From Caryophanales bacterium (lineage in GTDB: Bacteria > Bacillota > Bacilli > Paenibacillales > CANHCR01), in contig CANHCR010000018.1 in the NCBI GenBank assembly GCA_947459205.1, positions 1-45,544 of the forward strand: a DNA stretch of 45,544 bases, in the 5' to 3' direction. This document shows, piece by piece, positions 1-45,544 of this stretch. Under the pieces are notes generated by a model. The model saw nothing but the letters and a program-made list of their open reading frames with translations. It had not been told where the DNA came from and ran no database searches. How positions within the stretch are numbered: position 1 is the first letter of the stretch; every line of letters begins with the position of its first letter. A program made the translations under genes and the position numbers.

Positions 1-399
1 CAACCGATGTTTTTCGGCGTCAAGCCTGAGCAGATTTTGAAGGGCGGAGTGATTGTCTACTCGCAAATGGGCGATCCGAACGCCTCCATTCCGACGCCGC
101 AACCAGTGTATGGCCGGCCGATGTTCGGTTCATATGGTCGCTCGATTTACGGCAATTCAATCACCTTCGTATCGCAGGCCGCTTTTGCTAACAAAGTGCA
201 CGAACGTCTAAAGTTGCAGAAGCGCATCGAGCCTGTTAAAGGGTGTCGCACCGTGTCGAAAGAAAAGATGGTACACAACAACTTGATGCCGCGCATTGAG
301 GTCAATCCAGAGACGTATGAGGTGAAAGTCGACGGCCAATTGGTGACCTGTGAGCCAGCCGTCAAATTGCCGATGGCTCAGCGATACTTCATGTTTTAG
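1..399 (+). CDS. ureC: Urease subunit alpha (UreC), C-terminal fragment
   Basis: This is the last 132 codons of the catalytic alpha subunit of urease, which hydrolyses urea to ammonia and carbamate at a di-nickel site in the cytoplasm. The frame is open from base 1, so the gene enters from outside the window; the ATG at 7 is internal. Family-typical stretches are visible: FFGVKPE near the start, [20 protein letters not shown], the VKGCR segment, and the C-terminal [17 protein letters not shown] ending, which is the normal UreC terminus. The nickel ligands and the carbamylated lysine lie upstream and cannot be checked. It is followed after 28 bases by ureF, so it is part of a urease operon. 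Confidence 0.96.
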
Positions 400-427
400 G
401 GGGAGCGCAGTTTTAGGGGGATAGGAG

Positions 428-1120
428 ATGGAGCAGACGTTTTCGCGCTTACAGTATCAACCGTTGCTTGACTCGGCGTTGCCGATCGGTGCCTTTTCAC
501 ACTCGTTCGGACTAGAAACACTCGTGCATGACGGGCGTATTCGCACGCGCGCTGATTTGGAAAGTTACATTCGCGTGATGCTCATGAACGCCTGGGCGCC
601 TGGCGACTGCATGGTGATTAAGGCGGTTTATGAATACGGTGCGCTTGGCGAATGGGAGCGAGTGTGGCGACTAGACTTGCGCCTGCACGTGCAGCGAGCG
701 GCGCGCGAGTCGCGTGAGGGTCTGCATAAAATGGGACGCAGGTTGTTGAAGTTGGGAGCGCAAATGTATCCGCAGTTGCAGTGGTCGACGCTAGAGGAGG
801 CAGTGCGCTCGGGGCACTGTCCAGGCACGTATCCACTTGTGCATGGCTGGATTAGCAAGCAACTTGGAGCGCCGTTGCAAACTGCGGTCGAGGGCTATTT
901 GTACAACAGTGTGCTGAACACCATCAACAGTGCGCTGCGCTTGATGTCAATCGGGCAAACGGAGGGACAAACGTTGTTGGTGCGTCTGCTGCCAGTCTGC
1001 TCGGAGGTGATGCGGTTGGTGCACGAGTTGTCGCCAGAGGAGGCGTACACGGCCGTACCTCAAGCGGACATCGCGATGATGCGTCACGAAACACTTTATT
1101 CAAGGTTGTTTATGTCATAA
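428..1120 (+). CDS. ureF: Urease accessory protein UreF
   Basis: UreF (230 aa) joins UreD and UreG on apo-urease to gate GTP-dependent nickel insertion. The N-terminal motif [13 protein letters not shown] (about residues 19-31) is diagnostic of the family, and the protein is all-alpha in character with a normal length. The ATG at 428 has AGGGGG at 415-420 seven bases upstream; a second purine stretch (AGGAG, 423-427) abuts the ATG and is too close to serve. The gene lies directly after ureC. In many Bacillota ureE sits between ureC and ureF, and it is absent from that position here. Confidence 0.95.
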
Positions 1121-1160
1121 CAAATTTAAACATTCGAAAAACTTTGGGAGGATGAGCAGT

Positions 1161-1826
1161 ATGTGTCAAGGTTCAGGTCATCATCATCATGAGTGGGAGA
1201 CGCCGCAGGCACAAATGACGCTTCGCAGGCCGTTTCGCATCGGCATCGGCGGACCGGTCGGTTCGGGTAAAACAGCGCTGGTCGAGCAGTTGGCGCGCCA
1301 CATGAAAGATGAGTACAGTTTGGCGGTCATCACCAACGATATTTTCACCAAAGAGGACGCAAATATTCTGATGCGCGCTGATGTGTTGCCGGCAGAGCGG
1401 ATCATTGGCGTGGAGACAGGCGGTTGTCCGCACACGGCGATTCGCGAGGATGCGTCGATGAATTTCGAGGCGATTGAGGAACTGCAGGCGCGCATCGACG
1501 ATTTGCAGTTGATTTTTCTCGAAAGTGGCGGCGATAACTTGGCTGCGGCTTTCAGTCCGGAGTTGGTGGACCGCTTCATCTATATCATCGATGTCGCGCA
1601 GGGTGAGAAAATTCCGCGTAAAGGCGGGCCGGGCATCATGCGCTCTGATCTGTTGGTGATCAACAAAATCGATTTGGCGCCATTTGTTGGTGCGAGTTTG
1701 CAAGTGATGGAAGAAGATACGATCGCGATGCGCGGCGAACGGCCGTTTGTTTTCTCGAATATGAAAAACGGACAGGGGCTTGATCGAATTGTCGAGTGGA
1801 TTCGCGGAGAATATAGCAAAGCATAG
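1161..1826 (+). CDS. ureG: Urease accessory GTPase UreG
   Basis: UreG (221 aa from this start) is the SIMIBI-class GTPase that delivers nickel to urease. Visible motifs are the P-loop GPVGSGKT (residues 31-38), the metal-binding Cys-Pro-His in GGCPHTAI, and the guanine-specificity NKID. I chose ATG 1161 because GGGAGG (1146-1151) is nine bases upstream; the in-frame ATG at 1152 directly abuts that site and would add only three residues. The N-terminus carries Cys2 and four consecutive His (7-10), a short nickel-binding-type extension ahead of the GTPase domain. The stop is followed one base later by the likely GTG of ureD, consistent with translational coupling. Confidence 0.95.
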
Positions 1827-1827
1827 T

Positions 1828-2667
1828 GTGACAGGTGAGTTGGTGGCCGAATTCGTGCGTGTCGGCGGCAAGACAGCGCTCGGTTATAGCTCGCATCGGA
1901 CGCCGTTGAAATTGGCGAAATCGTTTGCCTACCCGGACGGACGGGCAGGCATCTGCATGATGGATTGCTCGCCGGGCGTGTTAAGCGGCGACCACTATTC
2001 GATTGATGTGCGCTTGCAGCCTGGTTGTGATGTGCATGTGACGAACCAGTCATTTACGAAGGTGCATCCTGTGCGCAGCGGGATTGATGGTGTTGATGGC
2101 GTTAATGGCATCGATGGTGGTGGCGTGATGGTGCAACGTTTGACGGTTGGCGCTAGCGCATTTTTGGATTATGATGTCGAACCGACGATGCTTTATAAAG
2201 ATGCGCGCTTTCGTTCCGTCGTTGAAATCACGATGGAGGCGGGTAGCCATCTAGCGTTTCATGAGATCATCTGTCCCGGTCGAGCCTTGCGCGGGGAGTT
2301 GTTTCAGTTTGCACTGTACGACGGCAATGTTACTCTGCTTAGGGAGGGCGGTTTGATTTATGCCAATCGCTTGCGCGTGCAACCGGCGCTGTTGAGCGCG
2401 AGTGCCACCGGGCAGTGGGGCGGATATACGCATTTTGGGACATTGTTGCTCATTTCAGATGCGGCGGATGAACTATTTTTGGAACAAATACAGAGCGAAT
2501 TGCAATCGTCAAAATTGACGCTGAACATGGAGGTCGGTGCGAGTTTGGCGTACCGTTCAGGGGTAGTAGTATCGGGGTTGGCGAGGCATGCATGGGAACT
2601 GCAGCGGCTGTTTCGCCAATTAGCGGGGCAGTTCCGCAACCATATATACAAAACAAACGAAAAATAA
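1828..2667 (+). CDS. ureD: Urease accessory protein UreD (UreH)
   Basis: UreD (about 279 aa) binds apo-urease and is the scaffold and nickel tunnel for the UreF-UreG complex. Family-typical segments are GGKTALGY near the N-terminus, CSPGVLSGD, VTNQSFTKVHP, DVEPTMLYKDARF and ICPGRALRGELFQF. The start is uncertain. GTG 1828 lies one base after the ureG stop and gives an N-terminus of family-like length, while the same frame opens at TTG 1780 inside ureG. Residues about 85-99 form a glycine/aspartate run (GIDGVDGVNGIDGGG) that looks like an insertion in a surface loop. It is the last gene of the operon and is followed by a terminator-like hairpin. Confidence 0.92.
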   Translation: MTGELVAEFVRVGGKTALGYSSHRTPLKLAKSFAYPDGRAGICMMDCSPGVLSGDHYSIDVRLQPGCDVHVTNQSFTKVHPVRSGIDGVDGVNGIDGGGVMVQRLTVGASAFLDYDVEPTMLYKDARFRSVVEITMEAGSHLAFHEIICPGRALRGELFQFALYDGNVTLLREGGLIYANRLRVQPALLSASATGQWGGYTHFGTLLLISDAADELFLEQIQSELQSSKLTLNMEVGASLAYRSGVVVSGLARHAWELQRLFRQLAGQFRNHIYKTNEK

Positions 2668-2674
2668 TTCGCTT

Positions 2675-2710
2675 CCGCATCGAAAAAATACGGTGCGGTA
2701 TTTTGTTTTT
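2675..2710 (+). terminator. Putative rho-independent terminator after ureD
   Basis: A seven-base-pair stem (CCGCATC 2675-2681 with GGTGCGG 2692-2698, including one G-U pair) encloses a ten-base A-rich loop and is followed by TATTTTGTTTTT. The loop is larger than usual, so strength is uncertain, but the position eight bases after the urease operon fits. Confidence 0.5.
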
Positions 2711-2770
2711 GCGCGAAAATATATTACAATAGAATCAATGTGAAATTGTGCACGTTGTGCGCGTTATTTG

Positions 2771-2798
2771 TTGACAAATGTATTTTACAATTTAGAAT
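2771..2798 (+). promoter_or_regulatory. Sigma-A type promoter for the ctaCDEF operon
   Basis: A perfect -35 box TTGACA (2771-2776) is followed after 16 bases by TAGAAT (2793-2798). It lies about 100 bases before the ctaC start, leaving an untranslated leader of roughly 90 bases in which I see no recognised regulatory structure. A second, weaker TACAAT at 2725-2730 has only a poor -35 partner. The gap 2668-2897 holds otherwise only the terminator-like hairpin. Confidence 0.6.
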
Positions 2799-2897
2799 AG
2801 TAAGTGGCGTGTTTTTTGTCGCTTGCATGTTCGTTTTGTCGAAAATTCGCAACGGCGGCACAAAGCTTAAATTTTGAAAGCGGGGTAATCCAAAATC

Positions 2898-3962
2898 ATG
2901 TTCAGTCAGCGGAAGTCGTCATGGCTTGTCATCCTGCTCGTGTTGGTATCGGTGTTCGTGCTAACCGGCTGTGGTGATGAATCGATTTCAGTTATGAAAC
3001 CTTCGGGTCCTGTAGCTGAGGAGCAACTGTGGTTGATGAAGTTAGGTATCACCATCATGGTATTTGTAGTCGTAGTCGTTTTTGCCATTTGGGGGTATGT
3101 TTTGTACAAGTTCCGTAAACGTAAAGGTGAACAGGACAAAACAGAAGCGATTGACAAGCAAGTGCAAGGCAATCATCTATACGAGATTATTTGGACGGTC
3201 ATTCCGTTCATCTTGCTCGTCATTCTTGCTGTGCCTACACTGACGTCGCTCTACAAACATGAGAAGACTTACTCTAAAGAAGAAGCGTTGCAGATCAAAG
3301 TTGTCGGTCACCAATTCTGGTGGGAGTTCCAGTACAAAGATATGGGCATTACAACGGCTCAAGATTTGTATATTCCGACCGGCAAGAAGATTCAGTTCGA
3401 TTTGACGGCATCCGACGTCATCCACTCGTTCTGGGTGCCTGCGATTGCAGGTAAGACGGATAACAATCCGGGATTAAACAACGAAATGTGGTTCCAAGCG
3501 GATAAGGAAGGCATTTTCCGCGGGAAGTGTGCTGAGCTTTGCGGTGCATCCCATGCGTTGATGGATTTCAAGGTGATCGCTATCAGCCCAGAAAAGTTTG
3601 AAAAGTGGGCGAAGGATTTCAAAGCATTAAAAGACAATCCGAAAACTGCTGATGCGAAAGAAGGACAAGCAGTGTTCGCGAACAAATGTCTGATGTGTCA
3701 TGCAGTCGGTGAAGCCGGCGGTAAAATTGGACCGAGCTTGACGACGATCGGTGATCGTACGGAAATTGCAGGGATTCTTCCGAACGACAAAACGAAACTC
3801 GGTCAAGAAGTCAATCCAAAACTCTTCAGAGACAATATGGATAACTGGTTGACGAACACGAACACAGTCAAACCAGGCAATAAGATGGGAATTATTCCAC
3901 TTACCAACAAAGAGAAAAACGCACTCATTGAATACCTTGCCGGTTTGAAACTTGAACAATAA
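2898..3962 (+). CDS. ctaC: Cytochrome caa3 oxidase subunit II with fused cytochrome c domain
   Basis: Subunit II (354 aa) accepts electrons from cytochrome c and passes them through its CuA centre to subunit I. It starts as a lipoprotein: a basic N-terminus, a hydrophobic core and the lipobox LTGC with Cys25. Two membrane segments follow (about 47-70 and 95-117), then an outer cupredoxin domain. The CuA ligands are visible as His176, Cys211, Cys215, His219 and Met222. A C-terminal cytochrome c domain has the heme motif CLMCH (Cys264, Cys267, His268) and a probable axial Met330, which marks the caa3 type. The ribosome site is weak (GGGG 2882-2885, 12 bases upstream). It is the first gene of the oxidase operon. 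Confidence 0.97.
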   Translation: MFSQRKSSWLVILLVLVSVFVLTGCGDESISVMKPSGPVAEEQLWLMKLGITIMVFVVVVVFAIWGYVLYKFRKRKGEQDKTEAIDKQVQGNHLYEIIWTVIPFILLVILAVPTLTSLYKHEKTYSKEEALQIKVVGHQFWWEFQYKDMGITTAQDLYIPTGKKIQFDLTASDVIHSFWVPAIAGKTDNNPGLNNEMWFQADKEGIFRGKCAELCGASHALMDFKVIAISPEKFEKWAKDFKALKDNPKTADAKEGQAVFANKCLMCHAVGEAGGKIGPSLTTIGDRTEIAGILPNDKTKLGQEVNPKLFRDNMDNWLTNTNTVKPGNKMGIIPLTNKEKNALIEYLAGLKLEQ

Positions 3963-3997
3963 GTAGTCAACAAACGTTAATTGAGGAGGTAAATGTC

Positions 3998-5896
3998 TTG
4001 GCTCAAGGACATGCAGTAAAACGGTATACCGGTCTGTTGGATTGGCTGACGACGGTTGACCACAAAAAAATTGGGATTCTCTACTTGCTTGCGGGCGGTC
4101 TGTTCTTTTTGATTGGTGGCTTTGAAGCAATTTTGATTCGGATTCAGTTGATGGATCCGGATAACACGTACTTCGTAGGTGCGACGTTCAATGCGTTAAC
4201 AACGATGCATGGAACGACGATGATTTTCTTTGCAGCGATGCCGATTATTTTCGGATTTATGAATGCGATCGTTCCATTACAGATTGGCGCGCGTGACGTT
4301 GCCTATCCATTCGTCAATGCACTCGGTTTTTGGTTGTTCTTCTTCGGCGGACTTTTGATGAACCTTAGTTGGATTTTGAACTACTTTGGAGCAACGGGTG
4401 TGCCTGATGCAGGTTGGACAGGGTATGCACCATTGTCATCTGCACACTCTGAAAGTATTGGCGGCGTAGACTTCTACGTTCTTGGTCTGCAGGTTGCTGG
4501 TATCGGTACGTTAATCGGGGGGATTAACTTCCTCGTTACGATCATCAACATGCGTGCACCTGGTATGAGTTACATGCGTATGCCATTGTTCACTTGGGCG
4601 TCGTTCATTACGTCCGCATTGATTTTGTTCGCTTTCCCGGCAATCACAGTCGGTTTGGTACTACTGATGTTCGACCGTTTGTTCGATGCCAATTTCTTCG
4701 ACGTGGTCGACGGTGGAAACCCAGTCATTTGGGAACACATCTTCTGGATCTTCGGACACCCTGAAGTTTACATTTTGATTTTGCCAGGATTCGGGATTAT
4801 TTCTGAGATTGTCTCCGTATTCTCGCGCAAAGTGTTGTTCGGTTACAGCACGATGGTGTTCGCTACCATTCTCATTGGTTTCTTGGGTTTCATGGTTTGG
4901 GTGCATCACATGTTTACCGTTGGTCTTGGGTTTACAGCAAACGCATTGTTTGCCATTGCAACGATGCTGATTGCGATTCCGACCGGGGTGAAAATATTTA
5001 ACTGGTTGTTCACGATGTGGGGCGGTCAGATTAGTTTTACAACAGCGAATTTATTCGCTACTGGGTTTATTCCGACGTTCGTTATGGGTGGGGTTACTGG
5101 CGTATTGCTTGCGGTACCATCCGCTGACTTCCAGTTCCATGACAGTTATTTTGTCGTCGCGCATTTCCACTACGTCATCGTCGGTGGTCTCGTTCTCGGA
5201 TTTTTCGCGGGTCTTTACTACTGGTGGCCAAAATTGTTCGGTACGATGCTGAACGAAACGCTTGGTAAAATTCAGTTCTGGACATTCTTTATCGGTTTCC
5301 ATTTGACATTCTTCGTGCAGCATTTCCTCGGCTTGCTTGGTATGCCACGCCGTGTATTCACGTACGAAAAAGGTGTCGGTATGGAACTTGGTAACTACAT
5401 CAGTACGCTCGGTGCGTTCTTGATGGGCATCAGTACACTAATTTTGATTTACAACATCGTTGTAACCACGATTAAAAACAAACGTGTTGGTGCAGATCCT
5501 TGGGACGGTCGTACGCTTGAGTGGGCAATTTCATCACCTGCTCCTGAATACAACTTTGCGCAAACACCACTTGTTCGTGGACTCGACGCTTTGTGGCACG
5601 AGAAAACAGCTGATGACGGCGATGGCAAAATGAAACCGGCGGAACCGCTTGGTGAAATTCACATGCCTTCTCCTTCATGGTTGCCAATTGCGATGTCATT
5701 TGGATTGTTCGTCTCTGGTTTTGGTTTTATGTATCGTCATTACGAGATTGCAATTATCGGTATCGTCATTACGTTAGTCTGCATGTTCCTGCGTTCTGTG
5801 TATGACGATCATGGTTTCCACATTTCGGTGGAAGAAGTATGTGAAACAGAAGGTATTGAGGTTCCGAAATCCAAAGCAGAGGAGGCCCACTCATGA
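3998..5896 (+). CDS. ctaD: Cytochrome caa3 oxidase subunit I
   Basis: This is the catalytic heme-copper subunit (632 aa), which reduces oxygen to water and pumps protons. Visible signatures are HPEVYILILPGFG with the His-Tyr pair of the CuB site, the paired His of VWVHHMFTVG, and HDSYFVVAHFHYV carrying the ligands of the two hemes. The length and the extra C-terminal hydrophobic segments (PIAMSFGLFVSGFGF and the one after it) match the long Bacillus-type subunit with about 14 membrane spans. The start is TTG 3998, supported by GAGGAGGT at 3983-3990, seven bases upstream. The stop overlaps the ctaE start by four bases, so the two are translationally coupled. Confidence 0.97.
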   Translation: MAQGHAVKRYTGLLDWLTTVDHKKIGILYLLAGGLFFLIGGFEAILIRIQLMDPDNTYFVGATFNALTTMHGTTMIFFAAMPIIFGFMNAIVPLQIGARDVAYPFVNALGFWLFFFGGLLMNLSWILNYFGATGVPDAGWTGYAPLSSAHSESIGGVDFYVLGLQVAGIGTLIGGINFLVTIINMRAPGMSYMRMPLFTWASFITSALILFAFPAITVGLVLLMFDRLFDANFFDVVDGGNPVIWEHIFWIFGHPEVYILILPGFGIISEIVSVFSRKVLFGYSTMVFATILIGFLGFMVWVHHMFTVGLGFTANALFAIATMLIAIPTGVKIFNWLFTMWGGQISFTTANLFATGFIPTFVMGGVTGVLLAVPSADFQFHDSYFVVAHFHYVIVGGLVLGFFAGLYYWWPKLFGTMLNETLGKIQFWTFFIGFHLTFFVQHFLGLLGMPRRVFTYEKGVGMELGNYISTLGAFLMGISTLILIYNIVVTTIKNKRVGADPWDGRTLEWAISSPAPEYNFAQTPLVRGLDALWHEKTADDGDGKMKPAEPLGEIHMPSPSWLPIAMSFGLFVSGFGFMYRHYEIAIIGIVITLVCMFLRSVYDDHGFHISVEEVCETEGIEVPKSKAEEAHS

Positions 5897-6507
5897 GTGC
5901 ACCACATTCCAATGAAGCAGTCAATGGCAGACTTGAAACAGCAACTCTTGAAGGCCGCAATAAAGTACTCGGCTTTTGGCTCTTCCTTGGCGGAGAGACT
6001 GTGCTTTTCGGCTGTTTGTTCGCGACATTCCTTGCTTTGCGTAATCAAGTCAATGACGGTCCTGGCGGTATGGATTTGTTCGAATTCAACATCGTTGCTT
6101 GGGCGACGTTCCTACTTCTCACAAGTAGTATGACGAGCGTTATGGCAATTGTTGAAATGCATCGCGGCAATGTGCAAATGATGCGTCTCTGGTTTATCGT
6201 GACGGTACTACTTGGTGCAGGGTTCCTTGGTCTTGAGATTTATGAGTTTATTCACTACTTGAACCTCGGATTAGGATTTACTGTATCGGCCTTCAGTAGT
6301 GCGTTCTATACGCTTGTTGGCTTCCACGGCGCTCACGTTGCCTTTGGTATTCTGTGGATTGCTTTGCTTGTCATCCAGTCTTACAAAAAGGGATTGACTA
6401 CTGTTACTGCGCCAAAGTTTTATGTTGCCGCGCTCTACTGGCACTTTGTCGACTTAGTATGGGTATTCATCTTTACTATCGTTTACTTGATGGGAAGGGT
6501 GGGTTAA
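5893..6507 (+). CDS. ctaE: Cytochrome caa3 oxidase subunit III
   Basis: Subunit III (204 aa) is a structural membrane subunit next to subunit I. It shows five hydrophobic segments, which is the short bacterial form, and family-typical FHGAHVAFGILW and YWHFVDLVWVFIF motifs. GAGGAGG (5879-5885) sits seven bases before ATG 5893, and the ATGA overlap with ctaD indicates coupled translation. ctaF follows after three bases. Confidence 0.96.
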   Translation: MSAPHSNEAVNGRLETATLEGRNKVLGFWLFLGGETVLFGCLFATFLALRNQVNDGPGGMDLFEFNIVAWATFLLLTSSMTSVMAIVEMHRGNVQMMRLWFIVTVLLGAGFLGLEIYEFIHYLNLGLGFTVSAFSSAFYTLVGFHGAHVAFGILWIALLVIQSYKKGLTTVTAPKFYVAALYWHFVDLVWVFIFTIVYLMGRVG

Positions 6508-6510
6508 TCA

Positions 6511-6792
6511 ATGGCAGGGAATAAAGCAGGTAGTACTCGCAACTATTGGTTGACGTTTGCCGTATCGATTGCTTTGACAGTGATCACGTTTTACATTGTT
6601 GCCAAACTCGATACGAGCGGTAACTTTTTAATTCCGTTTATGATTGTTTTGGCGATTGCGCAAGCGTTGTTCCAATTGATTTTCTGGATGCACATGAATG
6701 AGAAGGGTCACTTGATGCCGATAATCGGGATTGCAACGGGTGCATTCGTTGCATTGACGGCTGTCATCATGGCGCTTTATTGGGTATGGTAA
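6511..6792 (+). CDS. ctaF: Cytochrome caa3 oxidase subunit IV
   Basis: This small subunit (93 aa) has three hydrophobic segments separated by short loops. QALFQLIFWMHMNEKGH in the middle resembles bacterial oxidase subunit IV (CtaF/COX4-type), which stabilises the CuB region. It starts three bases after ctaE and ends the core oxidase genes. A strong hairpin with a short U-run follows immediately, separating it from ctaG. Confidence 0.93.
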   Translation: MAGNKAGSTRNYWLTFAVSIALTVITFYIVAKLDTSGNFLIPFMIVLAIAQALFQLIFWMHMNEKGHLMPIIGIATGAFVALTAVIMALYWVW

Positions 6793-6796
6793 AAGG

Positions 6797-6830
6797 AAGG
6801 GGGTCGGATTGCTTCGGCCCCCTTGTTTTA
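6797..6830 (+). terminator. Terminator or attenuator between ctaF and ctaG
   Basis: AAGGGGGTCG (6797-6806) can pair with CGGCCCCCTT (6815-6824) through one G-U pair, giving a GC-rich stem of about ten pairs, followed by GTTTTA. The stem is very stable but the U-run is short, and ctaG starts only 34 bases after it with no clear promoter between. Partial read-through that lowers expression of the assembly genes is a reasonable reading. Confidence 0.7.
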
Positions 6831-6863
6831 TAGGCAAGAGACTTATACGGAGGCATAGACAAA

Positions 6864-7742
6864 ATGGATCATACAGCTCATGATCACAGCCACCATCACG
6901 GTAATGTTCCGGAATGGTCGCAATTGACATTTACAGATTTGTGGACACCTTGGATGATCGTTCTGTTGATTTTGATTTTTGTTGCATACTTGCTGTTTAC
7001 CGGTGCTTGGCGTCATAAGTTATCGAAAGATGCGCCTGAATTTTCGAATTGGCGTAAATGGATGTTCGGTCTTGGTTTGTTGCTGATTTATTTCTCCTCT
7101 GGTTCTCCTTTAGCGATTTTAGGGCATGACTACATGTTCAGTGCCCATATGATGCAACAATCACTTCTTTATTTGGCGGTTCCGCCGCTTATTCTGATGG
7201 GATTACCGACATGGTGGTTTGAACCGCTAGCAAAAAAGCGGGCGGTAGTAATTGCTTTTAAAATCATCCAACACCCATTGTTCGCCTTGCTGAATTTCAA
7301 CGTATTTTTCTCGTTTTATCACATTCCGCACATTTTTGATGCGATGACAGCCAATCATACGTACCACTATTTGTATCATTTCTGGTTACAATTTTGTGCG
7401 ATACAAATGTGGTTGCAAATCATCTCGCCGATTCCGAGTTTAGATCGTTTGCGTCCATTGCAAAAAATCGGTTATATTTTTGCTAACGGTGTATTGTTGA
7501 CACCAGCTTGTGCGTTGATTATTTTTGCCGATAGTGTGCTTTATGAAACGTACGCGAATACACCCGTTGTGTTTGAAATTTTTTCTAAACTGGATGACCA
7601 ACAACTGGGTGGCGTCATTATGAAGTTGATGCAGGAAGCTGTATATGGGTTGGCATTAGGCATCATTTTTTATCGTTGGTTTTATCGTGAACGTGCGAAA
7701 GATCGCGCAGAATCGAGTACTTCAAGTCAAACGAGTTCATAA
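6864..7742 (+). CDS. ctaG: Cytochrome c oxidase assembly factor CtaG (caa3 type)
   Basis: CtaG (292 aa) is a multi-spanning membrane protein needed for active caa3 oxidase in Bacillus, and it is thought to act in copper delivery to CuB. Around seven hydrophobic segments are visible. Family-like features include SAHMMQQSLLYLAVPPLILMG and the His-containing SFYHIPHIFD and YHYLYHFW stretches. The N-terminus is His/Asp-rich (MDHTAHDHSHHHG), a plausible metal-binding tail. GGAGG (6849-6853) precedes ATG 6864. It follows the oxidase genes, as in Bacillus. Confidence 0.93.
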   Translation: MDHTAHDHSHHHGNVPEWSQLTFTDLWTPWMIVLLILIFVAYLLFTGAWRHKLSKDAPEFSNWRKWMFGLGLLLIYFSSGSPLAILGHDYMFSAHMMQQSLLYLAVPPLILMGLPTWWFEPLAKKRAVVIAFKIIQHPLFALLNFNVFFSFYHIPHIFDAMTANHTYHYLYHFWLQFCAIQMWLQIISPIPSLDRLRPLQKIGYIFANGVLLTPACALIIFADSVLYETYANTPVVFEIFSKLDDQQLGGVIMKLMQEAVYGLALGIIFYRWFYRERAKDRAESSTSSQTSS

Positions 7743-7759
7743 TTAGGAAGGTGGAGCAA

Positions 7760-8218
7760 ATGCATACGATTTTACCGACAATCAGTACTTCATTTATTGT
7801 GCTTAGTGCTATTTTGGTGGCCATTGGTTGGCGTTTTATTGTTACGAAGAACCGCGCAGCACATGAGCGGACGATGGTATGGGCGGCGATTGCTGCAGTC
7901 ATCTTTTTCATCATTTATGTGTCCCGAACGATTTTTGTCGGCAACACTTCTTTTGGTGGTCCTGAAGCATTGAAATTACCTTATCAAATTTTCCTGTTTT
8001 CACATATCATCCTTGCACTCGTCGCGGCTATACTAGGTTTGGTTACTTTGTACCGCGCTTGGAAAAAACAATTTGAGAAACATCGCAAACTCGGGCCGAC
8101 GACTGCGGTTGTTTGGTTTGTGACAGCCATCACTGGTGTGACTGTGTATGTACTGTTATACATCTTGTACCCAGGTGGTAAGACGGTAAGTGTTGTCGAA
8201 AAATTATTCGGCTGGTAA
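7760..8218 (+). CDS. ctaM: DUF420 membrane protein, CtaM-like oxidase maturation factor
   Basis: This 152-residue protein has four hydrophobic segments and conserved histidines (LFSHIILA and the helix around AHERTMVWA), matching the DUF420 family (YozB in Bacillus subtilis, CtaM in Staphylococcus aureus). CtaM is required for maturation of heme-copper oxidases. I chose ATG 7760 because AGGAAGGTGG (7745-7754) is correctly spaced for it; the in-frame GTG at 7751 lies inside that site. Its position between ctaG and ctaB supports the role. Confidence 0.85.
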   Translation: MHTILPTISTSFIVLSAILVAIGWRFIVTKNRAAHERTMVWAAIAAVIFFIIYVSRTIFVGNTSFGGPEALKLPYQIFLFSHIILALVAAILGLVTLYRAWKKQFEKHRKLGPTTAVVWFVTAITGVTVYVLLYILYPGGKTVSVVEKLFGW

Positions 8219-8249
8219 TTTTCAATTCATCATGTAGGAGGACGCAACT

Positions 8250-9152
8250 GTGAATGTGAGTCCAACCGCTGAACAGGCATTGCAGCCTCTTTGGCGTGAG
8301 TATGTTACGTTAACGAAACCGGGCATTATCCGTTCGAATTTGTTTACCACGTTCGGTGGCTTTTGGTTAGCTGCCCAAGGGCAATTATCGTCTCATTGGG
8401 TGTTGTTGCTGCTTGTTCTGCTTGCAACGTCATTGGTAATGGCGTCTGCTTGTGTGTTCAACAATTATTTCGATCGTGATCGTGATTATTTAATGGAGCG
8501 GACGCAAAATCGAGCGCTTGTCACTGGTCGCATCGCGCCGCGTCATGTGCTTGTTTTTGCGATATTACTCGGTGTTGCCGGGCTTGCGTTGTTTGCACTG
8601 TTCGTGCATTTCTGGGCGCTTATTTGGGCAATCGCGGGCATGTTCGTATATATCGTCATCTACACGTTGTGGTTGAAACGTAGTTCGACGCACAGCACAC
8701 TGATTGGTGGCATTTCCGGAGCGGTTCCACCAGTTATTGGCTATGTCGCAGTTAGTGAGTCGATGGACATCGCTGCATGGGCATTATTTTTGATTTTGTT
8801 CATTTGGCAACCACCGCACTTTTTCGCTTTGGCGATTCGCCGAGTCGAAGAGTACCGCGCCGCAAAGTTTCCGCTTTTGCCGGTCGTCAAAGGGATACCG
8901 ATTACTAAAGTGCAAATGGTGATTTACATTGTGCTGATGGTGCCATGCATATGGTTGCTTTATGGTTACGGTTACGCAGGCATCATTTACTTGATTGGTG
9001 GACTTGTATTAACCGCCGTATGGTTGCTGTTTGCGGTTCGTGGTTTTTTTGCGAAAAACGAGACAATCTGGGCGCGCAATACGTTTTTATATTCGATCGC
9101 ATATCTGATACTACTGTTTGTTTTGATAATGGTCGATACGGTGAAAGGGTAG
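8250..9152 (+). CDS. ctaB: Protoheme IX farnesyltransferase (heme O synthase)
   Basis: CtaB (300 aa) attaches a farnesyl group to heme B to make heme O, the precursor of the heme A used by the caa3 oxidase. The UbiA-type prenyltransferase motif is clear: NNYFDRDRDYLMERTQNR with its Asp-rich metal-diphosphate site, and a second Asp/Glu-poor loop around AIRRVEEYRAAKFPLLPVV. About nine membrane segments are present. The start is GTG 8250, supported by AGGAGG (8236-8241) eight bases upstream. Confidence 0.96.
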   Translation: MNVSPTAEQALQPLWREYVTLTKPGIIRSNLFTTFGGFWLAAQGQLSSHWVLLLLVLLATSLVMASACVFNNYFDRDRDYLMERTQNRALVTGRIAPRHVLVFAILLGVAGLALFALFVHFWALIWAIAGMFVYIVIYTLWLKRSSTHSTLIGGISGAVPPVIGYVAVSESMDIAAWALFLILFIWQPPHFFALAIRRVEEYRAAKFPLLPVVKGIPITKVQMVIYIVLMVPCIWLLYGYGYAGIIYLIGGLVLTAVWLLFAVRGFFAKNETIWARNTFLYSIAYLILLFVLIMVDTVKG

Positions 9153-9164
9153 AGGAGGATTTTT

Positions 9165-9767
9165 TTGGACTCAAAAGTGTTTCGCCGCAGTTTACAATGG
9201 TCTGTCATCGGTTTGTGTTTGTTGTTTGCTGGTTTGTATGCATATCAATCGTTTGTCTTGAAAAATCAATTGCCTGATTTAGGGAAGGCCGAAAATTTCA
9301 CGATGACGAGTAGTGCCGGTTCTCAAGTGGAGATGAATTCGTTAAATGGCAAGGTGCGTTTGGTTTACTTTTTCTTTGCTAATTGTCCCGATGTTTGTCC
9401 GCCAACAACCAAGAAACTTGCTGATGTGCAGGGTGAGTTGAAGAAGCGCGGATATGGTGCGGAAGATGTGCAGTTCCTATCGGTTACGGTCGATCCGAAA
9501 AATGACAATGCGGAGAAACTAAACGCATTCGCCGCGAAAAACGGTGCTCAACTTGATAACTGGTCGTTTTTATTCACAGATTTCGAGACGACGAAGAAGG
9601 TCGCGAATAAGTACAAGGTCGGTGTGGTGCTTGATGCTGATAATCGCGTTTATCACAATAATCAGGTCGCTTTGATCGATCAAGAGGGAAATATCCGCCA
9701 ATACTATAAAGAACAGGCCATTCAAGTTAAGCAAATCATCGAAGATGCAGAAAAACTTCTCCCTTGA
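9165..9767 (+). CDS. Sco1/SenC family copper chaperone
   Basis: Sco proteins (here 200 aa) are membrane-anchored thioredoxin-fold proteins that load copper into the CuA site of subunit II. An N-terminal anchor (about residues 11-30) is followed by the copper motif CPDVCP (Cys74, Cys78) and a candidate third ligand His164, at the position of the conserved His in Bacillus Sco (YpmQ). The start is TTG 9165 with AGAGGAGG (9151-9158) six bases upstream. It ends the oxidase block, and its stop codon lies in the loop of the terminator. Confidence 0.93.
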   Translation: MDSKVFRRSLQWSVIGLCLLFAGLYAYQSFVLKNQLPDLGKAENFTMTSSAGSQVEMNSLNGKVRLVYFFFANCPDVCPPTTKKLADVQGELKKRGYGAEDVQFLSVTVDPKNDNAEKLNAFAAKNGAQLDNWSFLFTDFETTKKVANKYKVGVVLDADNRVYHNNQVALIDQEGNIRQYYKEQAIQVKQIIEDAEKLLP

Positions 9768-9783
9768 CGGAGAAGTTTTTTAT
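9751..9783. terminator. Bidirectional terminator between sco and the convergent kinase gene
   Basis: AAAAACTTCTCC (9751-9762) pairs perfectly with GGAGAAGTTTTT (9769-9780) around the six-base loop CTTGAC. The symmetrical A and U runs let it work in both directions, which suits the convergent ends of the sco gene and the histidine kinase at 9806. Confidence 0.85.
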
Positions 9784-9805
9784 ATCAATGAGTATCTTTA
9801 CTTGT

Positions 9806-11545
9806 TTAAAACTCGTCTGCTTGTTTCAACGGTATGGTGAAGATGAACGTACTGCCGTGTCCGAGTTCGCTCTCAGCACTGATTGTTCCTTTGTGCATTT
9901 CAATCAAATGCTTGGTAATCGATAGTCCGAGACCTGTTCCGCCGGATTGTCGGTTGCGGGCACGATCGACTCGGAAAAATCGTTCGAAGACGTGCGGGAC
10001 ATCTTCTTTGGGAATGCCAATGCCACTGTCTTTTACGCTGACGGAAAGATGTTCGGCATTCGTCGTCCACGAAACGTTGACGCTACCACCTTCAGGCGTA
10101 TACTGGATGCTGTTGTGGAGCAAGTTGATGATGATTTGGCGCAAACGATCATGGTCCGCTTCGACTTGCAGATGGTGCTCGCCAAGCAGTTGTAATTTGA
10201 GTCGTTTTTGTGCGAGTTCCCGGTCGAGCAGTTGTGCAATCTCTGTGATGAGTGATGAAACGTTGATTGATTCATATTTCAGAGGTAGTCGATTGGACTC
10301 GATTTTTGACAAATCTAACAGGTCGTTTACGAGACGATTCAGGCGATCGCTCTCATCGAGAATGATTTGTAGAAACGCCGCTGCACTTTCCGGATCGTGC
10401 AGTGCGCCGAGTTTTAGCGTCTCGGCAAAGCCGCGGATCGAGGCGAGCGGTGTGCGTAGTTCATGCGACACATTGGCGACGAAATCGCTGCGCATGCTTT
10501 CCAAACGACGAATCGAAGTTAAATCATGCAGTGTTATGAGCATTCCAGATGCGATCGGTACGAAATGTACGTCGATGATTCGCTCGTCTGGGAAATAAGC
10601 GCGCCACTCGAATGCAACGTCCGATTTTTTTTCGAGAGCAATGCGCCAATTTTGCATGAATTCGGGTGAAAAATGAAGATCTTCAAGCCTCAAGCCGCGC
10701 AATTGTTTGTATTTGCTGAAACGTTCAAGAAACGGATTGTTGACGAGGATATCTCCATTGTCGTTGGTCAAAGCGATGCCTACGGCGAGGTGGTCAAGCA
10801 CGTTTTTCAAACGCCCCTCACTATCCGTGATGCGGTTCATCTGCAACTGCAAGCTGTCTGCCATCTCGTTGATGGACCGTCCTAGTTGCCCGACTTCATT
10901 GTTTTTATCATAGTGGACACGTCTAGAAAAGTCATTGAGCGTGATATGTTCAGCGACTTCCCGCAGTTCGTGCACGGGTTGACTAAGTGAACGGGCAATC
11001 CGCCAACTGACGAGTGCACCAACGATAAACAAGATGAGCAGAGCGAGCAACAGTTGACTGACAATTTTCGTAGAAGCGGCTTCGACTTCGCTCAAACTTT
11101 TGGAAAGGCGCAAATATCCTTCGTTCGCGCCTGATGTTGGCAAGGCAATAGCAACATAGATCATCTTGATGCCGGTCGTACTGCTAGTACGAATGTCGGA
11201 ACCAAATCGTTGTTTACCAGCGTCGATAATTTCAGGGCGCTTTCCGTGATTATCCATGCGTCTGGCATCTGCGTCTGAATCGGCGATGACCGTTCCGTCG
11301 GTTGCGATAAACGTGATTCTGGCTCCCGTCGTTTGCTCCAATTGATTGACGAGGATGCTACGTGGTTGAGAACGTTCATTAAGCATCGCCGCTACCGTTT
11401 CCGCTTCGTCTAGCAACGTCTGTCGAATCGACTCCGTCTGTTGTTTTTCGACGAGCCGGACTGTGATGATAGCGGTTAGAACGAACAACACGACGACGAA
11501 TAACATCAAAGTGAAAAAGATTTGTTTGCGATAGTTGTTTAACAT
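9806..11545 (-). CDS. PhoR-like membrane sensor histidine kinase
   Basis: This 579-residue kinase has TM1 (about 9-29), an extracytoplasmic sensor region, TM2 (about 163-185), a HAMP linker, a PAS domain (about 245-335), the phosphoacceptor box VSHELRTP with His361, the N-box with Asn478, and G1 (DSGIG, 506-510) and G2 (GGTGLGL, 535-541) ATP-lid motifs. The layout and length match the PhoR/ResE group. No response regulator is adjacent, which is unusual for the group. The start follows the stop of the TOPRIM gene by four bases with a GGGGTGA site, so it is probably cotranscribed from upstream on the minus strand. The signal sensed is unknown. Confidence 0.9.
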   Translation of the reverse strand: MLNNYRKQIFFTLMLFVVVLFVLTAIITVRLVEKQQTESIRQTLLDEAETVAAMLNERSQPRSILVNQLEQTTGARITFIATDGTVIADSDADARRMDNHGKRPEIIDAGKQRFGSDIRTSSTTGIKMIYVAIALPTSGANEGYLRLSKSLSEVEAASTKIVSQLLLALLILFIVGALVSWRIARSLSQPVHELREVAEHITLNDFSRRVHYDKNNEVGQLGRSINEMADSLQLQMNRITDSEGRLKNVLDHLAVGIALTNDNGDILVNNPFLERFSKYKQLRGLRLEDLHFSPEFMQNWRIALEKKSDVAFEWRAYFPDERIIDVHFVPIASGMLITLHDLTSIRRLESMRSDFVANVSHELRTPLASIRGFAETLKLGALHDPESAAAFLQIILDESDRLNRLVNDLLDLSKIESNRLPLKYESINVSSLITEIAQLLDRELAQKRLKLQLLGEHHLQVEADHDRLRQIIINLLHNSIQYTPEGGSVNVSWTTNAEHLSVSVKDSGIGIPKEDVPHVFERFFRVDRARNRQSGGTGLGLSITKHLIEMHKGTISAESELGHGSTFIFTIPLKQADEF

Positions 11546-11549
11546 GATG

Positions 11550-11885
11550 TCACCCCTGACTTTTGATGTAGTCCGCTAACCCGTGCTTGTCCAGTTGTTG
11601 CAGCAAATATTCGTCGGGCGTACCCTCGACGCCGGCATAGCCACGGCGCGTATAGATGTGGCTCGCATCGGCAAAAAGCTCGCTGAGCAGAAAGCGAATT
11701 TTCTTGCCCGACGAGTCGTTGTCTGTGAAAATGAACACTTCAGCATGTTTCACTTCGCGGCGTATTTTGTTCAGACGCTCGACGCTCGGTGTGCCGAATG
11801 TGCAAATGATTTGTACATCATCGGCGAGCAAGCGGCGCAAGCGACTGCGGTCGTTTTTTCCTTCTACGATGATAGTAATCGGCAT
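11550..11885 (-). CDS. Small TOPRIM-domain protein (YusF-like)
   Basis: This 111-residue protein is essentially one TOPRIM fold: the Glu of IIVEGKND (Glu8) and the DxD of FTDNDSSGKK (Asp55, Asp57) are the metal-binding residues shared by primases, topoisomerases and RNase M5. It resembles short stand-alone TOPRIM proteins of Bacillota such as YusF; the substrate is unknown. I placed the start at 11885 (MPITIIVEG), because the frame runs further upstream only through the end of the MFS gene. An AAGGA site about ten bases before this ATG overlaps the MFS stop region. It lies between the transporter and the kinase, with tight spacing. Confidence 0.8.
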   Translation of the reverse strand: MPITIIVEGKNDRSRLRRLLADDVQIICTFGTPSVERLNKIRREVKHAEVFIFTDNDSSGKKIRFLLSELFADASHIYTRRGYAGVEGTPDEYLLQQLDKHGLADYIKSQG

Positions 11886-11892
11886 ACGTCTA

Positions 11893-13032
11893 TTATCCTT
11901 GATAGGCGGCTCGTTGGCAATTGTCGAATGTTGCCGAAAGCCACAGAACTGCGGCTCCGAGCAGCAAAAAGGCGGTAAAATAAGGGGAGATGAAGGTGCG
12001 TGTCTGTGCTGCAATGAGCGGCCCGAGAAATGCACCGAGTGAGTAACTGACAGATAAGTAGGCGAACACGCGACCGAGATGACCTTCGTTCGTTTGTCCA
12101 GACAAGTGCATCGCAATCGCTGGGTATATGATACCTTTCGCCATGCCAATCATTACGAGCATGACGCTGAAAGCAATCGGCGTGTGCACGGCAAGGATGA
12201 AGTAGAGAGCTGCCAGTGCGAGACTAGCGCACATCATGCGCGGGATGGCGGGCAAGCGATTGAGGAATAGCATCGAGAGCGTAATGACCGCGCCCAGACT
12301 GATGAGCGCGAATTGGATGCCGGTTTGTTGGATGGCTGCGGAGGAAATGACGTCCCCACGCAATGGCAACTCAAAGTATAGGACCGCTTGTGAGTAGGCG
12401 ACGGCGAACGGGATGGCGAAGTCGCTGATGCGTAGTGAATGTTGTGTTCGAGTAGCCGAAGGGTGAGCTTGCGTGTGCAGATGGGGTGGCAATTTTGGTA
12501 GAAACAACTGCGCACATACGCCAGTGATAATTAAGCCGCTGCCGAGCACGAGAAAGGTGTTGCTGAAGCCATATTGCGCGACATAGAGCGCGGCGAGACC
12601 AGGTGCCGCTACGGAGGCGAGCATGTGCACGATGCCGCTGCCGGCCATCAACGATCCTTGATGCGCGATGCTTGAGGCGCTTCGCACGAGCATTGCTTGG
12701 CAGGCGGGCGAGAGAAATGCGAGGACGAAACCGCTTGCGATGCGCGCAAGCAACAGTTGCTCGGGCGACTGAATGAAAGCCTGTGCGAGCAAAATGACGC
12801 CGGCAAGAATCAGACTGATACTGATGAAGGGACGACTGCCAAAGCGATCGATAGCACGACCAGCCAGTAGGTTGCCAGGAATGTGCGCAATAGCGTAAGC
12901 GCCGAGCAACAGGCCGATCATGACAGGCGTGGCGCCGAGCGAGACAGCGAACGGCGATAAAATCGGATACTGTGCGTGCAAGTCGAAAAATGCGATCAGT
13001 AAGAACAGATACAGCAACATCACCGTTTTCAT
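11893..13032 (-). CDS. Major facilitator superfamily transporter
   Basis: A 379-residue membrane protein with about 12 hydrophobic segments. The loop after the second span, GRAIDRFGSRPFI, matches the MFS signature GxxxDRxGRR, so it is a drug- or metabolite-type MFS permease; the substrate cannot be told. The start ATG at 13032 has GGGAG nine bases upstream and begins directly before the first membrane segment. The frame stays open to 13215, but that part is not hydrophobic and overlaps the divergent gene. It is first in the minus-strand group with the TOPRIM protein and the kinase. Confidence 0.85.
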   Translation of the reverse strand: MKTVMLLYLFLLIAFFDLHAQYPILSPFAVSLGATPVMIGLLLGAYAIAHIPGNLLAGRAIDRFGSRPFISISLILAGVILLAQAFIQSPEQLLLARIASGFVLAFLSPACQAMLVRSASSIAHQGSLMAGSGIVHMLASVAAPGLAALYVAQYGFSNTFLVLGSGLIITGVCAQLFLPKLPPHLHTQAHPSATRTQHSLRISDFAIPFAVAYSQAVLYFELPLRGDVISSAAIQQTGIQFALISLGAVITLSMLFLNRLPAIPRMMCASLALAALYFILAVHTPIAFSVMLVMIGMAKGIIYPAIAMHLSGQTNEGHLGRVFAYLSVSYSLGAFLGPLIAAQTRTFISPYFTAFLLLGAAVLWLSATFDNCQRAAYQG

Positions 13033-13062
13033 TGGCAAACGCTCCCGAAAATTGTATATAAT
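13032..13062 (+). promoter_or_regulatory. Putative promoter for the 13100 membrane protein
   Basis: TTGGCA (13032-13037) and a perfect TATAAT (13057-13062) are separated by 19 bases, slightly long. The -10 box lies 38 bases before the start codon and overlaps the -10 box of a promoter on the other strand. Confidence 0.4.
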
Positions 13063-13085
13063 ATGACATGAAAAAGGATATTCAA
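13058..13085 (-). promoter_or_regulatory. Putative promoter for the MFS/TOPRIM/kinase group
   Basis: Reading the minus strand, TTGAAT (13085-13080) and TATTAT (13063-13058) are separated by 16 bases. The -10 box coincides with the TATAAT of the plus-strand promoter, so the two genes may compete for polymerase. Confidence 0.4.
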
Positions 13086-13099
13086 AGGGAGGCTCGAAC

Positions 13100-13537
13100 A
13101 TGTTAGATTCAGTGTTGCAATTTGTCGAAGAGCAATGGCTATATGTCATCATCGCATTAGTTGCGGTGATTCTCGTCATCAAAATTTTCAAAAATGTCAT
13201 CCGTTGGTTGATCATTTTAGCGATTGGTGCTGCGCTCGTCTATTTCGCGATGAACTATGAGGGTGGCAAACTGCTCGACACGGGCAAGGACTTGGTTCAG
13301 AAAGCGACGGATTACACGAAAGAGCAGGCGGTCGACGGACTAATCAATGAAGTGAAGGATGCTCGCTACACGCTCAATGCGGACGGTACATATGAAGTGC
13401 GTACGGCGAATTTTGCTTTGAAAGGTGCGGTCGCTTCGACGGATGCGGTCATCGTCTACAGGGATAAAGAATTTCCCGTAACGCTCAGCGGACCGTTGCA
13501 GCAGTTTATCGAGCAGGCAAAAGCGAACAGCAACTGA
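13100..13537 (+). CDS. Hypothetical membrane protein
   Basis: I do not recognise this 145-residue protein. Two adjacent hydrophobic segments (about residues 13-29 and 34-49) form a hairpin anchor. They are followed by an amphipathic, charged stretch (about 55-85) and a compact C-terminal region with beta character (RYTLNADGTYEVRTANFALKG) that probably lies outside the membrane. AAGGGAGG (13085-13092) is seven bases before ATG 13100. The next gene begins 20 bases later, so the two are likely cotranscribed and may work together at the membrane. Confidence 0.75.
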   Translation: MLDSVLQFVEEQWLYVIIALVAVILVIKIFKNVIRWLIILAIGAALVYFAMNYEGGKLLDTGKDLVQKATDYTKEQAVDGLINEVKDARYTLNADGTYEVRTANFALKGAVASTDAVIVYRDKEFPVTLSGPLQQFIEQAKANSN

Positions 13538-13557
13538 TAAGCGAGGGATGTGCCGGA

Positions 13558-14793
13558 TTGAACTGGGTAACTTTGTTGATCGTCGCCGTTGTCTTGCATG
13601 CTGCGGTCAGCGGACTTTTGAAAGGCGCCTCGCGTTCGGTGCGCGAGTTGTATGTCCTTATTTTCAGTGGTCTATCGATGCTCGTATCGATCTATTTGGC
13701 TTGGCAAATCGCCGATTGGCTGGCACCGCTGGTGCGCGACGGCCTGACTCGTTTCGACTTGCCGGTACCGCCAGTTGACGCGGGTACGTTTGAGCGCACA
13801 TGGAAGCTGCTGTTGCAGGCGGTGCGTGACTTTGGCTTGCTGCGTTTCGGTTTGCTTTTTTTCATCATCTATTTGCTGATTGACCGGCCGATTCGTCGCT
13901 TGGCCTTGTGGGCGGTGCGTTATTTACCGTTTCAACGCGAGCAAGAGCAGAGCGCTGGAAGTGATGATGAAGACGATGATGATGACGAAGAGGACGATGA
14001 GCAAGACGAAGATGAGGAAACTGACGGGCAACAACTCAAGCGCCCGCGACGTCGCTCGACACGGAACTTCAATTTCATGCGCTGGTTGCACAGTTTGGCC
14101 GGTGGCTTCGTCGGACTGATTATCGGCGGTTGGCGCGGCTTGGTGATCATCACTGTTCTATTTGTGACACTCGTCCTCTTTCCGACAGCGCCGTTTGTTC
14201 ACTATGTCCAACAGTCGGCGGCATACCAGTTAGGTGCTGGGCAAATTATCGCCCCGTTCAGCGGTGATTTTATTGAAAATAAGGTGCCAGTGTGGACGGA
14301 GCAGTTGGAAGGGCAACTGCAGGAGCTTTTTACGCAAAAATATGCTTGGATGGACGCCGACATTCCTGCTGATTTGGCATCAGCTGCAGCGGTCATTACG
14401 GAGCGCTACGAGACGACGGACGAGCAGGCTGAGGCGCTTTATCGTTGGGTCGGTTCGCGCATCTCGTATGATTGGGAGAAGGTGCGGCGCTATGAGGAAG
14501 ATGGTACGTGGCTCGAGCAAACGCCGGAAGATACGTTTCGAACGCGCAAAGGTGTATGTATCGATTATGCGCGGCTTTACGCTGTGATGGCGCGTGCGGT
14601 TGAGCTCGAAGTGCGCATCGTGACGGGGCTTGGCTATGATGGTCGCGGCGGCTATGGACCGCATGCTTGGAACGAAGTAAGGCTTGCAGACGGGCAATGG
14701 GTACCGCTGGATGCAACTTGGCATTCGAGCGGCAAAAACTGGTTTAATCCGCCCGATTTTGAGGAAACGCACGTGCGCCGTGAAGTGTTGTGA
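13558..14793 (+). CDS. CvpA-like membrane protein with transglutaminase-like protease domain
   Basis: This 411-residue protein combines several parts. An N-terminal membrane region resembling CvpA has spans at about 4-20, 32-52, 95-112 and 182-208, with a GGFVGLIIGGWRGL segment typical of that family. It is interrupted by an Asp/Glu run (about 135-156) and a basic patch. A C-terminal transglutaminase-like domain follows, with a candidate catalytic triad Cys334 (GVCIDYA), His369 (HAWNEV) and Asp385 (LDATW). Such domains act as cysteine peptidases or amide-modifying enzymes; no substrate can be assigned. The start is TTG 13558 with GAGGG about ten bases upstream; the ATG at 13548 is in another frame. 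It lies just upstream of pheST-zapA. Confidence 0.8.
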   Translation: MNWVTLLIVAVVLHAAVSGLLKGASRSVRELYVLIFSGLSMLVSIYLAWQIADWLAPLVRDGLTRFDLPVPPVDAGTFERTWKLLLQAVRDFGLLRFGLLFFIIYLLIDRPIRRLALWAVRYLPFQREQEQSAGSDDEDDDDDEEDDEQDEDEETDGQQLKRPRRRSTRNFNFMRWLHSLAGGFVGLIIGGWRGLVIITVLFVTLVLFPTAPFVHYVQQSAAYQLGAGQIIAPFSGDFIENKVPVWTEQLEGQLQELFTQKYAWMDADIPADLASAAAVITERYETTDEQAEALYRWVGSRISYDWEKVRRYEEDGTWLEQTPEDTFRTRKGVCIDYARLYAVMARAVELEVRIVTGLGYDGRGGYGPHAWNEVRLADGQWVPLDATWHSSGKNWFNPPDFEETHVRREVL

Positions 14794-14807
14794 GGCGCCA
14801 TGCTTAC

Positions 14808-14837
14808 TTGTTATGACGGCACCAAATGAAATATAAT
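14808..14837 (+). promoter_or_regulatory. Putative promoter for pheST
   Basis: TTGTTA (14808-14813) and TATAAT (14832-14837) are 18 bases apart, 33 bases before the pheS start. The gap between the preceding gene and pheS is only 76 bases, too short for a T-box leader, and no such structure is visible. Confidence 0.45.
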
Positions 14838-14869
14838 GTCAGTTATGAACTGCCATTGGGAGGAACAGT

Positions 14870-15904
14870 ATGAGAGAGCGATTAGAGGCGTTGCAACAGG
14901 CGGCGCTCGCAGATTTACAAAACGTTGAAACACAGCAACAATTGAACGATTTGCGTATTCAATATTTGGGCAAAAAGGGCGAGTTGACGGAAGTGTTGCG
15001 TGGCATGGCGCAGTTGTCGGCAGAAGAACGGCCGCTCGTCGGACAAGTTACCAATGAGACACGCAAGGCGATTGAGGATGTCATCGAGCAGAAGCAGGCT
15101 TTGTTTGCGCGCCTCGAAACGGAGCGCCGTTTGCAAAGTGAAACGATCGATGTGACGCTGCCTGGCCGGGCGGTCAGAGCGGGGGCGCTTCATCCGCTTA
15201 ACAAAATCATCGAAGAAGTGGAAGATATCTTCATCGGCATGGGCTACACGGTCGAGGAAGGACCGGAAGTCGAGCAGGATCATTATAATTTTGAGATGCT
15301 CAATTTGCCGAAAGACCACCCAGCGCGCGACATGCAGGACACGTTTTATGTGACCGAGGAGATTTTGCTGCGCACGCATACGTCGCCGGTGCAGGTGCGG
15401 ACGATGCTTGCGAAAAAGGGTGAGGTGCCGGTCAAAATCATTTGCCCGGGGCGCGTTTATCGGCGCGACGACGACGATGCGACGCATTCGCATATGTTTA
15501 CGCAAATTGAGGGGCTCGTGATTGATAAAAAAGTGCGCATGAGCGACCTGAAAGGGACGTTGCTGCAGTTCGTCAAGCAAATGTTCGGCGAACAGACGCA
15601 AATCCGTTTGCGCCCGAGTTTCTTTCCGTTCACGGAACCGAGCGCGGAAGTCGATGTGACGTGCGTGATGTGCAAAGGGCACGGTTGTCGCGTTTGCAAG
15701 CAGACGGGTTGGTTGGAAATTCTCGGATCGGGCATGGTCCATCCGCGCGTGTTGGAGATGGCTGGCTATGATCCGCAGGAGTATTCTGGATTTGCGTTCG
15801 GAATGGGCGTTGAGCGGATTGCGATGCTGAAATACGGCATCGACGACATCCGCCATTTCTACACGGGTGATTTGCGCTTTTTGCGACAGTTCGCACGTCT
15901 CTAA
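14870..15904 (+). CDS. pheS: Phenylalanine-tRNA ligase alpha subunit
   Basis: PheS (344 aa) is the catalytic class II subunit of the alpha2beta2 enzyme that charges tRNA-Phe. The N-terminal helical coiled-coil arm is followed by [52 protein letters not shown] (motif 2 region) and [18 protein letters not shown] (motif 3). The length is typical. GGGAGGA lies just before ATG 14870. pheT follows after 33 bases. Confidence 0.98.
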
Positions 15905-15937
15905 TCGAAAATCGGACAATTTGAAGGGTGAACATAG

Positions 15938-18397
15938 ATGAACGTTTCGTATCAATGGTTGTCACAATATGTGGATTTGCAAGACGTCGATTCGCGCACG
16001 CTCGCCGAATTGCTGACGCGTGGCGGTGTTGAAGTCGACGCAGTCGAGTCGCGCAATGCCGGCGTGAGTGAGGGTGTGCTCGTTGGCTATGTGAAAGCGC
16101 GCGAAAAGCATCCGAACGCTGATAAGTTGAGTGTCTGTACGGTCGATGTCGGTGCGGGCGAAGATTTGCAAATCGTCTGCGGTGCGCAAAATGTTGCGGC
16201 GGGGCAGAAGGTGCCGGTCGCTACGGTCGGTTCGGTGTTGCCGGGCGATTTTAAAATCAAAAAAGCGAAATTGCGCGACGTCGAGTCGTACGGCATGATT
16301 TGTAGCGCGAAAGAACTCGGTTTGAATGAAAAAATGTTGCCGAAAGAGCAGCAGGAAGGCATTTTGGTATTGCCGGCAGATAGTGAAATCGGCCGTACGA
16401 TCCAAGATTTCTTCGGTTTGGCGGACGAGGTGCTCGAACTTGGTTTGACGCCAAATCGTTCCGACTGTTTGAGTATGCTTGGCGTGGCGTATGAAGTTGC
16501 GGCATTGCTAGGGCGCGACGTACAGTTGCCGGAAGTGAATGGGGCGCTGTCCGCTTTGGCAAATGGTGATTTGTCGGCTGCTGATCATGTGAAGGTGAAC
16601 ATCGAAGCAAGCGAGGGGTGCTCTTTGTACAGTGCGCGCATCATCGATGGCGTGCGGATCGCACCATCGCCGCAATGGTTGCAAAATCGTTTGTTGGCTG
16701 CTGGTGTTCGTCCCATTAACAATGTCGTCGACGTGACGAACTTTGTCATGCTCGAATATGGTCAACCGCTGCATGCCTTTGATCGACTACGACTTTCTGA
16801 AGGTATAATTAAGGTGAGATTCGCTCGCGAAGGCGAATCGCTCGAGACACTCGACGGACAAGTGCGCACGTTGCAGTCTTCGATGCTCGTGATTGCTGAC
16901 GGTGAGCAGGCCGTCGCCTTGGCCGGTGTGATGGGCGGAGCGAGTTCGGAAGTGACGGCGGAGACAACGCGGATTTTGCTTGAGTCGGCGAAATTTGCTG
17001 GTGCGGTGGTACGCAAAACGTCGCGCCAACTGGGACTGCGCTCGGAGTCGAGCCTGCGTTTCGAAAAAGAAGTGAATGTCGATGCGGTGATGGCGGCGCT
17101 CGACCGTGCGGCGGTGCTGATCGCTGAACTGGCAGGTGGCACGATTGCCGAAGGGATTGTAAGTGCGTCGACGGCGACAACTGATCCGCTGACAGTCGGC
17201 ATCAAGCTGACGAAAATTAATGATTATTTAGGCACGTCGCTTACGGGTACGGAAGTGCAGGCAATTTTTGAACGTTTGCGCTTAGGTTCGCAGTGGTCGA
17301 GTGCGGACGACGCTTTTCAAGTGACGATTCCAAAACGACGCGGCGACATCTCGCGCGACGTCGATTTGATTGAAGAAGTGGCGCGGCTTTACGGTTACGA
17401 CAACATCCCGACAAGTTTGGTGTATGGCGATACGACGGTCGGTGCTTTGTCGCCGGCGCAGGCGGTGCGCCGTACGGTGCGCAGAACGCTCGCTGGCTTT
17501 GGTTTGGATGAAGTCATCAACTATTCATTTACGCACCCGCAAAAATCGGCGGTCGTGCCTGGTGTATACGGCGATAAACCAGCGGTGAAACTCGCATTGC
17601 CGATGAGCGAAGAGCGAAGCGTGCTTCGTCAAAGTTTGATTCCGCATTTACTCGACGTGGTGGCGCATAACCGCAACCACAATCAAGCGGATGTCGCTGT
17701 GTTTGAAATTGGACATGTGTTTGTCACGGATGAAGAGAAACTGAGCAAATTGCCAGAGCAACCGCTCCACCTCGGACTTTTGCTGACCGGCTTGATGCAA
17801 TCAGCGCAGTGGCTTCAGGCTGGCCGTGCCGTCGATTTCTTCGATTTGAAAGGCGTGCTCGAGCGTTTGCTCGCATCGCTCGGCATTTTCGATGTCACAT
17901 ATTCGCTACATGCCGCTGACGGGTTTCATCCTGGGCGGACGGCGCAATTGACGGTTGAGCGCAACGGACAAACGGTCGTTTTGGGCGTCGCCGGTCAGTT
18001 GCACCCGCAAGTGCAGCAGGAACAAGATTTAGCGGATACGTATGTCGCTGAGCTCGACATGTATGTGATCGCTTCGCTAGTAGATACACAAATCGCTTAT
18101 CGGGCCTTGCCGCGTTTCCCAGAAAGCAAACGAGACTTGGCGCTCGTTGTCGGTCGCGAGGTGGCGTCTTCGACAATGGTCGACGTTATTCGACAAGTTG
18201 GCGGCGAATTGTTACAATCAGTACAGGTGTTTGATGTGTATACAGGGGAGAAAATCGACGCTTCGAAGAAGAGTGTGGCGTTTTCGCTCGTGTTCCGCCA
18301 TGATGACCGTACCTTGCAAGACGAAGAAGTTCAGTCAATCATTGAACGCATCTTGCAGGCGCTTGCCGATACGTTTGCTGCTATCTTGCGATCATAG
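15938..18397 (+). CDS. pheT: Phenylalanine-tRNA ligase beta subunit
   Basis: PheT (819 aa) is the partner of PheS and carries editing and tRNA-binding domains. In order I see an N-terminal tRNA-binding OB domain (about 40-150; VCGAQNVAAGQKVPVA), the B3/B4 editing domain (about 210-380; NNVVDVTNFVMLEYGQPLHAFD), a B5 domain (about 405-475; RRGDISRDVDLIEEVARLYGYDNIP), the catalytic-like core, and a C-terminal ferredoxin-fold anticodon-binding domain (about 725-818). This full-length bacterial form starts at ATG 15938 with AAGGGTGA upstream. Confidence 0.98.
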   Translation: MNVSYQWLSQYVDLQDVDSRTLAELLTRGGVEVDAVESRNAGVSEGVLVGYVKAREKHPNADKLSVCTVDVGAGEDLQIVCGAQNVAAGQKVPVATVGSVLPGDFKIKKAKLRDVESYGMICSAKELGLNEKMLPKEQQEGILVLPADSEIGRTIQDFFGLADEVLELGLTPNRSDCLSMLGVAYEVAALLGRDVQLPEVNGALSALANGDLSAADHVKVNIEASEGCSLYSARIIDGVRIAPSPQWLQNRLLAAGVRPINNVVDVTNFVMLEYGQPLHAFDRLRLSEGIIKVRFAREGESLETLDGQVRTLQSSMLVIADGEQAVALAGVMGGASSEVTAETTRILLESAKFAGAVVRKTSRQLGLRSESSLRFEKEVNVDAVMAALDRAAVLIAELAGGTIAEGIVSASTATTDPLTVGIKLTKINDYLGTSLTGTEVQAIFERLRLGSQWSSADDAFQVTIPKRRGDISRDVDLIEEVARLYGYDNIPTSLVYGDTTVGALSPAQAVRRTVRRTLAGFGLDEVINYSFTHPQKSAVVPGVYGDKPAVKLALPMSEERSVLRQSLIPHLLDVVAHNRNHNQADVAVFEIGHVFVTDEEKLSKLPEQPLHLGLLLTGLMQSAQWLQAGRAVDFFDLKGVLERLLASLGIFDVTYSLHAADGFHPGRTAQLTVERNGQTVVLGVAGQLHPQVQQEQDLADTYVAELDMYVIASLVDTQIAYRALPRFPESKRDLALVVGREVASSTMVDVIRQVGGELLQSVQVFDVYTGEKIDASKKSVAFSLVFRHDDRTLQDEEVQSIIERILQALADTFAAILRS

Positions 18398-18421
18398 TCT
18401 TAGGGAGGGTGTTACATCCGC

Positions 18422-18793
18422 ATGAAAGAATCAGTAAAAAACCAAGTGCAAGTCGAAATCTCTGGCATCACCTACACGTTCAACACGGATGCCAGTCCGA
18501 TTCATATGAAAAAAATGGCGCATCTCGTCGACCGCTTGATGGACAAAAACGAAAAGTTATTTCCATTGCTCGATCAGTCGCGCTTAGCCATTTTGGCTGC
18601 TTTGCAACTTGCGGATGAAAACATTATGCTCGAAAAGGAAAATGAAACGTTGAAAGATGCGCAAGAAGATGTGACCGAATCGGCGACCTACAAAAAGTTG
18701 CGGGACGAGCACCTCAAACTGCGTGAGGATTATGCGAAGTTGCGTGCGGCTTACACCGAATTGAAACAAAAAGTGGACAAGCCGAGTGTTTAG
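18422..18793 (+). CDS. zapA: Cell division protein ZapA
   Basis: ZapA (123 aa) binds and bundles FtsZ filaments at the division ring. The N-terminal globular part has family-like VQVEISGITYTFNTDASPIH and KMAHLVDRLMDKN segments, followed by a long coiled coil (about residues 55-118). It is longer than the roughly 85-residue Bacillus protein because of the extended coiled coil. Its place right after pheT matches B. subtilis yshA. GGGAGGG (18403-18409) is 12 bases from ATG 18422, a slightly long spacing. Confidence 0.9.
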   Translation: MKESVKNQVQVEISGITYTFNTDASPIHMKKMAHLVDRLMDKNEKLFPLLDQSRLAILAALQLADENIMLEKENETLKDAQEDVTESATYKKLRDEHLKLREDYAKLRAAYTELKQKVDKPSV

Positions 18794-18801
18794 AATAAAA
18801 C

Positions 18802-18836
18802 AAAAAGTTCAGCAGACTGCTTGCTGAACTTTTTTT
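18802..18836. terminator. Bidirectional terminator after zapA
   Basis: AAAAAGTTCAGCA (18802-18814) pairs perfectly with TGCTGAACTTTTT (18822-18834) around a seven-base loop and continues into U residues. It lies between the converging ends of zapA and the cupredoxin gene, so it can serve both. Confidence 0.88.
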
Positions 18837-18864
18837 GTGCATATGTGTGATTGTAATGTTCGAA

Positions 18865-19251
18865 CTACGTAACAATCAATTTGGAAACCATTTGCGCGTG
18901 GCCACTACCGCAAGGAATGGAGCAGATAATGTTATACTCGCCAGCTGTCAAGGTGACGGTCTCGCTGTCGCCATCGTTCAAGTTAATGTCTGTGCCGGTA
19001 ATTGCAATGCCGTGCACGCCTTGCTCACTTTTGAAAGAAATCTTCACTGGTTGACCGGCCTTCACTGTAAACTCTTTTTCATTGAAAGCAAAATTTGTTG
19101 CGGTTACGTTCACCACTTGCTCGTTGCCAACACCTTCAGTTACTTCTGTTTGTTCAGAAGGTTTGGCTGTTTGTTCTTCTGCGCCACCGCACGCCGGCAG
19201 CACAACCAGGGACAACAACAGGAAAGGCAGCAACATCCATCTTATCAACAT
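18865..19251 (-). CDS. Stand-alone cupredoxin lipoprotein with a CuA-type motif
   Basis: This 128-residue exported lipoprotein has an N-terminal hydrophobic segment ending in the lipobox LPAC (Cys21), a Gln/Glu/Thr-rich linker (about 25-40), and one cupredoxin domain. Its ligand pattern is His80, then Cys110-x3-Cys114-x3-His118-x2-Met121, the same spacing as the CuA site of oxidase subunit II in this window (Cys211, Cys215, His219, Met222). It lacks the membrane spans and heme domain of a true subunit II. It could be an electron carrier, a copper-delivery protein or part of an alternative oxidase or nitrous-oxide-type system, but no such partner gene is adjacent. GAGGAGG precedes ATG 19251. 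Confidence 0.85.
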   Translation of the reverse strand: MLIRWMLLPFLLLSLVVLPACGGAEEQTAKPSEQTEVTEGVGNEQVVNVTATNFAFNEKEFTVKAGQPVKISFKSEQGVHGIAITGTDINLNDGDSETVTLTAGEYNIICSIPCGSGHAQMVSKLIVT

Positions 19252-19298
19252 TTGTCTTCCTCCTCATATTGTTCTAAACATTTTTTTGTTACACAAAG

Positions 19299-19328
19299 AT
19301 TATACAATACTTATACAATTCATCGCAA
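19299..19328 (-). promoter_or_regulatory. Promoter for the cupredoxin lipoprotein
   Basis: On the minus strand, TTGCGA (19328-19323) and a perfect TATAAT (19304-19299) are separated by 18 bases. They lie about 50 bases upstream of the start codon at 19251. Confidence 0.5.
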
Positions 19329-19345
19329 ATAGTATGGCGTAAAAG

Positions 19346-19374
19346 TTGCCAAAATATACGAGGCAATTTACTAT
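19346..19374 (+). promoter_or_regulatory. Promoter with inverted repeat upstream of the 26-residue peptide
   Basis: TTGCCA (19346-19351) and TACTAT (19369-19374) are separated by 17 bases. TTGCC (19346-19350) and GGCAA (19362-19366) form an inverted repeat across the -35 box and spacer, a possible operator. It diverges from the cupredoxin promoter 18 bases away. Confidence 0.4.
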
Positions 19375-19412
19375 TAGAGGAGAGAATTTTCTGTCACTGG
19401 AGGCCGACAAAC

Positions 19413-19493
19413 ATGAAGTATTTATGGGGCACGCTATTTGCCGTCAGTATCTTGTTCATACTGGTCGGCGTCATCTATTTTATGAATTTGTAA
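19413..19493 (+). CDS. 26-residue single-span membrane peptide
   Basis: A short open frame, ATG 19413 to TAA 19493, encodes a peptide beginning MKYLWGTLFAV and ending YFMNL that is almost entirely one hydrophobic helix. It has a good ribosome site (GGAGG 19399-19403, nine bases upstream) and a plausible promoter, which together argue that it is translated. The GTL near the N-terminus and the single span recall the tiny subunit IIa of ba3-type oxidases, but the similarity is too short to rely on. It is divergent from the CuA-motif lipoprotein. Function unknown. Confidence 0.55.
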   Translation: MKYLWGTLFAVSILFILVGVIYFMNL

Positions 19494-19504
19494 TCGATTA
19501 TTTT

Positions 19505-19524
19505 GACGACTGTTAGTCGTCTTT
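19505..19524 (+). terminator. Hairpin between the small peptide and the zinc-ribbon gene
   Basis: GACGACT (19505-19511) and AGTCGTC (19515-19521) form a perfect seven-pair stem with a three-base loop, followed by only three U residues. It ends four bases before the AGGAGG site of the next gene, so it may be a weak terminator or may affect initiation there. Confidence 0.4.
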
Positions 19525-19538
19525 CAGGAGGTTTTCAG

Positions 19539-20006
19539 ATGCAAACCATTTGTCCGTGGTGTGATGCGGAAATCGTTTGGGATGAGGAAATTGGTCCCGA
19601 GGAAATGTGTCCGCATTGTTTCAATGAATTAGGGAATTACCGCTCGGTTTCACTAGACGGTGTGGTGGACGATGAGGAAGCTGGCGGTACGGCACAGCCT
19701 ACCTCGCAAATGCCGAATGTGGTGCAGGTGGAGACGAGCGGTGAACTGCTCCAGTTTGCGCGCAAGGTGCTGCAAGAGCAAGAGGAGTGGCTGCTGTGTG
19801 GACACTGCGAGGAACCGATGGTTCACGTCGGCACGCAGACGCTCGATGCCAACCGTTTTCAAGCGCGCAAATGGCAGGGCAGAGCCATATTGCAGGCGCC
19901 ATTTTCGTATGAGGTGTTCATCTGTCCGAACTGCGATAAACTCGAACAAGTGTTGTCGCTGACTGATAAGCACAAATGGCTATCACAGGTGAAAAGCGGG
20001 CAATGA
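19539..20006 (+). CDS. Zinc-ribbon protein of unknown function
   Basis: This 155-residue soluble protein has four CxxC pairs: Cys5/Cys8 and Cys24/Cys27 at the N-terminus, and Cys87/Cys90 and Cys129/Cys132 further on, enough for two zinc ribbons. An acidic linker (about 40-65) joins them. I do not recognise a named family. AGGAGG (19526-19531) is seven bases before ATG 19539, which decides the start; the frame extends a little further upstream without a better site. Its stop overlaps the cysteine synthase start (ATGA), suggesting coupled translation, though a functional link to cysteine synthesis is only a guess. Confidence 0.8.
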   Translation: MQTICPWCDAEIVWDEEIGPEEMCPHCFNELGNYRSVSLDGVVDDEEAGGTAQPTSQMPNVVQVETSGELLQFARKVLQEQEEWLLCGHCEEPMVHVGTQTLDANRFQARKWQGRAILQAPFSYEVFICPNCDKLEQVLSLTDKHKWLSQVKSGQ

Positions 20007-20926
20007 CGAGAAAAATGGTACGGAACATAACCGAGCTGATCGGGCAAACGCCAGTGCTGCATCTGAATCGATATCCTGGCGCCACAGAAGGTGCGCAAAT
20101 TTACGTGAAGTTAGAAAAGTTCAACCCGAGCGGGAGCGTGAAGGACCGGGCGGCCTCGAACATGATCGAACAGGCAGAGCGAGAAGGACGATTGCTACCA
20201 GGAGCGACGATTATTGAGCCGACGAGTGGCAACACAGGTATCGGCATCGCGATGAATGCAGCCGCCAAGGGATATCGGGCGATCCTAGTGATGCCTGACA
20301 ATATGACGCTCGAGCGGGTCCGCATCTTACAGGCGTACGGCGCCGAAGTGGTGATGACGCCGGCTGCCGAGCGGATGGGTGGCGCGGTCAAAAAGGCGTT
20401 GGCATTGCAGGCGGAAATCGCGGGCAGCGTCATTTTGCAGCAGTTCGAGAATGGCGCCAATCCCGATGTTCACCGGCAGACGACGGCGCAAGAAATTATC
20501 GAACAGATGGACGGTCGGTTGGACGCGTTCGTAGCAGTCTCAGGAACGGGTGGCACGGTCACGGGAACAGGCGAGACGTTGCGCGCCGCTTTTCCTGACT
20601 TGCAAGTGTTCGTTGTCGAACCGAAAGGCTCGCCGGTGCTGTCCGGCGGTCAACCGGGGCCGCATAAGCTGGTCGGCACAAGCCCAGGATTTATTCCTGC
20701 GATTTTGAATACAAATGTATACGATGAGATTATCCAGGTGAGCGATGAGGACGCGCTCGAGACGTGTCGCACGTTGGCGCGCACGGAAGGACTGCTCGTC
20801 GGTCCCTCATCTGCGGCGGCGGTGTGGGCGGCATTGCAGGTCGGTCAGCGTCTCGGTGCGGGAAAAAAGGTGCTATGCATCGCTCCCGATTCTGGCGAGC
20901 GCTACTTGAGCATGGATATTTTTTGA
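20003..20926 (+). CDS. cysK: Cysteine synthase (O-acetylserine sulfhydrylase)
   Basis: This 307-residue PLP enzyme makes cysteine from O-acetylserine and sulfide. The PLP lysine is Lys47 in NPSGSVKDRAA, the substrate loop is PTSGNTG (73-79), and the phosphate-binding loop is SGTGGTVTG. A GPHKLVGTSPGFIP stretch is also typical of CysK/CysM. The start overlaps the stop of the zinc-ribbon gene; MVRN at 20015 is a possible alternative. Cystathionine beta-synthase-like members of the fold cannot be fully excluded, but the motifs favour CysK. I see no SAM or cysteine riboswitch or T-box, since there is no leader. Confidence 0.93.
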   Translation: MTRKMVRNITELIGQTPVLHLNRYPGATEGAQIYVKLEKFNPSGSVKDRAASNMIEQAEREGRLLPGATIIEPTSGNTGIGIAMNAAAKGYRAILVMPDNMTLERVRILQAYGAEVVMTPAAERMGGAVKKALALQAEIAGSVILQQFENGANPDVHRQTTAQEIIEQMDGRLDAFVAVSGTGGTVTGTGETLRAAFPDLQVFVVEPKGSPVLSGGQPGPHKLVGTSPGFIPAILNTNVYDEIIQVSDEDALETCRTLARTEGLLVGPSSAAAVWAALQVGQRLGAGKKVLCIAPDSGERYLSMDIF

Positions 20927-20956
20927 TTGTCCCACGCCGGACATTAGTGCTATATT
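20927..20956 (+). promoter_or_regulatory. Putative promoter for the Lrp regulator and aminotransferase pair
   Basis: TTGTCC (20927-20932) and TATATT (20951-20956) are separated by 18 bases and lie 35 bases upstream of the regulator's start. Confidence 0.38.
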
Positions 20957-20990
20957 TATTAAAATGGACTCGAAACGGAGGCTTTCTACG

Positions 20991-21482
20991 ATGAATGAAC
21001 TGCAGTTGAAAATTCTCGAACTGTTGCTGGAAGATGCGCGCCGTGATGCCGCAACGATTGCGACGATGCTTGATCTGGCGGTGGACGAGGTGCGCACGAT
21101 TATTCGCGACCTTGAAGAACGGCACGTCATCGTCAAATATGCGACGGTCGTCAATTGGAGCAAAGTCGATAATGATAAGGTGACGGCGCTCATCGAAGTG
21201 CAAATCACGCCGGAGCGCGGGCGCGGATTCGATGCGATCGCCGAGAAGATTTATTTGCATCCCGAAGTGAAGTCGGTCTACCTGATGTCAGGCGCCTATG
21301 ACTTGCTCGTCGAAATCGAAGGTAGCACTTTGAAGGAAGTCGCCTCGTTCGTGTCGAATAAGTTGTCACCGATTGAATCCGTGCTCTCGACGAAGACGTT
21401 TTTCATCCTCAAAAAGTACAAGCAAGACGGAATTATTTTCGAGGAGCATGAAGGCGACCAACGGATGAGTGTCTCGCCGTAA
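20991..21482 (+). CDS. alaR: Lrp/AsnC-family regulator, AlaR (YugG)-like
   Basis: This 163-residue regulator has an N-terminal winged helix-turn-helix (about residues 1-60: NELQLKILELLLEDARRDAATIATML) and a C-terminal RAM ligand-binding domain (about 65-145; KSVYLMSGAYDLLVEIEG). Lrp-type proteins sense amino acids. It is directly followed by an alanine-type aminotransferase, the same pair as yugG-yugH (alaR-alaT) in B. subtilis, which suggests control of that gene. The start is ATG 20991, with GGAGG about ten bases upstream; the frame opens earlier at 20964 without a site. Confidence 0.85.
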   Translation: MNELQLKILELLLEDARRDAATIATMLDLAVDEVRTIIRDLEERHVIVKYATVVNWSKVDNDKVTALIEVQITPERGRGFDAIAEKIYLHPEVKSVYLMSGAYDLLVEIEGSTLKEVASFVSNKLSPIESVLSTKTFFILKKYKQDGIIFEEHEGDQRMSVSP

Positions 21483-21508
21483 AACTCCCATTTAAAGGAC
21501 AGGTGTTT

Positions 21509-22672
21509 ATGCAAAAGTATATTGCGCCGGTCGTGCGCGATATCCCGCCATCGGGGATTCGTAAATTTTTCGACCTGGTCAGCGCAAGTAAGGATATTAT
21601 CTCGCTTGGTGTCGGTGAACCCGATTTTGTGACGCCATGGTCGGTGCGCGATGCCTGTGTGATGGCGCTCGAACGCGGCCGCACGTCATACACGCCGAAT
21701 GCAGGGCTGGTCGAGCTGCGCGAGGCGATTGCCGAGTATTTGCAAAGCAGTTTTCAGTTGCGCTACGAGCCGACACAGCAAATTTTGGTGACGGTTGGCG
21801 GCAGCGAGGCGATTGATTTGGCGCTGCGAACGCTGATCGCTCCAGGTGATGAAGTGCTCATTCCGGAACCATGCTACATTTCCTACTCGCCAATCACGGC
21901 GATTACAGGCGGTGTGCCGGTCGGCATCGAGACGTTCGCTAAAGATCAGTTCAAAATTACCGCCGAATCGCTACGCGCCAAGTTGACGCCGCGCTCGAAG
22001 GTGCTCATTTTGTGCTACCCAAGCAATCCGACGGGCGGCATCATGACGTATGAGGACTGGCTGCCGATTGCGCAGTTGGTGGAAGAGCACGACCTGATCG
22101 TCATTTCCGACGAGATTTATGCGGAGTTGACGTATGGCCGCAAACATGTCAGTTTTGCCTCGATGCCTGGAATGATGGAGCGAACGATTCTTGTCAGCGG
22201 ATTTTCCAAAGCGTTTGCGATGACCGGTTGGCGCCTTGGCTATGCTTGCGGGCATCCCGAATTGATTGCGGCGATGCTCAAAATTCATCAGTACACGGTG
22301 ATGTGTGCGCCGATCATGGGGCAAGTGGCGGCAGTTGCGGCATTGCGCGAGGGGCTGGCGGAAAAAGGGCGGATGGTCGATGCCTACAATCAAAGGCGGC
22401 GTTTGGTCGTCAAAGGGTTCCGCGAAATCGGGCTGGAGTGCCATGAGCCGCAGGGGGCGTTTTATGCGTTTCCCTCGATTCAGAATACCGGCCTCGATTC
22501 GGAGACATTTGCCCAACGCCTGCTGCAAGAGGGGCGCGTCGCGGTCGTACCGGGCAACGTGTTCGGACTCGGCGGTGAAGGCTTCATCCGCTGCTCGTAT
22601 GCTACCTCGGTCAGCAATTTGACGGAAGCGTTGGAGCGCATCGGCTCGGTCGTGCGCCCACTGTTATCTTAA
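21509..22672 (+). CDS. alaT: Class I aminotransferase, AlaT (YugH)-like
   Basis: This 387-residue PLP-dependent fold-type I aminotransferase has the PLP lysine Lys234 in SGFSKAFAMTGWRLGY. Other family motifs are SLGVGEPDFVTP, CYPSNPTGG and DEIYAELTYG. In B. subtilis the orthologous gene behind an Lrp regulator makes alanine from pyruvate and glutamate; an aspartate-type specificity is also possible from sequence alone. I chose ATG 21509, since AAAGGA (21495-21500) is eight bases upstream; the GTG at 21503 would add two residues. Its stop codon abuts a terminator. Confidence 0.88.
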   Translation: MQKYIAPVVRDIPPSGIRKFFDLVSASKDIISLGVGEPDFVTPWSVRDACVMALERGRTSYTPNAGLVELREAIAEYLQSSFQLRYEPTQQILVTVGGSEAIDLALRTLIAPGDEVLIPEPCYISYSPITAITGGVPVGIETFAKDQFKITAESLRAKLTPRSKVLILCYPSNPTGGIMTYEDWLPIAQLVEEHDLIVISDEIYAELTYGRKHVSFASMPGMMERTILVSGFSKAFAMTGWRLGYACGHPELIAAMLKIHQYTVMCAPIMGQVAAVAALREGLAEKGRMVDAYNQRRRLVVKGFREIGLECHEPQGAFYAFPSIQNTGLDSETFAQRLLQEGRVAVVPGNVFGLGGEGFIRCSYATSVSNLTEALERIGSVVRPLLS

Positions 22673-22703
22673 GAACCTCGTCATCGTAAGAGGTTCTTTT
22701 TTT
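22671..22703 (+). terminator. Rho-independent terminator after the aminotransferase
   Basis: AAGAACCTC (22671-22679) pairs perfectly with GAGGTTCTT (22690-22698) around a ten-base loop, followed by a U-run. The 5' arm begins inside the stop codon of the aminotransferase. Confidence 0.85.
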
Positions 22704-22725
22704 GAATGGAGTGAACATCGTTCGC

Positions 22726-23688
22726 ATGGAACAATACGATGAGCCGTACTATGAGCCGTTGCGCCGAACGGTCACGGCAGCAGAAGACGGCTGGAAGCTG
22801 CGCACTTTTTTGCAGACGCGAATGCTCGTCTCGCGCCAACTGATCGTGCGCCTGAAACTGCTTGATCGTGGCATTTTGCTGAATGGCGTACGCCAATATA
22901 TGGACTTCCTCGTGCGCGAGGGGGACGTGGTCGAAGTGCGTATGCCGCAGGAACAGTCGGACGACATTTTGCCGCAGCCGATGGCGCTAGATATTGTTCA
23001 TGAGGACGGTCAAGTGCTCATCATCAACAAACCGCCTGGGCTGATCGTCCACCCAACGCACGGGCATTATATCAACACACTGGCAAACGGCGTCGTCCAC
23101 TACTGGCAGGAAAAAGGCGTGCGCCATCGCTTTCGCCCGGTGCAAAGGCTCGATCAAGAGACGTCGGGGCTGTTGCTGATCGCCAAAACGCCATACGCCC
23201 ATCAATACATATCTTTGCAATTGATCGAGCATACGGTGAAAAAGGAGTACTTGGCAGTTGTTCGCGGACGGGTGCAGCAGGAGAGCGGCACCGTAGATGC
23301 GCCGATTGACCGTTTGTCGGACGAGCCTCACCGGCGTGCGGTGCTGGAAGGCGGGGCGCCGGCGTTGACGCACTATGAGGTGCTAGAGCGATTTGCGATG
23401 TGCAGTCTGCTGCGCTTGCGCTTGATGAGCGGACGGACGCACCAAATTCGCGTTCACATGGAGCATCTTGGTCATCCGCTGCTCGGCGATGCGCTGTACG
23501 GCTTGCCGCGGGCGTCGGTCGAAGCGGATGGTGTAGAGCGGCAACGAGTAGGCGAACGTCTGCTTGGCCGGCACGCGCTGCACGCCACCACACTGGGCTT
23601 TCATCATCCCGCGGACGGTCAGTGGCGCGAGTTTCATTGTCCGTTGCCGGCAGATTTGCAAGAATACTTAAAGGAGCTGACATCATGA
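22726..23688 (+). CDS. RluA-family pseudouridine synthase
   Basis: This 320-residue enzyme converts uridine to pseudouridine in structured RNA. An S4-like N-terminal region (about 20-75) precedes the catalytic domain, which has the signature RLDQETSGLLLIA with catalytic Asp143, VLIINKPPGLIVHPTHG and SGRTHQIRVHMEHLGHPLLGD. This layout fits the RluD-type branch (YlyB/YjbO-like in Bacillus), but the target base cannot be told. The start is taken as ATG 22726 with GGAGTGA (22708-22714) upstream; TTG 22702 lies in the preceding terminator. The stop overlaps the next gene's ATG. Confidence 0.9.
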   Translation: MEQYDEPYYEPLRRTVTAAEDGWKLRTFLQTRMLVSRQLIVRLKLLDRGILLNGVRQYMDFLVREGDVVEVRMPQEQSDDILPQPMALDIVHEDGQVLIINKPPGLIVHPTHGHYINTLANGVVHYWQEKGVRHRFRPVQRLDQETSGLLLIAKTPYAHQYISLQLIEHTVKKEYLAVVRGRVQQESGTVDAPIDRLSDEPHRRAVLEGGAPALTHYEVLERFAMCSLLRLRLMSGRTHQIRVHMEHLGHPLLGDALYGLPRASVEADGVERQRVGERLLGRHALHATTLGFHHPADGQWREFHCPLPADLQEYLKELTS

Positions 23689-24056
23689 GCATCACAATAT
23701 GGGGATATAGCAAATGCAACACGTGCCGCAACGCACAGAAGTGGTTGCAGGCGCATTCGATTGATGCGAACTGGACGGAAATTACGGAAGCACCGCCATC
23801 GGTTGAGCAGTTGCGGCAAATGGTCGCACAGAGCGGTCTGCCACTAAGTAAATTTTTTAATACGTCTGGTGAAATGTACCGTGAATTGCAATTGAAGGAC
23901 AAATTGCCGGCAATGAGCGAACAGCAAATGCTCGAACTTTTGGCGAGCAACGGCAAATTGATCAAACGGCCGCTTTGCACGGACGGTCAGCAGGTGACGG
24001 TCGGATTTAAGGAACAGTCATTCGCCGACACGTGGGGAGCGCCGTATGGGACCTAA
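23685..24056 (+). CDS. ArsC/Spx-family thioredoxin-fold protein (YusI-like)
   Basis: This 123-residue protein belongs to the ArsC/Spx family. It has the N-terminal redox pair Cys11/Cys14 in YSKCNTCRNA and family features KFFNTSGEMYRE and LIKRPLCTDG. It resembles YusI of B. subtilis, an uncharacterised member distinct from the transcription regulators Spx and MgsR; arsenate reduction is not established. ATG 23685 has AAGGAG eight bases upstream and overlaps the previous stop (ATGA), so the two genes are coupled. Confidence 0.85.
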   Translation: MSITIWGYSKCNTCRNAQKWLQAHSIDANWTEITEAPPSVEQLRQMVAQSGLPLSKFFNTSGEMYRELQLKDKLPAMSEQQMLELLASNGKLIKRPLCTDGQQVTVGFKEQSFADTWGAPYGT

Positions 24057-25137
24057 TCAACCGCAAGGCAAGCGCAAACGCAACTTGACGTTTTGGGCGA
24101 CCATCGGCTTGTTTTTACTGACGTTCGGCAAAAACGCATTCATGATTTTGAAGTCGGCGAAGTTTTTGACGCCGTTTCTGACGATGCTCGTTTCGGTTGG
24201 CGCCTACGCACTGATTGCACCGCTAGAGTTTGCGATTGGCTTCGTAATTCTGATTCTCATCCACGAACTCGGGCACGTTTGGGCTGCGAAAATCAAAGGA
24301 TTTCCTGTCACTGCTCCGTTGTTCATCCCTTTCATCGGTGCGCTCATTATGTTGAAACGCAACCCGCGTGACGCACAGACGGAAGCGTTCATCGCGTTCG
24401 GCGGACCGCTTATCGGCTCGCTGGGTGCGCTCGTCTTCCTTTGGCTCGGCTTGGCATTTGGCAATGGGCTGCTCATTCAGCTTGCTTATTTAGGTTTGCT
24501 AATGAATCTCATTAATCTGCTGCCAATCCATCCGCTCGACGGCGGCCGCATCTCCGTAGCGGTCAGTCGCTGGCTGTGGCTGTTTGGTCTGATCGGCGGC
24601 TTAATCTTGATTGTGTTTTACCTACGCAGCATCCTGTTTTTCATCATTTGGGCGATGTTCGCATGGAGTTTGTTCAACCAGTATGTGCTGAAAAAGCGGC
24701 GCGACGGACAGCGCGGACAATTGGGTGGCCGTTTTCAGGTGGCGATTGACGAAGCGATGATGCCGTCGTGGTTTGTGCCAGGCGAAAACCATCGGCGCGA
24801 ATTGCCTTGGGAAACGTACTCATCGCTCGACGGACAGCAGACTGTCGAGTTCCGCTGGGATGGCATCGAACTGGAGGGCAAACTCGATTTGCCGACGCAA
24901 TGTTTGGTTGATCGCGTGCATGTCACCGACATTCGCCATCTATACGAGGATGGACGGATGGTCGGTTTCGAAGTGGAAGTGAGCGTCGATGCGCGCATTC
25001 ATGAAAATGACCGCTATTATGAGGTCGAACCGGCCGTTCGTTGGGCGTACGGGGCGGCTTATGCAACGTTGGCGCTGGCAATTATCGGCGTAATGCTGTG
25101 GATCCATCAGTTGCTTGGCATTAGCGGTTTAAATTAG
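24046..25137 (+). CDS. Site-2 protease family membrane metalloprotease (M50)
   Basis: This 363-residue integral membrane protease cleaves substrates within or near the membrane. The zinc motif HELGH (His73, Glu74, His77) lies in a membrane segment, and the third ligand Asp165 is in NLLPIHPLDGGR. Around six membrane spans are followed by a soluble C-terminal region (about 230-335) and a final membrane anchor (about 340-358), an unusual tail for the small M50 members. The start overlaps the preceding gene by 11 bases with GGGGAG (24034-24039) in front. No PDZ domain is visible, so it is not a RseP-type protease. Substrate unknown. Confidence 0.88.
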   Translation: MGPNQPQGKRKRNLTFWATIGLFLLTFGKNAFMILKSAKFLTPFLTMLVSVGAYALIAPLEFAIGFVILILIHELGHVWAAKIKGFPVTAPLFIPFIGALIMLKRNPRDAQTEAFIAFGGPLIGSLGALVFLWLGLAFGNGLLIQLAYLGLLMNLINLLPIHPLDGGRISVAVSRWLWLFGLIGGLILIVFYLRSILFFIIWAMFAWSLFNQYVLKKRRDGQRGQLGGRFQVAIDEAMMPSWFVPGENHRRELPWETYSSLDGQQTVEFRWDGIELEGKLDLPTQCLVDRVHVTDIRHLYEDGRMVGFEVEVSVDARIHENDRYYEVEPAVRWAYGAAYATLALAIIGVMLWIHQLLGISGLN

Positions 25138-25182
25138 TTCCGTATCTTTAAGTACTTATCGATAGAGAAGGAAGGGTCCGGC

Positions 25183-26376
25183 TTGAAAACAATCGGCTCG
25201 CGTCGCCTGCAACGAATGGGTTCGGCGATCTTTGCGAAAATCGAACAATGGAAGCGCACGGCATCAGCGGCAGGTCATACGCTCATCGATTTGGGTATCG
25301 GCAGTCCCGACCGTGCGCCTTCAGAAAAGGTGATGACGGCGCTGGCAGAGGCGGTGCGCAAACCGCACAACTACCGCTATCCGACATCGAACGGTACGTT
25401 GGCGCTTAGGCAGGCGATTTGTCGCTGGTTCGCGCATAAATTTGGCGTTGCGCTCGATGCCGAGCGGGAAGTGCTAGTGCTGATGGGCACGCAGGATGGA
25501 CTCGCTCATTTGGCGCTTGCTTTGGCAGATGAAGGCGACGTAGCGCTCGTGCCGAATCCAGGCTATCCCATCTATCAGGCGAATTTGGCGCTCGCAGGGG
25601 TGGAGGCGCATTTGCTTGCGTTGCGTGCCGAGCAGCGCTATTTGCCGAAGTTCGATGACATTCCCGCCGAAGTGGCGGCGCGAGCGCGCTTTCTGCTGCT
25701 CAATTATCCCGGCAATCCGCTGGCGGTGCAGGCTCCGGCGGAACTGTTTGCCGAAGCGCTGCGGTTTTGTGAGCAGTACGACCTAGTGTTCGCACATGAT
25801 TATGCGTACTCAGAAATGACGTTTGGTGCGGTCGAACGGTTCAGTGCCTTGCAAGTGCCTGGCGCCAAGCAGCGAACGATTGAATTTCATTCGTTTTCGA
25901 AAAGTTTCAATATGGCCGGTTGTCGCATCGGCTTTGTCGCCGGCAATGAGCAGGCGATTGCCGCACTTGGCAAGTTGAAGGCGAATATCGATTACGGGGT
26001 GTTTCTCGCCGTTCAAGAGGCGGGGGTCATTGCGCTTGAGGAGGACATGCAGTCGGACGCGACTGTAGGTGCGCTGTATGAAGAGCGGAGTCGGCGATTT
26101 GTGGCGGCGCTGCGTAGTTTCGGTTGGCAGGTGCCTGACTCGGATGCGACGATGTTTGTGTGGGCGCCGGTGCCGGAGGGCTGGACGTCACGCGAGTTTG
26201 CGCGCACGCTACTACTGGAGACGGGCGTGGTGGTGACGCCGGGCGATGCGTTCGGCACGCTAGGCGAAGGTTTTGTGCGCATCGCGCTTGTGCAGGAATG
26301 GGAACGGCTAGAGCAGGCGGCACAACGGATCAAAACATTTTGGGAGGCGCAGCGACATGCAATTGCAGGGGAATGA
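25183..26376 (+). CDS. Class I/II aminotransferase, DapC/DapL-like
   Basis: A 397-residue fold-type I aminotransferase with the PLP lysine Lys240 in HSFSKSFNMAGCRIGF, plus LGIGSPDRAP, PNPGYPIYQ and LLLNYPGNPLAV. These motifs are closest to the LL-diaminopimelate aminotransferase/N-succinyl-DAP aminotransferase-like group, but the same pattern appears in aminotransferases of unknown specificity, so I give no gene name. The start is TTG 25183, with GAAGGAAGGG seven bases upstream. It overlaps the exonuclease gene by 20 bases. Confidence 0.85.
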   Translation: MKTIGSRRLQRMGSAIFAKIEQWKRTASAAGHTLIDLGIGSPDRAPSEKVMTALAEAVRKPHNYRYPTSNGTLALRQAICRWFAHKFGVALDAEREVLVLMGTQDGLAHLALALADEGDVALVPNPGYPIYQANLALAGVEAHLLALRAEQRYLPKFDDIPAEVAARARFLLLNYPGNPLAVQAPAELFAEALRFCEQYDLVFAHDYAYSEMTFGAVERFSALQVPGAKQRTIEFHSFSKSFNMAGCRIGFVAGNEQAIAALGKLKANIDYGVFLAVQEAGVIALEEDMQSDATVGALYEERSRRFVAALRSFGWQVPDSDATMFVWAPVPEGWTSREFARTLLLETGVVVTPGDAFGTLGEGFVRIALVQEWERLEQAAQRIKTFWEAQRHAIAGE

Positions 26377-27226
26377 ACGTTTGATGTTGGTCGATAGTTT
26401 TGCTTTGCTGTTCCGCGGCTACTATGCCTCGGCGATGATGCGGCCGCCGACGCGAAATGCCAAAGGACATTATACGAACGGTTTGCAGCAGTTCGGGCGC
26501 TATTTGTTCGATGCCGTCAAAACGTTTGCGCCGACGCACGTCATTTGTGCGCTCGACATGGGACGCGAGACGTTTCGCAACGAACTGTATCCGCAATATA
26601 AGGCGAATCGCGGCGAACCGCCGGCCGAATTGGTGCCGCAGTTTGATATGTTGCGCACGGTACTCGAGGCGTACGAGATTCCGTATGTTGGGATTGCTGG
26701 CTACGAGGCAGACGATTTGCTTGGTTCGATGGCTGAGCATTATGCCGAAAAAGGTGTGCCCATACAAATTTTGAGCGGTGATGGTGATGTGCTGCAGCTG
26801 TTGCGCCCGAACGTGGAAGTGATTTTGATGAAAAAAGGGTTCTCCAATTATCAGACGGTTAGTGTTGATACGCTGGAGTCATATAATGGACTGCGCACGC
26901 CGCAACAAGTGATTGAAATGAAAGCGCTGATGGGCGATGCCTCGGATAACATACCTGGTTGTCCGAATGTCGGACCGAAGACGGCGCTCAAACTGATCCA
27001 ACAGTTCGACGACATTGACCGCTTGTACGCAAACATCGAGGAAGTGCAGGGTAAGTTGAAACTGCAACTGGTGCAACATCGCGAGCAGGTCGAATTGTCG
27101 CGGCGCCTGGCGACAATCAGTAGGGACGTAGCATTTGACTGTTGCTGGCAGACGGCGGGCTGGCAACGAGACGGCGAGCGCACGCGCGCGCAACTGAATG
27201 AACTTGGGATGAATCCGCTCAAATGA
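26357..27226 (+). CDS. 5'-3' exonuclease, stand-alone Pol I-type nuclease domain (YpcP-like)
   Basis: This 289-residue protein corresponds to the 5'-nuclease domain of DNA polymerase I without a polymerase. It shows the metal-binding acidic residues of the family: LMLVDSFALLFRGYY, CALDMGRETFRNELYPQYKANR, GYEADDLLGSMA, ILSGDGDVLQLL and the helix-hairpin-helix ALMGDASDNIPGCPNVGPKTALKLI. Such proteins (YpcP, Xni) process flaps and primers. GGGAGG (26341-26346) lies ten bases before ATG 26357; MLVD at 26384 is a second possible start. It shares ATGA with the next gene. Confidence 0.93.
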   Translation: MQLQGNERLMLVDSFALLFRGYYASAMMRPPTRNAKGHYTNGLQQFGRYLFDAVKTFAPTHVICALDMGRETFRNELYPQYKANRGEPPAELVPQFDMLRTVLEAYEIPYVGIAGYEADDLLGSMAEHYAEKGVPIQILSGDGDVLQLLRPNVEVILMKKGFSNYQTVSVDTLESYNGLRTPQQVIEMKALMGDASDNIPGCPNVGPKTALKLIQQFDDIDRLYANIEEVQGKLKLQLVQHREQVELSRRLATISRDVAFDCCWQTAGWQRDGERTRAQLNELGMNPLK

Positions 27227-28578
27227 TGCACTCGAGAGCGTATCTCACTGCATTTTTACAAGAGTTCACCGGTGTTTTGCATGCGTTGGAAACGAATGTG
27301 CCACTGCTGCTCGCGGGCGAGGGCGACCGGCAAACACTCGAGCGAACGTTTCGCGCCGTCCATACGCTGAAGGGCTCCGCACTCACGATCGGTGTCGAAT
27401 CGGCCGGGCGATTGGCGCATCAGATGGAAAATGTGCTAGAAAACTTGCTCGACGGAAGTATGGCGGTGACCACGCCGGTTGTCGATGTGCTGGTCGAAAG
27501 TACGCGGCGACTTCGCACAATCGCGGACGGTCTTTGGGGCACGACTGCGGGTGGGCTAGAACATGAAAAGGGGTTAGGTCTTGTTTCGTCAGATGCTGAG
27601 AATTCTGAGATGGAAGTGACCTTGCAAAAGTTGAAGAACCTTTGCCCGCCAGTTAAAGCAGGACATCGGTTGGGTCAATCTGAAATGGTCACGGTGCCTC
27701 GTTCGCCGCTAATGGGCTTAATTCCGTCACAATTTGCTGAGATTGAGCAGGCATGGGCGAGCGGAATGCACGTCTGTCTCGTGTCTGTTCAGTTGAACCA
27801 AGAGACAGTGATGCGAACGGCGCGTCACTTGGTCATCTATCAGGCGCTTGCCGAGCGATTTCGTGTGATTAGCGAGGAGCCTCAACTGGTGGACGGGGAG
27901 GACTTGCTTTGCGATGAACACGTGGTTGTTACGAGAACTAAGAGTACGGCTAATGCAGCGAGCGCGGAGTTGCAGCAGTTTTTGCTGGGACTGGCAGATG
28001 TAGAGCAGGTCGTTGTGGAACTGTTGCAACCGTACGATGAGCATCTCGCTGCGACGCTGCAATCGTTGCTCGGGCGCTTGAGCGCGGAAGAAGGCAAGGA
28101 GTTCGAGTTCGTGTGTGATGGTTTTGCCGGCGGAAAGCTTGCCGTAGCGTGGCCACTGCTTGGATCTCTGTTAATTCCGCTCGTCATCAACGCCGCAGTA
28201 CACGGCATCGAGACGCCAGATGAGCGCGACCAGAGTGACAAACCGCGCAAAGGGCGCGTCGTCGTGCACGGTGTTTGTGAGCAGCATCATTTGTTGATTG
28301 AAGTCAGTGATGATGGCCGCGGCATAGACTTAGAGCAGGTGTGCCGAACGGCGCTCAGTAAAGGAATCGTCGATTCAGCCGACGAGCAAGATTTACGACT
28401 TATTTTTCGACAAGGATTGAGCACATCGGCAGTTGTTACGACACGCGCAGGACGGGGCGTCGGACTTGATCTTGTACATTCACAAATTACTGCTTGGGGC
28501 GGGATGATTGACGTGAAAAGTACGGTGGGCGCAGGCACAACGTTTCGCATCCAATTGCCGATTGCGGTCATAAGTTGA
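27223..28578 (+). CDS. Reduced CheA-like histidine kinase (Hpt, P2-like, ATPase)
   Basis: This 451-residue protein resembles CheA but is incomplete. An N-terminal Hpt domain carries the phospho-accepting His47 in AVHTLKGSALTIG. A middle region (about 180-268) resembles the P2 CheY-binding domain. The ATPase has an N-box Asn323 (NAAVHGIE), a G1 box DDGRGID (363-369), and FRQGLSTSAVVTTRAGRGVGLDLV. It ends at residue 451 directly after the ATPase domain, so the CheW-like P5 domain is absent, and the space between P2 and the ATPase is too short for the P3 dimerisation helices. No other chemotaxis genes are near. It is translationally coupled to the exonuclease gene. Partner and output are unknown. 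Confidence 0.85.
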   Translation: MMHSRAYLTAFLQEFTGVLHALETNVPLLLAGEGDRQTLERTFRAVHTLKGSALTIGVESAGRLAHQMENVLENLLDGSMAVTTPVVDVLVESTRRLRTIADGLWGTTAGGLEHEKGLGLVSSDAENSEMEVTLQKLKNLCPPVKAGHRLGQSEMVTVPRSPLMGLIPSQFAEIEQAWASGMHVCLVSVQLNQETVMRTARHLVIYQALAERFRVISEEPQLVDGEDLLCDEHVVVTRTKSTANAASAELQQFLLGLADVEQVVVELLQPYDEHLAATLQSLLGRLSAEEGKEFEFVCDGFAGGKLAVAWPLLGSLLIPLVINAAVHGIETPDERDQSDKPRKGRVVVHGVCEQHHLLIEVSDDGRGIDLEQVCRTALSKGIVDSADEQDLRLIFRQGLSTSAVVTTRAGRGVGLDLVHSQITAWGGMIDVKSTVGAGTTFRIQLPIAVIS

Positions 28579-28613
28579 AGTTCGAACGTTTTTTGTTTAA
28601 CATAGAGATACTG

Positions 28614-28633
28614 TGCATAGGAGTTTCTATGCA
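28614..28633. promoter_or_regulatory. Inverted repeat in the zwf leader
   Basis: TGCATAG (28614-28620) and CTATGCA (28627-28633) are perfect inverted copies separated by six bases, 28 bases before the zwf start. It could be an operator or a small leader hairpin; there is no U-run, so it is not a terminator. Confidence 0.35.
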
Positions 28634-28660
28634 AATTTTGATTTGAGGAGTTAATCGCGA

Positions 28661-30190
28661 ATGATAGAGCAGGACGGAGCTTTGCTTGTCATGTTTGGCG
28701 CGACCGGAGACTTGGCGCGACGCAAACTTTACCCAGCCATTTACAGTCTATACTGTGAAGGCAAATTAGGAGAAAAGTTCGCGCTTGTCGGCGTATCCAG
28801 GCGTCCACGAACGAATGAGCAGTTTCGCGAAGAGTTGCGCAAGTCGATCGAAGAGTTTGCGCGTCATAGCATCGAAAATGATGAGCGTTGGCAAGCGTTT
28901 GCCGCTCATTTTGTGTATCAATCGCTCGATATCAATGAAATCTCGCATTTCGTCACCTTGCAAAATGTGGCGTCTGCGTTGGAACAGCAATTCGGTCTCA
29001 CTGGAAACCGTTTGTTTTATTTGGCGATCGCACCAGAACTGTTCGGCAAAGTCGGCAAAAACTTGCGCGACGGCGGGGTGTTGGATACGGCGGGCTGGCA
29101 TCGCTTGGTCATCGAAAAGCCGTTCGGCTACGACCTGCCATCAGCTGAGCAACTGAATGCGCAAATTAATGAAGTCTTTAGTGAACAACAAATTTTCCGC
29201 ATCGACCATTACCTCGGCAAAGAGATGGTGCAAAACATTCAGGCGATTCGTTTTGCTAACCGTTTGTTCGAGCCGCTCTGGAACCGGCATCATATCGCCA
29301 ACGTACAAATTACGACGAGCGAGTCGATCGGCGTAGAGGAACGCGGGACATACTATGATCAGTCGGGCGCGTTACGCGACATGGTGCAAAATCACATGTT
29401 GCAAATGTTGGCGCTGATTACGATGGATGAGCCGAGTTCGTTCGAGTCGGAGCGAATTCGTGATGAGAAAGTCAAAGTCATTCAAGCGTTACGCCAGTTC
29501 ACGACTGATGACGAGGTGCGGGCGAACGTCTCGCGCGGCCAATATATTGAGGGTGTCGTCAATGGCAAACAATTGCCGGCGTACCGTGAAGAACCGAATG
29601 TGTCGGATCAGTCGACGACGGAAACGTACTTTGCGGCCCGCATGATGATTGATAATGAACGCTGGCAGGGCGTACCGTTCTATTTGCGGACGGGTAAACG
29701 TCTGCCAGTGAAGGCGACGGAAATAGTGATTGAGTTGAAAACGACGGACATGGCGATTGGCGGTGTGCCAGTGCAGCCGTTGCCGAATTTACTCGTCATT
29801 CGCATCCAACCGAATGAGGGCATCCATATCCGTTTTAATACGAAGAAATCTGGGACGTTTGCGCAAGTGACGCCGGTCGACTTTGATTTCAACAATAATA
29901 AGGGCAAACCGCCGGGTTCGGTGCCAGAAGCGTATGAGCGCTTACTGTACGATGCGTTGCGCGGCGATTCGAGTTACTTTACACGTTGGGACGAGGTTGC
30001 GAGTGCGTGGCGTTTCGTCGATCCGATTGCCAAAGCTTGGCGCACCGATGCTGCTGATTTGCAGTTTTATGCGGCGGGCAGTTGGGGACCGAGCAAAGGT
30101 AACGGCTTGCCGGAGGAAGACGGCTTCAAATGGTGGCCGGTGAGCGGTCAGGCGGACCGCGATGCGCTGTGGTACGCGGAGAGCATATAG
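28661..30190 (+). CDS. zwf: Glucose-6-phosphate 1-dehydrogenase
   Basis: Zwf (509 aa) oxidises glucose-6-phosphate to 6-phosphogluconolactone with NADP+ reduction, the entry step of the oxidative pentose phosphate pathway. The coenzyme motif MFGATGDLARRKLYPAIY lies at about 11-28, and the substrate motif RIDHYLGKEMVQN is intact. VIEKPFGYDL and RDMVQNHMLQML are also typical. GAGGAG (28645-28650) is ten bases before ATG 28661. Neither gnd nor pgl is adjacent. Confidence 0.97.
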   Translation: MIEQDGALLVMFGATGDLARRKLYPAIYSLYCEGKLGEKFALVGVSRRPRTNEQFREELRKSIEEFARHSIENDERWQAFAAHFVYQSLDINEISHFVTLQNVASALEQQFGLTGNRLFYLAIAPELFGKVGKNLRDGGVLDTAGWHRLVIEKPFGYDLPSAEQLNAQINEVFSEQQIFRIDHYLGKEMVQNIQAIRFANRLFEPLWNRHHIANVQITTSESIGVEERGTYYDQSGALRDMVQNHMLQMLALITMDEPSSFESERIRDEKVKVIQALRQFTTDDEVRANVSRGQYIEGVVNGKQLPAYREEPNVSDQSTTETYFAARMMIDNERWQGVPFYLRTGKRLPVKATEIVIELKTTDMAIGGVPVQPLPNLLVIRIQPNEGIHIRFNTKKSGTFAQVTPVDFDFNNNKGKPPGSVPEAYERLLYDALRGDSSYFTRWDEVASAWRFVDPIAKAWRTDAADLQFYAAGSWGPSKGNGLPEEDGFKWWPVSGQADRDALWYAESI

Positions 30191-30214
30191 CATCATAAAT
30201 GGAAGGTGATGACA

Positions 30215-30853
30215 ATGAAAATTTACGATATTTCCGTGACGATCAAGGATGGCATGACCGTCTATAAAAACAAGCCGGAGAAGCAACCGAACGTTCGCGT
30301 CGTGCAAGATTTTTCGACAGCAACCGCGCATGAGTCGCGCGTCGATATGGACGTGCATTGCGGTACCCATCTGGATGCGCCGCTTCATATGGTGCCAGGC
30401 GGGGCGACGATTGAGACGATAGGCCTTGAGCAGTTGGTTGGACCAGCGCGCGTGCTCGATTTGACGCACGTCAGCGATGCGATTACGGTCGAAGATTTGC
30501 AGAAGTACGATGTACAGGAGAACGAATGGTTGCTATTCAAGACGCGCAACTCGAACGTCGAGGAATTCGACTTTGATTTCGTCTATTTGAATGAAGAGGC
30601 GGCTAAGTTTGTGGCGGCGCGCGGCATTCGCGGCGTCGGGACGGATGCGCTCGGGATTGAACGCAGTCAGGCGGGACACCCGACACACAAGACGCTGTTT
30701 AAACACGACGTGCTGATTGTCGAAGGATTGCGCCTGAAGGACGTGCCGGAAGGTGAATATTTCATGGTGATTGCGCCGCTCAAATTAGAAGGAATCGATG
30801 CCGCTCCGGCTCGTGCTTTGCTGATTGACGGCATCAAAGAAGGTTGGGCATGA
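30215..30853 (+). CDS. Cyclase-family (kynurenine formamidase-like) hydrolase
   Basis: This 212-residue protein belongs to the metal-dependent cyclase family. The metal motif HCGTHLDAPLH (His48, His52, Asp54, His58) is intact, with the later THKTLFKHDVLIVEGL segment also typical. Members include kynurenine formamidases and isatin hydrolases, but without tryptophan-catabolism genes nearby the substrate is open. I chose ATG 30215, because GGAAGGTGA (30201-30209) is correctly placed; the in-frame GTG 30206 and ATG 30209 fall inside that site. It overlaps prfC by four bases. Confidence 0.85.
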   Translation: MKIYDISVTIKDGMTVYKNKPEKQPNVRVVQDFSTATAHESRVDMDVHCGTHLDAPLHMVPGGATIETIGLEQLVGPARVLDLTHVSDAITVEDLQKYDVQENEWLLFKTRNSNVEEFDFDFVYLNEEAAKFVAARGIRGVGTDALGIERSQAGHPTHKTLFKHDVLIVEGLRLKDVPEGEYFMVIAPLKLEGIDAAPARALLIDGIKEGWA

Positions 30854-32463
30854 TGAGTACCGATTTACAGCAAGAATTGCAGACGGAAGTCAGCAAGCGG
30901 CGCACGTTCGCGATTATTTCTCACCCGGATGCGGGGAAGACGACGCTCACGGAGAAGTTGTTGCTGTTTGGCGGTGCGATTCGTCTCGCGGGGACGGTCA
31001 AGGCGCGCAAGGCAAGCAAACACGCGACCTCCGACTGGATGGAAATTGAGAAGCAACGCGGCATCTCGGTAACGTCGAGTGTGTTGCAGTTTTCTTATCT
31101 TGATCATCAGATTAATATTCTTGATACGCCAGGTCACCAAGATTTCAGTGAAGATACGTATCGCACGTTGACGGCTGCCGATAGTGCGGTGATGTTGATT
31201 GACGTCGCGAAAGGTGTCGAGGCGCAGACGAAGAAATTGTTCCAGGTTTGCCGGATGCGCGGCATTCCGATTTTCACGTTCATCAACAAACTCGACCGCG
31301 AAGGGCAAAACCCGTTCGACGTGCTCGACGAAATTGAGCAGGTGCTCGGCATTCGTTCGTATCCGATGAACTGGCCGATTGGTTCGGGTAAGCAGTTTTG
31401 CGGGGTGTACGACCGCGTCAGCAGTCAATTGGAGTTGTTTAAGAGCGACGAAGATCACCGCGAAATCGACGTGCGCCCGGTCAGTGGCTATGATGATCCG
31501 CTAGTTGAGCAAATTGCCGGTGAATATTTGGCGGGTAAACTGGCGGAAGATATGGAGTTGCTGGAGATTGCCGGTGACCCGTTTGATTTCGAAAAAGTTC
31601 GGCAAGGCGAGTTGACGCCAGTATTTTTCGGCAGTGCGATTAACAACTTCGGCTTGCAGACGTTTCTTGAGCATTTTCTGAAATTGGCGCCGACGCCGAC
31701 GTCGCGTCAGAGCAGTCAAGGGGAAGTGCGGCCGACGGATGAAAAGTTCAGCGGTTTTATTTTTAAGATTCAGGCGAATATGAATCCAGCGCACCGCGAT
31801 CGCATCGCTTTTCTGCGCATTTGCTCGGGCAAGTTTGAGCGCGGGATGGGCGTCCGTCATGTGCGTGCTGGTAAAGATATTAAATTGGCGCAACCGCAGC
31901 AGTTTATGGCGCAGGACCGCAACATTGTCGATACGGCTTATCCCGGTGATATCATCGGACTGTTCGATCCGGGCATTTTCCAGATTGGCGACACACTCGT
32001 GCAGGGTGGCAACTTGGAGTTTCATGAACTGCCGACTTTTTCACCGGAATTGTTTGCCAAAGTGTCGATCAAAAATGCGCTGAAGTATAAGCAGTATCAG
32101 AAAGGTTTGGCGCAGTTGACGGAGGAAGGCACGATTCAGGTATTCACCACAGCGGGTGTGTTCGATGATACGATTCTCGGCGGCGTTGGCGAGTTGCAGT
32201 TCGAAGTGTTCGAGTACCGGATGCGCGTTGAATATGGCGTCGACATTCAGTTGCAGCGTCTGTCGTTCCAATTGGCGCGCTGGGTTGTCGCCGGCGGTAC
32301 GGACAAAATCGATGCGAAAAACTTCCGCATCAACTCGCTGCTAGTGAAGGACCGCTTTGAGCAATATGTCGGTTTGTTCGATAACGATTACGCGCTTCGC
32401 ATGATGCAGGAAAAACTCGCCGATTCAACGTTTCACGAAACGGCGCCACGCGTCAGCAGTTAA
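30850..32463 (+). CDS. prfC: Peptide chain release factor 3
   Basis: RF3 (537 aa) is the GTPase that recycles RF1/RF2 after termination. The translational GTPase motifs are in order: G1 SHPDAGKTT, the G2 region RGISVTSSV, G3 DTPGHQDF and G4 NKLD. The KARKASKHATSDWMEIEKQRG stretch and the C-terminal domains are characteristic of RF3 rather than EF-G. The start is ATG 30850 (or 30853), with AAAGAAGG six to nine bases upstream; TTG 30844 lies too close to that site. Confidence 0.96.
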   Translation: MMSTDLQQELQTEVSKRRTFAIISHPDAGKTTLTEKLLLFGGAIRLAGTVKARKASKHATSDWMEIEKQRGISVTSSVLQFSYLDHQINILDTPGHQDFSEDTYRTLTAADSAVMLIDVAKGVEAQTKKLFQVCRMRGIPIFTFINKLDREGQNPFDVLDEIEQVLGIRSYPMNWPIGSGKQFCGVYDRVSSQLELFKSDEDHREIDVRPVSGYDDPLVEQIAGEYLAGKLAEDMELLEIAGDPFDFEKVRQGELTPVFFGSAINNFGLQTFLEHFLKLAPTPTSRQSSQGEVRPTDEKFSGFIFKIQANMNPAHRDRIAFLRICSGKFERGMGVRHVRAGKDIKLAQPQQFMAQDRNIVDTAYPGDIIGLFDPGIFQIGDTLVQGGNLEFHELPTFSPELFAKVSIKNALKYKQYQKGLAQLTEEGTIQVFTTAGVFDDTILGGVGELQFEVFEYRMRVEYGVDIQLQRLSFQLARWVVAGGTDKIDAKNFRINSLLVKDRFEQYVGLFDNDYALRMMQEKLADSTFHETAPRVSS

Positions 32464-32474
32464 GGTTAGGCATA

Positions 32475-32508
32475 CAAGAGACGCAGCGACTGCTGGTCTC
32501 TTTTGTTG
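32475..32508 (+). terminator. Rho-independent terminator after prfC
   Basis: AAGAGAC (32476-32482) pairs with GTCTCTT (32496-32502); an inner CAGC/GCTG stem around a GACT loop extends it past one bulged G. TTTTGTTGTT follows. Confidence 0.75.
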
Positions 32509-32553
32509 TTCAAATGTTGTGTAGATGTTGTACAGGAAGTGGGGGTGCGCCGC

Positions 32554-33570
32554 GTGAAACATGACGAATTTTCTTTGATTCGCTATTTGACGGAGAAGCG
32601 TGCGCCGAGTTCTCGTAACGAAGAAGAGCATGAGGCTGGCGTGCTGGTCGGCATCGGCGATGATGCGGCAGTGATGGACTGGCCGGCAGGTGCGAGACTC
32701 GTGATGAGTTGCGACGCGATGGTCGAACATGTTCATTTCAGTGCGACCACCTCACGCCCGTATCACATCGGATATAAGGCTGCGGCTTCGACAATCAGTG
32801 ATATTGCGGCGATGGGGGGGGCAGCAAAGTATGTTACCGTCTCGCTCGTATTGCCAGCGCGTATCGAAGCGGAATGGCTGCGTGCGATGTATGACGGCAT
32901 TTTTGACTGCCTGCACCGATATGGCGTGGCGTTGGTGGGTGGCGATACGGTGTCGACCCGTGGTGATTTGGCGGTTTCGCTGACGGCGGTCGGGATGTTG
33001 CCGGTTGGTCAGGAGCCGCTATGTCGCAGCGCTGCGCGGGCGGGCGACGTCGTGTTTTTGACGAATCAGGTGGGATTGGCTGCTGCTGGGTTGCACGCAT
33101 TGCTGAATGGTGCACAGCCAGAACAGTTGATGGCGGAGCACATGGCACCGCAACCGCAAATGCAGGCGGGAGCGTTGTTCGGAGCGAGCGGGCTGGTGCA
33201 TGCACTTAATGATGTCAGCGATGGGTTGGCGAGCGAGGCGTGGGAAATTGCGGAGGCGTCGGGTGCCGGTTTGCTGCTTGATGAACGAGCGTTGCCGATT
33301 GCTGAGGCGTTACGCGAGTATGCGGACTTAACGGGGCTTGATCCGCTGCCGTGGATGCTGTATGGCGGTGAAGATTACCAACTGATCGGGACAACATCAA
33401 GCGCTGCATGGCCAGCGTTACATCGCATGTGCGGCGAACAAGGAATCGCGGTCTGCGCGATTGGTACAGTAAGTGATGCGTTTGTTGGCGTGCGTTTGCG
33501 CTTTGCTGACGGGCGCGAGCAAGCAATCGAAAAAAAGGGATATAACCACTTTCCCGACAAGGCAGAGTGA
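32554..33570 (+). CDS. thiL: Thiamine-monophosphate kinase
   Basis: ThiL (338 aa) phosphorylates thiamine monophosphate to thiamine diphosphate. Family motifs present are GIGDDAAV near the N-terminus, the Asp-rich CDAMVEHVHF, AAASTISDIAAMGG, VGGDTVSTRG, and ALNDVSDGLASE and LYGGEDYQL further on. I chose GTG 32554 (a peptide beginning KHDEFSLIRYL after the initiator), with GGGGG (32541-32545) eight bases upstream; the frame is open further upstream into the terminator region. Its stop overlaps the tsaE start. This thiL-tsaE-tsaB arrangement is common in Bacillales. Confidence 0.95.
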   Translation: MKHDEFSLIRYLTEKRAPSSRNEEEHEAGVLVGIGDDAAVMDWPAGARLVMSCDAMVEHVHFSATTSRPYHIGYKAAASTISDIAAMGGAAKYVTVSLVLPARIEAEWLRAMYDGIFDCLHRYGVALVGGDTVSTRGDLAVSLTAVGMLPVGQEPLCRSAARAGDVVFLTNQVGLAAAGLHALLNGAQPEQLMAEHMAPQPQMQAGALFGASGLVHALNDVSDGLASEAWEIAEASGAGLLLDERALPIAEALREYADLTGLDPLPWMLYGGEDYQLIGTTSSAAWPALHRMCGEQGIAVCAIGTVSDAFVGVRLRFADGREQAIEKKGYNHFPDKAE

Positions 33571-34124
33571 TTGTTGTGAATCAAGGGAAACAATACGAAT
33601 TTGTCGCTCATCGCAAAGCGGATAGCGAGCGTTTGGCGGCGGCGATTGGCGAGCGTGCGCAGGCGAACACGTTGCTTGCGCTAGACGGTGACTTGGGTGC
33701 GGGTAAGACGGCATTTTCACAGATGGTCGCCGCTAAGTTGGGGGTCGAAGAAGTCGTCAACAGCCCGACATTTACGATTATTAAAGAATATGAAGGGCGG
33801 ACATTGCCGTTTTTTCATATGGACGTATATCGCATCGATCATGCTCAGGCCGAACAACTTGGCTTGGACGAATATTTCTTTGGCGGCGGCGTGACGATGG
33901 TCGAGTGGGCTCGTTTGATTGAAGCCATCTTGCCGCGCGACTACATGGCCATTCACATCGGCCGAATTTTTGATGATGCGTACGGTGATTTTGACGAGCG
34001 CAGACGCTTTGTTATCACACCTTATGGTGAGCCGTACAACGCATGGTGCGAGCAATGGCTGGCGGCTGGTTTAATGAATCGGGAGGAACGTGATTCGAAT
34101 GGAACAATATTTGTTGGCGATTGA
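33567..34124 (+). CDS. tsaE: tRNA t6A biosynthesis ATPase TsaE
   Basis: TsaE (185 aa) is the ATPase that activates the TsaB-TsaD complex making N6-threonylcarbamoyladenosine on ANN-decoding tRNAs. The Walker A motif GDLGAGKTAFSQ and the family-specific VNSPTFTIIKEYEG are clear, and YRIDHAQAEQLGLDEYF matches. It is somewhat longer than usual because of a C-terminal tail. GTG 33567 overlaps the thiL stop; GTG 33576 is an alternative. It overlaps tsaB by 26 bases. Confidence 0.95.
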   Translation: MIVVNQGKQYEFVAHRKADSERLAAAIGERAQANTLLALDGDLGAGKTAFSQMVAAKLGVEEVVNSPTFTIIKEYEGRTLPFFHMDVYRIDHAQAEQLGLDEYFFGGGVTMVEWARLIEAILPRDYMAIHIGRIFDDAYGDFDERRRFVITPYGEPYNAWCEQWLAAGLMNREERDSNGTIFVGD

Positions 34125-34902
34125 TACGTCGTCGAAAGCGTTGACTGTGGCTTTGCTGCGCGGTGCGGAGTGTTTGGCGGAAGAAGGGATGACGGCCGAA
34201 CGCAACCACTCGATTTATTTATTGCCGGTCATTCAACGTATTTTGGCGTCGTGTGAGGTTGTCGTTGAACAGTTGCAGGCGATTGCGGTTGGTCGCGGCC
34301 CCGGCTCTTATACAGGTGTGAGAATCGGCGTGACGGTCGCTAAGACAATGGCGTGGTCGCTGCAAATCCCGCTGATTGGTGTCTCCAGTCTGTCAGCGCT
34401 CGCGCATGGTACTCGCGGGCATGTGGCTGGCACAAGTTTGTTCGTGCCGATGTTCGATGCACGGCGCGGTCAGGTGTACAGCGGCTTGTATGCAGATCGT
34501 GACGGTTGGTGGGAGACGGTCATCGAGGATCGGATTATTGATGCCGAGCAGTGGTTGGCGCTCGTTGCTGAGCGGGCAGAGCAAATGCATAAGCAAATGG
34601 CGGAGAACGGAAGCGGGCTGACCGAGGTGGTGTTGAGCGGCGATATAGAGCCGTTCGTTGACTTGATCAAGCAATGGCAAGATCGCTTGGCTGTGGTCGA
34701 TGCAGGTATCCAGCTTCGTGTTGAAACGAGCCATTTGTTGTCGGCGTATCATGTCGGATTATTGGCGCGAAGCCGGTTTATAAACGGTGATTGCGATGAT
34801 TTGCATACTTTCACGCCGAATTACACGCAACTTGCAGAAGCGGAAGCGAAGCTGGCGGCGGCGACTCGTCCGCAGACAACCGGTGAATTGTCGGAGGCGT
34901 AG
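34099..34902 (+). CDS. tsaB: tRNA t6A biosynthesis protein TsaB
   Basis: TsaB (267 aa) is the ASKHA-fold partner that dimerises with TsaD in t6A synthesis. Recognisable parts are the N-terminal LLAIDTSSKALTVALL, ERNHSIYLLPVI, and GRGPGSYTGVRIGVTVAK, as in YeaZ-type proteins. GGGAGGA (34081-34087) favours ATG 34099; GTG 34090 is only two bases from that site. rimI begins right after its stop. Confidence 0.94.
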   Translation: MEQYLLAIDTSSKALTVALLRGAECLAEEGMTAERNHSIYLLPVIQRILASCEVVVEQLQAIAVGRGPGSYTGVRIGVTVAKTMAWSLQIPLIGVSSLSALAHGTRGHVAGTSLFVPMFDARRGQVYSGLYADRDGWWETVIEDRIIDAEQWLALVAERAEQMHKQMAENGSGLTEVVLSGDIEPFVDLIKQWQDRLAVVDAGIQLRVETSHLLSAYHVGLLARSRFINGDCDDLHTFTPNYTQLAEAEAKLAAATRPQTTGELSEA

Positions 34903-35403
34903 ATGATGAATGAGGAAAACGATCCGCTGAAGGAGCTCGTGTTTCGACCGATGGAAATGGACGATATTGTCGCTGTCCATGAGATTGAGCGTCACTCATT
35001 CGCAACGCCATGGTCGCAGCAAGCTTTTTTTCAGGAATTGACGAATAATGATGTGGCACAATATATCGTCGTTGAGCTTGACGGCGCGCTCATCGGCTAT
35101 GGCGGTGTGTGGGTGATGCTGGACGAGGCGCATGTGACGAACATTGCGGTGCATCCAGATTATCGTGGTCAAAAAGTGGGCGAGCAGTTGTTGTTGCAAT
35201 TGATGGCGCTTTCACGATTTCTCGGAGCGCAGCGTATGACGTTGGAAGTGCGGCCGTCGAATGAACCGGCGCAAAGATTGTACCGCAAGCACGGGTTTCG
35301 TTCGGTCGGGGTGCGCAAAAAATATTACAGCGATAAAGAAGACGCAATGATCATGTGGGCCGAATTGGCGGATGATACGGGGAGCGGGGATTTATTTTTA
35401 TGA
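34903..35403 (+). CDS. rimI: Ribosomal protein S18-alanine N-acetyltransferase
   Basis: RimI (166 aa) is a GNAT acetyltransferase. The acetyl-CoA loop VHPDYRGQKVGEQLL and the C-terminal RPSNEPAQRLYRKHGF with the Tyr-Arg-Lys signature of RimI are visible. RimI acetylates the N-terminus of ribosomal protein S18. In Bacillota it commonly lies between tsaB and tsaD, as here. ATG 34903 and ATG 34906 are both possible, with GGAGG 34893-34897 fitting the second slightly better. The stop overlaps tsaD. Confidence 0.92.
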   Translation: MMNEENDPLKELVFRPMEMDDIVAVHEIERHSFATPWSQQAFFQELTNNDVAQYIVVELDGALIGYGGVWVMLDEAHVTNIAVHPDYRGQKVGEQLLLQLMALSRFLGAQRMTLEVRPSNEPAQRLYRKHGFRSVGVRKKYYSDKEDAMIMWAELADDTGSGDLFL

Positions 35404-36431
35404 GTCAGCATGATGTGCAAAAAGCAGTGAATATTTTGGCGATTGAGACGAGTTGTGATGAGACGTCGGTGGCGATCGTGCGCAATGGGCGCGAGGTGTT
35501 GGTCAATCTGGTGTCGAGTCAAATCGAGACGCACCGGCAGTATGGCGGCGTCGTGCCAGAAGTGGCGTCGCGCAAACACGTGGAGGTCATCAGCGAAATT
35601 TTGGCTGAGGCGTTCGCGCAGGCGGGCGTTCGCTTGTCAGAACTCGATGCGATTGCGGTCACGCACGGTCCGGGGCTCTCGGGTTCGTTGCTGATCGGCA
35701 TGGTCGCTGCGAAAACGCTGGCCATGGTAACGGGCAAGCCGCTCATTGGTGTGCACCATATCGCCGGTCATATCTATGCCAATCAGATTGAACACGAAAT
35801 CGTGTATCCGGCACTTGCGCTGGTCGTGTCTGGCGGTCATACGGAGTTGGTGTTGCTTGCGGAAGAGGGGCGTTTTCAGCGCATCGGACAAACGCGTGAT
35901 GATGCGGCTGGCGAGGCATTCGACAAAATCGCCCGCGCACTCGGACTGCCTTACCCAGGTGGACCGCACATCGACCGCTTGGCGCAGCAAGCAACGGCGC
36001 CGATTCGCTTTCCGCGCGCTTGGTTAGAGCCGGACAGCTATGATTTCAGCTTCAGCGGCTTGAAGTCGGCGGTGTTGGCGGCCATCAATCAGGCGAAGAT
36101 GAAACAGCAAACGCTTGCCGATGCCGATGTTGCGGGTGGCTTTCAGGAATCGGTCGTTGAAGTGCTCGTCGAAAAGGCGGTGCGCGCCGTACGCCAATAT
36201 GGTGCGCGCCAGTTGCTCTTGGCGGGCGGTGTGGCGGCGAATCACGGGCTGCGTTCGGCGCTCAAGGCTCGCTGCGAACAGGAGCGGATTCCGCTGCTCA
36301 TACCGTCGTTTGCCTATTGCACTGATAATGCGGCGATGATTGCTGCGGCCGCCTTCGTGAAATGGAAAAAACAGCAGTTCCATCCGCTCGATTTGAAAGC
36401 GGAGGCGCTGCTGTCGTTGGAAGCTTGGTGA
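35400..36431 (+). CDS. tsaD: tRNA t6A threonylcarbamoyltransferase TsaD
   Basis: TsaD (343 aa) transfers threonylcarbamoyl to A37 of tRNA. ASKHA motifs are present: ILAIETSCDETSVAIV, the metal-binding HHIAGHIYAN with two histidines, LVVSGGHTELVLL and GGVAANHGLRSAL. The length is typical. ATG 35400 overlaps the rimI stop. It is the last gene of this tightly packed group; the following gene is convergent and no clear terminator lies in the 36-base gap. Confidence 0.97.
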   Translation: MSQHDVQKAVNILAIETSCDETSVAIVRNGREVLVNLVSSQIETHRQYGGVVPEVASRKHVEVISEILAEAFAQAGVRLSELDAIAVTHGPGLSGSLLIGMVAAKTLAMVTGKPLIGVHHIAGHIYANQIEHEIVYPALALVVSGGHTELVLLAEEGRFQRIGQTRDDAAGEAFDKIARALGLPYPGGPHIDRLAQQATAPIRFPRAWLEPDSYDFSFSGLKSAVLAAINQAKMKQQTLADADVAGGFQESVVEVLVEKAVRAVRQYGARQLLLAGGVAANHGLRSALKARCEQERIPLLIPSFAYCTDNAAMIAAAAFVKWKKQQFHPLDLKAEALLSLEAW

Positions 36432-36467
36432 AGCATGCATTTTATGAGTGCGGCAGAGCGGCTATGA

Positions 36468-38393
36468 CTATGATTCCATCAACATTTGCCATTGCTCGTA
36501 TTTGTCGCTCAATTGCGCTTTCAGGCGGGCGATTGTCTCGCTTACTTCTTGCAGAAATAAATAATTTTGTTGTTGCGCCGGATCGAGCAAGGACTGCTCG
36601 CATTCGGCGATTTCTGTCTCTAGCGCGGCAATTTCGCTCTCCGTTTGCTCAATGCGCCGCTTGAGAGCGCGTTCATCGCGCTTCACCTGTTTCGCTTGTT
36701 GAAGCTGATCAGCTGCCGCTCCGGCGGTTTTTTTGTCGCCCTCCATTTCACTCGCCAGTCGTCGTTCAGCCTCGATCTGCGCTTGCAGCTTTGCGCGATA
36801 TTCATCGTAATCTCCTTCGTACACTTGCAAACCACTAGGCGTCAATTCGATAATCTTCTCCGCCAACCGATTGATGAAGTAACGGTCATGCGAGATAAAC
36901 AAGAGCGTCCCTTCAAAATCGAACAGCGCTTCTTCCAAAATTTCTTTGCTATGCACGTCGAGATGGTTGGTCGGTTCGTCGAGGATGAGCACGTTCGGCC
37001 GGTCAAGCATCAACTTGGCAAGGGCGACGCGCGCCTTTTCGCCACCGCTGAGAGACGCAATTTTTTTGAACGCATCTTCGCCGCTGAACAGGAAGTGACC
37101 GAGCACGGTGCGGATGCGCACTTCTTCTAGTTGAGGGAACGCGTCCCATAACTCGTCGAGTACTGTTTTCTGCGGATTGAGCGCGCGTTGCTCCTGCTCG
37201 AAATAGCCGATGCGCACGCCGGCACCCCATTGAATCGACCCGGATTGCGGTGTCCACTTGCCGACGAGCACCTTGAGCAGACTTGATTTGCCGACACCGT
37301 TCGCACCGAGCAAGGCAATCGACTCACCGCGTGTCATCATGAGCTGAAGTTGCTCGAAAAGTGGCGGCTGTTCGGCAAACGCGAACCGTAGCCCCTCGAC
37401 CTTAAGTACCTCTTTGCCTGTACGGCGTTCGACTTCGAAGGCGAAATGTGCTTTCTTCAAATCGCCGAGTGGCCGGTCGAGGCGCTCCATTTTCTCAAGC
37501 GTTCTGCGCCGGCTTTGCGCACGTTTGGTCGTCGAGGCGCGCACGATGTTGCGCTGCACAAAATCCTCGAGCCGTGCAATGTCCGCTTGCTGGCGCTCGT
37601 ACTCTTTCATTTGTTGCTCATAAATGGCCGCCTTGGCCTGCATATAAAACGAATAATTGCCGGCATAGCGCCGCGCCTGTTTGCGCTCCAATTCATAGAC
37701 CACATTGACGACTGCATCGAGAAAGAAGCGGTCATGCGAGACGATCAGCAAGGCGCCTGGATAGCTGCGCAAATATTGCTCTAGCCACTCGAGCGTGGCA
37801 ATGTCGAGATGGTTCGTCGGTTCGTCGAGGATGAGCAAATCGGGTTGGCGGAGCAACAATTTGGCAAGCGCGAGTCGCGTCTTCTGCCCGCCGCTTAGCG
37901 ACCCGACCGCAGTGTCAGGCGACATGTTCGCGAACCCCATACCGTGCAATATCGAGCGAATTTTCGTTTCGTAGGCATATCCGTCCAACTGCCGGAACTG
38001 CTCTGACCATTCGCCGTACTGCGTCGTTAGCGCTTCATAGCGCTCCGCATCGTGCAACAACGCGGGATTGCTCAATTGCTGTTCAAGTTCGCGGAGTTGT
38101 TCCTGCAATTCGACGACCGCGGCAAAGACACTCAGCATTTCCTGCCAAATGCTATTGCGCTCGTTAAAACCGTGCATTTGCTCCAAATAACCGATGGTCG
38201 TGCCTTTGGCGAACATCACCTGACCAGCATCCGGCGTCATCTGCCCAGCGATCAGTTTCAGCATCGTCGTCTTGCCAGCGCCGTTCACGCCGATCAACCC
38301 GACTCGTTCTCGTGCCTCGAGTTGCATCGATATTTCTGTTAAAATAGGGGTAGCAGCAAACATTTTGCTTACTTTGTATACTTGCAGTAACAA
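36468..38393 (-). CDS. ABC-F family ATPase (YdiF-like)
   Basis: ABC-F proteins are soluble, ribosome-associated ATPases with two tandem nucleotide-binding domains. Walker A boxes GVNGAGKTT and GANGVGKSS, signatures LSGGQKTR and LSGGEKAR, and two copies of LDEPTNHLD are present. The inter-domain linker and a long charged C-terminal coiled coil (last 100 residues) match YdiF-type members. The frame is open from TTG 38417, but a perfect AAGGAGG lies inside that extension and directs initiation to TTG 38393, giving 641 aa. Gene order after tsaD matches B. subtilis ydiE-ydiF, although here it is inverted. Confidence 0.93.
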   Translation of the reverse strand: MLLQVYKVSKMFAATPILTEISMQLEARERVGLIGVNGAGKTTMLKLIAGQMTPDAGQVMFAKGTTIGYLEQMHGFNERNSIWQEMLSVFAAVVELQEQLRELEQQLSNPALLHDAERYEALTTQYGEWSEQFRQLDGYAYETKIRSILHGMGFANMSPDTAVGSLSGGQKTRLALAKLLLRQPDLLILDEPTNHLDIATLEWLEQYLRSYPGALLIVSHDRFFLDAVVNVVYELERKQARRYAGNYSFYMQAKAAIYEQQMKEYERQQADIARLEDFVQRNIVRASTTKRAQSRRRTLEKMERLDRPLGDLKKAHFAFEVERRTGKEVLKVEGLRFAFAEQPPLFEQLQLMMTRGESIALLGANGVGKSSLLKVLVGKWTPQSGSIQWGAGVRIGYFEQEQRALNPQKTVLDELWDAFPQLEEVRIRTVLGHFLFSGEDAFKKIASLSGGEKARVALAKLMLDRPNVLILDEPTNHLDVHSKEILEEALFDFEGTLLFISHDRYFINRLAEKIIELTPSGLQVYEGDYDEYRAKLQAQIEAERRLASEMEGDKKTAGAAADQLQQAKQVKRDERALKRRIEQTESEIAALETEIAECEQSLLDPAQQQNYLFLQEVSETIARLKAQLSDKYEQWQMLMES

Positions 38394-38445
38394 CAGTTGG
38401 TCCTCCTTGATATACAAAATACATGCGACGCGGAGTGTGTCGGCA

Positions 38446-39051
38446 ATGGATATGCACGTTATAAAAAAACAGTTCCGTCAACAGGTGTTGGCTGAGCGTC
38501 GAGCAATGGACGCTAATCAGCGAGCGCAGTTCTCGCAGCAAATTTGCGAAAAACTACAACATTTTATTGATGTGACAAACCACAATCGAGAGAAGACACT
38601 GACTATTTTATCATATATGGCGTTGGCGGATGAAGTCGACTTGCGTTCATTTCATGATTGGTGCTTTGCAAACGGACATTCGTTGCTATTGCCGCGTGTG
38701 CTCGATGAAAAACAGGGTACACTAACTTTGCATCGCTATTTGCGAGAGACCGAGTTTCGCAAAAGTCGCTACGGAATCGAAGAACCGCAGGGTGAGCCGT
38801 TGGTGTCGTCTGAGTGGCAATCGCTAGCGTTGGCGCTTGTGCCTGGTGTTGCATATGACTCGAGCGGCAAGCGATTAGGTTTTGGCGGTGGCTTTTATGA
38901 CCGCCTGCTTCCGCAACTAGCTGCAACAAAAATCATCGCGCCTGCGTTTACTATGCAGGTATTTACAGCGGTTCCTGCGGAGTCTCACGATGTATCTGTC
39001 GACTGGCTGGTTACGGAACAAGCGCTTGTCAACTGCCAAGATAATCGGTAA
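38446..39051 (+). CDS. 5-formyltetrahydrofolate cyclo-ligase
   Basis: This enzyme (about 201 aa) converts 5-formyl-THF to 5,10-methenyl-THF with ATP. The signature LALVPGVAYDSSGKRLGFGGGFYDR is diagnostic, and the basic N-terminus (KKQFRQQVLAERR) matches. ATG 38446 has GGAG ten bases upstream; ATG 38452 is the next choice. It is divergent from the ABC-F gene, with 52 bases between them. B. subtilis yqgN is the counterpart but lies in another context. Confidence 0.92.
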   Translation: MDMHVIKKQFRQQVLAERRAMDANQRAQFSQQICEKLQHFIDVTNHNREKTLTILSYMALADEVDLRSFHDWCFANGHSLLLPRVLDEKQGTLTLHRYLRETEFRKSRYGIEEPQGEPLVSSEWQSLALALVPGVAYDSSGKRLGFGGGFYDRLLPQLAATKIIAPAFTMQVFTAVPAESHDVSVDWLVTEQALVNCQDNR

Positions 39052-39074
39052 GATGAGGTTTGGAGGTGGCATGA

Positions 39075-39551
39075 ATGAAGTGGAAAGTTGCGATTTTACG
39101 TTGTTATGTTGATGCCGCCGAGATAGACGCGGACGAAACGACCATTCAGGTGTTACGCGAAATGGTCGAGGAAGATTTGGTAGGCGAGGTCACAGAAGTT
39201 CGTTTGGTACCATCTGAAACCGCAGAAGTGACAGCAACACTTTATGAAATGATGGACTATTTTCAATGTGATTTGGTGTTCACCTTGGGCGGAATCGGAA
39301 TTGGCGCCAATGATATTGTGCCGGAAGCGACGAAGCGTGTAATCGAACGCAGTTTGCCAGGTTTGGCGGAATCGATGCGCGCAGCTTCCATCGCGCGAGA
39401 TCCGCTGGCGATGTTGTCGCGTGGCATGGCCGGTGTAAAGGGTCAGGCGTTAGTTGTCAATTTGGTCGATGACCCACGTGCGATTCTCGATCACATGCAG
39501 ACGATTATGCCTGCGCTGCACCGTGCACTTAAGCTACTGAACGAGGCGTGA
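39075..39551 (+). CDS. MogA/MoaB-family molybdenum cofactor protein
   Basis: This 158-residue protein has the MoCF-binding fold used by molybdopterin adenylyltransferases. The family pattern is seen in FTLGGIGIGANDIVPEATKRV, SLPGLAESMR, AMLSRGMAGVKGQALVVNL and PALHRALKLL. The usual GGTG nucleotide loop reads GGIG here, while the following Asp is kept. No other cofactor genes are in the window. ATG 39075 has GGAGGTGG just upstream; an out-of-frame ATG lies at 39071. Confidence 0.85.
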   Translation: MKWKVAILRCYVDAAEIDADETTIQVLREMVEEDLVGEVTEVRLVPSETAEVTATLYEMMDYFQCDLVFTLGGIGIGANDIVPEATKRVIERSLPGLAESMRAASIARDPLAMLSRGMAGVKGQALVVNLVDDPRAILDHMQTIMPALHRALKLLNEA

Positions 39552-39552
39552 C

Positions 39553-39582
39553 TTGCTATGCGTTTGCATGAACAATTATAAT
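39553..39582 (+). promoter_or_regulatory. Promoter for tatAC
   Basis: TTGCTA (39553-39558) and a perfect TATAAT (39577-39582) are separated by 18 bases, 31 bases before tatA. Confidence 0.5.
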
Positions 39583-39613
39583 GAAAGTAACGCAAGTTTA
39601 GGAGTGATGAATA

Positions 39614-39865
39614 ATGAGTGGAATTGGTATAACCGGTTTTTTATTAATCGCATTGATCGCTTTGTTGCTGTTCGGACCAAGCAAATTACCTGAACTAGGT
39701 CGCGCTGTCGGTCGCACACTTAAGGAATTTAAGAAGGGTGCTAGCGATGCAGTGAACGTGGACGAGCCAAGCCCTCGTAAAGAAGTAGTTATTGAGGAAG
39801 CGCAGGCGAAACCAGTAGAAGCTTCGCCGAGCGGGGCGGAACAGTCGCGGCGTTTGCCTGACTAA
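39614..39865 (+). CDS. tatA: Twin-arginine translocase subunit TatA
   Basis: TatA (83 aa) forms the pore-like assemblies that pass folded proteins across the membrane. A short N-terminal membrane helix, the [14 protein letters not shown] hinge and the amphipathic helix [11 protein letters not shown] are classic, followed by an acidic tail. AGGAGTGA precedes ATG 39614. Only one TatA/E-type protein and TatC are present, giving a minimal Bacillus-type TatAC system. Confidence 0.95.
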
Positions 39866-39886
39866 TGGACAGGACGGTGTGACGGC

Positions 39887-40636
39887 ATGCAAGATCGAGA
39901 GGAAAAGCCTTTTCTCGAGCATCTCGGCGAGTTGCGTAAACGAATCATTTGGTCGCTTGTCGTATTTATTTTGGCGCTGATCGGTGGTCTCGTCGCGGCT
40001 GAAACATTGGTTCAATATTTGAAAAATTCAGAACCTGCGCTTGGCATCGAGTGGAACGTGTTTTCGCCATGGGATAGCATTACGATTTATATGAAAGTAG
40101 CGTTCATCATTGCACTCGCTATTTCATTGCCTTTCATATTGTTTCAGTTGTGGGCATTTATCAGACCAGGACTGAAAGAGCAGGAACGCACGGCGACCAT
40201 CAAGTACATTCCGCTTGCTTTCGTGTTTTTTGTGGCAGGGTTAGCGTTTGCGTATTTTGTCGTCTTTCCACTAGCGTTTCATTTCACAGAGTCGGTGACA
40301 CTTTATTTGGGCTTGACGCAGACGTACGGCATCGCGCAATATTTTGCATTTATGTTCAATATTTTGTTGCCGGTCTCGCTGTTGTTCGAAATGCCGGTGC
40401 TCGTCATGTTTTTGACCAAATTGGGCATTTTGAATCCCGAGAGACTTCGAGCGGCACGCAAGATCAGTTATTTGATTTTGGTGATTGTTGCAACGATGAT
40501 CACACCACCGGATTTGATTAGCGACTTACTTGTCGGCATTCCGCTCATTTTGTTATATGAGATGAGCGTTTGGTTGTCGAGCATTGTTTATCGAAAAAAA
40601 AGTTTACAGTCGGATTCGACACCTGCGGAAGCGTAA
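39887..40636 (+). CDS. tatC: Twin-arginine translocase subunit TatC
   Basis: TatC (249 aa) is the six-span receptor for twin-arginine signal peptides. The N-terminal EKPFLEHLGELRKRI, which includes the conserved signal-binding Glu region, and the GLKEQERTATIKYIPLAF and MFNILLPVSLLFEMPV segments match. The C-terminal part VATMITPPDLISDLLVGIPLILLYE is diagnostic. It follows tatA by 21 bases and ends at a terminator. Confidence 0.97.
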   Translation: MQDREEKPFLEHLGELRKRIIWSLVVFILALIGGLVAAETLVQYLKNSEPALGIEWNVFSPWDSITIYMKVAFIIALAISLPFILFQLWAFIRPGLKEQERTATIKYIPLAFVFFVAGLAFAYFVVFPLAFHFTESVTLYLGLTQTYGIAQYFAFMFNILLPVSLLFEMPVLVMFLTKLGILNPERLRAARKISYLILVIVATMITPPDLISDLLVGIPLILLYEMSVWLSSIVYRKKSLQSDSTPAEA

Positions 40637-40638
40637 TG

Positions 40639-40669
40639 AACGGCCACCATCGAGTAGCCGTTTTTTTTA
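40639..40669 (+). terminator. Rho-independent terminator after tatC
   Basis: AACGGC (40639-40644) pairs with GCCGTT (40657-40662), with weak extra pairing inside the loop, followed by a run of U. Confidence 0.8.
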
Positions 40670-40681
40670 TTTGAATAAGAC

Positions 40682-40710
40682 TTGCATTGCGCAAAAAAAA
40701 TGGGTATGAT
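40682..40710 (+). promoter_or_regulatory. Sigma-A promoter of groESL
   Basis: TTGCAT (40682-40687) and TATGAT (40705-40710) are separated by 17 bases. The predicted transcription start falls just before the CIRCE operator. Confidence 0.65.
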
Positions 40711-40721
40711 AGGTATTGTTA

Positions 40722-40748
40722 TTAGCACTTGGCCTTGTCGAGTGCTAA
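40722..40748. promoter_or_regulatory. CIRCE operator for HrcA
   Basis: TTAGCACTT-N9-GAGTGCTAA matches the CIRCE consensus TTAGCACTC-N9-GAGTGCTAA with one mismatch at the last base of the left arm. It sits downstream of the groESL promoter, where HrcA represses chaperonin transcription until heat shock. hrcA is not in the window. Confidence 0.95.
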
Positions 40749-40784
40749 AAAGATAAAAACACACATTGAAGGAGGAGTTTGTTC

Positions 40785-41066
40785 ATGATTAAACCATTGG
40801 GGGACCGCGTAGTCATTGAACCGGTGGCCAAAGAGGAGAAAACTGCTTCGGGAATCGTACTTCCTGACACAGCGAAAGAGAAGCCGCAAGAAGGCGTGAT
40901 CGTAGCTGTAGGTAGCGGCCACTTGAAAGACGGAGAGCGCGTTGCATTGGAAGTGAAAGAGGGCGACCGTGTTCTCTTTTCGAAATACGCTGGTACTGAA
41001 GTGAAGTATGAAGGTCGCGAATTGCTAATCATGCGCGAAAGCGACATTCTTGCCGTGCTTGGATAA
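40785..41066 (+). CDS. groES: Co-chaperonin GroES
   Basis: GroES (93 aa) caps the GroEL ring. [12 protein letters not shown] at the N-terminus, the mobile loop [17 protein letters not shown] and the [18 protein letters not shown] segment are textbook. ATG 40785 has GGAGGAG (40771-40777) seven bases upstream; TTG 40779 would add only two residues. It is first in the groES-groEL operon under CIRCE control. Confidence 0.98.
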
Positions 41067-41077
41067 TTACTTCTTAA

Positions 41078-42736
<1,659 letters not shown>

Positions 42737-42787
42737 GCCGTTCACAAAATGTTTGTTTTTCATGCAATAACTTCATAAAATTCCTTG

Positions 42788-42816
42788 AAATACCCGCTTA
42801 TCGCGGGTATTTTTTG
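42788..42816 (+). terminator. Rho-independent terminator after groEL
   Basis: AAATACCCGC (42788-42797) pairs perfectly with GCGGGTATTT (42803-42812) around a five-base loop and continues into a U-run. Confidence 0.9.
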
Positions 42817-42825
42817 TGGTATTAT
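42817..42825 (+). promoter_or_regulatory. Possible extended -10 promoter for the PHP phosphatase
   Basis: TGGTATTAT is a TGn-TATTAT extended -10 box, 39 bases before the start codon at 42865. No good -35 box is present and it directly abuts the groEL terminator. Confidence 0.3.
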
Positions 42826-42864
42826 AAAATTGTGCAAGGGAATTGTTTCAGAAAGGTGAGCGCG

Positions 42865-43638
42865 ATGATTGATATACATAGTCACATTTTACCAACTGTT
42901 GATGATGGCGCGATTGACATAGAGACAGCATTAGAAATGGCGAAGCAAGCAGTTGCGGACGGAATCACGGCAGTTGTTGCAACACCGCATCACGGAAACG
43001 GTCGATTCGACAACGAAGCGCCGGACATACATAGATTGACGGATGATTTAAATGAACATCTAAGAATATCGCAAATTCCATTGACTGTGCTACCAGGACA
43101 AGAGATACACACTTATCGGAATTGGTTGGATGATTTGTCAACGAACAAATTAACAGCAATCAATGGTTCACGTTATATGTTAGTCGAATGTTCAAATGCG
43201 CTGACTCTCGATCAGAGGTTTGAAGTTGAAATGGAAGAAATTATCCATGAACTTAGTGTCGCCGGCTTTGTTCCTATCATAGCGCATCCAGAGCGATACG
43301 GAGTATTCGCAAAAGACATTTCCAAATTGAAATTTTGTGTAGAAAGAGGCGCACTGGCACAATTGACTGCTCATTCCGTCACAGGTTTGTTTGGCGAGAA
43401 AATACAGAGTGCCTCATTAAAGATGTTAAGAGAGGGACTTGTTCATTTTGTTGCTAGTGATGCGCACGACACGGAATATCGAATGTTGCAGTTATCAGGC
43501 GCCTATGAATGGGTCGAACGAAAGTTCGATTCTGAATATTCGCTCATGCTAAAGAAAAATGCTTTGCGTGCAGTGAATAATGAGGAAATCGAGACTAGGT
43601 TGGAGAAAACGCAGAAAAGAAAGTGGTATTTTTTTTGA
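42865..43638 (+). CDS. PHP-domain tyrosine-protein phosphatase, CpsB/YwqE-like
   Basis: This 257-residue protein matches manganese-dependent tyrosine phosphatases of the CpsB/YwqE group, which dephosphorylate the kinases controlling capsule and exopolysaccharide chain length. PHP metal-site motifs are MIDIHSHILPTVDDGA at the N-terminus, VATPHHGNGRF, PGQEIHTY, IAHPERYG and FVASDAHD. GAAAGGTGAG (42851-42860) sits just before ATG 42865, which decides the start. No tyrosine kinase or polysaccharide gene is visible in the window; such genes could follow outside. Codon use is more A/T-rich than in upstream genes. Confidence 0.9.
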   Translation: MIDIHSHILPTVDDGAIDIETALEMAKQAVADGITAVVATPHHGNGRFDNEAPDIHRLTDDLNEHLRISQIPLTVLPGQEIHTYRNWLDDLSTNKLTAINGSRYMLVECSNALTLDQRFEVEMEEIIHELSVAGFVPIIAHPERYGVFAKDISKLKFCVERGALAQLTAHSVTGLFGEKIQSASLKMLREGLVHFVASDAHDTEYRMLQLSGAYEWVERKFDSEYSLMLKKNALRAVNNEEIETRLEKTQKRKWYFF

Positions 43639-43646
43639 TTGCGGTG

Positions 43647-43655
43647 TGATATAAT
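43647..43655 (+). promoter_or_regulatory. Extended -10 promoter of the FN3 surface protein gene
   Basis: TGATATAAT is a perfect TGn-TATAAT extended -10 box, about 70 bases before the start codon at 43724, in an AT-rich region with only a weak -35 match. The intergenic stretch 43639-43723 holds nothing else recognisable. Confidence 0.5.
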
Positions 43656-43723
43656 TTAGAATGTTATATTTTAATTTATTTGTTTAGACAAAAAAATTTA
43701 CATATTCTCGGGGTGAATTGTTT

Positions 43724-45544
43724 ATGAGTATCAAAAGAAAGGTGATTTCAACCACATTATCGTTCAGCTTATTGTTTAGTTCTTTCGCGGCTGCACCTTT
43801 AAGTTTGGTTGATCGTTTTCAATCTGTTGGAATTTATGGTGATGTTAATGCGGCTGTCTATACGCCACTTGAACCGATTCCGCAAGTCGTTGTTGACAAA
43901 ATGAATTCAGTGGCTTCAAAGTTTTTACCGGAAGATGTTGCAAAAATCGATGCGGCTCAAAATGCGATGGCTAACTTAAGTGATGTGAACGTTGTTCTTG
44001 ATAACGTTTGGGTTAACATCGAAAATAAAATTGCATTGTCACCTGATCCAAGCGAGTACAATTTGTTGACACCAGTAAGTATTTTGAAGTTGATGAGAGA
44101 GTCGGCACTCATGACGTATGCCGACCCTTCGGGAATTGAAGCATTACGTGTTCATCCGGAACATCGTCCAGTCATGGATCAATTAGGGAAATTGGGAAGT
44201 CCAGATCCTGAAAATCCGATTGATTTAGTTCCGAATGATTTCGTTGACTTTTTCTATGCAGTTGAGAAAAAAGTAATTGAAGATGCGATGGCGAATTTAG
44301 ATGTGCAAGCGATGAAGACGCTTATCAAGGGCAAAGTGCGTCTTGTGCTCGAGGACAATACCTATAAATTGAGCCAAATCTTCAATAATATCGGAATAAC
44401 TTTTGCGCAACTTGAAGATATGAAAAATCGAATCCATGACGCTGTGGATCCGAACTGGGAAGGATATAAGGGTGTATCCTTTGCCTATGCACGTGATGGT
44501 TTGACGATCCAAAAAACATATGCTGGATATACTAAGTTCTTTAATCCGACATTCAAAGTATATGATTTTACATTGCCTTCAGGAATTCCAACATTCCAAT
44601 GGAGTAAAGTTTCAGGAGATAGCGATGTCGAGATTGCCACTGATGGAACCGTATCGATTCCGTTGGAGGCCGCGACAGGATCGACATATACTGCTGAGAT
44701 AAAAATGACAGTGGTTTACACTGACAGATACGGCTCTGTCAGCAAACAATTATTTTCAGAAGAAATGACATTCACTTATTTGGGCGTGGATTTGGAACCT
44801 CCAACCGATCCGTCGTTACTTGAAGCTACAGATGTGACAACGAATTCTGTCACTCTTGAGTGGGTCGAATCAACGGATAACGTAGCAGTTTATGGCTACA
44901 AGATTTGGGTCGACGGTGTTTATTATGCTGATGCAGAATTTTCGCCGTTCATACTAGAGGGTCTAGAACCAGGAACGGACTATGTTATCAAAGTTTCTGC
45001 AATCGACTATTCTGATAATGAATCAGATTTCAGTAATGAAATTACTATTACTACATTAGATGACACCAAAGATGAGGGTCCGACGGATCTAACCGCAACC
45101 AACATTACAGAAAGTTCAGTAGACTTGGATGCGACTCCATCCATTTCTGCAGATGATGTGAAGGAATATTGGATTTATCAAGACGGTGTGAAAGTTGCTA
45201 CTACGACAACACTTCCTTTTTCAATTACTGGTTTGTCACCAAACTCAGTATATGAGTTTACAATGACTACGATTGATTTGGACGATAAAGAGTCCGAACA
45301 AAGTGAAAAAATTACAGTCAGTACTGATGTAACGGCGCCTACCGCTCCGAGCGGATTGAAAACGGAAGATGTGACGGGCACATCGTTCACGTTGAACGCT
45401 ACGACTCCGGGCACGGACAACCTTGGCGTGAAAGAGTATGAGATTTATCAAGACGGCGTGAAGATTGCGACAACGACTACGTTGCCGTACACGGTAAGCG
45501 GCTTGACGCCAGACCAAACGTACAAGTTTACGATCAAAACGGTG
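43724..45544 (+). CDS. Secreted protein with fibronectin type III repeats, 5' part
   Basis: An uninterrupted frame of 607 codons runs from ATG 43724 to the last base, so the gene continues beyond the window. GGGGTGA (43710-43716) is seven bases upstream. The N-terminus is a signal peptide (basic MSIKRK, then a hydrophobic core to about residue 27). Residues about 45-300 are a mainly helical region I do not recognise, followed by an Ig-like beta stretch (about 285-355). Fibronectin type III modules then start at about 359, 446 and 537, the last incomplete. Such proteins are usually surface or matrix proteins or S-layer-like adhesins. Whether it ends in SLH or sorting motifs cannot be seen. Confidence 0.85.
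   Translation, partial: MSIKRKVISTTLSFSLLFSSFAAAPLSLVDRFQSVGIYGDVNAAVYTPLEPIPQVVVDKMNSVASKFLPEDVAKIDAAQNAMANLSDVNVVLDNVWVNIENKIALSPDPSEYNLLTPVSILKLMRESALMTYADPSGIEALRVHPEHRPVMDQLGKLGSPDPENPIDLVPNDFVDFFYAVEKKVIEDAMANLDVQAMKTLIKGKVRLVLEDNTYKLSQIFNNIGITFAQLEDMKNRIHDAVDPNWEGYKGVSFAYARDGLTIQKTYAGYTKFFNPTFKVYDFTLPSGIPTFQWSKVSGDSDVEIATDGTVSIPLEAATGSTYTAEIKMTVVYTDRYGSVSKQLFSEEMTFTYLGVDLEPPTDPSLLEATDVTTNSVTLEWVESTDNVAVYGYKIWVDGVYYADAEFSPFILEGLEPGTDYVIKVSAIDYSDNESDFSNEITITTLDDTKDEGPTDLTATNITESSVDLDATPSISADDVKEYWIYQDGVKVATTTTLPFSITGLSPNSVYEFTMTTIDLDDKESEQSEKITVSTDVTAPTAPSGLKTEDVTGTSFTLNATTPGTDNLGVKEYEIYQDGVKIATTTTLPYTVSGLTPDQTYKFTIKTV
44798..45544 (+). repeat. Tandem fibronectin type III modules
   Basis: Three modules of about 85-90 residues occur in tandem, beginning near 44798, 45059 and 45332. 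Modules two and three share the segments IYQDGVK, ATTTTLP and a Gly-Leu-(Ser/Thr)-Pro turn, with closely similar DNA around 45173-45215 and 45445-45487. The array continues past the window. Confidence 0.8.

Follow-up and report, generated by a model that had tools for sequence, protein, structure and literature searches.

The stretch of DNA analyzed here (the window, 45,544 nucleotides from a Caryophanales bacterium) carries on its minus strand a small gene, positions 18865–19251, that starts with ATG and encodes a 128-residue protein matching Pfam Cupredoxin_1, for which 81 homologues were aligned. It is preceded on the same strand by a ribosome-binding site (GGAGGA, 19258–19263) and by a promoter-like element found by consensus scan (TTGCGA-18-TATAAT, 19299–19328), which agrees at 10 of 12 positions and is a candidate only. 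On one side the gene converges on zapA (18422–18793, plus strand; Pfam ZapA), the last gene of a pheS-pheT-zapA series whose order with the CuA gene is conserved in relatives. Between the two convergent genes, and common to both, is a terminator-like hairpin (18802–18834, minus strand); Rfam gave no match at the locus. On the other side is a gene for a small protein with zinc-ribbon-like Cys pairs (19503–20006), syntenic in the order with mutS2 and DUF350. Its product has a sub-cut-off match only in Pfam, and its relative at L070:684–1211 matches no family.

The CuA protein consists of a signal peptide ending in LPAC and followed by GG, a low-complexity linker and a single cupredoxin domain, with no further membrane span and no heme motif in its sequence. 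The signal peptide and lipobox make up residues 1–21 (19189–19251, minus strand), with C21 as the predicted lipidated Cys; C21 and G22 are each conserved at 90% in the 81-row alignment. The Pro at position -2 of the window's lipobox is non-canonical and unusual. Of the 84 sequences scanned for a lipobox (three of them CbaB), 71 gave a match.

The window also contains a caa3 oxidase cluster on the plus strand (2898–9764), comprising ctaC (from 2898), ctaD, ctaE and genes for CtaG, a DUF420 protein (7751–8218, between CtaG and the UbiA-type gene), a UbiA-type (CtaB-like) protein and Sco (to 9764). This cluster is 9–16 kb from the CuA gene. In the source genome a single COX1 was found, which lies 13 kb away and has its own ctaC. 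The first-pass annotation had described a small lipoprotein with no heme domain, membrane spans or adjacent oxidase gene; the sequence and its neighbours bear out these three absences, and the protein is a predicted lipoprotein.

The CuA ligand spacing and upstream His that had been pointed out earlier are present exactly as described. The first CuA histidine, H80 (19012–19014, minus strand), aligns with the corresponding His of COX2 and CbaB, and the loop C110-x3-C114-x3-H118-x2-M121 (18889–18924, minus strand), which reads C110-SIP-C114-GSG-H118-AQ-M121 in the window protein, aligns with the CuA domain of the T. thermophilus ba3 oxidase (2cua/2lln). The full ligand set, in CuA order and spacing, is contained in a single chain. 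Conservation was assessed on 80 loci taken with their flanks from the order, from which the proteins were extracted and 81 rows aligned. The five ligands are invariant in 81 of 81 rows, as are G78, G104, G115 and V127, and neither Cys nor any other ligand has been lost among the order homologues read, so the idea of an orphan CuA site outside an oxidase subunit passes the check that the first reading proposed. A chance motif is ruled out by this five-ligand invariance.

In the oxidases, a Glu between the CuA Cys residues faces subunit I. The subunits II of these genomes have Glu two residues past the first Cys (CAELC in CtaC, CNEYC in CbaB), whereas 79 of the 81 orphans have Ile, Val or Leu at the same position, a replacement that fits a protein docking on no subunit I. 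Four class-level relatives (L162:7489–7917, L166:4989–5432, L175:4998–5408 and L179:4998–5444) have the spacing C-x3-C-x5-H-x2-M (for example, CTQICGPTDKHESM), and their copper site, with two extra loop residues, may differ. The first of these, L162, is located near cbaBA. (The relative at L177, G377:C1:69638–80000, lies in a stretch that is partly N and is unreadable.)

Family models place the window protein among the cupredoxins and apart from the oxidase subunits. It scores 28 bits against Cupredoxin_1 (PF13473; cut-off 27), no match to PF00116 was reported at E ≤ 1, and its 24.8 bits against TIGR02866 are far under the cut-off of 147.7; a relative in genome G066 scores 23.8 bits against PF00116 (cut-off 22). 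In a single-sequence phmmer search of the PDB, the top match was the CuA domain of the T. thermophilus ba3 oxidase (2lln, 2e-8; 2cua, 3e-8), with N2O reductase among the weaker matches below it, and a profile of the family matches PDB CuA domains at E 3e-16. AlphaFold2, run with the 81-row alignment, predicts most of the domain with pLDDT of about 97 (46–55 for blocks of the linker and about 61 for the signal peptide). For this predicted model, Foldseek again returns ba3 oxidase CuA domains as the best matches (E about 1e-8, TM about 0.6), followed by N2O reductase and other cupredoxins. With five invariant ligands, these PDB matches and a CuA-like predicted fold, the relationship to CuA domains is far beyond chance.

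A search of genome contigs with the single protein gave three distant loci only: CbaB in a Chloroflexi MAG, a Verrucomicrobiales subunit II and a haloarchaeal protein. In a quick tree, the orphans fall on one side of a branch with support of 97, and CbaB and CtaC fall apart from them; the tree was built on 92 columns only, so that its inner forks are weak. The copies adjacent to ba3 genes do not form one clade, and repeated gain or loss of this adjacency is therefore possible. A decayed or split oxidase subunit is ruled out by the conserved synteny, the separate clade and the purifying selection seen in relatives.

The source organism's own taxonomic family contains no other genome, and relatives were therefore sought across the order. 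At E ≤ 1e-3, the order search found a homologue in 194 of 201 genomes, often in several copies. The earlier expectation that such a protein would be uncommon is thus wrong for this lineage; judging from these homologues, the family is widespread in Paenibacillus-like bacteria. Its commonest location in the order is on the opposite strand between pheS-pheT-zapA(-cvpA) and mutS2-DUF350-(small protein). The window has the order pheS-pheT-zapA-CuA, followed by the same small protein as in relatives, and mutS2 is not adjacent. Most relatives sit at this zapA or another housekeeping locus and not with a subunit I gene. Five relatives are located on the same strand at the ba3 genes cbaB-cbaA, three from the order (L075, L085 and L088) and two from the class (L155 and L162, the latter with two other genes intervening). 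A few paralogues lie beside cbaA where cbaA has its own CbaB. In other paralogues, an N-terminal membrane helix replaces the lipobox; these are found in conserved positions, at pdp-dacF-spoIIA (L044, L046 and L096) and steA-steB (L078 and L091), gene names assigned by eye, and the steB-like gene of L091 matches MctB (PF11382). Class-level relatives come from many families and lie next to unrelated housekeeping genes, while class matches near E 1e-16, in frames of about 160 residues, look like CbaB and not like orphans.

Does the orphan follow the CuA oxidases? A CuA-type subunit II was defined as a PF00116 match better than 1e-10, a threshold set by motif checks: those strong matches that were inspected contain the CuA motif, nine of the weak matches lack it and read as QoxA, and another five weak loci could not be read. 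So defined, CuA-type subunit II is found in 181 of the 201 genomes, and every one of the 181 has the orphan. The 20 genomes without it comprise 13 that keep the orphan and seven that do not (Fisher 3e-8, uncorrected for kinship, the losses falling in three genera). COX1 was searched in 22 genomes, including all seven that have lost the orphan and four orphan-keepers of genus g19; a single COX1 was found in every one of the eleven, and in five of the seven loss genomes it was read as the quinol type.

Sco (PF02630, with its cut-off) and cytochrome c (PF13442) were searched in 30 genomes. Among the genomes with the orphan, ten near-complete ones (G022, G066, G070, G080, G200, G132, G144, G198, G039 and G103) have no detected CuA COX2, no Sco above the cut-off and no PF13442 match; G039 and G103 have Sco matches below it. 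The families covered were thus PF00116 for subunit II, PF02630 and PF13442. The call that c-type cytochromes are missing is based on PF13442, and a QcrC-type cytochrome is presumably absent as well, since PF13442 matches frames of that size in relatives. Near-complete genomes of this kind occur in genera g19, g24 (in part) and g25 (for example, G022, G132 and G039), in which the cytochrome c branch has apparently been lost repeatedly. The protein was read in five of the ten genomes, those of genus g19, and in G039, and in all of these the CuA motif is intact; the orphan in the other four is known from order-search E-values alone. Pairwise dN/dS for the orphan in genus g19 is 0.07–0.16 where computable, with dS often near saturation; by this measure, purifying selection acts on the orphan in the single tested genus that has no detected CuA subunit II. 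A role solely as an accessory of CuA oxidases is disfavoured by the persistence of the orphan in genomes where neither a CuA subunit II nor cytochrome c was detected. As for the first-pass suggestions, copper donation to a CuA oxidase cannot be the whole function of a gene that persists, under selection where tested, in genomes where CuA subunit II, Sco and c-type cytochromes all went undetected; the orphan may be a free CuA carrier.

CuA centres are textbook electron-entry sites and normally occur in two enzyme types only, the respiratory oxidases and nitrous oxide reductase; the orphan shares features with both. The closest match in sequence and structure is CbaB, the ba3 subunit II (T. thermophilus 2cua, 1ehk), which has the same cupredoxin fold and the same H plus C-x3-C-x3-H-x2-M. 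However, CbaB has a membrane helix, a cbaA neighbour and Glu or Gln between the Cys residues, whereas the orphan has a predicted lipid anchor, a hydrophobic residue at that position, no subunit I partner and a clade of its own. CtaC, the caa3 subunit II (PF00116/TIGR02866), is similar in its CuA ligands and gives the weak NCBIfam match, but the orphan lacks the transmembrane hairpin and the cytochrome c domain and is far below the family cut-off. The C-terminal CuA domain of NosZ has the ligands and the fold; the orphan, on the other hand, has no beta-propeller and no CuZ domain, and no nos genes were noticed beside it at the loci inspected. Sco/SenC and CtaG share the context of oxidase biogenesis, and Sco is another copper protein of the outer face, but these proteins have a thioredoxin fold or are polytopic and are not homologous. 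The nearest precedent for a free-standing CuA protein is PmoD (PmoD/AmoD), a small, separately encoded protein that forms CuA outside the oxidases and N2O reductase (PMC6189053). In PmoD, the site forms between two chains with the motif Cx7MxHxnC, and the protein has a C-terminal transmembrane helix (PMC6189053), whereas the orphan has all of its ligands in one chain in the classical order and neither that motif nor that helix. A paper on denitrifying Bacillus covers CuA-type subunits II and cytochrome c lipoproteins, and the portion available makes no mention of a free CuA lipoprotein (PMC3475470). No description of the orphan's family was found in the open full-text literature searched.

A further connection to the oxidases comes from the upstream regions of relatives. 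TTGTCAC occurs in 35 of 81 regions upstream of orphans, compared to 1.1 expected, and in most relatives it sits in a direct repeat with 11-bp spacing, TTCAC-N4-TTGTCAC, at about -80 to -140 (for example, L049, L069 and L090). In 71 of the 81 regions, the score of the repeat reaches roughly the 99th percentile of shuffles or more, with a matrix trained on the same regions; within 1.3 Mb of flanking sequence, nearly every strong match is at an orphan CuA gene. In sequence outside that set, a comparable repeat precedes most of 19 ctaC genes of relatives, mostly in inverted orientation (AGTTCACAAATTGTTC); L266, L268 and L283 have the repeat upstream of ctaC, and as a group the ctaC upstream regions outscore other genes (p 1e-8). 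The repeat is decayed in genus g19. It was not seen at the window's own CuA gene (score 3.0) and is weak at the window's ctaC, and the evidence for co-regulation thus comes from relatives and not from the source genome. When 31 genomes were scanned for the repeat, each had few sites. Apart from those at the CuA gene, one site precedes an sdhC-like gene and one a ctaA-like gene, and two genomes have sites close to a NADH-oxidase-like gene (these gene names were assigned by eye); no ctaA homologue turned up in a search near ctaC. The repeat resembles the ResD consensus (TTTGTGAAT), which was not found in the literature searched, and ResD is thus a candidate regulator. It may be a response-regulator site common to the CuA gene and the caa3 operon, and in relatives the orphan appears, from these upstream sequences, to be co-regulated with the caa3 oxidase.

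What does the orphan protein do? Its best-supported description is that of a putative single-chain, membrane-tethered CuA protein outside any oxidase. The lipid anchor would tether the cupredoxin domain to the outer face of the membrane, where a mixed-valence dicopper centre would be held in one chain, as in oxidase subunit II, with the protein docking on no catalytic subunit. The explanation that we tentatively place first is that this free-standing CuA redox protein would serve the aerobic respiratory system, most likely as a one-electron carrier or buffer. At least one of its partners would lie outside the cytochrome c/CuA branch, given that the orphan is retained in genomes with no such branch detected. 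An electron carrier is slightly favoured by the completeness and invariance of the site and by the motif in common with caa3. The computations establish the ligand set and its invariance, the predicted fold, the anchor motif, the separation from subunit II, the distribution, the synteny and, in relatives, the common promoter motif; the binding of two coppers, electron cycling at the site in vivo, a regulatory role for the repeat and the partners are inferences from these. Against this explanation, the housekeeping neighbours of most relatives are uninformative on function, the repeat is missing at the window's own copy, weak at its ctaC and decayed in genus g19, and the window's lipobox has its unusual Pro at -2.

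It is doubtful, but credible, that the orphan is instead an extracytoplasmic copper reservoir or insertion factor, which would hold copper at the outer face and either buffer it or supply the CuB and/or CuA sites of heme-copper oxidases with it. Such a role is favoured by persistence without cytochrome c: genomes that lack c-type cytochromes offer no apparent electron donor or acceptor, which speaks for copper handling over electron transfer, and the orphan is kept in genomes without detected Sco in which Qox, an enzyme that still requires CuB, is the sole heme-copper oxidase detected. The presence of the orphan wherever there is a CuA oxidase, the adjacent ba3 genes in some relatives, the upstream motif common to ctaC and the one transmembrane-anchored paralogue that adjoins a MctB/SteB-type gene are all in keeping with it. 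However, a full five-ligand site, with Met and both His invariant, exceeds the needs of a chaperone, and complete CuA sites bind copper tightly. Furthermore, the caa3 cluster of the source genome already has Sco and CtaG, and the seven genomes that have lost the orphan still carry COX1, mostly read as the quinol type.

A shuttle for the caa3 and ba3 oxidases alone, parallel to cytochrome c551 and with no other role, is improbable. Adjacency to cbaBA in several lineages, the promoter motif in common with ctaC and the fact that the orphan was never lost in the 181 genomes with CuA COX2 would all suit it, but 13 genomes keep the orphan with no CuA-type COX2, ten of them near-complete and without PF13442 cytochrome c, and selection on the gene is purifying in the genus tested. 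Slightly less probable still is a protein without dicopper redox chemistry (a mononuclear or copper-free sensor, a scavenger of NO or peroxide, or a structural cupredoxin), for while the loop is not frozen everywhere, as the few class-level relatives with second Cys and His spaced two residues further apart indicate, all five ligands are invariant in the order.

Returning to a free-standing CuA redox protein as the preferred reading, it is possible, though less assured than the reading itself, that a further class of CuA proteins exists beside oxidase subunit II, NosZ and PmoD. Its members would be single-chain, tethered carriers whose work requires neither a CuA enzyme nor a c-type cytochrome, which would extend CuA redox physiology beyond the known respiratory complexes. 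A near-universal orphan in a large order, kept even where no CuA enzymes or cytochrome c were detected, would point either to an electron-transfer pathway yet to be described or to a copper store built on CuA, and CuA chemistry would gain a natural single-domain model in this protein.
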